Positions 1 to 64,000 of a stretch of 64,000 nucleotides of DNA are shown here, in pieces. A program made the position numbers and the translations under genes. Position 1 is the stretch's first letter; each line of letters opens with the position of its first letter. Where the stretch lies: NCBI RefSeq assembly GCF_002005465.1, contig NZ_CP014691.1:558001-622000 (forward strand), read 5' to 3'. The notes beneath the pieces are model-generated. The model was not told the origin of the DNA and searched no databases. It saw only the letters and a list, made by a program, of their open reading frames with translations. Source of the DNA: Neoasaia chiangmaiensis. Its GTDB lineage: Bacteria; Pseudomonadota; Alphaproteobacteria; Acetobacterales; Acetobacteraceae.

Positions 1-1080
1 GAACTGGGCTGGTCGCTTCCTGATGTTGCCAACTGGCTCCGCATCCGGGAAACGCATCTGACCGCACTGGAAGCCGGGCAAACCGATGCTCTCCCAGGCA
101 CCGCCTATGCTGTCGGTTTCATCAGGACCTATGCCCAGGCATTGGGACTTGATGGCGAGGATACCGCAAGACGCTTCAAGCGTGAGGCGCATGGCGCGCT
201 CGAACGCAAGCCGGAACTGACTTTCCCTCAACCTGTGTCCGAACGCGGCGTTCCCGTCGGTCTCTGGGTCGGGGCAGGGCTGGCGGTGATCGTTGCCACC
301 TACGTCGGATATTATCATTTCAGCGGAACGCAGTTCAAACCGATCGAGCATGTTCCTCCCGCAACGGAGTTGATGCCGGGCGTCACGACCAAGGGTACGA
401 CGTCGCCTCAAATCGCTGCGGTCATGCCCGATCGTGGTAATGCGCCCCCAGTTCAGCCTGCCATCCCCGTTTCAAAGGTCCCGGCCTCCGAAACTGGTAA
501 CGGCACACCTAAACCAGCCGTGACGCCCGCCGTAGCGCCCCAGCAGGTGGTGACCCCACCAATGCCGCCAGCCCCCGAGCCAGACCCGGCACCAATGCCA
601 TCGGCGGCGTCGCCCACGCAGCCTCCTGAAACCGCGCCGCAATCGACGCCGGTCCCGAATGCTGTGCCGGAACCGTCGAACGACGACGGCATGACACTGA
701 ATGCCTCCGCCGATGCATGGGTGCAGGTGCGGGACCAATCCGGCAATATCGTTCTGAACCGGGTCCTGAAAGCCGGTGAATCCTGGAAGGGCGATGCCGC
801 GCATGCTCCCTACCGCATGACACTCGGAAATGCGGGCGGCCTTACCCTTACAGCCGGAAATGTAACGACACCGCCGCTGGGACGCCCCGGTGCGGTTCGA
901 AAAAATCTTGTCGTTTCGCCGGAAAGCGTGCGAGACGGCTCGATCGTGTCGGCCTCCACGCCAGCTCCCGCCAAACGACCGACAGTCACGACCGATCAGA
1001 CAGCTCCCCGGAAGCCGTCTGACGACGAAAGCGATCGTTTGAACGCTCGACAACTGGATCAATCGTCGCAACCGCGCTAG
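1..1080 (+). CDS. RodZ-like helix-turn-helix membrane protein (5' end outside window)
   Basis: The reading frame is open from base 1, so the start lies upstream. What remains shows the second half of a RodZ-type HTH_25 domain (an LRIRETHLTALEAG-like helix and an AYAVGFIRTYAQALGL segment), a basic stretch, one membrane segment near bases 270-330, a long Pro/Ala/Thr-rich periplasmic linker, and a C-terminal DUF4115-type domain from about base 690 (NASADAWVQVRD, then a glycine-rich tail). RodZ proteins link the MreB cytoskeleton to wall synthesis in rod-shaped bacteria. The linker is low complexity, as is usual in the family. It is followed 87 bases later by ispG on the same strand. I infer the RodZ role from architecture only. 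Confidence 0.8.
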   Translation, partial: ELGWSLPDVANWLRIRETHLTALEAGQTDALPGTAYAVGFIRTYAQALGLDGEDTARRFKREAHGALERKPELTFPQPVSERGVPVGLWVGAGLAVIVATYVGYYHFSGTQFKPIEHVPPATELMPGVTTKGTTSPQIAAVMPDRGNAPPVQPAIPVSKVPASETGNGTPKPAVTPAVAPQQVVTPPMPPAPEPDPAPMPSAASPTQPPETAPQSTPVPNAVPEPSNDDGMTLNASADAWVQVRDQSGNIVLNRVLKAGESWKGDAAHAPYRMTLGNAGGLTLTAGNVTTPPLGRPGAVRKNLVVSPESVRDGSIVSASTPAPAKRPTVTTDQTAPRKPSDDESDRLNARQLDQSSQPR

Positions 1081-1167
1081 ACGTCGGTGCGAAAACCGCC
1101 GAAAGCACGGCAGCTTATCCCGCTCTGGTCTTATGGACTGGACCGTTCGTCTGGAAGGACAGATCAC

Positions 1168-2310
1168 ATGAGCAGCTATCGCCCTTATCAGCATATCGAG
1201 CGCCGGAAATCGCGCCAGATCCATGTCGGCAAGGTTGCGGTCGGCGGCGATGCCCCAATTTCCGTGCAGACGATGACCAACACGCTGACATCGGATGCCC
1301 AGGCGACCATCGAGCAAATCCGTCGTGCCGAGCTGGCAGGCGTGGATATCGTGCGTGTATCCTGCCCGGACGAAGCCAGCACGGCGGCACTGGCGGAGAT
1401 CGTGCATGAAGTGAATGTGCCGATCGTGGCCGACATTCATTTCCATTATAAGCGGGCGATCGAAGCGGCGAAGGCCGGCGCGGCCTGCCTGCGGATCAAT
1501 CCCGGCAACATCGGCAGCGCGGAGCGTGTTCGCGAAGTGGTCAACGCCGCGCGCGACTACAACTGCTCGATCCGTATCGGCGTGAACGCCGGCTCGCTGG
1601 AAAAGCACCTGCTGGAAAAATATGGTGAGCCGAACCCCGAAGCGCTGGTGGAAAGCGCATTGGAGCACGCCAAGATCCTTCAGGATCACGACTTCCACGA
1701 GTTCAAGATCAGCGTGAAGGCATCGGATGTCTTCATGGCCGTTGCCGCCTATCAGCAACTGGCCGATTGCTGCGACCATCCGCTGCATATCGGCATCACG
1801 GAAGCCGGATCGAAGCGCGCCGGCACCGTCAAATCGTCGATCGGCCTGGGCAACCTGCTTTGGGCTGGCGTCGGCGATACGATGCGTGTTTCGCTCTCGG
1901 CAGCGCCGGAAGAGGAGGTTCTGGTCGGCTGGGACATCCTCAAATCGCTCGGGTTGCGTCACCGTGGCGTCAAGATCATTTCCTGCCCGTCCTGCGCACG
2001 TCAGGGCTTCAACGTGGTCGAGACCGTGCAGACGCTGGAAGACCGTCTGCAGCACATCAAGACACCGCTGACTCTGTCGATCATCGGATGCGTGGTCAAC
2101 GGGCCGGGTGAAGCATTGATGACGGATCTGGGCGTTACCGGCGGCGGTTCCGGGCGGCACATGGTCTATTCGGCGGGCAAGCAGGACCATACGACGGAAG
2201 GGCGCGATATGATCGAGCATATCGTTGAACTGGTCGAGAACCGCGTGGCCGCAATCGAGGCCGGGAAGGTGGACAACACCACGGCGAAACAGATGGATCC
2301 GGTCGGCTAA
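1168..2310 (+). CDS. ispG: 4-hydroxy-3-methylbut-2-en-1-yl diphosphate synthase (IspG/GcpE)
   Basis: IspG converts 2-C-methyl-erythritol 2,4-cyclodiphosphate to HMBPP in the non-mevalonate isoprenoid pathway, using a 4Fe-4S cluster. The 380-residue product has the TIM-barrel start ([10 protein letters not shown]), the [10 protein letters not shown] segment, LRINPGNIG, and the C-terminal cluster domain with cysteines in [10 protein letters not shown] and [10 protein letters not shown]. This start is chosen over an in-frame ATG at 1087 because a GGAAGGA site sits just before ATG 1168 and the family begins with a short basic segment like [15 protein letters not shown]. hisS begins 3 bases after the stop, so the two are cotranscribed. 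The product feeds quinone, hopanoid and undecaprenyl phosphate synthesis. Confidence 0.96.
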
Positions 2311-2313
2311 CGT

Positions 2314-3558
2314 ATGAGTCAGCTTCAACCGGCTCGCGGCACGCACGATCTTATCGGAGAAACGGCGCGCCGCCATGCCCACGTGATCGACACGGCAAGG
2401 CGCATCACGGCGACCTACGGCTATGAAGAATGGTCCACGCCTATCTTCGAAGACACGCGGGTCTTCTCGCGGACATTGGGTGACACATCCGATGTCGTGA
2501 CGAAGGAAATGTATACTTTCCCGGATCGGGCCGGCGAAAGCCTGACATTGCGTCCGGAGGGCACGGCGGCCATCTGCCGAGCCCTGGTGACCAACGGGCT
2601 AACGCAGAACCTGCCGCAGAAGGTGTTCTACAACGGCCCGATGTTCCGTTATGAGCGGCCGCAGAAAGGCCGTTACCGGCAGTTCCACCAGATTGGCGCG
2701 GAACTGATCGGCGTTTCGGACCCGCTGCTCGACGCCGAGACGATCGCGATGGGGCATGCGATCCTCCGCGCTCTGGGACTGGAACCAGCCATTCAGCTTG
2801 AGATCAATACGCTCGGCGATAACGAAAGCCGGTCTGCCTGGCGCACGGCATTGATCGACTACTTCCGTCGTCACGTCGACGATCTGTCGAATGAAAGTCG
2901 TGAGCGGCTCGAAGTAAATCCGCTGCGCATCCTCGACAGTAAATCGGCACAGGATCGGGCGCTGCTGGATGACGCCCCGGCGTTCGCGTCCTATCTCAAC
3001 GATGAATCCAGGCGCTTCTGGGATGGTCTTCGCCGGGGGCTGGACAGTTTCGGCATACCGTTCGTGGAAAATCCACGCATTGTCCGCGGCCTGGACTACT
3101 ACAGCCACACCGCTTTCGAATTTACCACCGACAAGCTCGGCGCACAGGGTACCGTCCTGGCGGGCGGGCGTTATGATGGGCTGGTTGCCGAGATGGGCGG
3201 ACCGCCGACGCCGGCCATCGGCTGGGCGGGGGGTATCGAACGTCTGGCCCTGCTTCTCGAAGCACCGCCGGAGCGCCCGGCTGGCATCGCCGTCATCTCA
3301 ATGGGTGGGGACACCATGAACGCGGCGGTGCAGGCCGTGCAAAGCCTCCGCGAAGCCGGCTTTCGTGCGGAACTCGAAACGCGCGGTTCCGTGAAAAAGA
3401 GAATGGAACGTGTCGTGAAGTCCGGCGCGTCTCACGCCATATTGCTGGGCGACGAGGAGCTTGCGCGCGGCAGCGTGCAGGTGCGCGATCTGGCATTACG
3501 GGCGCAGCGAGAAGTCGCCATCGCCGATCTGGTCCGCATTGTGTCCGAGAAGGCCTGA
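2314..3558 (+). CDS. hisS: Histidyl-tRNA synthetase
   Basis: A 414-residue class IIa synthetase that charges tRNA-His with histidine in the cytosol. Motif 2 is at about residues 108-130 ([20 protein letters not shown]). The histidine-binding HisA-type motif [13 protein letters not shown] follows near residue 258, and motif 3 reads GWAGGIERL. The C-terminal anticodon-binding domain follows ([16 protein letters not shown], then [13 protein letters not shown]). The length is normal for the family. ATG 2314 lies 3 bases behind the ispG stop, and prfA starts 5 bases after the hisS stop, so the three genes look like one transcript. Confidence 0.96.
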
Positions 3559-3563
3559 ACGTC

Positions 3564-4622
<1,059 letters not shown>

Positions 4623-4626
4623 CGGC

Positions 4627-5061
4627 TCAGGTGATCGGAGCGGCGCAGACACTCGTATGCCCCGGATGATGTTCGACGGCTGTCGGATCTCTGGGGTCGC
4701 GCAGGAAAAAGTCCGTAAAATCCTCGGCACCAAGGGCTTCGAACGATCGGCCATCGGGATTGTGCAGAATACCTTCGCTGCTGACCTGATGGATTTCCCG
4801 CTTGCCATCGTCGTTGACGATCGTGATCTCGCCGCAAAGGGCATAGTCGTGATTAAGCCGGCCCAGCGGGGTCTGAATACGCTTCGTAAGGGTCGAAACG
4901 TCCGGCCCAAGCCTGAACGTCGCTGCGAGATTGCCATCGATATAGAGCCGCGATGTCTCCGAAATCTCGCTCGCCGCACGATCGTCCGTCACGGTGAACT
5001 CGCCAGCGAAAGCGGAGCTGATGCCAAGCGCAGGCAGGAGCAGAATAGGAAGCCATTTCAT
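4627..5061 (-). CDS. Small secreted protein of unknown function
   Basis: A 144-residue protein I do not recognise. The chosen start at 5061 gives a clean Sec signal peptide (MKWLPILLLPALGISSAFA, then GEF). An upstream in-frame ATG at 5142 would overlap prmC and bury the signal sequence. The mature part has short beta-like stretches, one cysteine near YALCGEITIV and one near the C-terminus (HTSVCAAPI), which could form a disulfide, and no known catalytic motif. It ends 4 bases from the prfA stop (convergent) and starts 30 bases from prmC (divergent). It thus sits as a reverse insertion in a normally continuous translation operon. The signal peptide supports a periplasmic location. Confidence 0.7.
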   Translation of the reverse strand: MKWLPILLLPALGISSAFAGEFTVTDDRAASEISETSRLYIDGNLAATFRLGPDVSTLTKRIQTPLGRLNHDYALCGEITIVNDDGKREIHQVSSEGILHNPDGRSFEALGAEDFTDFFLRDPRDPTAVEHHPGHTSVCAAPIT

Positions 5062-5091
5062 GATGTCTGATATAAACGATAAAAGCAGCTG

Positions 5092-5946
5092 ATGAGCCAA
5101 GAATCGCATTCGTTGCAAAACCTGCTTTCTCAGGCGTCGCATGCACTGACCTGTGCCGGCATCGACGACGCCCGTCGTGAAGCCCGCCTGTTGGCGTCGT
5201 GGTCGCTAGGGATGGACCTGTCAGGCCTGCTGACACGTACTGCCATGAACGACGACGAGCTTCGTCGCTTCGAAAAGGCGGTAACGCGACGTGTGGAGCG
5301 GGAACCGCTTGCGATGATTGTCGAGCAAACCGGATTCTGGACCCTCGATCTTCTTGTGTCACCCGCGACACTCGTGCCGCGCGGAGATACGGAAACCCTT
5401 ATCGAATCTCTTTTGCGTCTTCGACCGGAGCGACAGGCACCACGACGTATTCTCGACTTCGGAACCGGAACAGGCTGTCTGTTGCTGGCGGCGCTTTCGG
5501 AATATCCGCAAGCTTTCGGCATCGGTATCGACCGGTCAAACGAAGCCGCAGCGCTTGCCAGACGCAATGCCGAACGGAACGGACTCTCTGCGCGCGCGGC
5601 GTTCGTCACGGGCGACTGGGCGCAGGCGCTGGCCGGGACGTTCGACATCATTCTCAGCAATCCGCCTTATATCGAAACGGACGATATTGCGGGCCTCATG
5701 CCCGAGGTCTCGCAATACGAGCCTAAACGAGCCTTGGATGGCGGCGCTGATGGATTGACAGCCTATCGCGCGCTCATGGCGGCTTTTCCGAAGCTGCTGG
5801 CGACCGATGGCATCGCGATCGTCGAACTCGGGCAAGGGCAGGCGGCGTCTGTATCGAAACTGGCAGTCGAGGCCGGGCTACAGATCCGAGACATCCGCCG
5901 CGATCTTGGCGGCATCGAGCGAGCACTTGCTGTCACACATGATTGA
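5092..5946 (+). CDS. prmC: Peptide chain release factor N5-glutamine methyltransferase
   Basis: PrmC methylates the glutamine of the GGQ loop of RF1 and RF2 using S-adenosylmethionine. The 284-residue product has the N-terminal helical domain, the SAM-binding motif DFGTGTGCL at residues 122-130 and the catalytic NPPY motif at 190-193 (SNPPYIE). The length fits the family. It lies downstream of its substrate gene prfA but is separated from it by a divergent secreted-protein gene, so it probably has its own promoter in the 30-base divergent gap or further up in prfA. Confidence 0.95.
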   Translation: MSQESHSLQNLLSQASHALTCAGIDDARREARLLASWSLGMDLSGLLTRTAMNDDELRRFEKAVTRRVEREPLAMIVEQTGFWTLDLLVSPATLVPRGDTETLIESLLRLRPERQAPRRILDFGTGTGCLLLAALSEYPQAFGIGIDRSNEAAALARRNAERNGLSARAAFVTGDWAQALAGTFDIILSNPPYIETDDIAGLMPEVSQYEPKRALDGGADGLTAYRALMAAFPKLLATDGIAIVELGQGQAASVSKLAVEAGLQIRDIRRDLGGIERALAVTHD

Positions 5947-6225
5947 TGGCCGATTGTAAAAAGCTGTTGGCATGTGTGGTTAATCTTGGTATGGCCAATG
6001 CAACGGCCTCTTCCGAGATCATGATTAGTCCCATGTATCCCCAAACGCCGTAGAAAGCTGCACGGAAAATTTCATTGGAATTTCCGCTTGGCAAAATAGG
6101 CTCGGCTGATCGCCCTGCCGACAAGATAATAAACTAGGGTCGTTCACTCCCGGCAGCGCTTCCATCGGCCAACTCTTTGATTGGCGGAATGGCACGTTGC
6201 GAACATGAAAGCGTCTCGCAGATCC

Positions 6226-6663
6226 ATGAACATGAAACGTATGAGAAGCCGTCATCACCGTTCGGGCGGAGGCGGGGGCGGAGGAGCGCCGCGCCACAAC
6301 AATGGCCAGACGCCGCTGAACCGTAACCATGTGTTCGACAGCAACGGCCCGGACCTGCGCATTCGCGGCACCGCGCAGCAGCTTTTCGAGAAATACCTTC
6401 AACTCGGACGCGATGCCACCGGCACGGGTGACCGTATTCTGGCGGAAGCCTATTTCCAGCACGCCGAACATTACTTCCGTATCCTGAACGCCATGGCCCA
6501 AGCTGCCCAGCAGAGCCAGATCGAGCGACAGGAGCGCCAGCAACAGCGTCAGCGTCATTACGCCGAGCAGCAGGAAGAACGACGCCCGCAGGATGAAGAG
6601 AGCGAAGGCGCCGAAGGTGGCGACGAGCAGCAGCCCGCCATATCGGAGGTTTCAGCCGACTGA
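6226..6663 (+). CDS. DUF4167 domain protein
   Basis: A basic, low-complexity protein of 145 residues from this start. The N-terminus is Arg/His/Gly-rich with seven glycines in a row. The conserved DUF4167 core follows (NHVFDSNGPDLRIRGTAQ, then LQLGRDATGTGDRI and AYFQHAEHYFRIL), and a Gln/Glu/Arg-rich acidic tail completes it. DUF4167 proteins are common in Alphaproteobacteria next to prfA-prmC, as here; their role is not established, although an RNA- or ribosome-linked role has been guessed from context. The start is uncertain: in-frame ATGs at 6205, 6226 and 6232 lack strong ribosome sites; 6226 is chosen because relatives begin shortly before the basic stretch. Confidence 0.8.
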   Translation: MNMKRMRSRHHRSGGGGGGGAPRHNNGQTPLNRNHVFDSNGPDLRIRGTAQQLFEKYLQLGRDATGTGDRILAEAYFQHAEHYFRILNAMAQAAQQSQIERQERQQQRQRHYAEQQEERRPQDEESEGAEGGDEQQPAISEVSAD

Positions 6664-6681
6664 TCGGCACCGACTGGCGTA

Positions 6682-7548
6682 TCAGAACGTCCCGGCGAAG
6701 CGTGGTGGTAGCTTCCACAGCGCATCGCCGCTGATGTGCAGGTCAATCTTGTATCGGTCATTCATCCGTGACCGACTGCTGGACAAAACGCGTGCGCGCC
6801 AGAGCGCCAGCGTGGGGTCATCGGCGGACAGGCTGATATCACGAATGTCCGGAAGGGCAGCCATGCTTCTCAGCATGCCGGACCAATCCTCATTCGTCAT
6901 GCGCTGGTGCCTGCCGGCATCCTCGCTGATCCAGGGCTGGCGGCGCGTGCGCTCCAGCCTTTTCACGCCCTGCATCAAATCCGCATACCGCAGATGGAAC
7001 AGGAACAGCGGCGCATCAAGCTGGGGAACTTTCGTCGTATTGTGAAAGCCAGGCGCCCAATCAACCGGCCGACGGATCAGCACGGGCTTGCACATGGAAC
7101 TGGTGAAACGCAGATGCGTGCGCTGACGACTGACGGGAACAGACCAGTCGATATCCGGTTCATGCTCGGGAACATGGATGACATCCAGCCCCGTTGCCGT
7201 CACGACGGGTGCCGACCATCCGCGTGAGAAGTCGATCAGCGACGGATAAAGCGCCGGATCGGCCACCAGCAGTTCATCCACGTCGACATAGATCATCGCG
7301 TCGTACCAATGCAGCAGCGCCGCGCAATAGCAGGCTATCGCCCGGGAGCGCGTTTCATCATCCTGTGGGGATCGTGGAATGCACAGGCGGTTGACGCCGC
7401 CCAGATCGTCGGTCGAACCATCATCGGTGCCGTGATCGATGACATAGCAAGCTTTCTCACCAACCTGCGACGCATAGTGGCGACGCCAGAGCGGGAGAAA
7501 TTCCGGCTCGTTGTAGACCATGGTCACGATTGCAAGCGGTGCTTTCAT
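6682..7548 (-). CDS. Glycosyltransferase of the GT2/GT92-like (DUF23-type) fold
   Basis: A 288-residue GT-A fold protein. The N-terminus VTMVYNEPEFLPLWRRHY is typical of Glyco_tranf_2_4/GT92-like enzymes. A nucleotide-sugar and metal motif YVDVDELL is present near residue 100, and a conserved HNT and HLRYAD region lies in the second half. No membrane segment or signal peptide is seen, so it is probably cytosolic. The start ATG 7548 is preferred over 7557 because the protein core begins directly after it. It is convergent with the DUF4167 gene and has no sugar-pathway neighbours, so the acceptor (polysaccharide, lipid or protein) cannot be told. Confidence 0.75.
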   Translation of the reverse strand: MKAPLAIVTMVYNEPEFLPLWRRHYASQVGEKACYVIDHGTDDGSTDDLGGVNRLCIPRSPQDDETRSRAIACYCAALLHWYDAMIYVDVDELLVADPALYPSLIDFSRGWSAPVVTATGLDVIHVPEHEPDIDWSVPVSRQRTHLRFTSSMCKPVLIRRPVDWAPGFHNTTKVPQLDAPLFLFHLRYADLMQGVKRLERTRRQPWISEDAGRHQRMTNEDWSGMLRSMAALPDIRDISLSADDPTLALWRARVLSSSRSRMNDRYKIDLHISGDALWKLPPRFAGTF

Positions 7549-7636
7549 GAGATGCATGTCTCATGCAGTCTGGCTCGCGTCGAGAGCGAAAAACAGGCTT
7601 GATGGCACTATTGATAAGGTGAGGAAACCGGCCGGA

Positions 7637-7711
7637 TGGTAGCGGCGGACGGATTTGAACCGCCGACCAAGGGATTATGATTCCCCTGCTCTACCGCTGA
7701 GCTACGCCGCC
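7637..7711 (-). tRNA. tRNA-Met (CAU), elongator type
   Basis: The 75-base cloverleaf on the minus strand has acceptor stem GGCGGCG pairing with CGCCGCT, D stem GCTC/GAGC, anticodon stem GGGGA/TCCCT with loop ATCATAA (anticodon CAT at plus-strand 7677-7679), T arm GGCGG TTCAAAT CCGTC, and an encoded CCA end. The paired first base (G1-U72) and the absence of three consecutive G-C pairs next to the anticodon loop argue against initiator tRNA. A tRNA-Ile with lysidine-modified CAU is a possible but less likely reading. A good promoter lies just upstream. Confidence 0.93.
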
Positions 7712-7730
7712 ATCGCGGCCGGTGGGCAGG

Positions 7731-7759
7731 GAATTAGAGGCCAACTCCGAATGTGTCAA
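7731..7759 (-). promoter_or_regulatory. Promoter for tRNA-Met
   Basis: On the minus strand TTGACA (plus 7754-7759) is followed after exactly 17 bases by TAATTC (plus 7731-7736). The -35 hexamer is perfect for the housekeeping sigma factor and the -10 is moderate. The tRNA 5' end at 7711 would lie about 13 bases after the expected start site. Confidence 0.6.
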
Positions 7760-7886
7760 CCACTCGAAAGCTTCTTTCTTCAAATCACATTTTCGAGGCG
7801 ACGGCTCCCGCCAAGGCGTGCTTGATAAGGCCTGAGTCGATCCGACAATTCTTGAATCATCGTTTCAGAGACCACGGAAACCCAGT

Positions 7887-9107
7887 GTGAAACAACAGTT
7901 CCTCAGTTCGCTTTTCATTTTCCGCGCCTATTTCAACTGGCTGCCGGCGATAGTGGTTTCCGTGCTGATGCTGGCGTTGCTCGCCGGCGTCACGTTCTAC
8001 TTCAGCAAGTTGCTCTCCACGATGATCCTGCGCATCCCCAGCAAGGGGAGTGGCGTCGTCATCCGCAACATCATCGTGGCCATGCGAAAGCCTGTCCGCA
8101 TGATGATGGTCATCATCGTGGTCTTCTCGGCGCTGCCCGCCGCCTCCGGCTTTTCTTACGAGACGATCGACGTCCTGCGGAAGATACTGGTCTTCACGTT
8201 CATCCTCATGGTCGGATACGCTGCGATCATCGCGTTCCGTATCATGACGGAAGCCTATCTGAATCGGATCTCCACGCGGGAGCAGTCCGACGACATCATG
8301 ATCCGCACGCATCAGACGCAGATCCGCGTGCTTCGACGCCTCATCGAAATCCTTGTCGGCATCGTCACGGTCGCAAGTGCGCTGATGACCTTTGAGCCTG
8401 TGCGGCAATACGGCGTTTCACTGTTCGCTTCCGCCGGGGCGGCATCACTCATCGTGGGCCTGTCGGCACGCGGACTGCTGACGAACCTGATCGCGGGCGT
8501 GCAGATCGCCATCACGCAGCCGATCCGCATGGAAGATCTCATCATCATCAACGGTGACTGGGCCTGGGTGGAGGAAATTACCTCGACATACGTCGTCCTG
8601 CGGGTATGGGACTGGCGACGGCACATCGTGCCGATTTCCTACTTCCTCGAAAACAGGTTCGAGAATTGGACGCACAATTCCGCGGCCATCATCGGCGTGG
8701 TGTTCCTGTATCTGGACTATCAGGCACCGATGGACCGCATCCGCGGTTTTCTGCAGGAGATCATCAAGACCTGTCCCCTCTGGGACGGCAAGGTGTTCGA
8801 CTGTCAGGTCGCGGACTGCAATGCGCAGGTCATGACGATCCGCATTATCGCCAGCGCGCGCAACGCGCTTCAAAGCTGGGATTTACGATGCGATATCCGG
8901 GAAAAGATCATCGAGCGCATGAAGGCCGAATGCCCGGAGGCATTGCCGCGCAGCCGCTTCGCCATGGTTCCGCCGGAGCCGGGCAGTGATGCCTGGCCCA
9001 CTGCCGATATGATTTCCCCACCGATCCATCGTCCGCCGCCGGGTGCCTATCTTGGGCCTGGCGATACCATGCCGCCCTCGGCCGTCGATCCGAAGGGCAG
9101 CGCGTAA
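7887..9107 (+). CDS. MscS-family mechanosensitive ion channel
   Basis: A 406-residue membrane protein. Hydrophobic helices occupy roughly residues 10-40, 65-90, 100-125 and 150-200. The last is the pore helix, with the Gly/Ala-rich pattern LFASAGAASLIVGLSARG typical of MscS TM3. The beta domain follows (QPIRMEDLIIINGDWAWVEEI, shortened from the usual GDxVxIxGxxGxVxxI). It ends with an alpha/beta vestibule and a Pro-rich tail of about 60 residues. Such channels release solutes on hypo-osmotic shock. The gene is alone on its strand, convergent with the permease gene behind it. Confidence 0.88.
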   Translation: MKQQFLSSLFIFRAYFNWLPAIVVSVLMLALLAGVTFYFSKLLSTMILRIPSKGSGVVIRNIIVAMRKPVRMMMVIIVVFSALPAASGFSYETIDVLRKILVFTFILMVGYAAIIAFRIMTEAYLNRISTREQSDDIMIRTHQTQIRVLRRLIEILVGIVTVASALMTFEPVRQYGVSLFASAGAASLIVGLSARGLLTNLIAGVQIAITQPIRMEDLIIINGDWAWVEEITSTYVVLRVWDWRRHIVPISYFLENRFENWTHNSAAIIGVVFLYLDYQAPMDRIRGFLQEIIKTCPLWDGKVFDCQVADCNAQVMTIRIIASARNALQSWDLRCDIREKIIERMKAECPEALPRSRFAMVPPEPGSDAWPTADMISPPIHRPPPGAYLGPGDTMPPSAVDPKGSA

Positions 9108-9119
9108 CACCGCAGCAGC

Positions 9120-10685
9120 TCAGGACCGCAAAAGGTCAGTATTGCCCATATGGGAATTGCGACGGCTGTACCCGTAATAGATCGCGGCGCCAAATAGAGC
9201 ATACGTCGCGAGCAGCAGTGCAGACACCGGATTGCCACCCGCAAGAGCGTGGAACATGTCCACGAACAACGGCAGCGTCATCACCACGGCGAAAAGAATG
9301 CCCAGTGCCGGCGAGACGCCGATCCAGATGCCGCGAACGACAATACCGCCGAGTGGCACGGAAAACGGGCGCGGCATGTCCGGATGCGCATTGCGTTGCC
9401 AGATAACCGTAAAACAGACGATCCCGAATGCCGTGGCGGTGCCGATGCTCACAAGGTCGCTGATGATGTCGATTGGCAGTGTCGCCGTCGCAAGGGCGAC
9501 GACGACACCAACAATAACCGTGCCTTTGACCGGCGTCTGGGTTTTCGGGTTCACATGGGAGAAAAGCGGCGAAACCAGACCGTCCCGGCTCATGGTGAAG
9601 AAAACACGGATCTGCCCATAGAGCAGTCCCATCAGTACGGAGCACAGACCGATTGTGGCGCCGATATTGACCAGAAGCGCCAGCCAGGGCTGGTGCATTG
9701 CCTGTACGGCGATCGCCAGCGGGTCGGCCACGTTGAGCTGCTGGTAGGGGACGACGCCGATCAATATGGACGCCACGCAGATATAGACCAACGTGCAGAT
9801 CAGCAGGCTGCCGATAATGCCGATCGGCACGTCACGCGTGGGATTGCGCGCCTCGGATGCCGCGGTGGAAACGGCTTCGAAGCCGACATAGGCGAAGAAG
9901 ATCACCGAAGCCGCTCGAAATATGCCCGGAACGCCGAAGCGGAAGCCCCCCTGCGATGGAGGGATGAACGGATGCCAATACGTCGGGTGGAGAGCGAGCA
10001 GACCGCACCCCGCGAAGACGAACAGCACGCCCACCTTGATACAGACAATGATGACATTGATCCGCGCCGATTCCTGCACGCCTTTCGCCAGCCAGGTGCT
10101 GACGACGGCAATGGCGATAACGGCAACGAGATCAAACCTTGCGCCGATCGTGACGGCCGTTCCGCCACTACCCGGAACGGTTTGTATGGTCGCCTGATGC
10201 AGGAAATCGGGGATATGCCATCCGAAGCTATCCAGCAGGCTGGTGGCATAGCCGGAAAGTCCTGAAGCCACGGCGGCACAGGAAATGCCATATTCCAGAA
10301 GAAGCAGCCAGCCGACAGTCCAGGCCGCGCCTTCGCCCATGGATACATAGGCGTAGGAATAGGCCGAACCGGAAACAGGCATGCAGGATGCAAGCTCGCC
10401 GTAGGAAAATGCCGTGAAAAGGCAGGCGAGGGCGGCGATGACAAACGAGATGATGATCGACGGCCCGGCATATTCCGCAGCGGCCGTGCCGGTCATGACG
10501 TAAATACCGGCACCGATCGTCGATCCGACCCCGAGCAGGACCAGTTGCGTCGCGGTCAGCGAACGCTTGAGGCCATGCGTCTCGAACTCCGCGACGATCT
10601 GATCCAACGGCTTGCGACGGGCAGATGATCGGATTTCGGTAAAGCTGCCGTCCTTGGAGGAATGCGCACGTCGCGAATTTGTCAT
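9120..10685 (-). CDS. APC-superfamily amino-acid permease (cationic amino-acid transporter-like)
   Basis: A 521-residue inner-membrane transporter with about 12-14 hydrophobic helices. The first helix has the APC substrate-binding pattern GVGSTIGAGIYVMTG. YGISCAAVASGLSGY and FFAYVGFEAVSTAASEARNP (helix 6 with its unwound FxGFE-like motif) also match the CAT/YfnA branch. The N-terminal 55 residues are hydrophilic. ATG 10685 is preferred over the TTG at 10703. The substrate cannot be read from the sequence; CAT-type homologues take up basic or branched amino acids. It is followed by a convergent MscS gene 12 bases away. Confidence 0.88.
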   Translation of the reverse strand: MTNSRRAHSSKDGSFTEIRSSARRKPLDQIVAEFETHGLKRSLTATQLVLLGVGSTIGAGIYVMTGTAAAEYAGPSIIISFVIAALACLFTAFSYGELASCMPVSGSAYSYAYVSMGEGAAWTVGWLLLLEYGISCAAVASGLSGYATSLLDSFGWHIPDFLHQATIQTVPGSGGTAVTIGARFDLVAVIAIAVVSTWLAKGVQESARINVIIVCIKVGVLFVFAGCGLLALHPTYWHPFIPPSQGGFRFGVPGIFRAASVIFFAYVGFEAVSTAASEARNPTRDVPIGIIGSLLICTLVYICVASILIGVVPYQQLNVADPLAIAVQAMHQPWLALLVNIGATIGLCSVLMGLLYGQIRVFFTMSRDGLVSPLFSHVNPKTQTPVKGTVIVGVVVALATATLPIDIISDLVSIGTATAFGIVCFTVIWQRNAHPDMPRPFSVPLGGIVVRGIWIGVSPALGILFAVVMTLPLFVDMFHALAGGNPVSALLLATYALFGAAIYYGYSRRNSHMGNTDLLRS

Positions 10686-10715
10686 GTTCTTAACATGCCG
10701 CAATGCGTGACGAAT

Positions 10716-10740
10716 GGAAACCGAAATGAATTCGGTTTCC
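10716..10740 (-). other. Perfect 10-bp hairpin after uppP
   Basis: GGAAACCGAA and TTCGGTTTCC are exact inverted copies separated by a 5-base loop, starting 3 bases after the uppP stop codon. There is no run of T on the minus strand after it, so it may be a transcript-end stabiliser or a non-canonical terminator rather than a classic one. Confidence 0.6.
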
Positions 10741-10743
10741 GGC

Positions 10744-11589
10744 CTACAGAATGGTCAGCGACACCAGCGAGACAACACCGGCCGCCACGCAATAGATGGC
10801 AAACGGCGACAGTGCCCAGCGATCATGGTTATGAAAATAGCGCAGCAGCAGCAGCGTGCTGATGAGCGCCGTCACGCCGGCCACGACAGCGGCGATGGCG
10901 GACTGCACGATGACGGCATGGGGCACCGCGACGTGACGCAGCTGGAAAGCCTCATGCACCGTCGCGGCCAGCACGGCTGGTTGCGCCAGTAGGAAAGAGA
11001 ACCGCGCCGAGGTTTCGTGATCGAGCCCGCGCAACAGACCACCATTCATGGTCACGCCCGAACGCGAAATTCCGGGGAGGAACGCGAGGCACTGCCAGAT
11101 ACCGATAATGACGGCATCGCGAATCGACATGTCGGCAATCGAGCGCTGCCGCTGACGCCCCTTATGGCTGCGCAACCATTCGGTCACGATGAGCAGCGAT
11201 CCGTTCAGTATCAGGAAAAACGCCACGAAAATCGGCGATCCGAATAGGGCGCGAAGAGGATGCTCCAGCGCCGCGCCAACCACGACCAGCGGTACTGTCG
11301 CGACGATGAGCAAGAGCAGGATGCGGACGGACTGCTCCTGACGAAACCGTCCGTAACGCCCCGTTGCCCCTCCAAAAATGGCGATCCAGTCCTTGGCAAA
11401 AACGAGCAGCAGGGCAATGAAAGTGCCGAAATGCAGCATTGTCAGGAAAGGAAGGAACAGCGGATCGCTCTCGTTCAATCGCCAGTGCAACAATGCCGGA
11501 ACCAGAACGGCATGGCCAAGGCTGCTGACGGGAAAAAGCTCGGTAACACCCTGAATGATCGCAAGAATCAGGGCCTGAATGGGTGTCAT
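10744..11589 (-). CDS. uppP: Undecaprenyl-diphosphatase (UppP/BacA family)
   Basis: UppP dephosphorylates undecaprenyl diphosphate to recycle the lipid carrier for peptidoglycan and polysaccharide synthesis. The 281-residue product starts MTPIQALILAIIQGVTE and carries the family's active-site segments: Glu17 followed by VSSLGH (residues 21-26), and the second motif PGISRSG near residue 165. Several hydrophobic helices span the length. ATG 11589 is the family start; longer in-frame starts would add a non-conserved 72-residue extension. Its start faces the MCE-domain gene across 142 bases, and a perfect hairpin follows its stop. Confidence 0.94.
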   Translation of the reverse strand: MTPIQALILAIIQGVTELFPVSSLGHAVLVPALLHWRLNESDPLFLPFLTMLHFGTFIALLLVFAKDWIAIFGGATGRYGRFRQEQSVRILLLLIVATVPLVVVGAALEHPLRALFGSPIFVAFFLILNGSLLIVTEWLRSHKGRQRQRSIADMSIRDAVIIGIWQCLAFLPGISRSGVTMNGGLLRGLDHETSARFSFLLAQPAVLAATVHEAFQLRHVAVPHAVIVQSAIAAVVAGVTALISTLLLLRYFHNHDRWALSPFAIYCVAAGVVSLVSLTIL

Positions 11590-11731
11590 GGCAACTCGAT
11601 CGCAAAGATGTTGAAAATCATCGCATTTAGTAATGTCGTCCTGCACCAGCCACGGTGTTCCCGCAAGCCCTGCTTGACCGGCCAGAGCCGACAGGCCAAG
11701 AGCTAACGACAGTTTGCAGCAGGAGGATGGC

Positions 11732-12190
11732 ATGGTGGCGGAAGCACGAGGTGGCGCGATCGTCAGCAGCGGGCTGGTGCTCGTCGCGGCGGTTCTGTTC
11801 ACCATCTACGCCAACCAGCAACGTCAGGGAGCGGTGCGTGGAGGGGAGCCGATGCATGCACGTTTCGTCTCCGCCAATGGGCTTGCCGCTGGCGCGGACG
11901 TGACGATGGCCGGCGTTCCGGTCGGCAGCGTCCAACGGATCTTCCTTGATGCCAGGACCCAGATGGCAACGGTCGACTTCACGCTCGATCCGACTTTACG
12001 CCTGCCAACCGATTCGGTCGTCCAGATCGGCGCGCCGACACTGACCGCCGATAACGCGCTCCAGATCGCCCCCGGCCATGCGAAAACCGTTTTCCCGTCC
12101 GGCTCCACGATTCAGAATACGCGGGATCAGGTCTCCCTGGAGCAGCAGGTCAGCAACTACATTTTCGGCGGCGCACTCGGCGGCGACTGA
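11732..12190 (+). CDS. MlaD-like MCE-domain membrane-anchored protein
   Basis: A 152-residue protein with one N-terminal membrane helix (GAIVSSGLVLVAAVLFTIYA) and a single MCE/MlaD domain. The pattern RFVSANGLAAGADVTMAGVPVGSVQRI is diagnostic, followed by beta-strands up to ALQIAPG. MlaD hexamers form the periplasmic lipid-binding ring of the MlaFEDB phospholipid transporter. AGGAGG at 11721-11726 sits 5 bases before ATG 11732 and decides the start. No mlaE, mlaF, mlaB or mlaC lies next to it. It ends convergent to the ATP-grasp gene, 9 bases apart. Confidence 0.82.
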   Translation: MVAEARGGAIVSSGLVLVAAVLFTIYANQQRQGAVRGGEPMHARFVSANGLAAGADVTMAGVPVGSVQRIFLDARTQMATVDFTLDPTLRLPTDSVVQIGAPTLTADNALQIAPGHAKTVFPSGSTIQNTRDQVSLEQQVSNYIFGGALGGD

Positions 12191-12199
12191 ACGCCCGCC

Positions 12200-13333
12200 T
12201 CAGTCGTTCAAGGGGTATGAGGCGAGGAGACGCCGCTGCTTGCGCCAATATCGGAGCATTGTCAGCGCACCGCAGGTTTTCCAGCCGCGTTTCCGATTGG
12301 CAGCGCCGATCCGGAATGTCTGTCGATAGTGATAGAATTGCGTGCGATAGGCTTCGGCAAGCGTCGTCCGGCTGTCCCAGATATGAGTCGCCTCCGATCC
12401 GACGCCATTGATCTCGATAATGGAAAAACCTCTGCCGTGCCGCAATTCGCCGATCGACGCCGCCTTCACGTCGATCCGGCCGAAATAGAAATCCGGAATG
12501 TCTTTTATCAGCGTATCCAGCCGATGCGTCAGTTCCGGCGTGGCATCCGCGCAGCCGTTGCGAAAGATCGATCCCTTGCAATGGTTGCCGGTGAACACAA
12601 GCTGCACAGGTTCGCCCGCCGCCGGGACCTCATCAAGACGGTCGGCCAGACGTGGAAGATAGATGTCCGGCAGCAAACTCGTTCTGGGGTTACGACGGAC
12701 GAGCATTTCGATAGTCGATGAACCATCGCCATACAGGACAGGCACTTCCTTGTAGGTAATGGAAGTGATCCGCCCTGTAGGCTCGTCGGGGTGTCGGACG
12801 TAGAAAAGTCCAGCCTCGACCGGTGCATCGACGAGCTTCTGGATCATCAGGCGAATGTTATCCGGGAAAGATGCCAGAACCTCGTTCAGGACCTGCCTGT
12901 CACGAACGAGTTTGACGCCGGTCCCGTTGCAGCCGATGTCGGGTTTGACGACGACGGGGAAATGCAAGCCGGCCGCGTCCATGGCAGCCAATGCGATCTT
13001 CGTGTCTTCAGACCGTGCTCCGCGAGCCAGTGTCATGACCGTGTAGGGCGCGATCCATTTCTTCGCTTCCGCCCCCGCAAGATCCAGGATGCCGCCCTTG
13101 CTCTCGCCACATAGTCCGCCCGTTTCAATGCGGGGATTGGCCGCACTCGGCACGCTGAAATCACCGTAGCGAAATCCCATGGCAATCCAGTATAGCACGA
13201 TGGGCGTATAGAAAATCGAACCGGGCCAGAACTCGAAAAGCGACAATGGGTTCGCCGGAGCCGGTTCGGCCATTGGCGCATCCATAGTCAGCTCTTCGAG
13301 AGCATCTTGCGTATCGATTTTCTGAAGCATCAT
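12200..13333 (-). CDS. ATP-grasp domain protein of unknown substrate
   Basis: A 377-residue protein whose middle part is an ATP-grasp fold: FPVVVKPDIGCNGTGVKLV (ATP-binding lysine and glycine loop), a grasp segment MIQKLVDAPVEAGLFYVRHP, and a C-terminal metal-site region FYFGRIDVKA, then SIIEINGVGSEATHIWD. The spacing resembles D-Ala-D-Ala ligase and RimK relatives, but the conserved ligase signatures are missing, so the substrate is unknown. It lies 6 bases downstream of the DedA gene and is probably coupled to it. In-frame starts at 13333, 13330 and 13285 are possible; 13333 is chosen for closeness to the upstream stop, while 13285 has the better ribosome site. Confidence 0.75.
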   Translation of the reverse strand: MMLQKIDTQDALEELTMDAPMAEPAPANPLSLFEFWPGSIFYTPIVLYWIAMGFRYGDFSVPSAANPRIETGGLCGESKGGILDLAGAEAKKWIAPYTVMTLARGARSEDTKIALAAMDAAGLHFPVVVKPDIGCNGTGVKLVRDRQVLNEVLASFPDNIRLMIQKLVDAPVEAGLFYVRHPDEPTGRITSITYKEVPVLYGDGSSTIEMLVRRNPRTSLLPDIYLPRLADRLDEVPAAGEPVQLVFTGNHCKGSIFRNGCADATPELTHRLDTLIKDIPDFYFGRIDVKAASIGELRHGRGFSIIEINGVGSEATHIWDSRTTLAEAYRTQFYHYRQTFRIGAANRKRGWKTCGALTMLRYWRKQRRLLASYPLND

Positions 13334-13339
13334 CGAATA

Positions 13340-14074
13340 TCAGTCACTGAATGTCTGAAGTCGGGCGACCAGACGGCCAACGAAAAACAAGGTGAAAACG
13401 AAACCCAGCATGCCGAGCCAGCGCCAACTGGAAAGATGCGCCGACATCCAGCCGCCGACATGCATGGAAATACCGAACAGGAGCGACGTCCAGACCAGCG
13501 TCGCACAGATGGCGCTCAACGCAAACCGCCCGAGCGGCGCCCTGAAATAACCGCACGCCGTATAGAGCGGCAATCGGGCGCCGGGAATGAACCGGCTAAT
13601 GACGACCGTGCGCACCACATGCTTCGAAAACCAGGCATGCCCGCGATCGCGCTTGGGCAAGGTCAGCCATCGCTGCAGCGGAACCCATCGTGCGCCAAGG
13701 GCACCCATGCCGTACAAAAGCACATCGCCGGCGGCGACGCCGACGTAAAGCGAGACCAGAGCGAGTGCAGGGCTCAACTTGCCCTGATCCGCCGCCATCG
13801 CGGCAAGAATTGTCGTGGCATCCTCCAGGATGAACGTGCCGATCACGATCCCCAGCGCCTTCGCCCACCAGGCCGCCCCGACCCACGAAGAGTCCATGAA
13901 GTGCCACAGGGCATTCCAGTTGGCGTTCAAGAGCAGGGGGCCCAGGTATGCGGCACCCCGGAGAAACGAGCCGTTGAGAACGGTCCATACGTGCAAAGGT
14001 CGAACATGATGGAAGGCGGTTTGCCACGTGACGGTCAAAATACCAAACGCCCCGCCACATGCCATGTTCGACAT
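13340..14074 (-). CDS. DedA-family (VTT domain) membrane protein
   Basis: A 244-residue inner-membrane protein with hydrophobic helices around residues 70-95, 105-130 and 180-235. The DedA/VTT signatures are the acidic FILEDATTILAA segment, a YVGVAAGDVLLYGMG re-entrant loop and the arginine motif VVISRFIPGARLPLYTACGY. DedA proteins are linked to proton-motive force and undecaprenyl phosphate or phospholipid flipping. AGAGGA precedes ATG 14074 by about 8 bases. It begins a two-gene unit with the ATP-grasp gene and is divergent from the small repeat protein. Confidence 0.85.
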   Translation of the reverse strand: MSNMACGGAFGILTVTWQTAFHHVRPLHVWTVLNGSFLRGAAYLGPLLLNANWNALWHFMDSSWVGAAWWAKALGIVIGTFILEDATTILAAMAADQGKLSPALALVSLYVGVAAGDVLLYGMGALGARWVPLQRWLTLPKRDRGHAWFSKHVVRTVVISRFIPGARLPLYTACGYFRAPLGRFALSAICATLVWTSLLFGISMHVGGWMSAHLSSWRWLGMLGFVFTLFFVGRLVARLQTFSD

Positions 14075-14151
14075 CGTTCAATCCTCTGGTGCCGACCGAT
14101 CGTAATTGCTAGCCTGAGAGGTCCATTACCCCCGGCAGGAAAGACAACGAC

Positions 14152-14559
14152 TTGGCCAAGCCAGCCTCGAAAGTCACCAAAGGCGCCGCTGTGTCCGCAA
14201 AGACACGCTCCCCCAAACCTTCGGCAAAACCGACGGCAGCAGCGCCCAAGGCACCTGCCAGGCCTAAACGTCAGGCCACGCCGAAACCGGCGGTGGCGGC
14301 GAGCAGGAACCTGCCTGCCGAGGCATTGTATTTCGATGCATCCTGGTATCTGGAGCGGTATCCCGATGTCGCGGCGGCAGGGATATCGGCGGCCGAGCAT
14401 TTCATGACTGTCGGCTACAAGGAAGGCCGCGATCCCAACGCAATCTTCAGCACATCGGCCTATCTGGCCGCCAATCCGGATATCAATGCGGAGTTCGTCA
14501 ACCCGTTCCTGCATTTCGTCCTGCATGGCGCCGCCGAAGGTCGTCGTCTCAAAGTCTGA
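14152..14559 (+). CDS. Small protein: basic histone-H1-like tail plus two 36-residue repeats
   Basis: A 135-residue protein starting at TTG 14152 behind a GCAGGAAAG ribosome site. Residues 1-50 are almost only Ala, Lys, Pro, Ser, Thr and Arg, like bacterial H1-type tails. Residues 61-96 and 99-134 are two copies of one unit of about 36 residues, with pattern FDxSxYLxxNPDI, then FLHFVxxGxxEGRRP-like. This unit is known from glycosyltransferases and other proteins of Acetobacteraceae and Rhodobacteraceae, where it is often repeated and has no proven function. There is no signal peptide or membrane helix. The tail may bind nucleic acid or acidic polymer; that is inference. Confidence 0.65.
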   Translation: MAKPASKVTKGAAVSAKTRSPKPSAKPTAAAPKAPARPKRQATPKPAVAASRNLPAEALYFDASWYLERYPDVAAAGISAAEHFMTVGYKEGRDPNAIFSTSAYLAANPDINAEFVNPFLHFVLHGAAEGRRLKV

Positions 14560-14611
14560 ACGCCGCAGGATTTGCGGGCCGCATTTCCAACATGAAGAAT
14601 TCGAAAAACAT

Positions 14612-15580
14612 ATGTTGAAACGTCGTCATCTGATCGCCTCGCTTCCCGCTATCGGGCTGATGACGGGGCGGGCACACGCAGCGCAGGACTATCGTGGTTT
14701 CCTTGAATCGGTGAGAAGCGAGGCAATCCGGAACGGCATCGCCAGCGGTGTGGTGGATCGTGCCCTTGCCCTGACACGCCAGCCTAATGCCCATGTTCTG
14801 CAACTCGACCGGCATCAGCCGGAATTCACGCTGACCTGGGCGCAATACCGGGCACGTGTCATCGGCACCACGCGCATTTCACAGGGACGTGCCGCCTTCA
14901 CGGCACGCGCAGCCCAGTTGAACGGCATTGGTGCGCAATACGGTGTCGATCCGCGCGTTATTGTCGGCATCTGGGGCCTCGAATCGGGCTTCGGTCGCAA
15001 GATCGGCACGTTTTCGGTCATCGATTCGCTGGCGACGCTGGCCTTTGACGGCCGACGCGCCGCATTCTTTCGCAGCGAGCTTCTGAAATCCCTGCAAATC
15101 CTCAATGCCGGCGACATCAGCCCGGAGGGCATGCTCGGCTCCTACGCCGGCGCGATGGGTCAACCGCAATTCATGCCCAGCGCCTATCTCCGCTATGCGG
15201 CAGATGGCAACGGCGACGGACGCCGCGATATCTGGACGAACGAGCAGGATGTTTTCGCGTCGATCGCCAACTATCTCGCCCGTTGCGGGTGGCAGGCCGA
15301 TCAGCCATGGGGACAGCCCGTGACCCTGACGCGCGACATTCCGCAGACGATGACGGGGCGCGGCCAGCAGAAGACATTGGGCGAATGGGCCACGCTGGGC
15401 GTCAGGCGAGCCGATGGCCGGGCATTCTCCCGGCCGACGGTCGAGGGTGCGCTCCTGCGACCGGACGGTCCGGGAACGGAGGCGTTCATCGTCTATCGTA
15501 ACTTCAACGTCATCCGGCGATACAATCCATCCGACTACTACGCGCTTGGCGTGGGCCTGCTGGGATATGCCGTTGCGTAA
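14612..15580 (+). CDS. Lytic murein transglycosylase, MltB family
   Basis: A 322-residue periplasmic protein. The N-terminus (MLKRRHLIASLPAIG, then AHAAQDY) is a signal peptide with an Arg-Arg pair that may use the Tat or the Sec route. The SLT_2/MltB domain is clear: YGVDPRVIVGIWGLESGFGR holds the catalytic Glu in GLESGFG. GAMGQPQFMPSAYLRYAAD and DIWTNEQDVFASIANYL follow. It cleaves peptidoglycan glycan strands with formation of 1,6-anhydro ends. The C-terminus holds a peptidoglycan-binding-like region. It opens an operon: rlpA starts 14 bases inside its 3' end. Confidence 0.9.
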   Translation: MLKRRHLIASLPAIGLMTGRAHAAQDYRGFLESVRSEAIRNGIASGVVDRALALTRQPNAHVLQLDRHQPEFTLTWAQYRARVIGTTRISQGRAAFTARAAQLNGIGAQYGVDPRVIVGIWGLESGFGRKIGTFSVIDSLATLAFDGRRAAFFRSELLKSLQILNAGDISPEGMLGSYAGAMGQPQFMPSAYLRYAADGNGDGRRDIWTNEQDVFASIANYLARCGWQADQPWGQPVTLTRDIPQTMTGRGQQKTLGEWATLGVRRADGRAFSRPTVEGALLRPDGPGTEAFIVYRNFNVIRRYNPSDYYALGVGLLGYAVA

Positions 15581-16436
15581 GCTTCCTGCCTGCGGCTTTC
15601 TCTGCGTCATCGCGCTGGCATCCTGCCATCGTGCCGCACCGCCTCTGCCACCGGCACATCCGCATTACGTCATCGGTGGCGGCTGGCAGGGGGGCGGCAA
15701 CTGGTTCTATCCGGCGGAATCTTTCTCGCTTCGCCAAACCGGCCTGGCGATTCTTGAAGCCAATCAGACACCGCACGTGACGGCAGACGGTGAAGTCTGG
15801 TCGGCAAATTCGATGACCGGAGCGCACCAGACGTTACAGTTACCGGCCATCGTATCGGTACGAAATCTGGCCAACGGGCGAACCGTTCGGATTCGTCTCA
15901 ACGAACGCGGCCCGGACAATGCTGGGCGAATTCTCGCCGTCACGCCGCAAGTCGCGGCGGTTCTGGGCATCGGCCACGATCCGGCGCCCATCGAACTGAC
16001 GGTCGACGAGGAGGCAAGCCGGGCGATCGCACAGGCCAGCCCGGACGCACCCAGGCTCGATGTCTCTGCCGCGCCGCGGGGCGATGTCGTAGCGCAGTCG
16101 CTGGATGGCGGCATTGCGCAGACCGTTGGCGAACATCAGACCGGCGTCGTATCAACGCCAGGCGGACTGAGACTGTCGGAGCTGCCAGTGCGTTACACGC
16201 AAGGTTACGCGATGCCTGTCGCCTACAACGTGACGCTGGGCGACTTCTCCGGCCACGGCGCCGCTGATGGCGTTGCACGTCGGTGCGGTGGAGACGTGCG
16301 CCGGATATCGGGGAATGATCCCGGACTGAACTGGCAGGCACGGCTTGGTCCTTATCAAACAATCGCTCAGGCAGATCAGGCCTTGGCGCAAGCGCGCAGC
16401 TGTGGCATCGCCGGGGCGCGGATCGTGGTCGAATAG
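15567..16436 (+). CDS. rlpA: RlpA-like septal ring lipoprotein with SPOR domain
   Basis: A 289-residue product with a lipoprotein signal peptide ending in LASC (lipidated Cys20). A double-psi beta-barrel covers about residues 40-125 and a SPOR domain the last 75 residues. RlpA proteins cut denuded glycan strands at the septum; SPOR domains bind such strands. The barrel keeps the active-site-region histidine (His87 in GAHQTLQLP), but the usual NDRGP reads NERGP (Glu113). ATG 15567 is placed within the end of the mltB-like gene, and the lipobox confirms it. dacA starts directly after its stop. Confidence 0.86.
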   Translation: MPLRKLPACGFLCVIALASCHRAAPPLPPAHPHYVIGGGWQGGGNWFYPAESFSLRQTGLAILEANQTPHVTADGEVWSANSMTGAHQTLQLPAIVSVRNLANGRTVRIRLNERGPDNAGRILAVTPQVAAVLGIGHDPAPIELTVDEEASRAIAQASPDAPRLDVSAAPRGDVVAQSLDGGIAQTVGEHQTGVVSTPGGLRLSELPVRYTQGYAMPVAYNVTLGDFSGHGAADGVARRCGGDVRRISGNDPGLNWQARLGPYQTIAQADQALAQARSCGIAGARIVVE

Positions 16437-17678
16437 GTGACACTCGTGCGGACAAGACGGTTTCTTCTCAGCAGCGCGGCAGGGTTTGCCGCTTGTTCCA
16501 GCATTGCGGCGGCGCGCCCGCATCGCGGCCATCGGGCAGCGACGAAAACTGCCGGGGACAGCGATGCCACGCCACCGGCAGATGCAGGCGGCGCGCCAGC
16601 GAATACACCCATCGGCCCCCTCGACACCGTTGCGCGTTGGGCCTGCATCACGGACTTCAATACCGGCGCGGTCCTGCTCGAAAAGGCAGCAGACGAACGC
16701 ATGCCGCCATCGTCGCTGACGAAAATGATGACGGCCTATATCGTCTTCGGCATGCTGAAGACCGGACGTCTCAGCCTGGAGCAGAGTCTGCCCGTCAGTG
16801 AAAAGGCGTGGCGCATGCAGGGATCGAAGATGTTCGTGCCACTCGGCTCCAGCATTTCGGTTTCCGACCTGATCCAGGGCATGCTGATCCAGTCCGGCAA
16901 CGATGCCTGCATCGTTCTTGCAGAAGGGATTGCCGGATCGGAAGAGCAGTTCGTCAATGTCATGAACCAGGAAGCCCCGAAGATCGGGCTGACGAATTCG
17001 CATTTCATGAACTGCACGGGCTGGCCGGCCGATGGTCATTACATGACGGCCCGGGACGTCGCGATGCTGGCGACGCATCTTATCCGCGATTATCCGCAGT
17101 ACTATCACTTCTTTTCGGCGACGGATTATACCTTCAACAAGATCCATCAGGGGAACCGCAATGTGCTGGTCGACAAAGGGCTGGCCGACGGCCTGAAGAC
17201 GGGACACACCGATGCGGGCGGCTTCGGTTTGTGTGCGAGTTCCGAACGCGGTGGCAATCGAATCGTCATGGCGATCAACGGAACCGCGTCCAGCAACGAA
17301 CGGGCTCATGAAGGCGAACGTCTTTTGTCCTGGGCCTTCGCGAATTTCGAGAATGTCACGCTCTTCCGGAAAGGTCAGGTCGTTGATCGCGTGCCCGTCT
17401 GGATGGGCGATACACCGGACGTCGCCCTGATCTCCACGCGTGATGTGGTCATGACGATGCCGCACGGCTGGCAGCAGCACAGCCATCTTGGCGTGGACTA
17501 TCAAAGCCCCGCGATAGCGCCCGTCGCCGCCGGGCAGGTTCTGGGGCAGCTCGTCATGAGCAATCCCGGGATGGCCGATGTGCGGCTCGATCTCGTTGCC
17601 GAACGCAGCGTCGGAAAGCTCGGCCTGATCGGGCGCGCCATGACCAGACTCGGACATCCGCCGACGAGCCACGGCTAG
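16437..17678 (+). CDS. dacA: D-alanyl-D-alanine carboxypeptidase (low-molecular-mass PBP)
   Basis: A 413-residue penicillin-binding protein that trims the terminal D-Ala of peptidoglycan stems in the periplasm. All three serine-peptidase motifs are present: SLTK at residues 93-96, SGN at 153-155 and KTG at 254-256. The C-terminal domain found in PBP5/6 follows. An N-terminal signal with an Arg-Arg pair (RTRRFLLSSAAGFAAC) is present. The start is GTG 16437, directly abutting the rlpA stop, or GTG 16446, three codons later. It belongs to the mltB-rlpA-dacA wall operon. Confidence 0.94.
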   Translation: MTLVRTRRFLLSSAAGFAACSSIAAARPHRGHRAATKTAGDSDATPPADAGGAPANTPIGPLDTVARWACITDFNTGAVLLEKAADERMPPSSLTKMMTAYIVFGMLKTGRLSLEQSLPVSEKAWRMQGSKMFVPLGSSISVSDLIQGMLIQSGNDACIVLAEGIAGSEEQFVNVMNQEAPKIGLTNSHFMNCTGWPADGHYMTARDVAMLATHLIRDYPQYYHFFSATDYTFNKIHQGNRNVLVDKGLADGLKTGHTDAGGFGLCASSERGGNRIVMAINGTASSNERAHEGERLLSWAFANFENVTLFRKGQVVDRVPVWMGDTPDVALISTRDVVMTMPHGWQQHSHLGVDYQSPAIAPVAAGQVLGQLVMSNPGMADVRLDLVAERSVGKLGLIGRAMTRLGHPPTSHG

Positions 17679-17685
17679 TATTCGG

Positions 17686-18330
17686 ATGCGGCCAGGTTTT
17701 TTCGTTACACTGGAAGGCGGGGAGGGCGCAGGCAAGTCGACACAGGCAAGGCGACTGGCCGAACGGCTGCGTGGCGCGGGCCGTGATGTCGTGCTGACGC
17801 GCGAGCCGGGTGGAACGCCTGGGGCCGAGGCGCTGCGTGAACTGCTCCTGTTCGGCACAGCGCCTCTGTCATGGCGCGCGCAGGCGCTTGGGCACATGGC
17901 GGCGCGCGCGGAGCATCTCGACCGACTGATCCTGCCGGCCCTGAATGCTGGAAAGGTCGTCGTTTGCGATCGGTTCCACGATTCGACGGTCGTCTATCAA
18001 GGATATGGCGTGGGGAGAGCCGACCCGACAGTCCTGGAATTCATCAAGCAATTGCGCGCGACGATGTCGAACGAGCCGGACATGACCCTGCTTCTCGATG
18101 TCCCGGCGGATATCGGACGGGCGCGCATACAGGCGCGAGGCGGTGCGATCGACCGCTACGAAGCGGAGGACATGGCGTTTCACATCCGCATTACCGAAGG
18201 CTTTCGCGATCTTGCGCGTCGTCACCCCGATCGCATCACGCCAATTGATGCCGGTTGTGCGCCTGAGATGGTCGAGGACGCTATTTTCGATACCGTCACC
18301 CGGCGGATGCACGCAAAAACCGCCATATGA
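17686..18330 (+). CDS. tmk: Thymidylate kinase
   Basis: Tmk phosphorylates dTMP to dTDP for DNA synthesis. The 214-residue protein has the P-loop EGGEGAGKSTQARRLAERL near its N-terminus, the DRFHDSTVVYQGYG nucleotide-binding motif (a DRYxxS variant), and the lid region DIGRARIQARGG. It is the first of a run of genes with ATGA overlaps: holB begins inside the tmk stop codon. It lies 7 bases behind dacA. Confidence 0.95.
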   Translation: MRPGFFVTLEGGEGAGKSTQARRLAERLRGAGRDVVLTREPGGTPGAEALRELLLFGTAPLSWRAQALGHMAARAEHLDRLILPALNAGKVVVCDRFHDSTVVYQGYGVGRADPTVLEFIKQLRATMSNEPDMTLLLDVPADIGRARIQARGGAIDRYEAEDMAFHIRITEGFRDLARRHPDRITPIDAGCAPEMVEDAIFDTVTRRMHAKTAI

Positions 18331-19280
18331 ACGCGCCAGCGCCGCATTCGCCGCGCGAGACGTTCGCGTTGCATGGCCATGACGCCGCAATGGCTGCGTT
18401 TCAGGACAGCCGACGCAGCGGGCGTCTGCATCACGCGTGGCTCCTGCACGGTCCCATGGGGATCGGCAAGGCGACACTGGCTTTTCATTTCGCGCGCATC
18501 CTGCTGAATGGCGTCGATCCCCAAAGCCCGGCAGGGCGCCGGATCACAGCGGGCACCCATGCCGATCTCATGGTGATCGGTCGGGGCATGGACGAACGGA
18601 AGGGGCGCCTTCGTTCGGAAATCGTCGCAGACGAGGTCCGTCCCATACAGTCCTTCCTGCGTCGGACGGCTGCGGAAGGAGGATGGCGCGTCGTCATCAT
18701 CGATGGCGCGGAATTCATGAACCGCCATGCGGCGAATGCGCTGCTCAAACTCCTGGAGGAGCCACCGCCGCAAGCCGCCTTGTTTCTTGTCAGTGCGGCC
18801 CCGGGCGCTTTATTGCCGACACTCCGGAGTCGATGCCGCGCCCTGACCTGCCTGCCGCTTTCGAATGACGACATGCGACAGGTGCTCCACGAGCAGGGCT
18901 ATGCCACACAGGATGTGGACCGACTTATCGAAGCGGCGCACGGTTCGCCCGGTCGCGCCGCATTCCTCGGTCATGACCGCGATGGTCGGGTCGCCGGTAT
19001 TGTCGGGAAATGGCTCGATGGCGGCGCATCCGGCGCATCCCCGGGCGATGCGGAAAGCATTGTCCGGCAAGACGAAGGTTTTGCGCTGCTCTGTGATTTG
19101 CTAGGGGATGGGCTCAGTCAACGCGCCCGTCGGCTGGCGGAAACGAATTCACTTGCGGATGCCGCGCGAGTGGCCGCCGCGCATGGCGCGCTGGCGGCAT
19201 TGCGCCGGGAGACCGAGCGCTTCAACTTGGACAAGGGCCAGGCCGTGCTTCAGGCCGCCACCATCGTGAGTGATTTATGA
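18327..19280 (+). CDS. holB: DNA polymerase III subunit delta'
   Basis: HolB is the delta' subunit of the clamp loader, needed to place the DnaN sliding clamp on primed DNA. The 317-residue product has an AAA+ core: HHAWLLHGPMGIGKATLAF carries a Walker-A-like loop that ends in GKAT rather than GKT/GKS, as expected for a subunit that need not hydrolyse ATP. It continues with RTAAEGGWRVVIIDGAEFMN, then ALLKLLEEPP and LRSRCR. The zinc-binding cysteines of some relatives are not seen. It overlaps tmk and metG by ATGA junctions, giving translational coupling. Confidence 0.92.
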   Translation: MNAPAPHSPRETFALHGHDAAMAAFQDSRRSGRLHHAWLLHGPMGIGKATLAFHFARILLNGVDPQSPAGRRITAGTHADLMVIGRGMDERKGRLRSEIVADEVRPIQSFLRRTAAEGGWRVVIIDGAEFMNRHAANALLKLLEEPPPQAALFLVSAAPGALLPTLRSRCRALTCLPLSNDDMRQVLHEQGYATQDVDRLIEAAHGSPGRAAFLGHDRDGRVAGIVGKWLDGGASGASPGDAESIVRQDEGFALLCDLLGDGLSQRARRLAETNSLADAARVAAAHGALAALRRETERFNLDKGQAVLQAATIVSDL

Positions 19281-20818
19281 CCGCGCGCTTTTATGTAACG
19301 ACCCCCATCTATTACGTTAACGGCGCACCGCATATCGGTCATGCCTATACGTCCGTAGCAGCGGACGTGCTGGCCCGCTTCCATCGGCTGGATGGGAAAG
19401 ACGTGCTGTTCCTTACGGGAACGGACGAACATGGCCAGAAAGTGGAGCAGGCCGCCCAGGTCGCCGGTGTGGAGACGCAGGCTTTCACTGACAGGATTTC
19501 CGCCGATTTCCGCACCATGGCGGATGCCATGGATATCTCCTACGACGACTACATCCGCACCACCGAGCCGCGCCACAAGGCCGCCGCGCAGGCCTTGTGG
19601 CAGAAGGTGGCCGATAACGGTCATATCTATCTCGGCGCTTACGAAGGCTGGTATGCCCTGCGCGACGAGTGCTTCTATAGCGAAGACGAACTGACGACGC
19701 GGCCGGACGGCACCAGGGTCGCACCGACCGGGGCACCGGTCGAATGGCTGCGCGAGCCGTCCTATTTCTTCCGGCTGTCGGCCTTTCAGGACCGGCTCCT
19801 TGAATTCTACGAGCAGCATCCCGCATTCATCGGGCCCGAATCCCGGCGACGCGAGATCGTCAGTTTCGTGAAGCAGGGGTTGCGCGACCTCTCCGTCAGT
19901 CGCACCAGCTTCAAATGGGGCATTCCCGTCCCGAACGACCCGGATCATGTCATGTATGTCTGGTTCGATGCCCTGGCCAACTATCTCTCAGCGCTCGGTT
20001 ATCCCGATATCGACGCGCCCAGAATGGCGTTCTGGCCTGCCAATGTGCATGTTGTCGGCAAGGACATCATCCGCTTCCATGCGGTTTACTGGCCGGCTTT
20101 CCTGATGGCCGCCGGCCTCGAGCTTCCCCGTACGGTGTTCTCGAACGGCTGGTGGACCATCGAAGGCGAGAAGATGAGCAAGTCGCTCGGCAACGTCGTG
20201 GACCCGCGGGATCTCGTGGCGGAGTTCGGTCTCGACCCCGTCCGCTATTTCCTGCTGCGTGAGGTGCCGTTCGGTGGCGACTCCGACCTGAACCGCCGCT
20301 CGCTCATCACACGCCTGAATGTGGAACTTGCCAACGATCTCGGCAATCTGGCCCAGCGCACCCTGTCCCAGATCGCCCGAAACTGCGGCGGTGTCCTGCC
20401 CGAAGCGGCGGTCCGGACCGAGGACGATCAGTCTCTTCTCGCGCAGGCATCCCTGTTGCCCGCGCTGCTTCGCGGGCAAATGGAACGCTTTGCCCTGACG
20501 GATGCGCTGGAAGAGGTATGGAAGGTCGTGCGCGCGTGCAACGCTTATATCGACCGTCAGGCGCCCTGGACGTTGCGTAAAACCGATCCCGACCGCATGG
20601 CGGCCGTCCTGCGGGTGCTGCACGATGCCATGCGTGTGATCGCCACTGTTCTCCAGCCCTACATGCCGGGTGCCATGGACAAGTTTCTCACCCAGCTTGG
20701 GATCGAGGCCGGGGAACGTCATTTCGCCGCACTCGAGACCCCGGTTCCCGCCGGTCGCACATTGCCGGCGCCGCAGGGGATCTTCCCGCGTTACGTCGAG
20801 CCGGAAAGTGCCGCCTGA
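19277..20818 (+). CDS. metG: Methionyl-tRNA synthetase
   Basis: A 513-residue class I synthetase that attaches methionine to both initiator and elongator tRNA-Met. The ATP-binding HIGH motif (PHIGHAY, near residue 15) and KMSKS motif (EGEKMSKSLGN) are clear, and an anticodon-binding helical domain ends the protein. There is no C-terminal tRNA-binding appendix, as is common in Alphaproteobacteria. ATG 19277 overlaps the holB stop. The tatD gene begins one base after its stop. Confidence 0.97.
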   Translation: MTARFYVTTPIYYVNGAPHIGHAYTSVAADVLARFHRLDGKDVLFLTGTDEHGQKVEQAAQVAGVETQAFTDRISADFRTMADAMDISYDDYIRTTEPRHKAAAQALWQKVADNGHIYLGAYEGWYALRDECFYSEDELTTRPDGTRVAPTGAPVEWLREPSYFFRLSAFQDRLLEFYEQHPAFIGPESRRREIVSFVKQGLRDLSVSRTSFKWGIPVPNDPDHVMYVWFDALANYLSALGYPDIDAPRMAFWPANVHVVGKDIIRFHAVYWPAFLMAAGLELPRTVFSNGWWTIEGEKMSKSLGNVVDPRDLVAEFGLDPVRYFLLREVPFGGDSDLNRRSLITRLNVELANDLGNLAQRTLSQIARNCGGVLPEAAVRTEDDQSLLAQASLLPALLRGQMERFALTDALEEVWKVVRACNAYIDRQAPWTLRKTDPDRMAAVLRVLHDAMRVIATVLQPYMPGAMDKFLTQLGIEAGERHFAALETPVPAGRTLPAPQGIFPRYVEPESAA

Positions 20819-20819
20819 C

Positions 20820-21599
20820 ATGCTGATCGACAGCCATTGCCATCTCGACCGCCTTGTAGATGTCGCCGCCGCGCTCGGCGAAGCGCGAGAGGCCGGTGTG
20901 GGCGGCATGGTGACGATTGGCACGCGACTGTCGCAGGCCGCGATCCAGATCGGCCTGACAGGCTATGACACACCGGAACTGCGTGTCTGGTGCGCGATCG
21001 GCACTCATCCCGATCATGCGCACGAGGAACCGTTGCCGACGGCCGAACGGATCGCGGAACTGACAACGCCATCACACGTGATCGGCATCGGTGAGTCCGG
21101 TCTCGATTATTTTCATGGTGGTGAGGATGTGCGGGACATACAGATCGCCAGCTTCCGTGCCCACATTACCGCCGCTCGCCTGACGGGTCTGCCGCTTGTC
21201 ATCCATGCCCGGCAGGCGGACGACGACGTCATGGCCATCCTGCGTGATGAGCACGAGAGAAACGGTGCATTCCCGTTTCTCCTGCACTGCTTTGCTTCCG
21301 GCACGGCGCTGGCGGAAACGGCGATCGACCTGGGCGGCTATATCAGCTTCTCCGGCTTGCTGACCTTTCCAAAATGCGACGAGATACGCGCCGTGGCGCG
21401 CCAGGTACCGCGCGAACGTCTTCTTGTCGAAACCGACAGCCCGTTTCTTGCCCCCGTGCCAAAAAGGGGCAAACCCAATATGCCGGGCTATGTCGCTTAC
21501 ACGGCAGCTCGGCTGGCCGCGGAACGGTCAATCGAACCACAGGCACTCGCAGACCTGACGACAGCCAATTTCTTCCGCCTGTTCCGGCGCGCCGCATGA
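20820..21599 (+). CDS. TatD-family metal-dependent hydrolase (DNase)
   Basis: A 259-residue TIM-barrel hydrolase. The first metal motif DSHCHLD begins at residue 4. The further metal sites are in GIGESGLDYFH, LPLVIHARQADDD, LLHCFASG and LVETDSPFL. TatD proteins are divalent-metal 3'-5' exonucleases or deoxyribonucleases, also linked to D-amino-acyl or repair roles. The family is usually found after metG, as here. The ATG is inside the tail of metG's TGACA context (start 20820). The following gene overlaps it by ATGA. Confidence 0.93.
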   Translation: MLIDSHCHLDRLVDVAAALGEAREAGVGGMVTIGTRLSQAAIQIGLTGYDTPELRVWCAIGTHPDHAHEEPLPTAERIAELTTPSHVIGIGESGLDYFHGGEDVRDIQIASFRAHITAARLTGLPLVIHARQADDDVMAILRDEHERNGAFPFLLHCFASGTALAETAIDLGGYISFSGLLTFPKCDEIRAVARQVPRERLLVETDSPFLAPVPKRGKPNMPGYVAYTAARLAAERSIEPQALADLTTANFFRLFRRAA

Positions 21600-22384
21600 A
21601 GGTGACGGTTCTCGGATGCGGCGGGTCCAGTGGCGTTCCCATGATCGGCGGAGCCGATGGCAGCGGTATCTGGGGTGCCTGCGATCCCGGGGAACCACGA
21701 AATCAGCGCACCCGATCGTCCATCGTCATGGAAAGCGACATCGGGCAGCGTCTGCTCGTCGATACAGGCCCCGATTTGCGAACCCAATTGCTCACCCAGC
21801 GCATCGGCGCCGTACACGGCGTGATCTACACACACGAACATAGCGACCATGTTGCGGGGCTGGACGAACTTCGCGCGATCAATCGCATGATCGACGCGCC
21901 GCTTCCGCTTTATGCGACGCGCACCGTCCTGTCCGAACTCGAATCACGCTTCGCCTATGCCTTTCGTCCGTGGAGCGGCACAGGGTTCTATCGCCCGGTT
22001 CTGGACGTGCATCCCGTCGAGGCGGGCGAGAACGTGCCGGTAGCTGGCATGGAATTGTCTCTCTTCGATCAGCGACACGGCCGCATCGCCTCTCTTGGAC
22101 TGCGATGCGGTGCCTTCGCGTATAGCACCGATGTCGAATACATGACCGATGATGTGCTGGACGGCCTGAAGGGGCTGGATACCTGGGTCGTCGGGTGCTT
22201 CCAGTATGAGCCACATGTCGCTCATGCCTGGCTCTCGCTCGTCCTGGAATGGCATGCGCGCATTCGTCCGCGGCGAACGGTACTCACGCATATGGGCCCG
22301 GACATGGATTATGAATCCCTGCGGCGGAATTTACCCGAAGGCGTTGAGCCGGCTTTCGACGGCATGATCCTCGAGATCCCATAA
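21596..22384 (+). CDS. MBL-fold phosphodiesterase, PhnP-like
   Basis: A 262-residue metallo-beta-lactamase-fold protein. The metal motif HEHSDH (YTHEHSDHVAGLDELRAIN) is present near residue 80, with a further Asp in STDVEYM and a C-terminal His in LTHMGPDMDY. The N-terminus VLGCGGSSGVPMIG matches the PhnP/ElaC-like branch, which hydrolyses cyclic phosphodiesters. No phn carbon-phosphorus lyase genes lie nearby, so a C-P lyase link is unlikely. Its physiological substrate is unknown. It overlaps tatD by 4 bases and closes the operon. Confidence 0.85.
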   Translation: MKVTVLGCGGSSGVPMIGGADGSGIWGACDPGEPRNQRTRSSIVMESDIGQRLLVDTGPDLRTQLLTQRIGAVHGVIYTHEHSDHVAGLDELRAINRMIDAPLPLYATRTVLSELESRFAYAFRPWSGTGFYRPVLDVHPVEAGENVPVAGMELSLFDQRHGRIASLGLRCGAFAYSTDVEYMTDDVLDGLKGLDTWVVGCFQYEPHVAHAWLSLVLEWHARIRPRRTVLTHMGPDMDYESLRRNLPEGVEPAFDGMILEIP

Positions 22385-22686
22385 CGCTCAGCGATTTGTG
22401 TCCGGTCGCACGTTTTTCTTGTTGAATCGCGAGCATTCAAAGGAATAGCCTCTGTCTTCCGGGGCCTTCCCGGCATTGAACATGGGCCGAATATCGAGCC
22501 ATTGCGCCAGGGGAGTTCGCCGACCCCGCAGGCCATTGCACTGCAAATAAACCGGTCCTCAGGCGTGTCCGGCCTTGAATTTGAAAATAATCCGTCGGCC
22601 GCCGTCATCCCTGCAGGATCGCCGTCTCCGGTCTCTCTGCATCATGGATGACGTGATCGGCACGTCGTTTACGGAGAGTGCTGTTC
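22385..22686. other. Non-coding region upstream of the prkA module
   Basis: 302 bases with no convincing gene. Only a short stem (CCGGG/CCCGG) and AT-rich patches near 22435 and 22580 are seen. A promoter for the prkA operon is expected here, but no clear -10/-35 pair or ECF-type GGAAC...CGTT pair was found. The ribosome site GGAGAG at 22673-22678 serves the downstream start. Confidence 0.6.
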
Positions 22687-24633
22687 ATGGGTTCGTTCTC
22701 TGACGTCTTCTCTTTGGCCACCACGATGCGCGACGAACGCCGGGAGACGGAAATGTCCCTGGCGTCCTTCCTCGATCTCTGCCGCGACGATCCTTCTTCC
22801 TACGCCAGCGCCGCCGAACGCATGTTGAAGGCAATCGGAGAGCCGGTGATGCTGGATTCCGCGCGCGATCCGCGCCTGAGCCGCATCTTCATGAACCGCA
22901 CTGTCCGGACCTATCCGGCCTTCGCCGATTTCTACGGTATGGAAGAAACCGTCGAGCAGATTGTCGGCTTCTTCCGGCATGCGGCGCAGGGGCTGGAGGA
23001 ACGCAAACAGATCCTCTATCTGCTCGGCCCCGTTGGCGGCGGAAAGTCCTCGCTTGGCGAGCGCCTGAAATCCCTGATGGAGCGGGAACCCATCTATGTT
23101 CTGAAAGCCGGGAAGCACCTCAGCCCGGTTTTCGAAAGCCCCTTGGGCATATTCGATCCGGACCGGATGGGCAGCGCACTCCAGGAGCAATATGGCATTC
23201 CGCGCCGTGTGTTGACCGGCATCGCCAGCCCATGGGCCATGAAGCGTCTGGAAGAGTTCGACGGCGACCTTTCGCGCTTCACGGTCGTGAAGCTGCACCC
23301 GTCCAAATTGCGTCAGATCGCGGTCGCCAAGACGGAACCGGGCGACGACAACAATCAGGATGTCTCGGCCCTTGTCGGCAAGGTGGACATCCGGCAGCTT
23401 GAACACTTCAGCCAGAACGATCCCGACGCCTATGGTTTCTCCGGCGGTCTGAATCGCGCCAATCAGGGCATTCTCGAGTTCGTGGAGATGTTCAAGGCGC
23501 CCATCAAGATGCTCCATCCGCTGCTGACCGCAACGCAGGAGGGCAACTACATCGGCACGGAGAACATCGGCGCCATCCCCTTCACGGGCGTCATTCTTGC
23601 GCATTCGAATGAAGCGGAATGGCAGACATTCCGCAACAATCGCACCAACGAGGCTTTTCTGGATCGCGTTTGCGTCATCAAGGTGCCTTATTGCCTCCGC
23701 GCCAGCGAGGAAGCGAAAATCTATGAGAAGCTGATCCAGTCGTCGGCGCTCGGTGCCGCGCCGTGCGCGCCCAACACGCTGGAGATGCTGGCGCGCTTCG
23801 CCGTGTTGTCGCGCCTGAAACCTCATCCCAATTCATCGCAGTTCGCCAAGATGCGTGTCTATGACGGCGAAAACATTCGCGAGACGGATCCCAAGGCGCG
23901 CGCGATGCAGGAGTATCGCGACGCGGCGGGCGTCGACGAAGGCATGGACGGCATTTCCACGCGTTTCGCCTACAAGGTCCTGTCGGCAACATTCAATTAC
24001 GACGCCAGTGAAATCTCCGCCGATCCGGTTCACCTGATGTATGTGCTGGAACAGGCAGTCCGCCGGGAGCAGTTCCCGGCAGAGGTCGAAGCCAACTATC
24101 TGGCGGTGCTTAAATCCGAACTGGCGCGCCGGTATGCGGATTTCCTCGGCCACGAAATTCAGAAGGCCTATCTGGAAAGCTATAACGACTACGGCCAGAA
24201 CCTCTTCGACCGATATCTCGACTACGCGGATGCATGGATCGAGGATCAGGACTTCAAGGATCCGGACACCGGGCAACTGCTGAATCGCGATCTTCTGAAT
24301 GCCGAACTCACCAAGATCGAAAAGCCGGCGGGCATCGCCAACCCCAAGGACTTCCGGAACGAGGTCGTCAAATTCTCCTTGCGGGCGAGGGCGGCCAATG
24401 GCGGGCGCAATCCGTCCTGGACCAGCTACGAGAAGATTCGCGATGTGATCGAGAAGCGCATGTTCAGCCAGGTGGAGGATCTTCTTCCAGTCATCAGTTT
24501 CGGCTCGAAGAAGGATAGCGAAAGCGAGCGCAAGCATGGCGAATTCGTCGAACGCATGGTGGCGCGCGGCTACACGGAGCGGCAGGTGAGGCGGCTGGTG
24601 GAATGGTACATGCGTGTCAAGCAATCCGCTTGA
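22687..24633 (+). CDS. prkA: PrkA-family serine protein kinase (YeaG-like)
   Basis: A 648-residue AAA-type kinase. The N-terminal PrkA AAA domain has a Walker A loop GPVGGGKSSLGERLK near residue 123. The central part includes the PrkA signature region IPRRVLTGIASPWAMKRL, and the C-terminal PrkA domain begins near residue 400. PrkA/YeaG proteins act in stress, nitrogen starvation and, in Bacillus, sporulation. ATG 22687 is chosen over the GTG 22678 because GGAGAG lies 8 bases upstream. Together with the next two genes it forms the widespread prkA-yeaH-spoVR module, found in non-spore formers too. Confidence 0.93.
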   Translation: MGSFSDVFSLATTMRDERRETEMSLASFLDLCRDDPSSYASAAERMLKAIGEPVMLDSARDPRLSRIFMNRTVRTYPAFADFYGMEETVEQIVGFFRHAAQGLEERKQILYLLGPVGGGKSSLGERLKSLMEREPIYVLKAGKHLSPVFESPLGIFDPDRMGSALQEQYGIPRRVLTGIASPWAMKRLEEFDGDLSRFTVVKLHPSKLRQIAVAKTEPGDDNNQDVSALVGKVDIRQLEHFSQNDPDAYGFSGGLNRANQGILEFVEMFKAPIKMLHPLLTATQEGNYIGTENIGAIPFTGVILAHSNEAEWQTFRNNRTNEAFLDRVCVIKVPYCLRASEEAKIYEKLIQSSALGAAPCAPNTLEMLARFAVLSRLKPHPNSSQFAKMRVYDGENIRETDPKARAMQEYRDAAGVDEGMDGISTRFAYKVLSATFNYDASEISADPVHLMYVLEQAVRREQFPAEVEANYLAVLKSELARRYADFLGHEIQKAYLESYNDYGQNLFDRYLDYADAWIEDQDFKDPDTGQLLNRDLLNAELTKIEKPAGIANPKDFRNEVVKFSLRARAANGGRNPSWTSYEKIRDVIEKRMFSQVEDLLPVISFGSKKDSESERKHGEFVERMVARGYTERQVRRLVEWYMRVKQSA

Positions 24634-24683
24634 TTGCTGTCACGTTCCCACCAAGTAAGATAGCCGACGATGGAGCGTAGTCC

Positions 24684-25997
24684 ATGGACATCATCGACAG
24701 GCGTCCGAACCCGCACGGTAAGAACACCGAAAACAGGCGCCGGGTTCTCGCGCGAGCACGCGACGCCGTACAAAGCGCCGTGCGCACGGCGGTCGCGCAG
24801 GGACGCATCCGCGACAGCGCGCAGGGCAATACCGTCTCGATCCCGGCAGACGTTCTGCATGAGCCAAGCTTTCATCGCACCTTCGAACAGGGCGTTCGCC
24901 AGTTCGTGCTTCCCGGCAACAGGGAGTTCATACCCGGCGATCGCCTTCGTCGGCCGCCGGGCGGCGCCGGCGGTCAAGGTGGCGGGGAGGGCGATGCCAG
25001 TGCCGAAGGGGGAGGTGAGGACTCCTACCGGTTCATCCTGTCGCGCGATGAGTTTCTCGATCTTTTCTTTGACGATCTGGAACTGCCGGATCTGGTCCGG
25101 CGCGAGATTGCCGTCGCGACGACAACCGCCAACCAGCGCGCCGGACTAAGTTCCGAAGGGTCGCCGTCGCAGGTCGATCTGGGCCGGACGATGCGCCATT
25201 CGATCGCGCGACGGATCGGACTGAAGCGCCCGAAGCCCGAACGCCTGCGTGAAATCGAAGCTGAAATAGAGGAGCTGGAGGCGAAAAAGCCGCTGCTTCC
25301 TGAGGCTTACGAGCGCTTACAGCTATTGCGGGACGAACGGAGCGCGCTCAGCCAGCGGTTAGGGCGAATCCCCTGGGTCGATCCGGTGGACCTGCGCTAC
25401 CGGCGCTTCACGCCGACACCCAAACCCACCACGCAGGCGGTCATGTTCTGCATCATGGACGTCTCTGGCTCCATGACCGAAAAAATGAAGGAACTGGGCA
25501 AGCAGTTCTTCCTGCTTCTGCACGTCTTCCTCGAACGTCGATACGAAAAACTCGATATCGTCTTCATCCGCCATGCCGAAACGGCAGAGGAGGTCGACGA
25601 AGAAACGTTTTTCACCGATCCCCGAACCGGCGGCACTGTCGTCTCCACGGCGCTCGAACTGATGATCGACATCCAGAAAGCGCGGTATCCTGTGAGCCAG
25701 TGGAATATCTACGCGGCGCAGGCATCGGACGGCGATAACATCGCCTCGGACACACCCATCGTGGCATCGCAGATGGCTGAGCGCATTCTGCCGATCATCC
25801 AGTATTTCGCCTATATCGAAGTTGCCGGATCAGGCGCAATCATTCGTAACGACAGCGATCTGTGGCGTTGCTACCGCGGCCTTGCCGAGACACATGCGCA
25901 ACTGGCCATTCGCCAGGTAAGGGACCGGCGCGAAATCTTTCCCGTTTTCCGGGATCTGTTCGCAAGGCGCGAAGCCGAACAGTTGAGAGGTGCGTGA
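24684..25997 (+). CDS. YeaH/YhbH-family DUF444 protein with VWA-like domain
   Basis: A 437-residue DUF444 protein. It starts with a basic helix-rich region, then a Gly-rich linker (GGAGGQGGGEGDASAEGGGE) near residue 100, a coiled region near 180-220, and a C-terminal von Willebrand factor A-like fold with MIDAS-type motif DVSGSMTEKMKELGKQFF near residue 256. The family occurs with PrkA and SpoVR and may scaffold them, but no enzymatic role is known. ATG 24684 lies 50 bases after prkA, and its stop overlaps the next ATG by one base. Confidence 0.92.
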   Translation: MDIIDRRPNPHGKNTENRRRVLARARDAVQSAVRTAVAQGRIRDSAQGNTVSIPADVLHEPSFHRTFEQGVRQFVLPGNREFIPGDRLRRPPGGAGGQGGGEGDASAEGGGEDSYRFILSRDEFLDLFFDDLELPDLVRREIAVATTTANQRAGLSSEGSPSQVDLGRTMRHSIARRIGLKRPKPERLREIEAEIEELEAKKPLLPEAYERLQLLRDERSALSQRLGRIPWVDPVDLRYRRFTPTPKPTTQAVMFCIMDVSGSMTEKMKELGKQFFLLLHVFLERRYEKLDIVFIRHAETAEEVDEETFFTDPRTGGTVVSTALELMIDIQKARYPVSQWNIYAAQASDGDNIASDTPIVASQMAERILPIIQYFAYIEVAGSGAIIRNDSDLWRCYRGLAETHAQLAIRQVRDRREIFPVFRDLFARREAEQLRGA

Positions 25998-27493
25998 TGC
26001 TTTACACCGGAACCGACTGGAATTTCAGCATTTTGCGAAACTGCTTTCATGCAATCGAGGAGATCGCGCACAACGAACTCGGATTGGAGACATTCCCCAA
26101 TCGGATCGAGGTCATTACGTCGGAACAGATGCTGGACGTCTACACGTCACATGGCATGCCGATCAGCTACCCCCACTGGTCGGCGGGCAAACGCTTCGTG
26201 GGTCATGAAAACAGCTACAAGCGTGGCTTGATGGGACTGGCCTACGAGGTCGTAATCAATTCCAGCCCCTGCATCAGTTATCTGATGGAGGAGAATACTG
26301 CTACAATGCAGGCACTGGTCATCGCGCATGCTGCCTTCGGCCATAATCATTTCTTCCGGAACAACCGACTTTTCCGCGAATGGACCGACCCCACCCAAAT
26401 TCTCAATTATCTTGAATTTGCAAGATCCTACATCGCAAAATGCGAGGAACGGCATGGCATTCGGGCCGTCGAGCGAATTCTGGATGCCGCGCATGCCTTG
26501 CAAGGGCAGGGTGTCGATCGACATACAGGCAACAAGCGACTGGATCTAAAGCATGAGTCCGATCGCGCCCGTGAACGGCGTGCCTATGAGGATAGTCAGT
26601 ATAACGATCTCTGGCGGACATTGCCCGACCGGGAGACGGATGCGGGCGACGTCAACAGCAGCGATACGCCAATCGGCGGTCTTCCCGAAGAAAATATCCT
26701 TTATTTTCTGGAGAAAAACGCCCCACGTCTCGAGCCGTGGGAACGGGAGATCATCCGTATCGTTCGGCTTACCGCCCAATATTTCTACCCGCAGCCGCAG
26801 GTCAAGGTCATGAACGAAGGCTGCGCCACGTGGACGCATAACGTCATCATGCACCGGCTCCATCGGAAGGGACTGATCGATGACGCCGCCATCATGGAGG
26901 CGATTCATTCCACGACGAACGTCATCACCCAGCGTGGTTTCGATGAGGGCGGGGGACCCGGTTTCAATCCCTATGCGCTTGGCCTGGCCATGATGAACGA
27001 TATTGCACGTATGTGCGAAAACCCGACAGAGGAAGACCGCGCATGGTTTCCGGATTTCGCCGGCAATGGCGATCCGCTGGGAACATTGAAGCACGCTTGG
27101 GCGGAATATCGGGATGAGAGCTTCATTCAGCAATTTCTGTCGCCGAAAGTCATTCGGGATTTGCGGTTGTTCCGTCTGACTGATGACGCTGCGCAACCAT
27201 ATCTGCTGGTCGATGCCATCCATAATGAGGCTGGTTATCGCGATATCCGGCGATCAGTCGCAGCCTCCTATGATCCGGGTAGCCTTGCGGAAGAGATCGA
27301 GATCGTCGGTGTCGATTTGAGCGGTGATCGTGTCCTTAAGCTCGAACATCGCACACGACCCGGCCATTTGTTGCATGCGACAGATGCGCGGCTCACGCTC
27401 GGTCATCTGGCGGAACTCTGGGGTTACGGCGTGGCGCTCAAGGAGATCGACAGCCAGAATGGCAAGGAACTCGCCAGTTATCATGCTGCATAG
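25997..27493 (+). CDS. SpoVR family protein (YcgB-like)
   Basis: A 498-residue protein matching the SpoVR family from start to end (YTGTDWNFSIL near the N-terminus, NEGCATWTHNVIMHRL and NPYALGLAMMNDIARM in the middle). Histidine-rich segments (AHAAFGHNHFFRNN, ATWTHN) suggest a metal site. In Bacillus SpoVR is needed for spore cortex formation; in Proteobacteria it goes with PrkA and DUF444 in stress survival. The ATG overlaps the previous TGA by one base, so the three are one operon. A 9-bp hairpin follows the stop at 27500-27526. Confidence 0.92.
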   Translation: MLYTGTDWNFSILRNCFHAIEEIAHNELGLETFPNRIEVITSEQMLDVYTSHGMPISYPHWSAGKRFVGHENSYKRGLMGLAYEVVINSSPCISYLMEENTATMQALVIAHAAFGHNHFFRNNRLFREWTDPTQILNYLEFARSYIAKCEERHGIRAVERILDAAHALQGQGVDRHTGNKRLDLKHESDRARERRAYEDSQYNDLWRTLPDRETDAGDVNSSDTPIGGLPEENILYFLEKNAPRLEPWEREIIRIVRLTAQYFYPQPQVKVMNEGCATWTHNVIMHRLHRKGLIDDAAIMEAIHSTTNVITQRGFDEGGGPGFNPYALGLAMMNDIARMCENPTEEDRAWFPDFAGNGDPLGTLKHAWAEYRDESFIQQFLSPKVIRDLRLFRLTDDAAQPYLLVDAIHNEAGYRDIRRSVAASYDPGSLAEEIEIVGVDLSGDRVLKLEHRTRPGHLLHATDARLTLGHLAELWGYGVALKEIDSQNGKELASYHAA

Positions 27494-27499
27494 ACTGAC

Positions 27500-27526
27500 T
27501 GGCGCGCGCGGCATCGTCGCGCGCCA
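27500..27526 (+). terminator. Hairpin after spoVR, possible terminator
   Basis: TGGCGCGCG and CGCGCGCCA form a perfect 9-bp, very GC-rich stem with a 9-base loop, 7 bases after the spoVR stop. No T-run follows (CTCCGATAAG), so this could be Rho-assisted or a pause and stability element. Confidence 0.45.
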
Positions 27527-27529
27527 CTC

Positions 27530-27567
27530 CGATAAGCATATATGAGTTGGCATAATATATCTTATCG
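27530..27567. repeat. AT-rich 38-bp imperfect dyad
   Basis: CGATAAG (27530-27536) is mirrored by CTTATCG (27561-27567), and inside these ATATAT is mirrored by ATATAT, giving arms of 13-14 bases with a single bulged C and an 11-base centre (GAGTTGGCATA). It lies between spoVR and the POT transporter gene and may be an operator or an RNA hairpin. Confidence 0.6.
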
Positions 27568-27725
27568 AACTTTTGTGTGCCGGTGATACGAGCTACTGAC
27601 GGACCTGAATTTTGCCTCTTTGCAGATCATCCGCATCACGTCATCTAATGACGACCCAGCCAGCCCGAACATATGGAAAAATGCCATAAGTCCATGATGC
27701 GCGGCCGACAAAGGAAAAAGACGCT

Positions 27726-29111
27726 TTGCCAGATCCCTTGCCCGACGATATTGCGCCGCTTGTCTCCACCGCCTCCGCGCCGCCCGGAACCGAGCGTCAC
27801 CCTACCGGCCTGAAAACACTGATAATGACCGAAGGCGGTCTTGCGTTTTCGATGTACGGTTTCGAGTCCCTGCTCGTCCTGTACGTGGTGAACCATCTTC
27901 TGAAACCGGATGTCCTGCCGCATGTCTGGGGCATGTCGGCCTTCCTGCCGTTTGTTCAGGCACTTTACAACGCACACACTCCGAATGCGCTTGCCGCTGC
28001 AATCACCGGCCTGTTTCTGGCCCTCATCTATGTGACACCCATGTTGGGCGGGTTACTGGCCGACTGGCGTCTGGGGCGGACACGCATGGTCCTGATCGGC
28101 GGTTTCCTGCTGATCGCCGGCCTCATCTGTCTGGCGATCGATCAGACTTTCCTCATCGCCCTTGCACTTCTACTTCTGGGCCTCGGCTGTACACGCGGCA
28201 TCCTGCCCGCCCAGGTCGGCGCCCTGTATGCTGGTGACGACCCTCGCCGAGCGGACGCCTACCAGCTTTTCGTTCTTGGCATCCAGGTTTCGGTCATCGT
28301 CTCCCCGGCCCTGTGCAGCACCGTTGCGCAGAATATCGGTTGGCATGCAGGCTTTTTGACCGCAGGCATCGGCATGTTGGTCGGACTATGCTTCTATTTC
28401 ATCGGTCGCCGGCACCTGCCGACCGACACGATAGCCGGACATACACACAAGAAGGTTCGCCTGACCGCCACGGAGAAGAGAACCTTATTGATATTGTTCG
28501 CTATTCTGCCATTACTGGCGGTGGCTACAATTTCGAATACCGATATCTTCAACGGCTACCTGATCTGGGCGGACCGCTACTATCAGCTGACATTCCTTGG
28601 CTACAACATGCCGGCAAGCTGGCTCGTTTCCATGGATGGATTCGTCAGCACCTTTACAGTGCTCGGTATCGTCGCATTCTGGCGCGTGTGGAATCGATAT
28701 CGGTCCGATCCGGGCGAAATGTCCAAGATCATCATCGGTTCGATGATCTGCACAATCGCACCATCGATCCTCGCACTCGGCGCATGGATCCAACCAGGGC
28801 CCCACCATATCAGCTTGGCATGGGGAATAGCGTTCCATCTCGTCAACGATGTCGGCTTCGGGCTGTGCTATGCTACCGGCATGGCGCTATTTTCCCGGGC
28901 CGCGCCTCAGGCCGTCAATTCGACGGTCGTTGCAGCGTACTCGCTCCACCTTTTCCTTGGCAATCTGCTGGTCGGCAAGATTGCCGGTCTGCTTGGCAGT
29001 CTTTCATCGCCGGTATTCTGGCTTCTGCACGTCGTGCTCGCCATGGCCGCCACGACCCTTCTCTGGCTTTTCGCACGCGTGTTTCGCCGGGAACTTTCGC
29101 GACAGGCCTGA
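27726..29111 (+). CDS. POT/PTR2-family proton-dependent transporter, divergent
   Basis: A 461-residue MFS membrane protein with about 12-14 hydrophobic helices. The POT loop motif GGLLADWRLGRTRMVLIGG (near residue 112) is the clearest family mark. Helix 1 carries the YGFESLLVLYVV segment typical of POT proteins, but the proton-coupling ExxER motif before it reads EGGLA (residues 36-40). The start is TTG 27726 with an AAGGA site at 27711-27715. POT proteins import di- and tripeptides or other small substrates; here the substrate is unclear. It ends 23 bases from the convergent antiporter gene. Confidence 0.8.
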   Translation: MPDPLPDDIAPLVSTASAPPGTERHPTGLKTLIMTEGGLAFSMYGFESLLVLYVVNHLLKPDVLPHVWGMSAFLPFVQALYNAHTPNALAAAITGLFLALIYVTPMLGGLLADWRLGRTRMVLIGGFLLIAGLICLAIDQTFLIALALLLLGLGCTRGILPAQVGALYAGDDPRRADAYQLFVLGIQVSVIVSPALCSTVAQNIGWHAGFLTAGIGMLVGLCFYFIGRRHLPTDTIAGHTHKKVRLTATEKRTLLILFAILPLLAVATISNTDIFNGYLIWADRYYQLTFLGYNMPASWLVSMDGFVSTFTVLGIVAFWRVWNRYRSDPGEMSKIIIGSMICTIAPSILALGAWIQPGPHHISLAWGIAFHLVNDVGFGLCYATGMALFSRAAPQAVNSTVVAAYSLHLFLGNLLVGKIAGLLGSLSSPVFWLLHVVLAMAATTLLWLFARVFRRELSRQA

Positions 29112-29134
29112 CGCTCAGCGACGGCCTTGCACCC

Positions 29135-31741
29135 TCACCCGCTTCCCTTACGCGGAATCTGAGGACGATCAACGGCCAGTTCGATGCCTTCCTGGGAGGC
29201 CTTGCGCCAGTCACCCGAGCCGGCTTGGGCAGACCCCGCCAGAAGAACAGCCGAGAGCTGGCCATCCCGGCGCTCGGCGGCCCGTTCGTCGATGGTGCGT
29301 TGCACGATCGGATAGTCCTTCAGCAACTGCTGAAAACGCGCCGCCGGAATGGCCAGCAGATGCCCGAATTGAAGCGAACGAACAGTCCCACGCGCCGGCA
29401 CGCCGTTCATCATTGCAGAGGCACCAATCAGATCCCCTGCACCGAACTGAATATCTTGCTCAGCCACATGCACTTCAGCCAGCCCCGCCACGATCGCGTA
29501 GATCGTGCGTATCTTACGACCGCGCTTCAGCAGAACCTCACCAGGCGATGCAAAATGCAGGGAAATGCTTTTCGTCAGATCATGCAACACAGCATCCGGA
29601 ACGCTACGAAAGGCCGGAAAAGCACGAAGACGCTGCTCGATACCGCTCTTGAGATCGAAGCGTAGCGGCGTTTCCAGCCGTCGGCGACGACGCTCCACAT
29701 CACGATACAACTCGCGGTGCAATTCCTCGCTGATCAGGTTCTCTGTCAGCAATGTGTCATATTCCTCACCCTCGAGCCGCAACGCGATCTGATGCAGGAT
29801 GCGGCTCTCCAGGGCTTCCGAATAACCATGATAATGCAGACGCAGCGTTTCCAACGCGTCGTCCAGCATACGACGCTGGCGACCCAAAACTTCGGACACT
29901 ATCTCGCTGATACGCGTACCCAATGTCGGTTCAAGGCGCTCATGCATGAAGCGCATCAACGACAGCGACACAAGGTGCGCGATGATGAGCATCTCGAAAC
30001 GCTCCATCATGCAATACATCAGTGGCTGATCGATATGCAGTCGATGATGCAGCATCTGCGCGAGGCGAAAGCGCAGCGTCGGCCGCAGACGCCGCCGCAA
30101 TGCCCGAACGTAGCCGAAGCGTCCTTCAAGACGCGCGCCGTCCACCATTCCTTCCGCCGTGCGAAGCAACGTTTCCATCACACGGCGTGAAAGACCCTGA
30201 ATGCGGAAGAGATCGAGCAGCAGGGAGCGTTCGCGGTTCGCGATCGTAATCAGGGCGAGCGTTACGCGCTGCCGATCGCCCAGGGCCGTGTCGAACGTAT
30301 TCGCTTCACGCTCTTCCTGAGCGCGATGCTCGATATGGCCGATGATCGTCTTCTGTGTCGCTGCGCTGAACCCGAGTTCGTCCGAAAGCGCATGCGTCCT
30401 CTCGGCCACCTGACCGAGCCCGATGCCAAGAATCTGGTGACGCATCGCCTGATCGATCGGCGAAAGCTGGTCGAGTTTCAGAAACAGCACCAGATACCGT
30501 AGCGTCGTCCCATTCAACAGGAGCGTCACCAGGACGAAACCCGTCGCAATAATGCCGATGAAATGCGCCACCTGTGTGGAGACGCGCTGGTTTTCCGTCA
30601 CGGCCAGCGCCAGCGCCAGTGTGATGGCGCCACGGAGCCCACCCCACACCATCGTGATCTTGAAAGGCGTCGGCACGGGCGGCGAAATTTTCGTGGCCGC
30701 CAGAAGCGGCAACATGCCAAAGACGACACCACCCCGCGCCAGCAGACCCGCCACGCTGGCGATGACAATCAGGACACAGTCCCAGCGTGTCATGCCGATC
30801 AACAGGCGCGGCACGAGCATGGAAGCCAGCAGAAATACCAGCGACCCCGCCCAGAAAACCAGTTGCTCCCACAATTCGTTCAGGAAACGCCAGACCTGCG
30901 GACGGAATGTGGATGGTCCGTAGGCCGATACGGTCAGGCCGGCCGCTGCGGTGGCCACCACGCCGGAAAACCCAAGCAATTCATCGCACAGAATATAGAC
31001 GATATAGGGCAGCGCCAGCGTCAGGGTGACCTCGGCCGCCTGCGATCCACCCACGCCGGCACTAATCAGGAGCGCCAGTCGCCCCAGGGCCACGCCGACG
31101 ATCATGGCGCCCCCGAACGACAGGACGAAGTCAAGGATCGCATCCCCGAGATGGATCTGATGGTGCGACGTCACGGCGGCAAGCAGGATCGAGAAGATCG
31201 CGATGGCGGCGGCGTCATTCAGAAGCGCCTCGCCCTCGACAAGACGCGTCAACCGCGTTGCCGCGCCGATTTCACGAAAAATTCCGGCAACAGCCGACGG
31301 ATCGGTCGTCGCGACGATCGAACCCAGCAGCAGACAAACGACCAGAGACTGCCCCGAGACAGGATACAACGCCAGTCCGATCATCGCCGTGGATACCACG
31401 ACAGCCACGACCGCCAGCAACAGAACCGTTGCGACCTCATGCGCCAGTCGCCGAACATCAATGGCCAATGCGCCCTGGAACACGAGCACCGGAAGGAAGA
31501 TCAGCAGGAACGCTTCACTGTTGATCGGGAAATCGAGCAGCGTTTCCGCTGCGCCATCGAACATTTCCGTAGCCGAGGAACGCAGGACGAAGGCCGCCAG
31601 ACCGCCTACGAGTATACCCGCAAGCGCAAGCAGCACGGTCTCGGAAACTTCGAACCGGCGCGCCAGCGGCTGTATAAGACTGACCAAGACCAGCAGCAGC
31701 GCAAGCGCCAATAAAATGGCCGCCAGTCCTGTCACCATCAT
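29135..31741 (-). CDS. CPA1-type Na+/H+ antiporter with C-terminal cyclic-nucleotide-binding domain
   Basis: An 868-residue protein. The first about 400 residues form a CPA1 antiporter with TTDPSAV at 145-151 and the ion-binding pair Asn176-Asp177 (EALLNDAAAIAIF). About 300 residues of cytosolic helical region follow, then a CNBD-type domain near residues 730-840 (FASPGEVLLKRGRKIRTIYAIV, with a degenerate GDLIG phosphate-binding cassette). This order (antiporter, long cytosolic region, CNBD) resembles plant SOS1. It should exchange Na+ or K+ for H+ under the control of a ligand or of the tail. It follows the thiE gene by 93 bases on the same strand. Confidence 0.85.
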   Translation of the reverse strand: MMVTGLAAILLALALLLVLVSLIQPLARRFEVSETVLLALAGILVGGLAAFVLRSSATEMFDGAAETLLDFPINSEAFLLIFLPVLVFQGALAIDVRRLAHEVATVLLLAVVAVVVSTAMIGLALYPVSGQSLVVCLLLGSIVATTDPSAVAGIFREIGAATRLTRLVEGEALLNDAAAIAIFSILLAAVTSHHQIHLGDAILDFVLSFGGAMIVGVALGRLALLISAGVGGSQAAEVTLTLALPYIVYILCDELLGFSGVVATAAAGLTVSAYGPSTFRPQVWRFLNELWEQLVFWAGSLVFLLASMLVPRLLIGMTRWDCVLIVIASVAGLLARGGVVFGMLPLLAATKISPPVPTPFKITMVWGGLRGAITLALALAVTENQRVSTQVAHFIGIIATGFVLVTLLLNGTTLRYLVLFLKLDQLSPIDQAMRHQILGIGLGQVAERTHALSDELGFSAATQKTIIGHIEHRAQEEREANTFDTALGDRQRVTLALITIANRERSLLLDLFRIQGLSRRVMETLLRTAEGMVDGARLEGRFGYVRALRRRLRPTLRFRLAQMLHHRLHIDQPLMYCMMERFEMLIIAHLVSLSLMRFMHERLEPTLGTRISEIVSEVLGRQRRMLDDALETLRLHYHGYSEALESRILHQIALRLEGEEYDTLLTENLISEELHRELYRDVERRRRRLETPLRFDLKSGIEQRLRAFPAFRSVPDAVLHDLTKSISLHFASPGEVLLKRGRKIRTIYAIVAGLAEVHVAEQDIQFGAGDLIGASAMMNGVPARGTVRSLQFGHLLAIPAARFQQLLKDYPIVQRTIDERAAERRDGQLSAVLLAGSAQAGSGDWRKASQEGIELAVDRPQIPRKGSG

Positions 31742-31834
31742 ACGGTCATTTCCCCTTCACTCACATCGTTATATTCTAAGTAACAACATAAGCGAAAAAT
31801 GTGGGTTTCGCGAGGCACTTTGACGAAAAGGCGG

Positions 31835-32461
31835 CTACCCTACGTCTTTCCTCAATACATTACCCGCGCGAGCCAGCCACCGTTGGACTTGCCGCTCCGG
31901 ATCGGACGCGCCAATGAAGTCAGACACCGCGGCGACGCTGTCGGCACCCGCTTCAAGGCATTCGGAAAGACGGTCGCATGTGACACCGCCGATCGCGACG
32001 ATTGGGATGTCCCCACATCGCTCACGCCACTCGGTGAGGCGCGCCGTTCCCTGCGGTCCCCAGGGCATTTTCTTCAGCTTCGTCGGCCAGATCGGTCCAA
32101 GCGCAACATAGTCTGGCGCGACGCCAAGCGCCCGCTCCAACTCAGCGTGCGAATGCGTGGAAACGCCGAGCGAAATACCGACGGCGCGAATCTGCGCCAG
32201 ATCGGCCGTATCCAGATCCTCCTGACCAAGATGGACGTAATCGACGCCCAGTTCGATGGCCAGTTGCCAATAGTCGTTCAACACCAGACGCACATTATGA
32301 CGAGCCGCCGCAGCCTGCCCTTCCATAACCTGCGCCCTCAGTGCTTCAGGCGCCAGATCCTTCAACCGCAGCTGAATGAAACGCGCACCGGCGCCCCCCA
32401 GAACATCGACCCACCGTGGATGATCGACAACCGGATAAATCGGGGATGGAAGACGTGTCAT
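31835..32461 (-). CDS. thiE: Thiamine-phosphate synthase
   Basis: ThiE couples HMP-pyrophosphate to the thiazole phosphate carboxylate to give thiamine phosphate. The 208-residue TIM barrel has [58 protein letters not shown] and IVAIGGVT. The canonical GPIFPTxTK reads [10 protein letters not shown] here. ATG 32461 overlaps the thiG stop (ATGA), so translation is coupled. It is the last gene of the thiO-thiS-thiG-thiE operon. thiC is not in the window. Confidence 0.9.
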
Positions 32462-33231
32462 AAGGACAGCATGGCCTTTCCGAGCGTGGGCGTCGAGGGC
32501 ACCGCCATGTCTCGCTCCGGCATCGGGTCTGCGGCACGGGCGTCCAGTCCGACGCGACAGGCCATGCGGAAGGCGCGCGCCATGGCCACCGGATCGCCCG
32601 CCTTCGCCACCGCCGTGTTAATCAGGATCGCGTCGTATCCAAGTTCGAAAGCCGCCACCGCATGCGATGGCTTGCCGATTCCGGCATCGATGACCATCGG
32701 CACATCAGGGAAATGAGCGCGCAATGCCCGAAGCCCGAACGGATTGTTCAGCCCACGCCCGGACCCGATCGGCGCGCCCCATGGCATCAGCACCTCGCAA
32801 CCAGCCCTCAGCAGACGTTCGGCGACGACAAGATCTTCCGTCGTGTAGGGAAAGACCTTGAACCCCTCGCTCGTCAGGATACGCGCTGCCTCAACCAGAC
32901 CAAATACGTCAGGTTGCAGCAGGTCGCCCTGCCCGATCACCTCCAGCTTTATCCAGTCCGTGCCGAAAACCTCCCGGGCCATCTGCGCCGTCGTCACGGC
33001 TTCCTTCACACCATGACACCCCGCCGTATTCGGCAGCACAGGGACGTCGAGTTCCCGTATCAGAGACCAGAAAGCCTGTCCGGCCTTCGTCGCAGCCGCT
33101 TCCCGGCGTAGCGAAACCGTGACAACACCCGGCGCCGCAGCCCGTACCGCTTCGCTGAGAATGGCCGGACTATCGTATTGCGCAGTTCCGAGCATCAGCG
33201 GCGAGGCAAGTGCCGTGTCATAAAACTTCAT
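32458..33231 (-). CDS. thiG: Thiazole synthase
   Basis: ThiG forms the thiazole phosphate from deoxyxylulose phosphate, dehydroglycine and ThiS thiocarboxylate. The 257-residue product has the Schiff-base Lys in DWIKLEVIG, plus [10 protein letters not shown] near the N-terminus, [14 protein letters not shown] (phosphate-binding) and [12 protein letters not shown] near the C-terminus. It starts 3 bases after the thiS stop and overlaps thiE. The enzyme is cytosolic and works as a complex with ThiS. Confidence 0.95.
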
Positions 33232-33234
33232 GGT

Positions 33235-33432
33235 TCATCCTCCCTGCATCGGCGCGACGACTTCCAGACTGGCTCCATCCGTCAGACGAAAATCCGCACG
33301 GCGTGACACCGGCACGAAGGTCCCATCCACAGCCGTCGCAACCCGCGCCGATCCATAGCCCAATTCGCCGAGCGCCTCCGATACCGTGGCAGCGCTGATC
33401 TCGCGTGGCTCGTCATTGAGAAGGATGCGCAT
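33235..33432 (-). CDS. thiS: Sulfur carrier protein ThiS
   Basis: A 65-residue ubiquitin-fold sulfur carrier. It ends in Gly-Gly (APMQGG), where the thiocarboxylate is formed. An AGGA site lies 8 bases before ATG 33432. It lies between thiO and thiG as usual in Alphaproteobacteria. No thiF adenylyltransferase lies in the window, so activation must come from elsewhere. Confidence 0.93.
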   Translation of the reverse strand: MRILLNDEPREISAATVSEALGELGYGSARVATAVDGTFVPVSRRADFRLTDGASLEVVAPMQGG

Positions 33433-33472
33433 ACGGAGTTCCTACGTCTGTTTCCACAATATCGGGATCATA

Positions 33473-34450
33473 TCAGTCAGCTTCGGCCGCATTGAAAATG
33501 ATATCCGCCGCCTGCTTCGCGCGTGAGGGCGAAAGAAGAAAGCCGTGTCGATACATGCCATTCACATAAATTCTCTGTCCGTCGCGACTTACTCTTGGCA
33601 CATTATCCGGAAAGGACGGTCGCAAGCCTGCATTTGCTTCCACGATCTCCGCATCGGCGAAAGCCGGGTGCAGCGTATAGGCTGCGTTCAACAGATCCGT
33701 CATGGCACGAACGGTAATCTGCCGCTCATCGTCGCTCTCGACCATCGTCGCACCGATCATAAAAAGATTATCGGCCCGGGGTACGACATAGACGGGAATG
33801 CGCGGATGCAACAGCCGGACCGGGCGATGCAAATTCAGTTCCGGGCATCGCAAAAGAAGCATTTCCCCACGAACGCCCCGGAGTGTCCCGAGTTGCTGCC
33901 GCGCGCCCATGCCGGTGCAATCGACATACCAGTCGAAGTTCTCATCGGTCACGCTCGTATCAAGGCGGATGACGCCGCCAAGGCTGCGCAATTTCTCACG
34001 CAGGCTGGTCAAAGCCTGACGTGGATCGACATGCCCCTCATCCGGAAAAAACAGCCCCGTATCGAAACGATCGGCGAGATCAGGTTCGAGTTGCCCAATA
34101 CGCTGCGCACTGATGGTCTCGAAATGACTGGTCCGACGACCGAAGCGACCCAACTCACCGACATCCCGCGGCGGCGCGACGACCAATGTTCCCTGACGTT
34201 GGACATTGGGCACATGTTCGATCCACCACTCAAGCGAGCCGACGGCATCCCTCGTCACTTCCGCAGGCGCGGATTCAGCCTCGCACCACGGCGCCAGCAT
34301 GCCCCCCGCGAACCAGGAAGCACCGCTACCGACCCGCGCGCCCCGTTCATGCAGGACGATCCGCGCTCCCTGCTCCGCCAGCGTCACGGCCGTCACAAGA
34401 CCGGCAACCCCTGCGCCAAGAACAAGAACGCTGGGTCCGTTTTCTGTCAT
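33473..34450 (-). CDS. thiO: FAD-dependent glycine oxidase ThiO
   Basis: ThiO oxidises glycine to dehydroglycine for thiazole formation. The 325-residue protein has the dinucleotide-binding motif VLGAGVAGLVTAVTLAE at its start, then GASWFAGGMLAPWCEAE and, near the C-terminus, NAGLRPSFPDNVPRVS. ATG 34450 is chosen over the longer in-frame start at 34537: it has a GGAGAAGG site and places the FAD motif at the N-terminus as in the family. The 5' leader holds two dyads (34493-34535). It heads thiO-S-G-E. Confidence 0.9.
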   Translation of the reverse strand: MTENGPSVLVLGAGVAGLVTAVTLAEQGARIVLHERGARVGSGASWFAGGMLAPWCEAESAPAEVTRDAVGSLEWWIEHVPNVQRQGTLVVAPPRDVGELGRFGRRTSHFETISAQRIGQLEPDLADRFDTGLFFPDEGHVDPRQALTSLREKLRSLGGVIRLDTSVTDENFDWYVDCTGMGARQQLGTLRGVRGEMLLLRCPELNLHRPVRLLHPRIPVYVVPRADNLFMIGATMVESDDERQITVRAMTDLLNAAYTLHPAFADAEIVEANAGLRPSFPDNVPRVSRDGQRIYVNGMYRHGFLLSPSRAKQAADIIFNAAEAD

Positions 34451-34492
34451 GCCCCTTCTCCGCACTGGCGTGATCGTCAAGGCCGTTGCATC

Positions 34493-34535
34493 GATAGCGC
34501 TATCAGACTCATCCTTTTCAAAGGATAGTCGAGTC
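34493..34535 (-). other. Two adjacent dyads in the thiO leader
   Basis: GATAGCGCTATC at 34493-34504 is a 12-base perfect palindrome. Directly beside it, GACTC-ATCCTTT (34506-34517) pairs with AAAGGAT (34520-34526) and, after AGTC, GAGTC (34531-34535). The element lies 43-85 bases upstream of the thiO start. It does not resemble the THI riboswitch. It may be an operator or leader hairpin. Confidence 0.5.
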
Positions 34536-34625
34536 ATGGGTGTCGTCCAAGTCCGACATCCCGGTCAGCCAACAATTCGACTCAACTATTTTCCACATAA
34601 CATTGTAATTTAATAATAAACCCAA

Positions 34626-34655
34626 GGAAAATTCGCGGTCACGCTTGCGTGCGCG
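34626..34655 (-). terminator. Weak hairpin after glmS, possible terminator
   Basis: On the minus strand CGCG-CACGC-AA-GCGTG-AC-CGCG (plus 34634-34655) forms a GC stem with an internal offset, followed by AATTTTCC. It starts about 15 bases after the glmS stop. The T-run is short (four), so support is limited. Confidence 0.4.
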
Positions 34656-34670
34656 TCCTGTCGCCCGACG

Positions 34671-36494
34671 TCATTCCACTGTGACTGATTTTGCAAGGTT
34701 GCGAGGCTGATCGACATCCGTGCCTTTCAGAAGCGCCACCTCATAAGCAAGGATCTGCACGGGTATCGTGTAGAGGATCGGCGCAACGAATGCGTCGACA
34801 GTAGGCAGAACGACAATGGCTTCAGCAAGATCTTTCAACCGCGCGGCACCTTGGGCATCCGTGAATACAAGGATGCGGCCGCCACGCGCCCGGGCTTCCT
34901 GAAGATTGGACAATGTCTTGTCGAACAGGATGTTCGACGGCGCAATAACCACGATCGGCACGGTGCGATCGATCAGGGAGATTGGCCCGTGTTTCATTTC
35001 TCCCGCGGCATAGGCCTCGGCGTGGATATAGGAAATCTCCTTGAGTTTCAGGGCTCCTTCCAATGCGACCGGGAAACAGATACCGCGCCCGAGATAAAGA
35101 ACGTCACGCGCTTCCGCGATGATCGCGGCCATGGCCCGGATAGCATCACCCTGAACGAACACCTCCGCCGCCCGTGACGGCAAATCGAGCAGACTCGCCG
35201 TCAGATGCTGCTGTCGCGCGGGCGACAGAACGCCACGCGCCTGTGCGATGGCAATCGTCAGACTGGCAAGGACCGCAAGCTGCGCCGTGAATGCCTTGGT
35301 GCTGGCGACGGATATCTCCGGTCCGGCCACCATGCCCAGGACCGCGTCGCTCTCACGTCCCATCGTACTGGCTTCGACGTTCAGAACGGACACCACATGC
35401 TGGCCGGCACTGCGCAAGCCCCGCAGCGCGGCCAACGTATCGGCCGTCTCCCCCGACTGTGAGATCAGCAGACCCAATCCACCCTCCGTGAGGGGCGGGT
35501 TACGATAACGAAGCTCGGACGCCACGTCGATGTCGACCGGAAGACGCGCCTCAGCCTCCAACCAGTAACGACCGATCAGCCCGGCGTAGAAAGCCGATCC
35601 GCAAGCCGTGATGACCGCGCGGGGCAAGGTTGCCAGATCGAACGACAACGTCGGCAAAACGACCTGCCGTGTCACCGGGTCGATCATGCGCTGGAGAGTC
35701 TGCCCGATCACCACGGGATGCTCATGCAGCTCCTTCTCCATGTAATGGCGGTAGCCGTCCTTTCCGACGGCGCCGGCCATCAGCGCAACGGTCTGGACAG
35801 GCCGCTCGACGGTTTCTCCACGAACATCGAAGAAAGTCGCGCCGTCCCGACGCAGGACACACCAGTCGCCATCTTCAAGATAAGCGATACGTCGCGCCAG
35901 CGGTGCCAAGGCCAGACTGTCCGAGCCGAGGAACATCTCGCCCTCACCGAACCCGACAGCAAGCGGCGCACCATGGCGTGCGCCGATAATCAGCCCTTCG
36001 TGATCCGCGAAGATCATGGCCAGCGCATATGCACCCTGAAGACGCTGCAGAACCGCGAACGCGGCTTCCCGCGGCTCAAGCCCGCGATCCAGGTGATAAT
36101 CCAGCAGTTGCGCGACGGCCTCCGTGTCCGTTTCCGTCGTGAAGATACGGCCCGTGGCCGTCAGTTCGTCCCGCAGTTCCTCATAGTTCTCGATGATACC
36201 GTTATGCACGACGGCAACACGACCAACCGCATGCGGGTGCGCATTGATCTCGTTGGGAGAGCCATGAGTAGCCCAGCGCGTATGCCCGATGCCGGTCGTG
36301 CCGGAGAGCGGTCGCTCTTCCAGAACAGCTTCGAGGTGATCGAGCTTTCCTGCCGCGCGGCGCCGGTCCGCCCGTCCATCGACGAGCGTAGCGATCCCGG
36401 CGGAATCGTAGCCCCGATACTCAAGCCGACGAAGCGCCTCGAAGATCAGGGGTGCTGCCGGACGATTGCCGACGACGCCGCAAATTCCGCACAT
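34671..36494 (-). CDS. glmS: Glutamine-fructose-6-phosphate aminotransferase (isomerizing)
   Basis: GlmS makes glucosamine 6-phosphate from fructose 6-phosphate and glutamine, the first step to UDP-GlcNAc. The 607-residue protein starts MCGICG with the catalytic Cys at residue 2. The N-terminal glutaminase half has HTRWATHG and HNGIIENYEELR. Two SIS domains follow, with LISQSGETADTLAALR and EMKHGPISLID. It ends with the conserved RNLAKSVTVE. Its ATG overlaps the glmU stop by 1 base, linking the two UDP-GlcNAc genes. No glmS ribozyme is expected in this phylum. Confidence 0.97.
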   Translation of the reverse strand: MCGICGVVGNRPAAPLIFEALRRLEYRGYDSAGIATLVDGRADRRRAAGKLDHLEAVLEERPLSGTTGIGHTRWATHGSPNEINAHPHAVGRVAVVHNGIIENYEELRDELTATGRIFTTETDTEAVAQLLDYHLDRGLEPREAAFAVLQRLQGAYALAMIFADHEGLIIGARHGAPLAVGFGEGEMFLGSDSLALAPLARRIAYLEDGDWCVLRRDGATFFDVRGETVERPVQTVALMAGAVGKDGYRHYMEKELHEHPVVIGQTLQRMIDPVTRQVVLPTLSFDLATLPRAVITACGSAFYAGLIGRYWLEAEARLPVDIDVASELRYRNPPLTEGGLGLLISQSGETADTLAALRGLRSAGQHVVSVLNVEASTMGRESDAVLGMVAGPEISVASTKAFTAQLAVLASLTIAIAQARGVLSPARQQHLTASLLDLPSRAAEVFVQGDAIRAMAAIIAEARDVLYLGRGICFPVALEGALKLKEISYIHAEAYAAGEMKHGPISLIDRTVPIVVIAPSNILFDKTLSNLQEARARGGRILVFTDAQGAARLKDLAEAIVVLPTVDAFVAPILYTIPVQILAYEVALLKGTDVDQPRNLAKSVTVE

Positions 36495-37822
36495 CAGCCC
36501 TGCTCCTTCCGAGCTTTCAATATGTCGCGCAAGACCGCCGCACGGCCGTCCTTGTTTGTCTGTCGGGCACGTCCCATCGCAAGGGCATCGTCAGGGACGC
36601 CCTCCGTGATGACACTGCCTGCCGCGACCAACGCACCGTCCCCAACCTTCACCGGCGCAATGAGTATTGAGTCGGACCCGATGAACGCATTCTCGCCGAT
36701 GATGGTCCGGTGCTTGAAATAACCATCGTAATTGCAGGTGATCGTACCGGCGCCGATATTCGTGCGGGCACCAATGGTCGCGTCTCCCAGATATGTCAGA
36801 TGATTGGCCTTCGCACCGCGTCCCAGCGTGGCAGCCTTCAACTCCACGAAATTTCCGACATGCGAGCCTTCCTCGCAGATCGTTCCCGGACGCAATCGGG
36901 CATATGGCCCAATGATGGCGCTCCCTCCGACGTCACAGCCTTCCAGATGGCTGAATGCACGAATAACCGCACCGGATCGCACCCGAACGCCCGGCCCGAA
37001 CACGACGTTCGGCTCGATAGTGACGTCAGCATCCAGTTGCGTATCCGTGCTGAAGAAGACCGTTTCCGGCGCCACGAGCGTCACCCCGCGTTCCAGCGCA
37101 GCCTCGCGAAGACGCGCTTGCAGCGCGGCCTCCGCACGCGCCAGTTCCCGACGGGAGTTGATGCCAGCGAGTTCAGCTTCCGGTGCCTCGACGAACCTTA
37201 CGACACCCCGCTCTGCCGCCAGAGCCACGACATCCGTCAGATAGTATTCGCCCTGAGTGTTATCGGCCCGCAGTTCCGCCAACCAATCCCGAAGATAACG
37301 CGCCTCTGCACAGATCACGCCCGCGTTGCACAGGTCGATCGCGCGCTCTGCATCAGTGGCGTCTTTCCATTCGACGATACGCGTGACGCGACCATTTTCG
37401 ACCACGACCCGCCCGTAACGTCCTGGGTCCATCGGGCGCATCGCCAGCAGGGCAAGCGACGTTCCCGGCTGCGCCCGCGCCGCGAGGAGGGCGCGCATTG
37501 TCTCGCCCGAAATAAGAGGATTATCCGCATACAGGATGGCCACATCGCCGTCACCGAACAATGCTTCCGCCGTCCGTGCGGCGTGACCCGTTCCGAGACG
37601 CTCCGCCTGCACCACAACAGCATGAGGCGCGCACGCCTGCGCAAGCGCATCCATCTCCGGGCCAATCACAACGACCACGCAATCGAATACAGCAGACGCC
37701 GTTTCGATCAGATGCGAGATCATGGGACGACCACCCAGCAGATGCATTGCCTTGGGCAGGGCCGAGCACATACGCGTGCCAAGCCCAGCCGCCAGAATGA
37801 CGGCTGTCGTCGCGTTGCGCAT
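36494..37822 (-). CDS. glmU: Bifunctional UDP-N-acetylglucosamine pyrophosphorylase / glucosamine-1-phosphate N-acetyltransferase
   Basis: GlmU carries out the last two steps to UDP-GlcNAc. The 442-residue product has the uridyltransferase motif AVILAAGLGTRMCSALPKAM at the N-terminus and a left-handed beta-helix acetyltransferase domain (many hexapeptide repeats, with FVELKAATLGRGAKANHLTYLGDATIG) in the second half. Start 37822 fits the family; in-frame ATGs at 37861 and 37885 would add non-conserved residues. It overlaps glmS. Its 5' region follows the DUF3108 gene on the same strand by 174 bases. Confidence 0.94.
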   Translation of the reverse strand: MRNATTAVILAAGLGTRMCSALPKAMHLLGGRPMISHLIETASAVFDCVVVVIGPEMDALAQACAPHAVVVQAERLGTGHAARTAEALFGDGDVAILYADNPLISGETMRALLAARAQPGTSLALLAMRPMDPGRYGRVVVENGRVTRIVEWKDATDAERAIDLCNAGVICAEARYLRDWLAELRADNTQGEYYLTDVVALAAERGVVRFVEAPEAELAGINSRRELARAEAALQARLREAALERGVTLVAPETVFFSTDTQLDADVTIEPNVVFGPGVRVRSGAVIRAFSHLEGCDVGGSAIIGPYARLRPGTICEEGSHVGNFVELKAATLGRGAKANHLTYLGDATIGARTNIGAGTITCNYDGYFKHRTIIGENAFIGSDSILIAPVKVGDGALVAAGSVITEGVPDDALAMGRARQTNKDGRAAVLRDILKARKEQG

Positions 37823-37996
37823 GGAAGAAGCGGAGACACCCGCAGCGTGATTTTCTCTCATGATCGTGTGGCGTAGCCAAAGCATTCAGGCCAGTCAAAC
37901 CGTTGCCAAATCACTTCCGTTTGCCGATTGTTGCGTGGCTTTCGCCGCCCCATGATCGCGAACGCCAATCAAGTGTTTGGCAGCAGAAAGCAGCGT

Positions 37997-41288
<3,292 letters not shown>

Positions 41289-41308
41289 TCAGTGCCCAAT
41301 GAACCATA

Positions 41309-42433
41309 TTAAATGCTTGATTCTGGAAAAGAATCGTCGCTTAGACGGTTATCGGATACGCGATGAAAGGCGGCACGCCCCTCCAGTGACTCGAAGAGCG
41401 GGCGATCCGTCCCTGTCAGCATGACCGATGCTTCCAGATCGGGCAGCGCCGCAAGCAAGGCTTCGCGACGCCGCGCATCCAGATGCACAAGGGGCTCGTC
41501 AAGGAGAATGATCGGCGGATCCCCCCGTTGCCGCGCGATCAATTCGGCATGCGACAGGACGACCCCCAGCAGCATCGCCTTCTGCTGACCACTGCTCGAC
41601 TGATCGGCTGAGCGACCGCTTGCGCGATCCGTCAGCCCCAGATCAGCACGATGCGCCCCCCAGCGGCTACCGGAACGCATTCGGTCGTCGTCTCGCGACG
41701 CCCGCAGTTTCTCCCGAAGCCAGTCTTCGGCTTGCAAGGCGGAGCCCGAGGCGAGCTGCGTGCCAATCGGGCAGATGAGCGCGAGATCGCTTCGTGGAAA
41801 TCCGGGAACATCGCCCGCCGTGTGGTTCATGCCATCGACCAGCGCCATCCGCGATGCCGTTATCGCAATGGCATGACGGGTCATGGAATCCTCCGCGGCC
41901 GCCAGCCATGCCGTTTCACCCGGGCGCTCCGCCAGCAATCTGTTGCGCTGCGCCACGGCCCTTTCATGTGCAGCCAGCTCCCGTGCATGCTGCGGATTAA
42001 GCGCAACGACCAGCCTGTCCAGAAAACGCCGTCGTGCTGAGCCCGGATCGGTAAAAAGCCGATCCATCTGCGGCGTAATCCATACACACGAGAAAAATTG
42101 CGCGATATCGCCCTGACTGCGCACGGACTGAGCGTCCAGCTGAAAAACGCGACGCGTCCCGCCCTTCAGGTCGTTGCCCGTACCCAGATCAACAAGCATG
42201 CCGCCGGCAAGGACTTGCGCCGCGACACCCCATTCGCTCGCGCCATGCAGTGCCAGTTGCGTCAGGCTGGCACCACGGAGCCCGCGCCCCGGCGCGAGAA
42301 GCGACACCGCCTCCAGCACGTTCGTCTTACCTGCGCCGTTTTCTCCCGTCAGAACGGAAATCCGGTGCCGTGGCTTCCAGACCTGATGAGCGTAGTTACG
42401 AAAGTTCGTGAGTGCGAGGCGTTGTATCTGCAA
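41309..42433 (-). CDS. recF: DNA replication and repair protein RecF
   Basis: RecF is an SMC-like ATPase that helps RecO and RecR load RecA at stalled forks. The 374-residue protein has Walker A GENGAGKTNVLEA near residue 33, the signature SSGQQKAMLLGVVLSHAEL, and Walker B ILLDEPLVHLDARRR. The start is TTG 42433, 12 bases after the dnaN stop, and its ribosome site is weak. gyrB follows 65 bases later. Confidence 0.94.
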   Translation of the reverse strand: MQIQRLALTNFRNYAHQVWKPRHRISVLTGENGAGKTNVLEAVSLLAPGRGLRGASLTQLALHGASEWGVAAQVLAGGMLVDLGTGNDLKGGTRRVFQLDAQSVRSQGDIAQFFSCVWITPQMDRLFTDPGSARRRFLDRLVVALNPQHARELAAHERAVAQRNRLLAERPGETAWLAAAEDSMTRHAIAITASRMALVDGMNHTAGDVPGFPRSDLALICPIGTQLASGSALQAEDWLREKLRASRDDDRMRSGSRWGAHRADLGLTDRASGRSADQSSSGQQKAMLLGVVLSHAELIARQRGDPPIILLDEPLVHLDARRREALLAALPDLEASVMLTGTDRPLFESLEGRAAFHRVSDNRLSDDSFPESSI

Positions 42434-42445
42434 GAAATACCGACA

Positions 42446-43570
42446 CTACACCCGCATGGGCATCAGAACATACAGAGCCGACGGCGAGTTCGTATCACGC
42501 ACCAGAGTCGGCGCTGCGCTGTCCGCAAAGGCAAACTCGACTTCGTTCTCGATCTGATCGGTAATGTCATTCAGATAACGCGCCTGAAACCCGATCTCGA
42601 TCGGCGGCGCATCATAGACGACGCTATTCTCGTCGAGCTCTTCCTTCGCCATGCCCTGATCGGGACTTATGGCGGAAAGCGTCAGCAGGTTTGGCGAGAC
42701 CGAAAGCTTGACCGGGCGCGAACGTTCCTGGCTGATGGCCGCCACGCGCCCGACGGCATCGGCGAAATCCCGCTTGCCGACACGAAGGATCCGATCGTTA
42801 CCTTTGGGAATAACACGCTCATATTCAGGGAACGTACCGTCGATCAACTTCGACGTCAGCAAAACCGACCCGGCACGGAACTGAATCCGCGTGTCGGAAA
42901 GGTTGACTTCGATGTCCGACGTGCCCTCGTCGAGCAGCTTACGCAGTTCGTTGATGGTTTTCCGAGGCACGATGACGCCCGGCATACCCTCGGCGCCAGC
43001 GGGAACCTCCGTCTCGACGCGTGCCAGACGATGCCCGTCCGTCGCAACGGCGCGCAGCATCTGCCCGAGCGGACCTTCCGCAACATGGAGGAAAATACCA
43101 TTGAGATAATAACGGGTCTCTTCCGTCGAAATCGCGAAGCGGGTTCGGTCAATCAGGCCACGCAGCGTGGCGGTTGCAATCCGGAACGTATTGGGAAGAT
43201 CACCCGCGACCATGGAGGGGAAATCATCGACCGGCAGCACATTCAGGCTCGTCGCGTATTTCCCCGCCCGCAAGGCAAGCGGCGCATCGCTTCCTGGATG
43301 ATCCAGTTCCACAACCGAATTGTCGGCCAGCTTTCGGACGATATCATACAGAACGGCGGCCGGTGCCGTCACCGCGCCGGGACGGAGAACCTCGGCCGCC
43401 ACTTCCTCAACGACCGCAATTTCCATGTCCGTCGCTGTCAGACGAAGCGTGCCATCCTCAACGGAAAGAAGAACATTCGCCAGGATCGGGATCGTATTGC
43501 GCTTCTCCGCCACGCTTTGAATATGAGCAAGTGCTCGAATAAGCGTGGAGCGGTCGGCCTTGAATTTCAT
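42446..43570 (-). CDS. dnaN: DNA polymerase III beta sliding clamp
   Basis: DnaN forms the ring that tethers Pol III to DNA. The 374-residue product starts MKFKADRSTLIRALAHIQSV, has three clamp domains (for example the DSAAPTLVRD region near the end) and ends VLMPMRV, as is typical. ATG 43570 is preferred over an in-frame ATG 7 codons upstream because relatives begin with MKF. It follows dnaA by 131 bases with no strong terminator between them, so cotranscription is likely. Confidence 0.95.
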   Translation of the reverse strand: MKFKADRSTLIRALAHIQSVAEKRNTIPILANVLLSVEDGTLRLTATDMEIAVVEEVAAEVLRPGAVTAPAAVLYDIVRKLADNSVVELDHPGSDAPLALRAGKYATSLNVLPVDDFPSMVAGDLPNTFRIATATLRGLIDRTRFAISTEETRYYLNGIFLHVAEGPLGQMLRAVATDGHRLARVETEVPAGAEGMPGVIVPRKTINELRKLLDEGTSDIEVNLSDTRIQFRAGSVLLTSKLIDGTFPEYERVIPKGNDRILRVGKRDFADAVGRVAAISQERSRPVKLSVSPNLLTLSAISPDQGMAKEELDENSVVYDAPPIEIGFQARYLNDITDQIENEVEFAFADSAAPTLVRDTNSPSALYVLMPMRV

Positions 43571-43701
43571 GGGGTCGTGGATCCTCAGCACCTGATCAGG
43601 AATGATATCCGACCGAAGCGCCTTAAAGCTGGTCGTCTGATGTCCACCTATCCTAGCAGACCAACCTCGCCTCGAAAAGCGTGACGACGCCCCAGCCTTC
43701 C

Positions 43702-45147
43702 TTAGCCTTCCAGCATTCTCCGCAGCAGTTCGACATCTTCCGCAAAAGCAGTATCACGCTCCATGATCTCCGCCACGCGTGCCACCGCATGCATGACAGT
43801 CGTATGGTCACGGTTGCCAAACTTGCGACCGATCTCCGGCAGTGAGCGGCTCGTCAGCTGCTTGGCGAGATACATGGCAACCTGCCGGGGCCGCGCCACG
43901 GCCCGCGCGCGCCGTGCGGAAGACATGTCGGTCAGGCGGATGTTCCAATGCTCGGCAACCTTCCTCTGGATTTCCTCTATGGTCACGCGCCGATCATGCG
44001 CCTTGAGGATATCGTGCAACACTTCCTGTGTGCTCTCAAGCGTCACCGGACGTCCAAACAGATTGGCGTGTGCAATGAGCCTGTTTAGCGCCCCTTCGAG
44101 CTCACGCACATTGGATGTGATCTTGTGAGCGAGGAATTCCAGCACCTTGCCTGGCACCGTCACGCCGGAAGCCAGGGCTTTCGCCTCAAGGATGGAAATG
44201 CGCAGTTCGAAAGTCGTGGCATGGATATCCGCCACCATGCCGCATCCAAGCCGCGTGCGGAGACGATCTTCAAGCCCGGAGAGATCCGACGGCGATTTAT
44301 CCGCGCTTACAATGATCTGCCGCCCGGCATCGACCAACGCGTTGAACGTGTGGAAGAATTCTTCCTGTGTGTTGTCCTTGCCGATCAGGAACTGCAAATC
44401 GTCGATCATCAGCACATCGACCGAACGCAGCTGCTCCTTGAACTCCATGGTCGATTGCGAACGAATGGCCGCGATGAACCGATACATGAACTTCTCGGCG
44501 GACATATAAGCAACCGATACCTGTCCGCCCTTCGTGAGTTCGGAACCGATCGCATGCATGAGATGCGTCTTTCCCAGCCCAACGCCACCATAAAGGAAAA
44601 GCGGGTTGAAACCGGGACTGGAAGGCTTCTCGGCAACGCGGCGCGCGCATGCATAGGCAAATTCGTTCGGCTTGCCGACGACAAAGCTATCGAAGGTAAA
44701 ACGCGGATCCAGCGGCGCGGCAAGATCGTTCCTGATCTCTGCAACTGGCGGCTGCGACGTGGAAATCTGTGCGGCAGGCACCTCGTCCGGGATGACCGCC
44801 GAAGCCGTCACGGCAGAGACCGGCGTGGGAACTGTTGCTCCGCGTTTTACCTGCAATTCGACACGCTGGACGAGAGGACATTCCGCACGCCAGAGCTGCT
44901 GTAGCCGGTCACCATATTGTCCCCGGACCCAGTCACGCAGAAAGCGCGTCGGCAGAAGAAGCGTTACCTCATCTTCTTCCAGCGGACCCAGAATGATCTG
45001 TGTCAGCCAGGTCCGATATTCGACCTCTCCGACTTCCCCTTTCAGACGATCCCTGACCCGCTCCCAGTGGTGAGTAAGATTTTCCCCTGAAACGCGAACA
45101 TCATCCGACGCTGCCGATAGATGCATATGCGACGCGTCGTCTGCCAT
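43702..45147 (-). CDS. dnaA: Chromosomal replication initiator DnaA
   Basis: DnaA opens oriC. The 481-residue product has domain I with the WERVRDRLKGEVGEVEYRTWL helix, a Pro/Thr-rich linker (domain II) at about 100-145, and the AAA+ domain III with Walker A GGVGLGKT (187-194) and Walker B VLMIDDLQFLIGKDNT. Domain IV carries the DNA-binding signature NRDHTTVMHAV near the C-terminus. GGGGGAAG lies 5 bases before ATG 45147. A nested dyad and a possible promoter are upstream. No cluster of DnaA boxes is seen around the gene. Confidence 0.97.
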   Translation of the reverse strand: MADDASHMHLSAASDDVRVSGENLTHHWERVRDRLKGEVGEVEYRTWLTQIILGPLEEDEVTLLLPTRFLRDWVRGQYGDRLQQLWRAECPLVQRVELQVKRGATVPTPVSAVTASAVIPDEVPAAQISTSQPPVAEIRNDLAAPLDPRFTFDSFVVGKPNEFAYACARRVAEKPSSPGFNPLFLYGGVGLGKTHLMHAIGSELTKGGQVSVAYMSAEKFMYRFIAAIRSQSTMEFKEQLRSVDVLMIDDLQFLIGKDNTQEEFFHTFNALVDAGRQIIVSADKSPSDLSGLEDRLRTRLGCGMVADIHATTFELRISILEAKALASGVTVPGKVLEFLAHKITSNVRELEGALNRLIAHANLFGRPVTLESTQEVLHDILKAHDRRVTIEEIQRKVAEHWNIRLTDMSSARRARAVARPRQVAMYLAKQLTSRSLPEIGRKFGNRDHTTVMHAVARVAEIMERDTAFAEDVELLRRMLEG

Positions 45148-45212
45148 CTCTTCCCCCGACGTTCATTGAAGATATGACAGAGCTTCGATCCCACCGGAAA
45201 ATGGCTGATCGA

Positions 45213-45263
45213 TCGCTTGCCCCAAAACTCAAGATACGGAACGCGGAGTATCGAAGCAAGCGA
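45213..45263. repeat. Nested inverted repeats upstream of dnaA
   Basis: TCGCTTGC (45213-45220) and GCAAGCGA (45256-45263) are exact inverted copies 35 bases apart. Between them GATAC and GTATC, an inner inverted pair, flank GGAACGCGGA. The whole element lies 66-116 bases upstream of the dnaA start and overlaps the proposed promoter. Confidence 0.6.
45231..45259 (-). promoter_or_regulatory. Possible dnaA promoter
   Basis: On the minus strand TTGCTT (plus 45254-45259) and TATCTT (plus 45231-45236) are 17 bases apart. Both hexamers are only partial matches (3 of 6 and 4 of 6), and the site falls inside the dyad described above. Confidence 0.4.
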
Positions 45264-45313
45264 CAACGGTACCGCGCCACATTAAATCAACTAACCGACA
45301 ATCCGGCACAAAT

Positions 45314-45343
45314 AAAAAAAGCACCACCCGGTCAGGCAGTGCC
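45314..45343 (-). terminator. rpsT: Rho-independent terminator after rpsT
   Basis: On the minus strand GCACTGCC and GGTGGTGC form an 8-bp stem (two G-U pairs) around TGACCG, followed by seven T. It is the best terminator on the minus strand between rpsT and dnaA, so dnaA likely needs its own promoter. Confidence 0.75.
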
Positions 45344-45392
45344 AGTTTTATCGCGCGATCCGGCTTTCAAACCAACAGCACATTATTATTTA

Positions 45393-45416
45393 TTATTGGG
45401 CGCTATCGCCCAATAA
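45393..45416. repeat. Perfect 10-bp hairpin just after rpsT
   Basis: TTATTGGGCG and CGCCCAATAA are exact inverted copies with a CTAT centre, beginning 6 bases past the rpsT stop (minus strand). It precedes the T-rich terminator by about 50 bases and may protect the mRNA 3' end or act as a processing site. Confidence 0.65.
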
Positions 45417-45421
45417 CTGGA

Positions 45422-45691
45422 TCACGCCGTAGCGAGAGCCTTGATGCGCGCAGAAAGACGGGAAATCTTGCGGCTCACCGTGTTGGAAGCAATGACGCCC
45501 TTGCCCGCAGCGCGTTGCATTTCCGGCTGTGCCGCACGAAGCGCTTCGTTCGCAAGGTTCTTGTCACCGGAAAGGATGGCTGACTCGACCTTCTTCACGA
45601 AAGTACGCATACGCGAAACACGCGCAACGTTGCGCTCGCGGCGACGCTCGTTCTGACGGATGCGCTTACGCGCCGATGCATTATTGGCCAT
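45422..45691 (-). CDS. rpsT: 30S ribosomal protein S20
   Basis: The 89-residue basic protein has the S20 pattern: [21 protein letters not shown] at the N-terminus, [13 protein letters not shown], and [19 protein letters not shown] at the end. S20 binds 16S rRNA early in 30S assembly. It sits upstream of dnaA on the same strand, a common alphaproteobacterial order, but a good terminator separates the two. A 14-bp palindrome is in its leader at 45728-45741. Confidence 0.95.
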
Positions 45692-45727
45692 GACGTCTCT
45701 TCAGTTCTGCCCGTTCGGCTCAGGATG

Positions 45728-45741
45728 GTCGCATATGCGAC
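45728..45741. repeat. 14-bp palindrome in the rpsT leader
   Basis: GTCGCATATGCGAC reads the same on both strands, 37 bases upstream of the rpsT start. It could be a regulatory site. Part of it (TTGTCGCA) recurs nearby at about 45761. Confidence 0.5.
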
Positions 45742-45855
45742 AATTCAATTTGCCAGCCTGATTGTCGCACATCATCGAACGACGTCGGCCAGCGAAGCGC
45801 CGCGTTTAGTCCAGCTGATGGATCGTCGTCAAGTATCTTGTGCGATCATGCTGTC

Positions 45856-46704
45856 TCATGAAGCCGGATGTTGGCGTTGCGGACAATAGAATGTCGAACG
45901 CCCGGCCTGCACGATCCGCCGGATGCCGGCGCATAACGGCTGCCCCGGACAATCGGGACAGGCTTCGTGTTCCCGACCATAGACCTGATGCAGATCCTGA
46001 AAGCCACCGCTTTTCCCATCGGTCCGCGCATAATCGCGCAACGATGAGCCGCCAGCCGCAATTGCGTTCTCCAGTATGACGGGAATGACGGCTGCCAACC
46101 GGACAACCGCATCAGCCGCGACATCGCAGGCGCGGATTTCAGGATGGATGCCCGCACGAAACAGGGCCTCACAGACATAGATATTACCGAGACCGGCAAT
46201 CAGCCTCTGGTCGAGCAGCACTGTCTTGATCGGCCCCTTGCGCCCTCTCAGGAGCGCCGCCAGTCGTGTCGTCGTGAAATCGGGCCCTAAGGGTTCCAGT
46301 CCGATCTTCGCCAGCAGGGGATGCATGTCCTCATCGGTGGTCGGCATCAGATCCAGGGCGCCGAACCGCCGTGGATCGACGAAACCTATGTGAAGCCCGC
46401 CATCTGTCTCCAGAACGACATGCTCATGGCGCACAAAGTCCACACCTTCGGCGCGCATGATCCGTATGCGACCGGACATACCAAGATGAAGCAGGATACT
46501 GTCATCGCTATCCAGACGGATGAGGATGTATTTGCCGCGCCTCCGCAGGGACACAACCTTTCGTCTTTCCGTGCGACTCGCAAATCCTTTTGGAATCGGC
46601 CAACGCAGGGAATCACGCCGCACAATAACGCGTCTGAGCGTTTGCCCTTCAAGTGCGGCACGGAGTTCGCGCAAAACGGTTTCGACTTCGGGAAGCTCTG
46701 GCAT
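45856..46704 (-). CDS. mutM: Formamidopyrimidine-DNA glycosylase (Fpg/MutM)
   Basis: MutM removes 8-oxoguanine and formamidopyrimidine from DNA. Its N-terminal Pro2 is the nucleophile (MPELPEVETVL), which fixes the start at ATG 46704; an in-frame GTG at 46719 would hide it. The 282-residue product has the family helix-two-turn-helix region (LDQRLIAGLGNIYVCEALFRAGIHP). The C-terminal finger is odd: Cys249 and Cys252, an extra Cys258, and Cys274, while the usual fourth Cys position is Arg277 (FYCPQRQ), followed by His279. It is divergent from ubiE with a 30-base gap. Confidence 0.92.
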   Translation of the reverse strand: MPELPEVETVLRELRAALEGQTLRRVIVRRDSLRWPIPKGFASRTERRKVVSLRRRGKYILIRLDSDDSILLHLGMSGRIRIMRAEGVDFVRHEHVVLETDGGLHIGFVDPRRFGALDLMPTTDEDMHPLLAKIGLEPLGPDFTTTRLAALLRGRKGPIKTVLLDQRLIAGLGNIYVCEALFRAGIHPEIRACDVAADAVVRLAAVIPVILENAIAAGGSSLRDYARTDGKSGGFQDLHQVYGREHEACPDCPGQPLCAGIRRIVQAGRSTFYCPQRQHPAS

Positions 46705-46734
46705 CTCTGCGCGTGACACTATATCGAGGACAGC

Positions 46735-47517
46735 ATGACCGACAATGCCGATCCCCGCCTATCGCATCCCGCCGCTTCGGACGCCGAGACGACCGATTTC
46801 GGTTATCGCGCCGTTCCCCGCGCGGAAAAGAAGCCGCTGGTCCGTGCCGTCTTCGATAGCGTGGCACAGCGCTACGACGTGATGAACGACCTGATGTCCC
46901 TCGGCATCCATCGAGTCTGGAAGCGCATTTTCCTGACAACCCTTGCCCCGCGCGCGAACCTCAAGCTTCTCGATCTGGCAGGCGGTACGGGCGATATCAG
47001 CTTCGGCTGGCTGCGCGGCGGTGGCGGACCGGCGATGCTGACGGATATCAATGCCGCCATGCTCTCTGTCGGGCGCGACCGCGCGGCAACACGTGGTGTC
47101 ATCTCCGATCTGACGTTCTGCGTGGTGGACGCGGAAACCATTCCCCTGCCCGATTCGAGCGTCGATCGCGTCGCCATCGCTTTCGGCCTGCGCAACTGCA
47201 CCGACAAGAGTGCCGTACTGCGGGAAGCCCGTCGCGTCCTTCGCCCGGGCGGCCGCTTCTGCTGCCTGGAGTTTTCGCATGTCCAGGTCGCGGCGCTGTC
47301 TCCCATCTACGACGCCTGGTCGTTCGGTGTTCTTCCGCGCATGGGCGCAATGATCGCCAAGGATTCGGAAAGTTATCGCTATCTGGCCGAAAGCATTCGT
47401 ACTTTCCCCGATCAGGAGACCCTCGCGGAGATGATGCGTGAAGCCGGCCTTTCCCATGTAAGCTACCAGAACCTCTCCGGCGGTATCGCGGCCATTCACT
47501 CCGGCTGGCGGCTGTAA
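46735..47517 (+). CDS. ubiE: Ubiquinone biosynthesis C-methyltransferase UbiE
   Basis: UbiE methylates 2-polyprenyl-6-methoxy-1,4-benzoquinol in ubiquinone synthesis. The 260-residue enzyme has a SAM-binding motif LLDLAGGTGDISF, the family motif FGLRNCTDK, and EARRVLRPGGRFCCLEFSHV. It is divergent from mutM. coaBC follows 13 bases after its stop. In many relatives ubiB lies between ubiE and coaBC; here it does not. Confidence 0.94.
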   Translation: MTDNADPRLSHPAASDAETTDFGYRAVPRAEKKPLVRAVFDSVAQRYDVMNDLMSLGIHRVWKRIFLTTLAPRANLKLLDLAGGTGDISFGWLRGGGGPAMLTDINAAMLSVGRDRAATRGVISDLTFCVVDAETIPLPDSSVDRVAIAFGLRNCTDKSAVLREARRVLRPGGRFCCLEFSHVQVAALSPIYDAWSFGVLPRMGAMIAKDSESYRYLAESIRTFPDQETLAEMMREAGLSHVSYQNLSGGIAAIHSGWRL

Positions 47518-47530
47518 GCGGCTACCCGCC

Positions 47531-48748
47531 ATGCACGCCGGCTCCCGTGTTCTGCTTATCATCGGCGGCGGCATCGCCGCCTATAAATGTCTGGAATTAA
47601 TCCGCAATCTGCGCGGCCGCCATATCGCCGTCACCTGCGTGATGACGGACGCGGCCAAGCATTTCGTAACGCCGCTCGCCGTGCAGACATTGGCTGGTGA
47701 GCCGGTCCACGACACCCTGTTCTCACCAACTGCCGAAAGCGAGATCGGGCATATCGCCCTGTCCAGAAGTGCCGATCTGGTCGTCGTCTGTCCGGCCTCC
47801 GCCAATCTCCTGGCCCGGATGCGCGCGGGTATCGCCGACGATCTCGCGACGACGCTTCTGCTCGCTACCGATACGCCTGTCCTCGTGGCGCCTGCCATGA
47901 ACGTCCGTATGTGGACGCATCCCGCCACTCAGGACAACGTCGCCGTTCTCCGACAACGCGGCATCCAGTTCGTCGGGCCGGTCGACGGCGACATGGCTTG
48001 CGGAGAGTTCGGCCCTGGAAGACTGACCGAACCGGACGAAATCGCAACGCGCATCGCCATGCTTCTTGCCGCGCCCCGCTCGGCGGATCGGCCGCTTATC
48101 GGAAGAAAGGCGCTGGTGACGGCAGGCCCGACACACGAACCGATCGACCCGGTACGCTTCATCGCGAATCGCTCTTCCGGGAAGCAAGGTTACGCCATCG
48201 CTGCGGCCCTGCATGACATGGGTGCCGACGTCACCCTCGTCAGTGGTCCGACGACCCTGCCAACCCCAGCAGGCGTTCAGCGTATCGATGTCGAGACGGC
48301 ACGGGAAATGCTTGCTGCCTGCCGGAGAGCCTTGCCTGTCGACATTGCCGTATGCGTGGCGGCCGTGGGCGATTGGCGTCCCACAGCTCCCAGCACGGTC
48401 AAACTCAAAAAGACACCTGTCACCCCTCGGGCACTCGAACTCATCGAGAACCCCGATATCCTGGCGGAGATATCCCGACCTGGCCCCGAACGGCCCCAAC
48501 TGGTCGTCGGATTTGCTGCGGAAACCGATGCACATCTGGCAGATGCCGTCCATAAACGGCAGAGAAAAGGCTGTGACTGGCTTGTCGCCAATGACGTAAG
48601 TCCGGGCGCCGATATATTCGGGAGTGCGGAAAATCAGGTTTCGCTGGTGTCCGAAGCAGGCGTGGATCCATGGCCGAGAATGCCTAAAAATGCCGTCGCG
48701 GCGAGACTGGCGACATTGATCGCCAGGCATCTCGTCGGCGATGGGTGA
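47531..48748 (+). CDS. coaBC: Bifunctional phosphopantothenoylcysteine decarboxylase / phosphopantothenate-cysteine ligase
   Basis: CoaBC makes 4'-phosphopantetheine for coenzyme A: the N-terminal CoaC half is an FMN decarboxylase (PASANLLARM and the PAMN motif in VAPAMNVRMW), and the C-terminal CoaB half is a CTP-dependent ligase (GPTHEPIDPVRFIANRSSGKQGYAIA, then LKKTPVTPRALELIENPDIL). The length, 405 residues, is normal. ATG 47531 follows ubiE. coaX, the pantothenate kinase of the same pathway, is encoded at 58028-58849 in this window. Confidence 0.95.
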   Translation: MHAGSRVLLIIGGGIAAYKCLELIRNLRGRHIAVTCVMTDAAKHFVTPLAVQTLAGEPVHDTLFSPTAESEIGHIALSRSADLVVVCPASANLLARMRAGIADDLATTLLLATDTPVLVAPAMNVRMWTHPATQDNVAVLRQRGIQFVGPVDGDMACGEFGPGRLTEPDEIATRIAMLLAAPRSADRPLIGRKALVTAGPTHEPIDPVRFIANRSSGKQGYAIAAALHDMGADVTLVSGPTTLPTPAGVQRIDVETAREMLAACRRALPVDIAVCVAAVGDWRPTAPSTVKLKKTPVTPRALELIENPDILAEISRPGPERPQLVVGFAAETDAHLADAVHKRQRKGCDWLVANDVSPGADIFGSAENQVSLVSEAGVDPWPRMPKNAVAARLATLIARHLVGDG

Positions 48749-48795
48749 TAAACCGACACTTGCCCTTCACCCCCGTTATCGGATCAAGTTCAATC

Positions 48796-49275
48796 ATGAC
48801 GCACCCGACCATTCCCGTTCAGGTCGTTCGGCTCCCGCAGGCCGAGGATCTGGCCCTGCCTCATTATGCCAGCGCGGGCGCCGCGGGACTTGATCTGCAA
48901 GCCGCGATTACCGAACCCGTCGAGTTGCAGCCCGGCGCCCGCGCACTCGTCCCGACGGGATTGAAAGTCGGCTTGCCGCGCGGCTACGAATTGCAAATCC
49001 GCCCTCGATCCGGATTGGCCTTGCGTCATGGCATCACCCTGCCGAACGCGCCGGGCACGATAGACGAGGATTACCGTGGGGAAATTGGCGTCATTGTCAT
49101 GAATGCCGGCAGCGAACCCTTCATCCTGGTGCGCGGCATGCGTATCGCACAGGCTGTTCTTGCACCGGTCGTCCGTCTGTCGTGGGAGGAAGTAGACACA
49201 TTGGATGAAACCGCGCGTGGCACCGCAGGCTTTGGGAGTACCGGGTTTGTCGCCGTCCCCGTCGACCCTGCCTGA
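48796..49275 (+). CDS. dut: dUTP diphosphatase
   Basis: Dut hydrolyses dUTP to dUMP, keeping uracil out of DNA and supplying thymidylate synthesis. The 159-residue trimeric dUTPase has the five motifs: AGLDLQA, RPRSGLA, GTIDEDYRGEIGV, RIAQAVLAPV and RGTAGFGSTG. The start is ATG 48796; an overlapping in-frame GTG at 48745 would add 17 non-conserved residues. It is the end of the ubiE-coaBC-dut group. Confidence 0.96.
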   Translation: MTHPTIPVQVVRLPQAEDLALPHYASAGAAGLDLQAAITEPVELQPGARALVPTGLKVGLPRGYELQIRPRSGLALRHGITLPNAPGTIDEDYRGEIGVIVMNAGSEPFILVRGMRIAQAVLAPVVRLSWEEVDTLDETARGTAGFGSTGFVAVPVDPA

Positions 49276-49308
49276 TCGCCTGACCGGTTCGACGGAGCGC
49301 TGAACGGC

Positions 49309-50997
49309 ATGGCGTCATCCGCTTCTGCACGCCGGTCGGACTGGCTTTTCGGCGCGATCCTCTTCATTGCGCTGCTCTGGCTTGCGACCGGATGGCATCG
49401 GGATATGCCGACACCCGTCGCCCGGCAAACGATTGGCATCGATCTGCGTGAGTGCCTCTTGAGCGCACTTGCCACCATGGGACGCATGCTGACGGCCCTG
49501 GCAATCGGGTTTTCCGCCTCGATCTCATGCGGCATCGTCATGGCCAAAAGTCGTCTTGGTCGCGCGATACTCTCGCCCCTCATGCGCATTCTGGCCATGA
49601 CACCGCCACTGGCACTCATGGCCGTCCTTCTTGCCATCACCTCCGATATTGCTCCAAACAGCGCCAACGTGGCGGTTATCGCTGCCACGGCCGCTCCTTT
49701 TGCATGGCGCGCAAGCTTCGCACTGGTCGAGGCCTGCGGCCGACTGCCATCGACATTCGACGCCGCAGCCAGAAGCCTTGGCCTCACGACATGGCAGAGA
49801 CTCTGGCGCGTCGAGATTCCCTTCGCTGTGCCTCAGTTGTTCTCGGATTTCTTCCTGGCGCTACCGGCCGCATGGATCGTACTGATCGCCGGGGAAATGT
49901 TTCTGCCAGGCGCATCGTCCCATTCAACTGGCATCGGCGTCATCGCGGGCCTGGCTGCACGCCATGGCCATATCGGTCTCCTGCTGACCGTGGCCTTGCT
50001 GATGGCGCTTTGTGTCGTCGTTACGGATCAGTTTTTCCGTCAGCCAACTCTCGCCTGGTCAATGCGATATCGGCATACCGGAAAGACGACCACAGGTGAC
50101 CCCTGGATGCTCGCGCTTTGGCGGCGTTATCGTCCGCTTCGGATTGTATCCCAGCATATCAAGCGTGCCATCGTTTCGTTCGGGACGTTTCGCTGGGGCA
50201 CGCGGCCGAGGCGCAATGAGCCGGAACGTCATTCGACCATGCCCGCAGCGCAGATTACATTATCAGCAATTGCGCTGGGTGGCGCACTGGTCCTTTTACA
50301 TACTGTCGTCACGCATCATGGCGCACCTGACCTTCGGGACATGGCTTTGGCGACAGAAAATGAGGTTTTCACGCTGCTGCGGATCGCCCTGGTCTTGAGC
50401 TTCGCATCACTGATCGCCGTGCCGACAGGCATCTGGATCGCCATGAAGCCCCGGCGGGAACACCTTTTCGTCCCCCTCGTGCGTTTCTTCCGCATATTCC
50501 CGGCCAATATTCTATATCCGCTTGCAGGATGGCTGATTCTTTCCTTTGCACCATTACAAGCGGAATTCCGCGCCTTGATGCTACTGTTTATCGGGGGCGC
50601 CGCACGCCTCATCCTCCACGTTATCAAGGGCATGACCTCCCTACCCGTCGACCTTCTGCGCGCGGCACGTAATCTGAACCTGCGCGGAACACTTCTCTGG
50701 CGACGCCTCCTGATCCCCGGATTGGCTGGTGACATTGCCGCCGGTTGCGCGGTAGCCTCTTTCTGGTGCTGGAATGCCGCTATCGTCGTGGAACTGATCC
50801 CATGGCGAGGAACGTCGCTCCGTGTTCCGGGGCTAGGCACATTCATCGGTCAGGGAATACAACGCGGCGACGGCACGCAGGTCATCCTTGGAGCCGCCGT
50901 CATGACAATTACCGTCGCAGCCGCGCGTCACTTGTTGTGGGAGCCTCTGCGCGCGCAGATTACCAAGCGGCTCAACTTCACGAATCCTTCGCCCTGA
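49309..50997 (+). CDS. ABC transporter permease, duplicated (two BPD domains)
   Basis: A 562-residue membrane protein with two copies of a binding-protein-dependent permease domain. Copy 1 spans about residues 50-255 with an EAA-like loop (AARSLGLTTWQRLWRVEIPF), and copy 2 about residues 330-550 with AARNLNLRGTLLWRRLLIPG. A non-hydrophobic segment lies between them. This layout matches the duplicated anion-type permeases (nitrate/sulfonate/bicarbonate relatives). The next gene is the matching ATPase, one base away. No periplasmic binding protein lies nearby. Confidence 0.85.
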   Translation: MASSASARRSDWLFGAILFIALLWLATGWHRDMPTPVARQTIGIDLRECLLSALATMGRMLTALAIGFSASISCGIVMAKSRLGRAILSPLMRILAMTPPLALMAVLLAITSDIAPNSANVAVIAATAAPFAWRASFALVEACGRLPSTFDAAARSLGLTTWQRLWRVEIPFAVPQLFSDFFLALPAAWIVLIAGEMFLPGASSHSTGIGVIAGLAARHGHIGLLLTVALLMALCVVVTDQFFRQPTLAWSMRYRHTGKTTTGDPWMLALWRRYRPLRIVSQHIKRAIVSFGTFRWGTRPRRNEPERHSTMPAAQITLSAIALGGALVLLHTVVTHHGAPDLRDMALATENEVFTLLRIALVLSFASLIAVPTGIWIAMKPRREHLFVPLVRFFRIFPANILYPLAGWLILSFAPLQAEFRALMLLFIGGAARLILHVIKGMTSLPVDLLRAARNLNLRGTLLWRRLLIPGLAGDIAAGCAVASFWCWNAAIVVELIPWRGTSLRVPGLGTFIGQGIQRGDGTQVILGAAVMTITVAAARHLLWEPLRAQITKRLNFTNPSP

Positions 50998-50998
50998 T

Positions 50999-52318
50999 AT
51001 GAATGAAACCGCCCCCCTGCTGTCGATCCAGGCCTGTCGGCAAACCTATCCCAAGGAAAGCGCGACGGATTTCGCGGTCCTTGAGGACGTCAATTTCGAT
51101 CTGGGACCGGGTGAGATCGTCGGGCTTGTCGGCCGTGCGGGCTCCGGCAAGTCGACGATGCTGCGTATCGCATCCGGCCTCCTCGCGCCGAGCGAGGGTA
51201 GGATTTTCTGGAAAGACGCGCCATTGACGGCACCAACCCCGGAAATCGGACTGGTATTCCAGAACTTCGCGCTGTTTCCGTGGCTCACCGCCAAGCAGAA
51301 CGTCTCATTGGGGCTGGAAGCCAAACGTCTGCCTCGCGCCGAGCGCGAGCAGTTGAGCGATGATATTATCGATCTCCTCGGCCTGGGCGGCTACGATAAC
51401 GCTTATCCGAAGGAGCTGTCCGGCGCGATGCAGCAGCGTGTGGGACTGGCCCGTGCACTGGTCATGAAGCCGGACCTGCTCCTGATGGACGAGCCGTTTT
51501 CGGAACTCGACGTGCTGACGGCGGAAAACCTTCGGACCGACCTCATCGAACTCTGGTCCGAGAAACGCCTGCCGATCCGCTCCATGATGATCGCCACCCA
51601 TAATGTGGAAGAGGCCGTGCTCATGTGCGACCGAATCCTGCTCTTCTCGTCCAATCCCGGTCGCATTTCTCACGAGTTGCAAGTCCCGTTCGATCACCCG
51701 CGCAATCGCGATGACGAGACATTCCGCCTGTTCGTGGATCACATCTATACCTTGATGACCCGCCGGGCTCCGCTCGTTTCGGAAGCGGACGAGGAAACCG
51801 GCTCGACATCCGCGCCATCTCCTATGTCGATCGTGCTGCCGGCTCTATCGATCAATGTTCTTGTCGGACTGATGGAGACGCTGTCAGCCGCACCGCTCAA
51901 CGGGCGCGCGGATCTGCCACTTCTGGCAGAGCGCCTCCAGATGGCGCTCGACGATCTGTTTCCGTTGGGCGAATCGCTTCAGCTTCTTACACTTGCGGAA
52001 TTGGAAGACGGCGACATCCTGTTGACGGATGACGGTCTGCGCTTCGTCCAGTCCGAACAGGACGAACGCAAGGAGATCATGCGCGCGGCACTCCTGCATT
52101 CAATCCCGCTTATTCGAAATATCCGCGCGGTTCTGGACGAACGCCCGAACCACATCGTCGGCGCGGAACGCTTCCGTCAGGAACTCGAAACCTGCATGTC
52201 GCCAGGCTACGCACAACAGACGCTTCAGACGGCCATCAACTGGTCACGTTATGCTGAATTGTTCGATTTCGACGAGGAAGCCGACCAGTTCAGCCTCGAC
52301 GACGAGAGTCTCGGCTAG
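50999..52318 (+). CDS. ABC transporter ATPase with AAA-associated C-terminal domain
   Basis: A 439-residue ATPase. The N-terminal nucleotide-binding domain has Walker A GRAGSGKST near residue 46, Q-loop, the signature LSGAMQQRVGLARAL and Walker B LLLMDEPFSELD. The C-terminal about 150 residues (from PSPMSIVLPALSIN) form a helical AAA-associated domain typical of the nitrate/bicarbonate-like ATPase branch. ATG 50999 is one base after the permease stop, so the subunits are coupled. The TAG stop forms a shared CTAG with the convergent CBS gene stop. Confidence 0.88.
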   Translation: MNETAPLLSIQACRQTYPKESATDFAVLEDVNFDLGPGEIVGLVGRAGSGKSTMLRIASGLLAPSEGRIFWKDAPLTAPTPEIGLVFQNFALFPWLTAKQNVSLGLEAKRLPRAEREQLSDDIIDLLGLGGYDNAYPKELSGAMQQRVGLARALVMKPDLLLMDEPFSELDVLTAENLRTDLIELWSEKRLPIRSMMIATHNVEEAVLMCDRILLFSSNPGRISHELQVPFDHPRNRDDETFRLFVDHIYTLMTRRAPLVSEADEETGSTSAPSPMSIVLPALSINVLVGLMETLSAAPLNGRADLPLLAERLQMALDDLFPLGESLQLLTLAELEDGDILLTDDGLRFVQSEQDERKEIMRAALLHSIPLIRNIRAVLDERPNHIVGAERFRQELETCMSPGYAQQTLQTAINWSRYAELFDFDEEADQFSLDDESLG

Positions 52319-53019
52319 TCGAGGTCCTCGGGGCGCGAATATCCCGTCCCGGGCGAGAGAAGAAAAAGACCGCCGGTGTCCACGGCTTTCACCCCCGGCA
52401 GATTCTGCGCCATGACGCGCAATGCCGATATATCCGCTTCATCGCGCACAACGCCGGACAGGCTGACTTTGCCAGCTTGGGCACGCGCATCGATATCGTG
52501 CGGCGCCCAGCGGGTCGTCCGGCATAATGCCTGCAATCGCCGGACAATCTCATCGTCGGCCAGCGGCGGCACGCCATGCTGCAAACTGTCCCTCACAACG
52601 CACATAAGATCGCGTCGGCTCACGATGCCGCAAAGTTGCCCGTCCTGAAGCACTGGAACACGTTTGACACCATGCTCGCGCATGATCGCCACCGCTTCCT
52701 GCAAATCGGCGTCGATCCCGACCGACAGAACATTTTCCGTCATCACATCCTGAACGAGCCGCCCGTTCAACTGCACGAACGCCATGGCATTCCGTCCATG
52801 CTCGAAACGCGCCCATAACGAATTCGGAACACCCCCGGCGCCCAGTTCGGCCCGCTCGAGGAAGTCGCTTTCCGTCACCATGCCGACCAGAATGCCATGG
52901 TCGTTCACGACGGGCAGGCCACTCACATGATGGGCAAGCATGTCGGAGATTGCCGAGAGGATCGGGGACGCGGGTGTCGTCGTGACAACATGACGAGACA
53001 TCACTTCGACGACACGCAT
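52315..53019 (-). CDS. CBS-domain pair plus BON domain protein
   Basis: A 234-residue soluble protein. Two CBS motifs are visible: MSRHVVTTTPASPILSAI, then VSGLPVVND, and VMTENVLSVGIDADLQEAVAIM, then VKRVPVLQD. The C-terminal about 80 residues form a BON domain with VSLSGVVRDEADISALRVM. CBS pairs bind adenosyl ligands; BON domains often bind membranes or other proteins. The arrangement is known in oxygen- or stress-regulated proteins. Its stop shares a CTAG with the ABC ATPase stop on the other strand, and lolD follows 45 bases behind it. Confidence 0.85.
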   Translation of the reverse strand: MRVVEVMSRHVVTTTPASPILSAISDMLAHHVSGLPVVNDHGILVGMVTESDFLERAELGAGGVPNSLWARFEHGRNAMAFVQLNGRLVQDVMTENVLSVGIDADLQEAVAIMREHGVKRVPVLQDGQLCGIVSRRDLMCVVRDSLQHGVPPLADDEIVRRLQALCRTTRWAPHDIDARAQAGKVSLSGVVRDEADISALRVMAQNLPGVKAVDTGGLFLLSPGTGYSRPEDLD

Positions 53020-53064
53020 GACCGATCCTCTCTCGCTTCAAATCCCCGGAGCGATATGCCCGGT

Positions 53065-53745
53065 CTAGACGGGCACGACGACACCGTCGCGCAGCGTCAG
53101 TATCCTGTCCATACGTGCCGCAAGAGCATCGTTATGGGTTGCGATCAGCGCGGCAACACCCTCTTCACGCACGATGCGCAGCAACTCCTCGAATACGATG
53201 TCGGATGTATGGATATCGAGATTGCCCGTTGGCTCATCGGCCAACAGCAAGCGCGGACGGTTCGCCAGGGCACGGGCAATGGCCGTGCGCTGCTGCTCGC
53301 CGCCGGACAACTTGCCCGGCAAGGCATGCAGGCGGTGCCCGAGCCCGAAACGCTTGAGAAGATCGTCCGCCCGAGCCTCGGCGTCTTTTCGACTGACCCC
53401 GGCGATCAGCTGTGGCAGCACCACGTTCTCGCGCGCCGTAAATTCCGCCAGCAGATGATGGAACTGATAAACGAAACCGATCCTGTCGCGCCGCAACGCC
53501 GTCCTTCCCGTGTCCGAAAGGTGCTTCGTCGCGTTGCCGTCGATCAATACCTCGCCTTCCTGAGGGGCTTCCAGCAATCCGGCAAGATGCAGCAGCGTGG
53601 ACTTACCCGTCCCACTCGGCGCGACAAGTGCCACGATCTCTCCCGGGCGCAGCGAGAGGTCGGCCCCATTGAGAATGGTCAGCATCTCATCGCCCGAATG
53701 GAAACGACGCACGATGCCATGAAGGCGGAGAATGGTCTCACTCAT
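53065..53745 (-). CDS. lolD: Lipoprotein-releasing ABC transporter ATPase LolD
   Basis: LolD powers the release of outer-membrane lipoproteins from the inner membrane by LolCE. The 226-residue ATPase has Walker [19 protein letters not shown], signature [15 protein letters not shown] and Walker [17 protein letters not shown] 53745 overlaps the lolC stop by 8 bases. Confidence 0.94.
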
Positions 53746-54985
53746 GACGCAACGCCTCGATCGGATCAGTGCGCGCCGCCCGCCAGGATGGGTAGAGCGT
53801 CGCCAGAAGCGAAAGCAGCAACGCCATCGACATGACCTCGATCACCTGTGACCAGACAAGCTTCGCCGGCAGACGCTCGAGATAATAAACTGTCGGATCG
53901 AAAAGGTTGGTTCCGGTCAGATGCTGAAGCGCCTGCCGGATCCGCTCGATGTTGAGACAGAAAACGATTCCCAGCCCGGTCCCCAGAACCGTGCCTGTCA
54001 CCCCGACAAAGGCACCGCACATCAGAAAGATGCGCATGACGGCGCCACGGCTGGCACCAATGGTGCGCAGCACGGCGATATCACCCGTCTTGTCCTTCAC
54101 CATCATAATCAGGGACGAGATCACGTTGAACGCCGCCACAAGGATGATCAACGTCAGGATCAGGAACATGACGTTCTGTTCAACGGTCACCGCGCCCAGA
54201 AAAGCGTTGTTGCTCTGCGTCCAGTCCATGACGCGCAGGCGGGGATCGTCCAACCGCTCGGCGATTGCCCGCGTGACCGGACGGACCGTCAGGGCATCGG
54301 TCGTCGAAACCTGGATAAGGGAGACCGCATCGGGCAGCATCAAAAAACGTTGCGCGGCCGCCAAAGGCATCAGCACCACGCTGCTGTCATAATCGTTGAC
54401 GCCGGCATTGAAGATCAGTGCCACACGGTAGGCCTTGATCCGCGGCATGGTCCCGAAGGGGGTCGCCTTGCCGTTCGGCGACAACAACGTGATCTTGTCA
54501 CCCACGGAAAGACCGGCATGCATGGCCATGGTCGAACCGATCGCCACCGCGTCATCACCCTGAAATGCCGCGAGCGAACCGGCATCGATATTGTCGCTCA
54601 GCGCATGAAGGTCCTTCAGGCCATCCGGCGTAATGCCTCGGACCACGCCACCGGTGGAGAAGCTGCCTGCGCTGATCAGGACGGTACCTTCCGCCATCGG
54701 CGTCACGCGCGTCACGCCCGGCACCTGTCGTATCGCCGCGACATTGTCCTGATAACTGGAGATCGTCTGTCCGGCGCCGAAGATGGTCAGATCGCCATTC
54801 AGGCCAAGAATGCGACTCATGAGGTCGGCCTTGAAGCCGTTCATCACGGCCATGACGATGATGAGCGTGGCAACGCCAAGCGCGATCCCGATCAACGAGA
54901 AAATCGCGATGATCGAGACAAAGCGCTCGCCACGCCGGGCACGCAGATAGCGCCCGGCCACCATGCGCTCGAACCGGCCGAACAT
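53738..54985 (-). CDS. lolC: Lipoprotein-releasing ABC transporter permease LolC/LolE
   Basis: A 415-residue inner-membrane protein. The N-terminal helix region [29 protein letters not shown], a large periplasmic MacB-PCD domain and three C-terminal helices are the LolC/E pattern. Alphaproteobacteria typically have one permease that acts as a dimer (LolF-like); the single gene here fits that. ATG 54985 overlaps the proS stop (ATGA). lolD follows at once. Confidence 0.9.
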
Positions 54986-56301
54986 CAGGCTGTCTGAACC
55001 TTCGCCAACGCCTCGGCAACGGAGAGTTCAAAGCGCTCATTCGTCGCGCGACGTTTGACCTCCACCTTGCCCTCCTTTGCCGCACGCGGCCCGACGATCA
55101 GTTGCCACGGGTGGCCCATCAGATCCGCATCGTTAAACTTGACGCCGGCACGTTCGGATCGGTCATCGTAGAGGAACGCTTCGGGATCGGCAGCATGAAG
55201 CTGCTCACAGATCGCATCCGTATCGGCATCACCGGGCTTGAGGTTCAGGATTGCAGCCCTGAAGGGTGCGACGCTATCGGGCCAGATCACGCCCGCATCA
55301 TCGTGACTGGCCTCGATGATCGCGCCCACCAGACGGGACACGCCGATACCATAGGAACCCATCTGAGGATGAAACGGCGCACCATCGGCCCCCGTCACGG
55401 AAACACCCATCGATTCGGTATATTTGGTCCCGAAATAGAAGATGTGCCCGACTTCGATACCGCGTCCCTCGCGGCGCTGCGCTTCCGGAACCTTTTCCCA
55501 GGCCTGCGCATCGTGCATTTCATCCGTCGCCGCATAGGACTGTGTGACCTGATTGAAAAATGTCTCCAGGCTGCGATCGTCTTCGATGTCCACATCCTGC
55601 GCCAGCCAGTCCTGCTCTTCCAGCGCCGCGTCATAGAACACGCCGCTTTCGCCAGTCGGTGCAAGGATCAGGAACTCATGGCTGAGATTGCCACCAATCG
55701 GTCCCGTATCCGCGACCATGGGCACCGCACGAACGCCCAGACGCTGGAACGTCCGAAGATAGGCCAGCATCATACGGCGATAGGATGCAACTGCTGCCTC
55801 ATAGGTCGCATCGAACGAATAGGCATCTTTCATCAGGAATTCCCGGCCACGCATCACGCCAAAACGTGGACGCAACTCATCACGGAACTTCCACTGAACC
55901 TGATACAGCATCTGCGGCAATTCACGATAGGACTTCGCGGATTGCCCGAAGATATCGGTAATCACCTCCTCGTTCGTCGGACCATAGAGCAGCTCGCGAT
56001 CCTGACGATCCCGCAAGCGCAGCATTTCCGGGCCATACGCGTCATATCGACCCGACTGCCGCCACGGCTCCGCCGACTGGATGGTCGGCATCAGGACTTC
56101 CTGAGCGCCAACAGCATTCTGCTCTTCACGAACGATACGCTCGATGTTGCGCAGAACCCGCAGACCGGCGGGAAGCCAGGCATAGATTCCGGCAGAGGTC
56201 TGACGGATCAGGCCTGCCCGCAACATCAGACGATGCGAGGCGATCTGGGCCTCGGCAGGAACTTCCTTGAGCGTCGGTAGAAAGGCGCGTGACAAGCGCA
56301 T
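54985..56301 (-). CDS. proS: Prolyl-tRNA synthetase, short form
   Basis: A 438-residue class II synthetase for proline. Motif 1 and 2 segments include [21 protein letters not shown] and [31 protein letters not shown]. The last about 110 residues form the anticodon-binding domain. The insertion (INS editing) domain between motifs 2 and 3 is absent, as is normal for alphaproteobacterial ProRS. ATG 56301 has an AAGG site 10 bases upstream; a TTG two codons earlier is also possible. Confidence 0.95.
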
Positions 56302-56359
56302 GAGCAAAAGCCTTTATTCAAACAAGCCGGATGTCGGCGCTTGGTCGGAAACGATACGA

Positions 56360-58006
56360 TCAGACACGTAGCAGATGGACATCCACGAGCGGGCGCTTCT
56401 GCAACTTGCGGCCCAGCGCACGGCGAAGGGCCGTCTTGGCCGCGTCACGGAATGCATTGTCGTCCTGGCGCAGTTCATCGGGAATTTCATCGATCGCATC
56501 GGCAAATTCCTGGGTGATGCGGATGCTCTCCGGATCTTCGGATTCCAGCAACCCCGGCGCGCTGATCTTGGGCTCGCCAATGACATAACCTTCGTCATCC
56601 ACAGCAAAGCTCGCCAGCACGATGCCGTTGAACAGCATTTTGCGACGTGCCGCCAGAACACCGCCTGTCATCGGCAGCAGACGCCCACCATCCAGTGCGA
56701 GCCGGCCCGTCGGTGCCGTGTCGATCACCTCCACCGAGCCCGGACCGAGATTGAGAACGTCACCATCTTCCAGCAATACGGCGTTGATGCCCAGATCGCG
56801 CGCCAATGCGGCATGGGCAGTCAGATGACGCCACTCGCCGTGGACCGGCACGCTGTATTGAGGGCGGACCAGTTCGTAAAGCGTACGCATGTCGTCACGC
56901 GTCGCATGCCCGGATACATGGACGAGATGGTCCTTATCGGTCAGGACCGTCACGCCGCGACGTGTCAGATTATCCTGCACCGCCATGACCGCCTGCTCGT
57001 TTCCAGGAATCATCCGTGAGCTGTAGATGACGGTATCGCCCTCGCCCAACGTAATGTTGGGATGGGTATCGGAAGCAATACGCGACAGCGCCGAACGGGG
57101 CTCACCCTGACTGCCGGTGATAATCATCAGCAGGTTGTCATCCGCCACCGAATTGGCATCCTGCTCCGTCAGGAACGGCGGCAGATCGGCGAAGTAGCCG
57201 CACTCGCGTGCCGCTGTCTCGAGATTGCGCAGTGAACGCCCGACAATCATGACCTCACGGCCCGCCTTCCGTGCGGCTCGGGCAATGGAGTCGACGCGCG
57301 CCACGTTGCTGGCAAAGCAGGTGATCGCGATGCGACCGTGAAGGCTGGCAATCAGTTCCGCCATGCTGTCACGCACCGAACCTTCCGTGCCCGATACGCC
57401 ATCCTTGAGCGCGTTGGTGCTGTCGGACACCATGGCGAGCACGCCTTCATCGCCGATGGCCTTGAATGCCTCCAGGTCGGTAACAGGGCCTACGACCGGC
57501 TCCTGATCCAGCTTCCAGTCGCCGGTATGCACGATAATGCCTTGCGGCGTGCGCAGGATCAGCGCCTTTGCTTCCGGCACAGAGTGCGTCACCGAGACGA
57601 ACTGCAGATCGAACGGACCGACCGTAAACGCCTCGTTCCCGCGCACGGTGTGGATCTTGACCTGATTGAGCAGATGCGCCTCGCCGAGCTTTCGGCGCAG
57701 AACCGCCGCGGCGAAAGGCGTCGCATAAATCGGACAGCGGAGTTGCGGCCATAGATGCGCCACAGCGCCGAGATGGTCTTCATGTGCGTGCGTGATAACA
57801 AGCCCGCACAGCGATTTCGAGCGTTCTGCGATAAAGCCCGGGTCCGGCATCAGGACCTCCGCCTCCGGCGTATCGTTGCCGGAGAAGCCGATACCGCAAT
57901 CGACCGCAAGCCACGTGCCGTCGAGGCGGTAGAGATTGAGATTCATGCCGATCTCGCCTGTTCCGCCCAAAGGCAGAAAGGACAAGCCGCCTGTCATATC
58001 GTTCAT
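56360..58006 (-). CDS. rnj: Ribonuclease J
   Basis: A 548-residue metallo-beta-lactamase/beta-CASP nuclease of RNA processing and decay. The metal motif HAHEDHLGA lies near residue 73, with the beta-CASP segments FASNVARVDSIARAA, LMIITGSQGEP and VHVSGHATRDDM. It ends with a short C-terminal domain. AAGGA lies 6 bases before ATG 58006. It is in the coaX-rnj-proS run, a conserved alphaproteobacterial order. It may act with or in place of RNase E for rRNA maturation. Confidence 0.95.
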   Translation of the reverse strand: MNDMTGGLSFLPLGGTGEIGMNLNLYRLDGTWLAVDCGIGFSGNDTPEAEVLMPDPGFIAERSKSLCGLVITHAHEDHLGAVAHLWPQLRCPIYATPFAAAVLRRKLGEAHLLNQVKIHTVRGNEAFTVGPFDLQFVSVTHSVPEAKALILRTPQGIIVHTGDWKLDQEPVVGPVTDLEAFKAIGDEGVLAMVSDSTNALKDGVSGTEGSVRDSMAELIASLHGRIAITCFASNVARVDSIARAARKAGREVMIVGRSLRNLETAARECGYFADLPPFLTEQDANSVADDNLLMIITGSQGEPRSALSRIASDTHPNITLGEGDTVIYSSRMIPGNEQAVMAVQDNLTRRGVTVLTDKDHLVHVSGHATRDDMRTLYELVRPQYSVPVHGEWRHLTAHAALARDLGINAVLLEDGDVLNLGPGSVEVIDTAPTGRLALDGGRLLPMTGGVLAARRKMLFNGIVLASFAVDDEGYVIGEPKISAPGLLESEDPESIRITQEFADAIDEIPDELRQDDNAFRDAAKTALRRALGRKLQKRPLVDVHLLRV

Positions 58007-58027
58007 TTCATTTCCTTGCAGATATCA

Positions 58028-58849
58028 TCATGTATTTGAGTCTTGAATCGCATCGCATGCATTCGATGCCAAAGAAGCTGGTGATTCGTGATTGCGCGCA
58101 GCCAGCAAGCGCAATCCTTCGAGTGTGAGTTCGGGAACCACGTGAGCGAACAACTCGGTTCCTTCGGAGAAAAGTGGGGCCAACCCGCCGGTAGCAATGA
58201 CTTTCAGGGAGGTGTCCATCTCAAGCGCAATGCGCGAGACGATCCCCTCGACAAGGCCGACGTAACCCCAGAACAAACCGGATCGCATGGCGACAGTGGT
58301 GCTTTTGCCGATTGCGGCGGATGGCCGCCCGACACTGATACGGGGCAACCGCGCAGCCGCCTGATGCAGCGCCTCAAGCGACAGATTTACGCCGGGAGCA
58401 ATGGCGCCGCCACAATATGCGCCGTCCGCGTCAACGACATCGAACGTCGTCGCCGTGCCGAAATCGACCACCACAAGCGGACCACCAAACATGACTTGTG
58501 CAGCCAGGCCATTCAGGCGACGGTCGACCCCAACTTCAGCGGGCGTATCGACACGCAGCGGATAACCCCAGTCGAGGCTCAGGTTTGCAATCAGTGGCTC
58601 GATCTCGAGCCATTGTCTGCACAACAGACGCAAGTGGTAAAGCGCAGCGGGCACGACGGTCCCGATGATGGCACGATGGACGCGGCTCGGATCGAGACCC
58701 TGGCGCTCCAGCAAAGCGAGCAGCCACATTGCATATTCATCTGCCGTCCGCTGATCGTTGGTCGATATGCGCCAGGTGCCGCGCCACGCCGTCCCGTCAT
58801 GGACGGCGAACACAATATTGGTGTTGCCAGCATCAACGACGAGAAGCAC
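58028..58849 (-). CDS. coaX: Type III pantothenate kinase
   Basis: CoaX phosphorylates pantothenate, the first step of CoA synthesis. The 273-residue ASKHA-fold enzyme has the phosphate motifs [12 protein letters not shown] near the N-terminus, [15 protein letters not shown] and [15 protein letters not shown]. The start is GTG 58849, behind AAGGGCTCC and 10 bases after the birA stop. The in-frame ATG upstream at 58906 overlaps birA and is not conserved. Confidence 0.94.
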
Positions 58850-58859
58850 GCGGAGCCCT

Positions 58860-59588
58860 TCAACCAGTGAGCAGCACGTCACCTGTCGAAAAGGACAGGT
58901 TTTCACCGCTTTCAGTCTGAAGCAGCAGATGGCCGCTTTTATCCAGACCCTTAAAGAAACCTGTTATATAAGAGCCATCACGCTGAACCGCAAGCCGCGT
59001 ACCAATCGCGTGCGCACGTTCCTGCCACGCTCTTAGCACGATATCGACACCACCCGTTTCCCAGCGCATCAGGGTGTCGGAAAATCCGGCCAGGATGCGC
59101 TGTGCGAATTCGGTGGCGGAAGGAACATTTGCCACGGCCTCGGCGAGACTTGAAACTTCCCGCCCTGCAATTTGAGGCGCTGCTACGAGATTGGCGCCAA
59201 TGCCCACGACGATCCAGCCAGATGCACGGTCCATCGAACTCTCGATCAAAATCCCTGCCATCTTCCGATTGTCGAGCAGGAGATCGTTCGGCCACTTGAT
59301 CGATATCGGCTTCGTGGGAGCAAGACTGTGAACGGCGTCATACAGCGCAATGCTGCACAAGAACGGCATAACCGGTATCAATGCCGCGATTTCGCGCGGC
59401 CTCAACAGAAACGAAAATGAGAGATTGCCACGGATCGACTGCCAGGTACGGCCTCTTGTTCCCCTGCCGGCACTCTGCATGTGAGCAAGGATCGCAAGGC
59501 CTTCAGCAGCGCCCGCCATTGCTTCTGATCGGCACAGGTCGGACGTCGAGCTCAACTGCTCGTGACACTCCAGACGCCATTCGATCAT
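58860..59588 (-). CDS. birA: Biotin-[acetyl-CoA-carboxylase] ligase
   Basis: A 242-residue monofunctional biotin protein ligase that attaches biotin to carboxylase subunits. The motif GRGTRGRTW holds the adenylate loop and KWPNDLLL the catalytic lysine. A C-terminal SH3-like domain follows. There is no N-terminal helix-turn-helix, so it is not a repressor. It is followed by coaX and lies 22 bases from the tRNA-Val gene. Confidence 0.92.
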
Positions 59589-59609
59589 AGGTCAAAAACT
59601 GCTTCATTA

Positions 59610-59684
59610 TGGTGGGCGATGACGGGATTGAACCGCCGACCCTCTCGGTGTAAACGAGACGCTCTACCGCTGAGCTAATCGCCC
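59610..59684 (-). tRNA. tRNA-Val (UAC)
   Basis: The 75-base cloverleaf on the minus strand has acceptor GGGCGAT pairing with ATCGCCC, D stem GCTC/GAGC, anticodon stem TCTCG/CGAGA with loop TTTACAC (anticodon TAC; plus-strand 59650-59652), T arm GGCGG TTCAATC CCGTC and an encoded CCA end. Confidence 0.95.
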
Positions 59685-59694
59685 CAAAGCTACG

Positions 59695-59718
59695 GTTGAC
59701 ATAACGGTGTTTGTCAAC
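59695..59718. repeat. GTTGACA/TGTCAAC dyad beside tRNA-Val
   Basis: GTTGACA at 59695-59701 and TGTCAAC at 59712-59718 are exact inverted copies with 10 bases between. On the minus strand TTGACA could serve as a -35 element for the tRNA-Val gene, but the expected -10 (CGTAGC) is poor and close to the tRNA 5' end. Confidence 0.35.
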
Positions 59719-59733
59719 GCGAAGCCTTATCGC

Positions 59734-60018
59734 TCAGGAAACGGCGTCTTTCAACCCCTTGCCTGGCTTAAAACGCACTGACGTGGATGCAGGAATATCG
59801 ATTTCCTTGCCTGTCTGCGGATTTCGTCCTTTTGTGGCCTTGCGCGAGGTGGTCGCGAACGACCCGAAACCCACAAGACGCACTTCCTGCTTGTTGGCGA
59901 GCGCCTTTTCGATAGCGTTGAAAACGGCATCTACGGCTTCGCCAGCCTGTGCTTTCGTCAACTCGACTTCATCAGCAACGGCCGCAATCAGTTCTTGCTT
60001 GTTGAGTGGCTTTTCCAT
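59734..60018 (-). CDS. hupB: DNA-binding protein HU
   Basis: HU compacts and bends DNA as a dimer. The 94-residue protein starts MEKPLNKQELIAAVADEVEL, has RLVGFGSFATTSRKATKGRNPQTG forming the beta-arm tip, and FKPGKGLKDAV near the end. It is downstream of lon, as common in Proteobacteria, but a good terminator and a likely promoter separate them. Confidence 0.95.
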   Translation of the reverse strand: MEKPLNKQELIAAVADEVELTKAQAGEAVDAVFNAIEKALANKQEVRLVGFGSFATTSRKATKGRNPQTGKEIDIPASTSVRFKPGKGLKDAVS

Positions 60019-60083
60019 TTGACGCCTTCCAGATTCGGAGAAAATCCGCTCGGAGCACGAGACGGGTATTTCATTCGAACTGC

Positions 60084-60111
60084 ACTATGAAGCCGTTTTT
60101 CGAGGCGTCAA
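60084..60111 (-). promoter_or_regulatory. hupB: Promoter upstream of hupB
   Basis: On the minus strand TTGACG (plus 60106-60111) is followed after 16 bases by CATAGT (plus 60084-60089), a fair -35/-10 pair for the housekeeping sigma factor, about 65 bases before the hupB start. Confidence 0.5.
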
Positions 60112-60175
60112 CCATCGCTTTGTGGCACTGGGCTGGTGAAACGACATTCGGGCGGCAATGCGACAAGATTGCCAT

Positions 60176-60205
60176 AAAAAACGCCCCGGCATTCAAGCCG
60201 AGGCG
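60176..60205 (-). terminator. lon: Rho-independent terminator after lon
   Basis: On the minus strand CGCCTCGGC and GCCGGGGCG form a 9-bp stem (one G-U pair) with a TTGAAT loop, followed by six T. It begins about 14 bases after the lon stop and should end the lon transcript before hupB. Confidence 0.88.
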
Positions 60206-60218
60206 CCTTTTCTCATGG

Positions 60219-62687
60219 TCAATGCGGCAACTGAGCCTGCGTCGTACCGTTCCCGGCCGCAGCGATGGGCTCGGCGTCTTCGTCCCATTCGATAGCCTCC
60301 GGCTGGCGTGTCAACGCACCGCTGAGCACCTGATCGACATGAGACACAGGAACGATACGGAGCATATTCTTCACGTTATCCGGAATTTCCGGCAGGTCTT
60401 TTTCGTTGTCCTTGGGAATAAAGACCGTCTTGATCCCCGCGCGGGTAGCCGCCAGCAACTTCTCCTTCAAACCGCCGATTTCAAGCACGCGACCGCGCAA
60501 CGTAATCTCTCCAGTCATAGCGATGTCGCGCCGGATCGGGATACCCGTCATCACGCTGACAATGCTCGTCGCCATGGCAACACCCGCAGACGGACCGTCC
60601 TTGGGTGTCGCACCCTCAGGCACATGTACATGGATGTCACGCTTTTCAAACAATGACGGCTTGATCCCGAATGTCAGGGCGCGAGAGCGTACAAACGACA
60701 ATGCGGCCGAGACGCTTTCCTGCATCACATCACCAAGTTTGCCCGTGTTCTTTATCGTGCCCTTCCCTGGAACCATGACACTTTCGATGGTGAGAATCTC
60801 TCCCCCTACCTCGGTCCATGCCAACCCGGTCACGACGCCGACCATGTCCTCAAGTTCGGTCTCACCGTGACGGAAACGACGAATCCCGGCGTAAGCATCA
60901 AGATTCTCGACCGTTACGGCAACGGATTCGACGTGGGAAGTCACCAGTTCCTTGGTCACCTTGCGAGCAACCTTGGCGATCTCGCGCTCCAGGTTTCGGA
61001 CACCCGCCTCACGCGTATAGGAACGGATCAGTTCGCGTAACGCATCGTCACTGATCGACCACTCATGCGGCTTCAGGCTATGCGCCTCCGCCTGTTTCCC
61101 AACCAGATGACGACGTGCGATCTCGACCTTTTCATCTTCCGTATAGCCGGACAGACGAATGATCTCCATGCGATCCAGCAAAGGCTGCGGCATGTTGAGG
61201 CTGTTGGCCGTCGTGACGAACATCACGTCCGAAAGATCGTAATCGACCTCAAGGTAGTGATCGGCAAATGTCGCGTTCTGCTCGGGGTCAAGCACCTCCA
61301 GAAGGGCAGAAGAAGGATCGCCGCGCCAGTCAGAACCCAACTTGTCGATCTCGTCCAACAGGAACAGCGGGTTAGACGTTTTCGCCTTTTTCATGCCTTG
61401 CACGATCTTGCCGGGCATCGATCCGATATAAGTACGACGATGTCCCCGGATTTCGGACTCATCGTGCACGCCACCGAGTGACATACGCACATAGTTACGC
61501 CCGGTCGCCTTGGCGATCGAACGGGCCAACGATGTCTTGCCAACGCCCGGCGGACCGACGAGGCACAGGATCGGCCCCTTCAGCTTCTGCGAACGCGTCT
61601 GGACAGCAAGATATTCAAGAATGCGCTCCTTGACCTTCTCCAGCCCGTAATGATCGCTCTCCAGCACCTCCTCGGCGATCTTGAAATCTTTCGAAATCTT
61701 GGATCGCTTTTTCCAGGGGATACTCAGTATCCAGTCGAGGTAATTGCGCACGACGGTCGATTCCGCCGACATCGGACTCATGCCGCGCAACTTCTTCAAT
61801 TCGGCAGTTGCCTTATCGCGCGCCTCGGGGCTCAGGCGCGTTTTCTTGATTTTCTCCTCGATCTCGGCCGTCTCGTCGCGACCGTCATCGCCCTCGCCAA
61901 GCTCCTTCTGAATAGCCTTGAGTTGCTCGTTCAGATAGTACTCACGCTGCGTCTTTTCCATCTGACGCTTGACGCGATTGCGGATTCGCTTCTCCACCTG
62001 GAGAACACCGATTTCCTGCTCCATATGCGCGAACACCTGCTCAAGGCGCTGCGTGACAGAGGCCGTCTCGAGGATATCCTGCTTTTCCGATATCTTCAGA
62101 TTCAGATGGCTCGCAATCGTATCCGCCAGCTTGGACGAATCATCGATCTGATTGAGGGAGACCATCACCTCGGGCGCGATCTTCTTGTTGAGCTTGATAT
62201 ATTGCTCAAACTGCGAAATGGCCGTCCGACCCAGCGCCTCGGTCTCGCTGTTGGCAGGATTTTCTTCCTGAACTTCCTCGATTTCCGCTTCGAAATGCCC
62301 GTCAATGTCGTGGAACTCGGAAATACGCGCCCGACGTATTCCTTCCACCAGAACCTTGACCGTCCCATCCGGGAGTTTGAGCAACTGAAGAATTGTGGAG
62401 ACCGTGCCGTAGCGATAGATATCATCGGCACTCGGATCGTCCTGCGAAGCGTTCTTCTGCGCGACAAGCAGGATCTGCTTATCCTCTTTCGTCACCGCCT
62501 CAAGCGCCCGAACGGATTTCTCGCGCCCCACGAACAGGGGCACGATCATATGCGGAAATACGACGATGTCGCGAAGCGGCAGCACGGCCATCGTCGGGGC
62601 AGGCGACGAAGCCTCCTTCGCTTTAACCGCCGCACTGCGTCCTGACCGCTTCGGTGCAGCCGCCTTTTTGTTGTCGTCTTCACTCAT
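60219..62687 (-). CDS. lon: ATP-dependent protease Lon
   Basis: Lon degrades misfolded and regulatory proteins in the cytosol. The 822-residue product has the LAN N-domain (PLRDIVVFPHMIVPLFVGRE), AAA Walker A GPPGVGKT at residues 378-385, Walker B LFLLDEIDKLG, and the C-terminal protease with catalytic Ser700 (DGPSAGVAM) and Lys743 (LKEKLLAA). GAGGAG 9 bases before ATG 62687 decides the start over an in-frame ATG at 62738. It is 3' of clpX, the usual order. A heat-shock-like promoter lies upstream and a terminator after it. Confidence 0.97.
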   Translation of the reverse strand: MSEDDNKKAAAPKRSGRSAAVKAKEASSPAPTMAVLPLRDIVVFPHMIVPLFVGREKSVRALEAVTKEDKQILLVAQKNASQDDPSADDIYRYGTVSTILQLLKLPDGTVKVLVEGIRRARISEFHDIDGHFEAEIEEVQEENPANSETEALGRTAISQFEQYIKLNKKIAPEVMVSLNQIDDSSKLADTIASHLNLKISEKQDILETASVTQRLEQVFAHMEQEIGVLQVEKRIRNRVKRQMEKTQREYYLNEQLKAIQKELGEGDDGRDETAEIEEKIKKTRLSPEARDKATAELKKLRGMSPMSAESTVVRNYLDWILSIPWKKRSKISKDFKIAEEVLESDHYGLEKVKERILEYLAVQTRSQKLKGPILCLVGPPGVGKTSLARSIAKATGRNYVRMSLGGVHDESEIRGHRRTYIGSMPGKIVQGMKKAKTSNPLFLLDEIDKLGSDWRGDPSSALLEVLDPEQNATFADHYLEVDYDLSDVMFVTTANSLNMPQPLLDRMEIIRLSGYTEDEKVEIARRHLVGKQAEAHSLKPHEWSISDDALRELIRSYTREAGVRNLEREIAKVARKVTKELVTSHVESVAVTVENLDAYAGIRRFRHGETELEDMVGVVTGLAWTEVGGEILTIESVMVPGKGTIKNTGKLGDVMQESVSAALSFVRSRALTFGIKPSLFEKRDIHVHVPEGATPKDGPSAGVAMATSIVSVMTGIPIRRDIAMTGEITLRGRVLEIGGLKEKLLAATRAGIKTVFIPKDNEKDLPEIPDNVKNMLRIVPVSHVDQVLSGALTRQPEAIEWDEDAEPIAAAGNGTTQAQLPH

Positions 62688-62788
62688 GTTTTTGATCTCC
62701 TCAGGGACGATCCGAGCGACTGGCACCCAATATGGCATGCCATCGCCAATCAGCGGAAGAAATTCACCGCGACATATCGTTCATTGTC

Positions 62789-62817
62789 ATATGTGGATGA
62801 TGTCGCGGCGATGCAAG
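62789..62817 (-). promoter_or_regulatory. lon: Possible heat-shock (RpoH-type) promoter of lon
   Basis: On the minus strand CTTGCAT (plus 62811-62817), a 14-base spacer and CCACATAT (plus 62789-62796) match the RpoH pattern CTTGAAA-N-CCCCATAT at 5 of 7 and 7 of 8 positions. It lies about 102 bases upstream of the lon start, 31 bases past the clpX stop. Confidence 0.45.
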
Positions 62818-62847
62818 TAAGTCCGCAGCACAGGCCGGACGGGGCGA

Positions 62848-64000
62848 TCAGGCGGATTGCTCGGCAGGAAGCGACTTGTTCGAACCGTACACATACACCG
62901 GAGACGCCTTGCTCTCGGCAACATCGCGGTTGATTACAACCTCTTCGACATTTTCAAGACCTGGCAGATCGAACATCGTGCCCAGCAGGATATTCTCCAT
63001 GATGGAGCGCAACCCACGTGCACCGGTCTTTCGCGCAATCGCTCGTTGAGCAATCTGCGTCAGCGCATCATCCGTGAATGTCAGGCTGACGCCTTCCATC
63101 TGGAACAGGCGCTGATACTGCTTCACAAGAGCGTTCTTGGGCTTCGTCAGGATTTCGATCAGCGCTGCCTCGTCCAGATCTCCAAGCGTCGCAAGAACCG
63201 GAAGGCGTCCAATAAACTCCGGAATCAAACCAAACTTGAGCAAGTCCTCAGGCTCGACACTCTGCAAAACCGCGCCAAGCCGCTGGCGGTCAGGATCCTG
63301 AACATCGGCTCCAAAACCAATGCCCGAGCCTTTTCCACGCGAACTGATAATCTTGTCCAGACCGGCAAACGCACCACCGCAAATGAAAAGCATATTGGTG
63401 GTATCCACCTGCAGGAATTCCTGCTGCGGATGTTTACGACCACCTTGCGGCGGTACGGAAGCAACCGTACCTTCCATCAGCTTAAGAAGCGCCTGCTGAA
63501 CACCTTCCCCGCTGACATCACGGGTGATGGACGGATTATCCGACTTACGCGAAATCTTGTCGATCTCATCGATATAGACAATGCCTCGCTGTGCACGCTC
63601 AACATTGTAATCCGCAGCCTGCAACAGCTTCAGGATGATGTTCTCGACATCCTCACCCACATATCCGGCTTCGGTCAGCGTCGTCGCATCCGCCATTGTA
63701 AACGGCACGTCGAGAATACGCGCAAGAGTCTGCGCCAGAAGCGTCTTGCCCGAGCCCGTCGGCCCAATCAGCATAATGTTGGACTTGGCGATCTCGACGT
63801 CGTTGTTCTTCTGCGCGTGCGCCAACCGCTTGTAATGGTTATGCACCGCAACGGAGAGGGCCTTCTTCGCCTCGAACTGGCCGATGACGTAATCGTCCAG
63901 AACCTTGCAGATTTCCTTGGGAGTCGGCACGCCATCGCGCGACTTCACGAGATGCGTCTTATGCTCCTCGCGAATGATATCCATGCAAAGTTCGACGCAT
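62848..64000 (-). CDS. clpX: ATP-dependent Clp protease ATP-binding subunit ClpX (N-terminus outside window)
   Basis: ClpX unfolds substrates and feeds them to ClpP. The frame continues to the window edge: just before the internal methionine at 63984 it reads CVELC, the end of the zinc-binding ZBD, so the true start lies beyond 64000. The AAA+ core has Walker [16 protein letters not shown] and Walker [24 protein letters not shown] includes the GSGIGF pore-side loop region. It ends [15 protein letters not shown] weak 5-bp hairpin lies after its stop at 62821-62840, without a T-run. Confidence 0.97.

Follow-up and report, generated by a model that had tools for sequence, protein, structure and literature searches.

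The prkA-yeaH-spoVR operon of Neoasaia chiangmaiensis as a possible ATP-driven remodelling machine with a predicted zincin-like SpoVR client

INTRODUCTION

Co-conservation of the PrkA/YeaH/SpoVR triplet was published in 2007 (PMC2375023), and a prkA-VWA-spoVR operon has been described in Rhizobium etli (CH02817-CH02815; PMC3188799); the operon of Neoasaia chiangmaiensis considered here is of this already known kind. Relatives in R. etli (PMC3188799) and Escherichia coli (PMC4664914) are documented to be expressed in starvation or stationary phase, in agreement with the starvation or acid stress role proposed in an earlier reading of this DNA from its letters alone (the first-pass annotation), but loss of prkA need not give a simple stress phenotype, since none was clear in the R. 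etli mutant (PMC3188799). Under nitrogen starvation, E. coli strains mutated in yeaG, in yeaH, or in both showed the same behavior (PMC4664914). In NorQD, an AAA+/VWA pair inserts metal (PMC9976466; PMC13036017). The three families are widespread stress genes, and their joint job is what draws our interest to the operon.

RESULTS AND DISCUSSION

Operon layout and distribution of the three families

The window is a stretch of 64,000 nucleotides of contig NZ_CP014691.1, in which prkA, yeaH, and spoVR all have intact reading frames (Table 1). Their spacing is as first annotated, with a gap of 50 bases between prkA and yeaH and a 1-base overlap (TGATG) between yeaH and spoVR, and the attribution to an acetic acid bacterium agrees with the best named SpoVR matches (Asaia bogorensis, 80%; Acetobacter, 72%), which fit a placement in or near the Acetobacteraceae. 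The hairpin behind spoVR is possibly the transcript end of the operon; its fold (61 nt, -24.7 kcal/mol, z -1.70) is a weak signal, equalled in stability by 11 of 200 shuffles.

Table 1. Features of the operon and its flanks, in window positions
Feature	Position	Strand	Details and basis
Terminator-like stem-loop with T-run, 3' of the upstream metallo-beta-lactamase-fold gene	22391..22419	+	consensus scan
Conserved promoter-like element, GTTGAA-N17-AATAGCCT	22421..22451	+	comparison of relatives
Candidate (likely) ribosome binding site, GGAGAG	22673..22678	+	8 bases 5' of prkA ATG; read off the sequence
prkA	22687..24633	+	ATG start 22687, stop ends 24633; 648 aa
yeaH (DUF444)	24684..25997	+	437 aa
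spoVR	25997..27493	+	ATG start 25997; 498 aa
GC-rich hairpin without T-run, directly 3' of spoVR	27500..27526	+	RNA fold

Of 249 genomes compared, 87 carry all three families and the others carry none of them, a stricter pattern than the earlier statement that they travel together, and a grouping far from chance. Gene order and strand were identical in all 75 loci holding at least part of all three genes; among 150 genomes of the family, 75 carried PrkA, 81 having matched and 6 being dropped with only E > 1e-4 matches to other proteins. A spoVR apart from yeaH occurred in 8 of the 87 genomes, all from one family (f40), which we take to be the Enterobacteriaceae, with ycgB presumably serving as spoVR. 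The set also reaches into phages: PrkA and YeaH searches matched the same 16 phage records, and SpoVR was present in at least 8 of them, with 9 of the 16 examined by profile. In the Enterobacter phage record MN688132, YeaG and YeaH lie at the extreme end and SpoVR was neither annotated nor found; these two genes are probably host flank.

A conserved promoter-like element upstream of prkA

The gene before prkA ends at 22384, leaving the 302-base upstream region given in the first-pass annotation, which saw no recognizable standard promoter there and considered an alternative sigma factor plausible. A simple sigma-70 scan of this gap indeed returned no site, but comparison of relatives revealed a conserved promoter-like element with a possible -35 (TTGAAT, 22422-22427), an 18-base spacer, and a possible -10 (TAGCCT, 22446-22451). 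The T-run of the terminator-like stem-loop stops just 5' of this element; terminator-like sites in the region show no excess in the consensus scan (5 against a shuffle mean of 4.9). The element lay 5' of prkA in all 16 genomes searched, namely that of N. chiangmaiensis and the 15 nearest by PrkA (L003-L017), exactly in 12 and with one mismatch in 4. By pattern it was absent from the 330 bases upstream of prkA in all 14 more distant family loci, three of which (L018, L021, and L030) scored above 95% of shuffles, yet below the best shuffle.

All 12 exact matches in the 16 genomes sit at prkA, and in the N. chiangmaiensis genome the strict and relaxed forms alike match only once, which does not point to an alternative sigma factor governing many genes, and we rejected a large regulon for the element. 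One-mismatch matches elsewhere in the 16 genomes numbered 34, against 14 in all for a reversed control pattern. Some of these 34 recur across genomes in near-identical sequence.

Two named alternative sigma factors were considered and set aside for this copy. The EcfG-type motif GGAAC-N15-18-CGTT does not occur in the upstream region, nor in the 330 bases 5' of prkA in the 15 nearest relatives, even though proteins resembling PhyR and EcfG, recognized by eye, are encoded in the genome. For sigma-54 (TGGCAC-N5-TTGC(A/T)) the best match was 7 of 12 positions, equalled in 48 of 100 shuffles; RpoN itself is encoded in the genome. An Rfam search of 22300-22760 gave no match, and folding of two leader stretches produced nothing notable (z 0.80 and -1.32).

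Signatures of PrkA and YeaH

PrkA matches the Pfam families AAA_PrkA (1.3e-174, residues 23-383) and PrkA C-terminal domain (6e-73, residues 387-640), and the NCBIfam equivalog NF011999 at 1220.9 bits against a cut-off of 576. It carries a Walker A motif (GPVGGGKS) at residue 114, and K120, E264, E267, N308, and R327 are invariant in 78 sequences. At E 0.001 the two PrkA families were the sole Pfam assignments, with no MoxR-type AAA profile among them; this placement outside MoxR speaks against a MoxR-like machine, as does the published comparison of Bacillus anthracis PrkA with YME1 and other clade III proteins (PMC13001217).

The second gene had been described as a DUF444 protein with a VWA-like MIDAS, and this reading is borne out by the DUF444 profile (9.5e-156), by matches of its model to VWA structures (Z up to 16.3; Rea1-MIDAS, 14.8), and by a complete MIDAS (DxSxS-T-D) in a VWA domain at about residues 250-430, whose D259, S261, S263, T318, and D349 are invariant in 82 sequences. 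The AlphaFold2 model (mean pLDDT 71.0), built on 49 of 75 available sequences, those left out being mostly near-duplicates chosen by eye, is poorly predicted in its N-terminal half, which contains a helical pair. Searching by sequence found no solved YeaH homologue.

Predicted fold and candidate metal site of SpoVR

The third gene encodes a SpoVR protein as annotated (Pfam SpoVR, 7.5e-158; SpoVR_C, 6.2e-17; NCBIfam agrees with the Pfam assignments), though the accompanying phrase "spore-cortex-like" is uninformative on its fold, which is predicted here to be zincin-like. The AlphaFold2 model has a mean pLDDT of 80.3 and was built on 54 of 79 available sequences, mostly near-duplicates being omitted by eye. 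Foldseek gave no significant match (best E 0.16), and in a second look with VIA-align, which re-aligns weak Foldseek matches, 48 of the 50 listed rows were zincin peptidases, 29 of the 50 being ACE or ACE2; the best match reached Z 12.3 (rmsd 3.9 over 200 residues), but middling Z values come easily to helical models. We take the M1, ACE/ACE2, M32, DPP III, and MATCAP entries in this list to be zincins.

The predicted elements follow the order expected of a zincin, with a strand (92-97), a helix bearing both histidines (102-122), and a helix bearing E274 (270-290). The motifs are H111-x4-H116 and N273-E274-G275-x-A277; H111, H116, E274, G275, and A277 do not vary across 90 aligned sequences, nor does E84, and an H-x3/4-H together with [NH]EG-x-A is found in all 112 distinct SpoVR sequences. 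We regard the two histidines and the glutamate as candidate metal ligands. None of the 112 has Glu or Asp between the two histidines (one residue there was unread), and SpoVR does not show the catalytic glutamate expected of an active zincin peptidase of the HEXXH/HEXXGH type.

Profile comparisons gave a mixed picture. Two local matches between the SpoVR profile and an M1 profile of 20 sequences coincide with the M1 HEXXH and NEG motifs at probabilities of 25% and 2%. The top score of 24.5 exceeds all 120 column shuffles (maximum 20.6); the HEXXH match, at 18.9 in the shuffle run, lies below the shuffles' 95% level of 19.1, and both motifs were also touched by 7 of the 120 shuffles. Comparison with M32 yielded nothing meaningful, six SpoVR proteins hit no Pfam peptidase family even at E 10, and no solved SpoVR homologue was found by sequence. 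None of the papers listed in our literature search for a link between SpoVR and zincins dealt with SpoVR, which does not show the idea to be unpublished. Taken together, these comparisons suggest a zincin-like shape with candidate metal-binding residues and without the usual catalytic residue.

A proposed ATP-driven machine and its rivals

The architecture of the PrkA-YeaH-SpoVR set is supported, and the reading we favor, tentatively and short of calling it probable, is that the three proteins are mutually dependent parts of a single starvation- or stress-induced, ATP-driven remodelling machine. PrkA would be the AAA+ motor and YeaH a VWA adaptor, whose MIDAS-bound metal would grip an acidic residue on the target, coupling the target to the motor. 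SpoVR would be both target and effector, a zincin-like metalloprotein with a two-His/one-Glu metal site and no HEXXH catalytic glutamate. ATP-driven remodelling by PrkA-YeaH may load, open, or switch this site, much as NorQ-NorD acts on nitric oxide reductase. We infer ring formation, complex formation, metal binding, the direction of action, and stress induction in N. chiangmaiensis. A wider claim seems rather unlikely to us in its full extent. On this view an ATP-driven metal-handling machine, running on a non-MoxR AAA+ motor, would be ancient enough to occur in bacteria, haloarchaea, and phages alike; SpoVR, its obligate client, would be a zincin from which the catalytic glutamate was lost and which became a metal-dependent stress effector; and phages would bring along the complete set in order to control the host's version or stand in for it.

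One rival follows the name of PrkA, which would modify other proteins in starvation as a serine kinase active in signalling (or as a protease), with YeaH as scaffold, SpoVR as substrate, and no metal step. The first-pass annotation called PrkA an AAA kinase; its AAA+ motifs are plainly there, but the kinase half of that label is doubtful because neither HRD nor DFG, the catalytic motifs of Hanks serine kinases, was found by motif scan in its 648 residues, and because the kinase and protease activities of purified B. anthracis PrkA were negligible (PMC13001217). Moreover, 37 of the 44 positions invariant among the 78 sequences fall in the AAA+ half and 7 in the half that Pfam names the PrkA kinase domain. 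On the other side, PMC4664914 cites kinase activity in vitro for recombinant E. coli YeaG, and in that study neither YeaG truncated after its AAA+ half nor the C-terminal mutant K426A, made at 100% of the wild-type level, complemented, so the C-terminal half is needed as well, and the authors read the K426A failure as a requirement for kinase activity. AAA+ mutants of YeaG failed too (PMC4664914), and failed complementation shows that a residue is needed, not what its role is. We consider this kinase reading rather unlikely.

Two further rivals concern SpoVR. It might be an active peptidase or amidase in which E84, H281, or a similar residue serves as an unusual catalytic base, with PrkA-YeaH feeding it unfolded substrate in the style of an AAA+ protease whose peptidase is a separate protein. 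Invariance of E84 and the candidate ligands goes beyond the needs of a dead scaffold, and an AlphaFold 3 model places B. anthracis PrkA near YME1 (PMC13001217); against this stand the missing acidic residue between the histidines and the replacement of H281 by Asp in two phage members (L199 and TMA), and we judge an active hydrolase unlikely. Alternatively, SpoVR may be unrelated to zincins; the fold match would then reflect a helical arrangement that is common among proteins, and the His and Glu would be conserved for another role, for example nucleotide or RNA binding. The nonsignificant Foldseek result, the lack of a solved homologue by sequence, and the empty Pfam peptidase search all fit such a protein, whereas the concentration of the listed VIA-align matches in one superfamily and the expected order of the motifs make it, in our judgment, distinctly improbable.

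If true, the machine reading would offer an explanation for the fact that none of the 249 genomes compared has one of the three genes without the others, and would extend AAA+/VWA remodelling to the general starvation response. The predicted SpoVR metal site (H111, H116, and E274), the YeaH MIDAS, and the PrkA Walker A are targets for point mutants in E. coli.

Comparison with known systems

The prkA gene of R. etli requires RpoN1 and (p)ppGpp (PMC3188799), whereas the N. chiangmaiensis copy has no convincing sigma-54 site and instead carries an element found only in its nearest relatives. E. coli yeaGH and ycgB represent the same three families, and unlike the f40 genomes in which spoVR stands apart from yeaH, the present locus keeps all three genes in one operon. 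The set resembles NorQ-NorD, a MoxR AAA+/VWA system for metal insertion, in combining an AAA+ ATPase, a VWA protein with a DxSxS-T-D MIDAS, and a dedicated partner protein; it differs in that PrkA stands in an AAA family distinct from MoxR and brings a C-terminal domain of its own, and in that the presumed client is a soluble protein of predicted zincin-like fold. With the gluzincins (M1, M32, and M49 DPP III), SpoVR would share its fold if the prediction is right, and it has an HxxxH or HxxxxH followed by NEGxA in the same order as they do; its HxxxGH spacing presumably resembles that of DPP III. Unlike gluzincins, SpoVR has no Glu or Asp between its two histidines in any of the 112 sequences, and about 150 residues separate its two motifs.

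A conserved operon and its inheritance

All three genes of the operon are intact at the positions given by the first-pass annotation, as the re-read coordinates and profile matches agree, and their family assignments lie far above the profile cut-offs. The genome is a single contig of 3.41 Mb, and the annotation's label of acetic acid bacterium is fair, since the best named SpoVR relatives come from Asaia bogorensis (80%) and two Acetobacter (72%). Upstream of prkA lie a metallo-beta-lactamase-fold gene and a gene that we take to be TatD-like, and downstream of spoVR, beyond a possible hairpin, lies a peptide-transporter-like gene (Pfam). The same two upstream genes adjoin the module in all 15 nearest relatives by PrkA (L003-L017), so its place in this clade is old.

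Features of the operon and its upstream region (window positions)
Feature	Position	State	Basis or remark
TatD-like and metallo-beta-lactamase-fold genes	20800-22384		TatD-like name presumed
Promoter-like element GTTGAA-N17-AATAGCCT	22421-22451		one strongly conserved element in the 302-base upstream region
prkA	22687-24633	intact	sequence read and profile match
yeaH	24684-25997	intact	sequence read and profile match
spoVR	25997-27493	intact	sequence read and profile match

When one set of 249 phylum genomes was searched with the SpoVR, DUF444 and AAA_PrkA profiles, SpoVR, DUF444 and strong AAA_PrkA matches (E 4.5e-93 or better) each occurred in 87, and the three sets of genomes were identical. 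Weaker AAA_PrkA matches (E 2e-7 and worse) covered about 50-70 profile positions inside larger open frames; because the window's PrkA also matched two Lon entries among solved structures, our guess is that the proteins behind them are probably Lon. YeaH and SpoVR are adjacent in 78 of the 87 genomes; in one they lie on separate contigs, SpoVR being the first gene of its own, and in eight, all of family f40 in our sample, the distance between them exceeds 8 kb or the two are on separate contigs, with all three families retained. A second collection of 80 loci includes 75 with at least part of all three genes (PrkA is cut off in five), and gene order and strand are constant in every one; in 38/80, with starts chosen automatically, the end of yeaH runs 1, 4 or 8 bases into spoVR. 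The other five lack prkA in the stretch covered; four of these stop at a contig end or close to one, and in the fifth (L181, Parvularcula mediterranea) PrkA was not found in 13.5 kb, including 3.7 kb upstream of yeaH. The YeaH-SpoVR spacing at L181 is about 900 bases. This pattern is co-inheritance of one unit, in agreement with a co-conserved triplet (PMC2375023) and an operon of the same kind (PMC3188799) reported previously; the operon type was thus already known, and the host is new. At one locus (L196:719-2301, genome G198) PrkA and YeaH are full-length but SpoVR is spread over two overlapping frames, the result of either a sequencing error or recent decay into a pseudogene.

SpoVR as a candidate zincin-fold protein

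The SpoVR model (mean pLDDT 80.3, pTM 0.79; poor at residues 50-68, 79-81 and 201-225) gave nothing significant with Foldseek (best E 0.16). Re-alignment of 608 Foldseek candidates yielded a list of 50 rows, 29 of them ACE or ACE2 and hence not 50 independent proteins, in which 48 are named peptidases (M1 aminopeptidases, leukotriene A4 hydrolase, M32 carboxypeptidases, ACE/ACE2, DPP III and MATCAP), all of them zincins. The remaining rows are the top one, a "putative lipoprotein" with Z 12.3 and an rmsd of 3.9 over 200 residues, and a "putative hydrolase" with Z 8.8. In the model, helix 102-122, which carries both His (H111 and H116), follows strand 92-97, and N273-E274-G275 stands close to the start of another helix at 270-290; these modeled motifs agree with the zincin-type matches.

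Among 112 distinct SpoVR sequences, a sample skewed for the most part to Alphaproteobacteria, 103 have H-x4-H (74 as HAAFGH, one with an unread residue), nine divergent members have H-x3-H (HVLGH, HVYGH, HVMAH, HVLAH or HATGH), and all have [NH]EG-x-A; no Glu or Asp separates the paired His in any of the 112, one of which has an unread residue there. Both His and the Glu are among 13 positions invariant in 90 aligned sequences (P55, W61, G64, E84, H111, H116, E274, G275, A277, N324, P325, Y326 and G329). A profile comparison of SpoVR with 20 M1 peptidases gave low probabilities (25% and 2%) for its two local matches, which fall at the peptidases' HEXXH and NEG motifs. Against 120 column shuffles, the top score of 24.5, on NEG, exceeded every shuffle (maximum 20.6), the second, 18.9 on HEXXH, fell below their 95% level (19.1), and both motifs were also touched by 7/120 shuffles. 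From the model and motifs we predict that SpoVR probably adopts a zincin fold and has a metal site but not the usual catalytic base; this prediction is the point here that deserves attention, as it turns an old open question into a testable one.

Phage-encoded sets

Among 50,697 phage records, the searches with PrkA and with YeaH picked out one common set of 16: 11 of Thermus phage (some duplicate entries of a single phage), four of 595-642 kb from uncultured phages, and a doubtful one from an Enterobacter phage, in which no SpoVR was found. Complete sets, present in both Thermus and huge phages, are shown in eight: LR745206 (L198), LR756511 (L199), phiLo (L200), TMA (L203), Lalka8 (L204), MN1 (L205), LR756502, where SpoVR is about 243 kb from PrkA and YeaH, and LR756504; the remaining seven were covered for SpoVR by tblastn search alone. 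The Lalka8 set sits after a minor head protein gene, with TerL two small genes past its other side. The TMA set has an extra protein between SpoVR and PrkA (L203:3763-5613, about 616 residues, annotated as hypothetical), which may be a fourth partner or may have been added by the phage.

Regulation upstream of prkA

The first-pass annotation considered an alternative sigma factor plausible and saw no standard promoter in the upstream region, a statement on the promoter that was incomplete given the conserved promoter-like element found there, itself poor as a sigma-70 match. Of 150 sampled family genomes, the 15 closest in PrkA were searched for the element together with this genome; all 16 have it, starting 207-332 bases before prkA, with 12 exact matches and four with one mismatch; 12 of its 31 columns are alike in at least 15 sites and the spacer is variable. 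None of the exact matches in these genomes lies away from prkA, and one-mismatch matches elsewhere numbered 34 against 14 for a reversed control pattern. The pattern was not found in 14 more distant family loci, three of which score over 95% of their own shuffles yet under the best shuffle. The element or a variant of it is present at four of the five named Acetobacteraceae loci (L112-L116) and absent at the fifth, from Acidisoma (L116); two of the four share the site with other sampled genomes and so are perhaps the same species.

Read as TTGAAT, 18 bases and TAGCCT, the element would make a possible, though poor, sigma-70-type promoter, and the leader would then span about 230 bases; many alphaproteobacterial sigma-70 promoters are reported to depart from the E. 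coli consensus (PMC8407463). Because it occurs once in this genome, it does not resemble a site through which an alternative sigma factor would control a large regulon. The genome encodes RpoN and, named by eye, RpoD, a probable RpoH, a further ECF-like factor and an EcfG-like sigma side by side with a PhyR-like gene (L034/L035, at about 455,900-456,750 of contig C1 of this genome, G000), and the alphaproteobacterial general stress system appears to be present in this acetic acid bacterium. EcfG-type sites lie upstream of prkA in 16/70 other loci, as a raw count uncorrected for chance, and half of these share a position of about -56 to -60, where GGAAC-N-CGTT precedes prkA in Bradyrhizobium-type loci (L131, L133, L136-L138, L143, L147 and L151). 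The acetic acid bacteria are unlike them in this respect, and the module seems wired to differing regulators by lineage.

A proposed motor and its proposed VWA partner

The YeaH model (mean pLDDT 71.0, pTM 0.58) is confident for the VWA domain at about 250-430 and poor in its N-terminal half. Solved VWA domains match it with Z up to 16.3, among other matches being Rea1-MIDAS (Z 14.8), which itself belongs to an AAA+ protein, and the MIDAS set D259, S261, S263, T318 and D349 is invariant in 82 YeaH sequences. In PrkA, a Walker A motif stands at residue 114, 37 of 44 invariant positions fall in the AAA+ half (78 sequences, including phage and Bacillus-type members), and a solved relative is 9xip (E 1e-54). 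The label "kinase" is uncertain: a motif scan of the window's PrkA found neither HRD nor DFG and B. anthracis PrkA is described as having negligible kinase and protease activity (PMC13001217), whereas in vitro kinase activity of E. coli YeaG is cited in PMC4664914. There, two AAA+ mutants, the C-terminal mutant K426A and a C-terminal truncation of YeaG are reported to fail to complement, so both halves matter. We read PrkA as an ATP-driven motor.

PrkA and YeaH have the same layout, an AAA+ motor with a MIDAS-bearing VWA protein, as NorQ-NorD, which is reported to drive iron insertion into nitric oxide reductase (PMC9976466; PMC13036017). On this analogy, SpoVR would be the protein that PrkA-YeaH grips and remodels, and its metal site would thereby come under their control. 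Since PrkA is by profile no MoxR protein, the likeness to NorQ-NorD concerns the way of working, not family membership.
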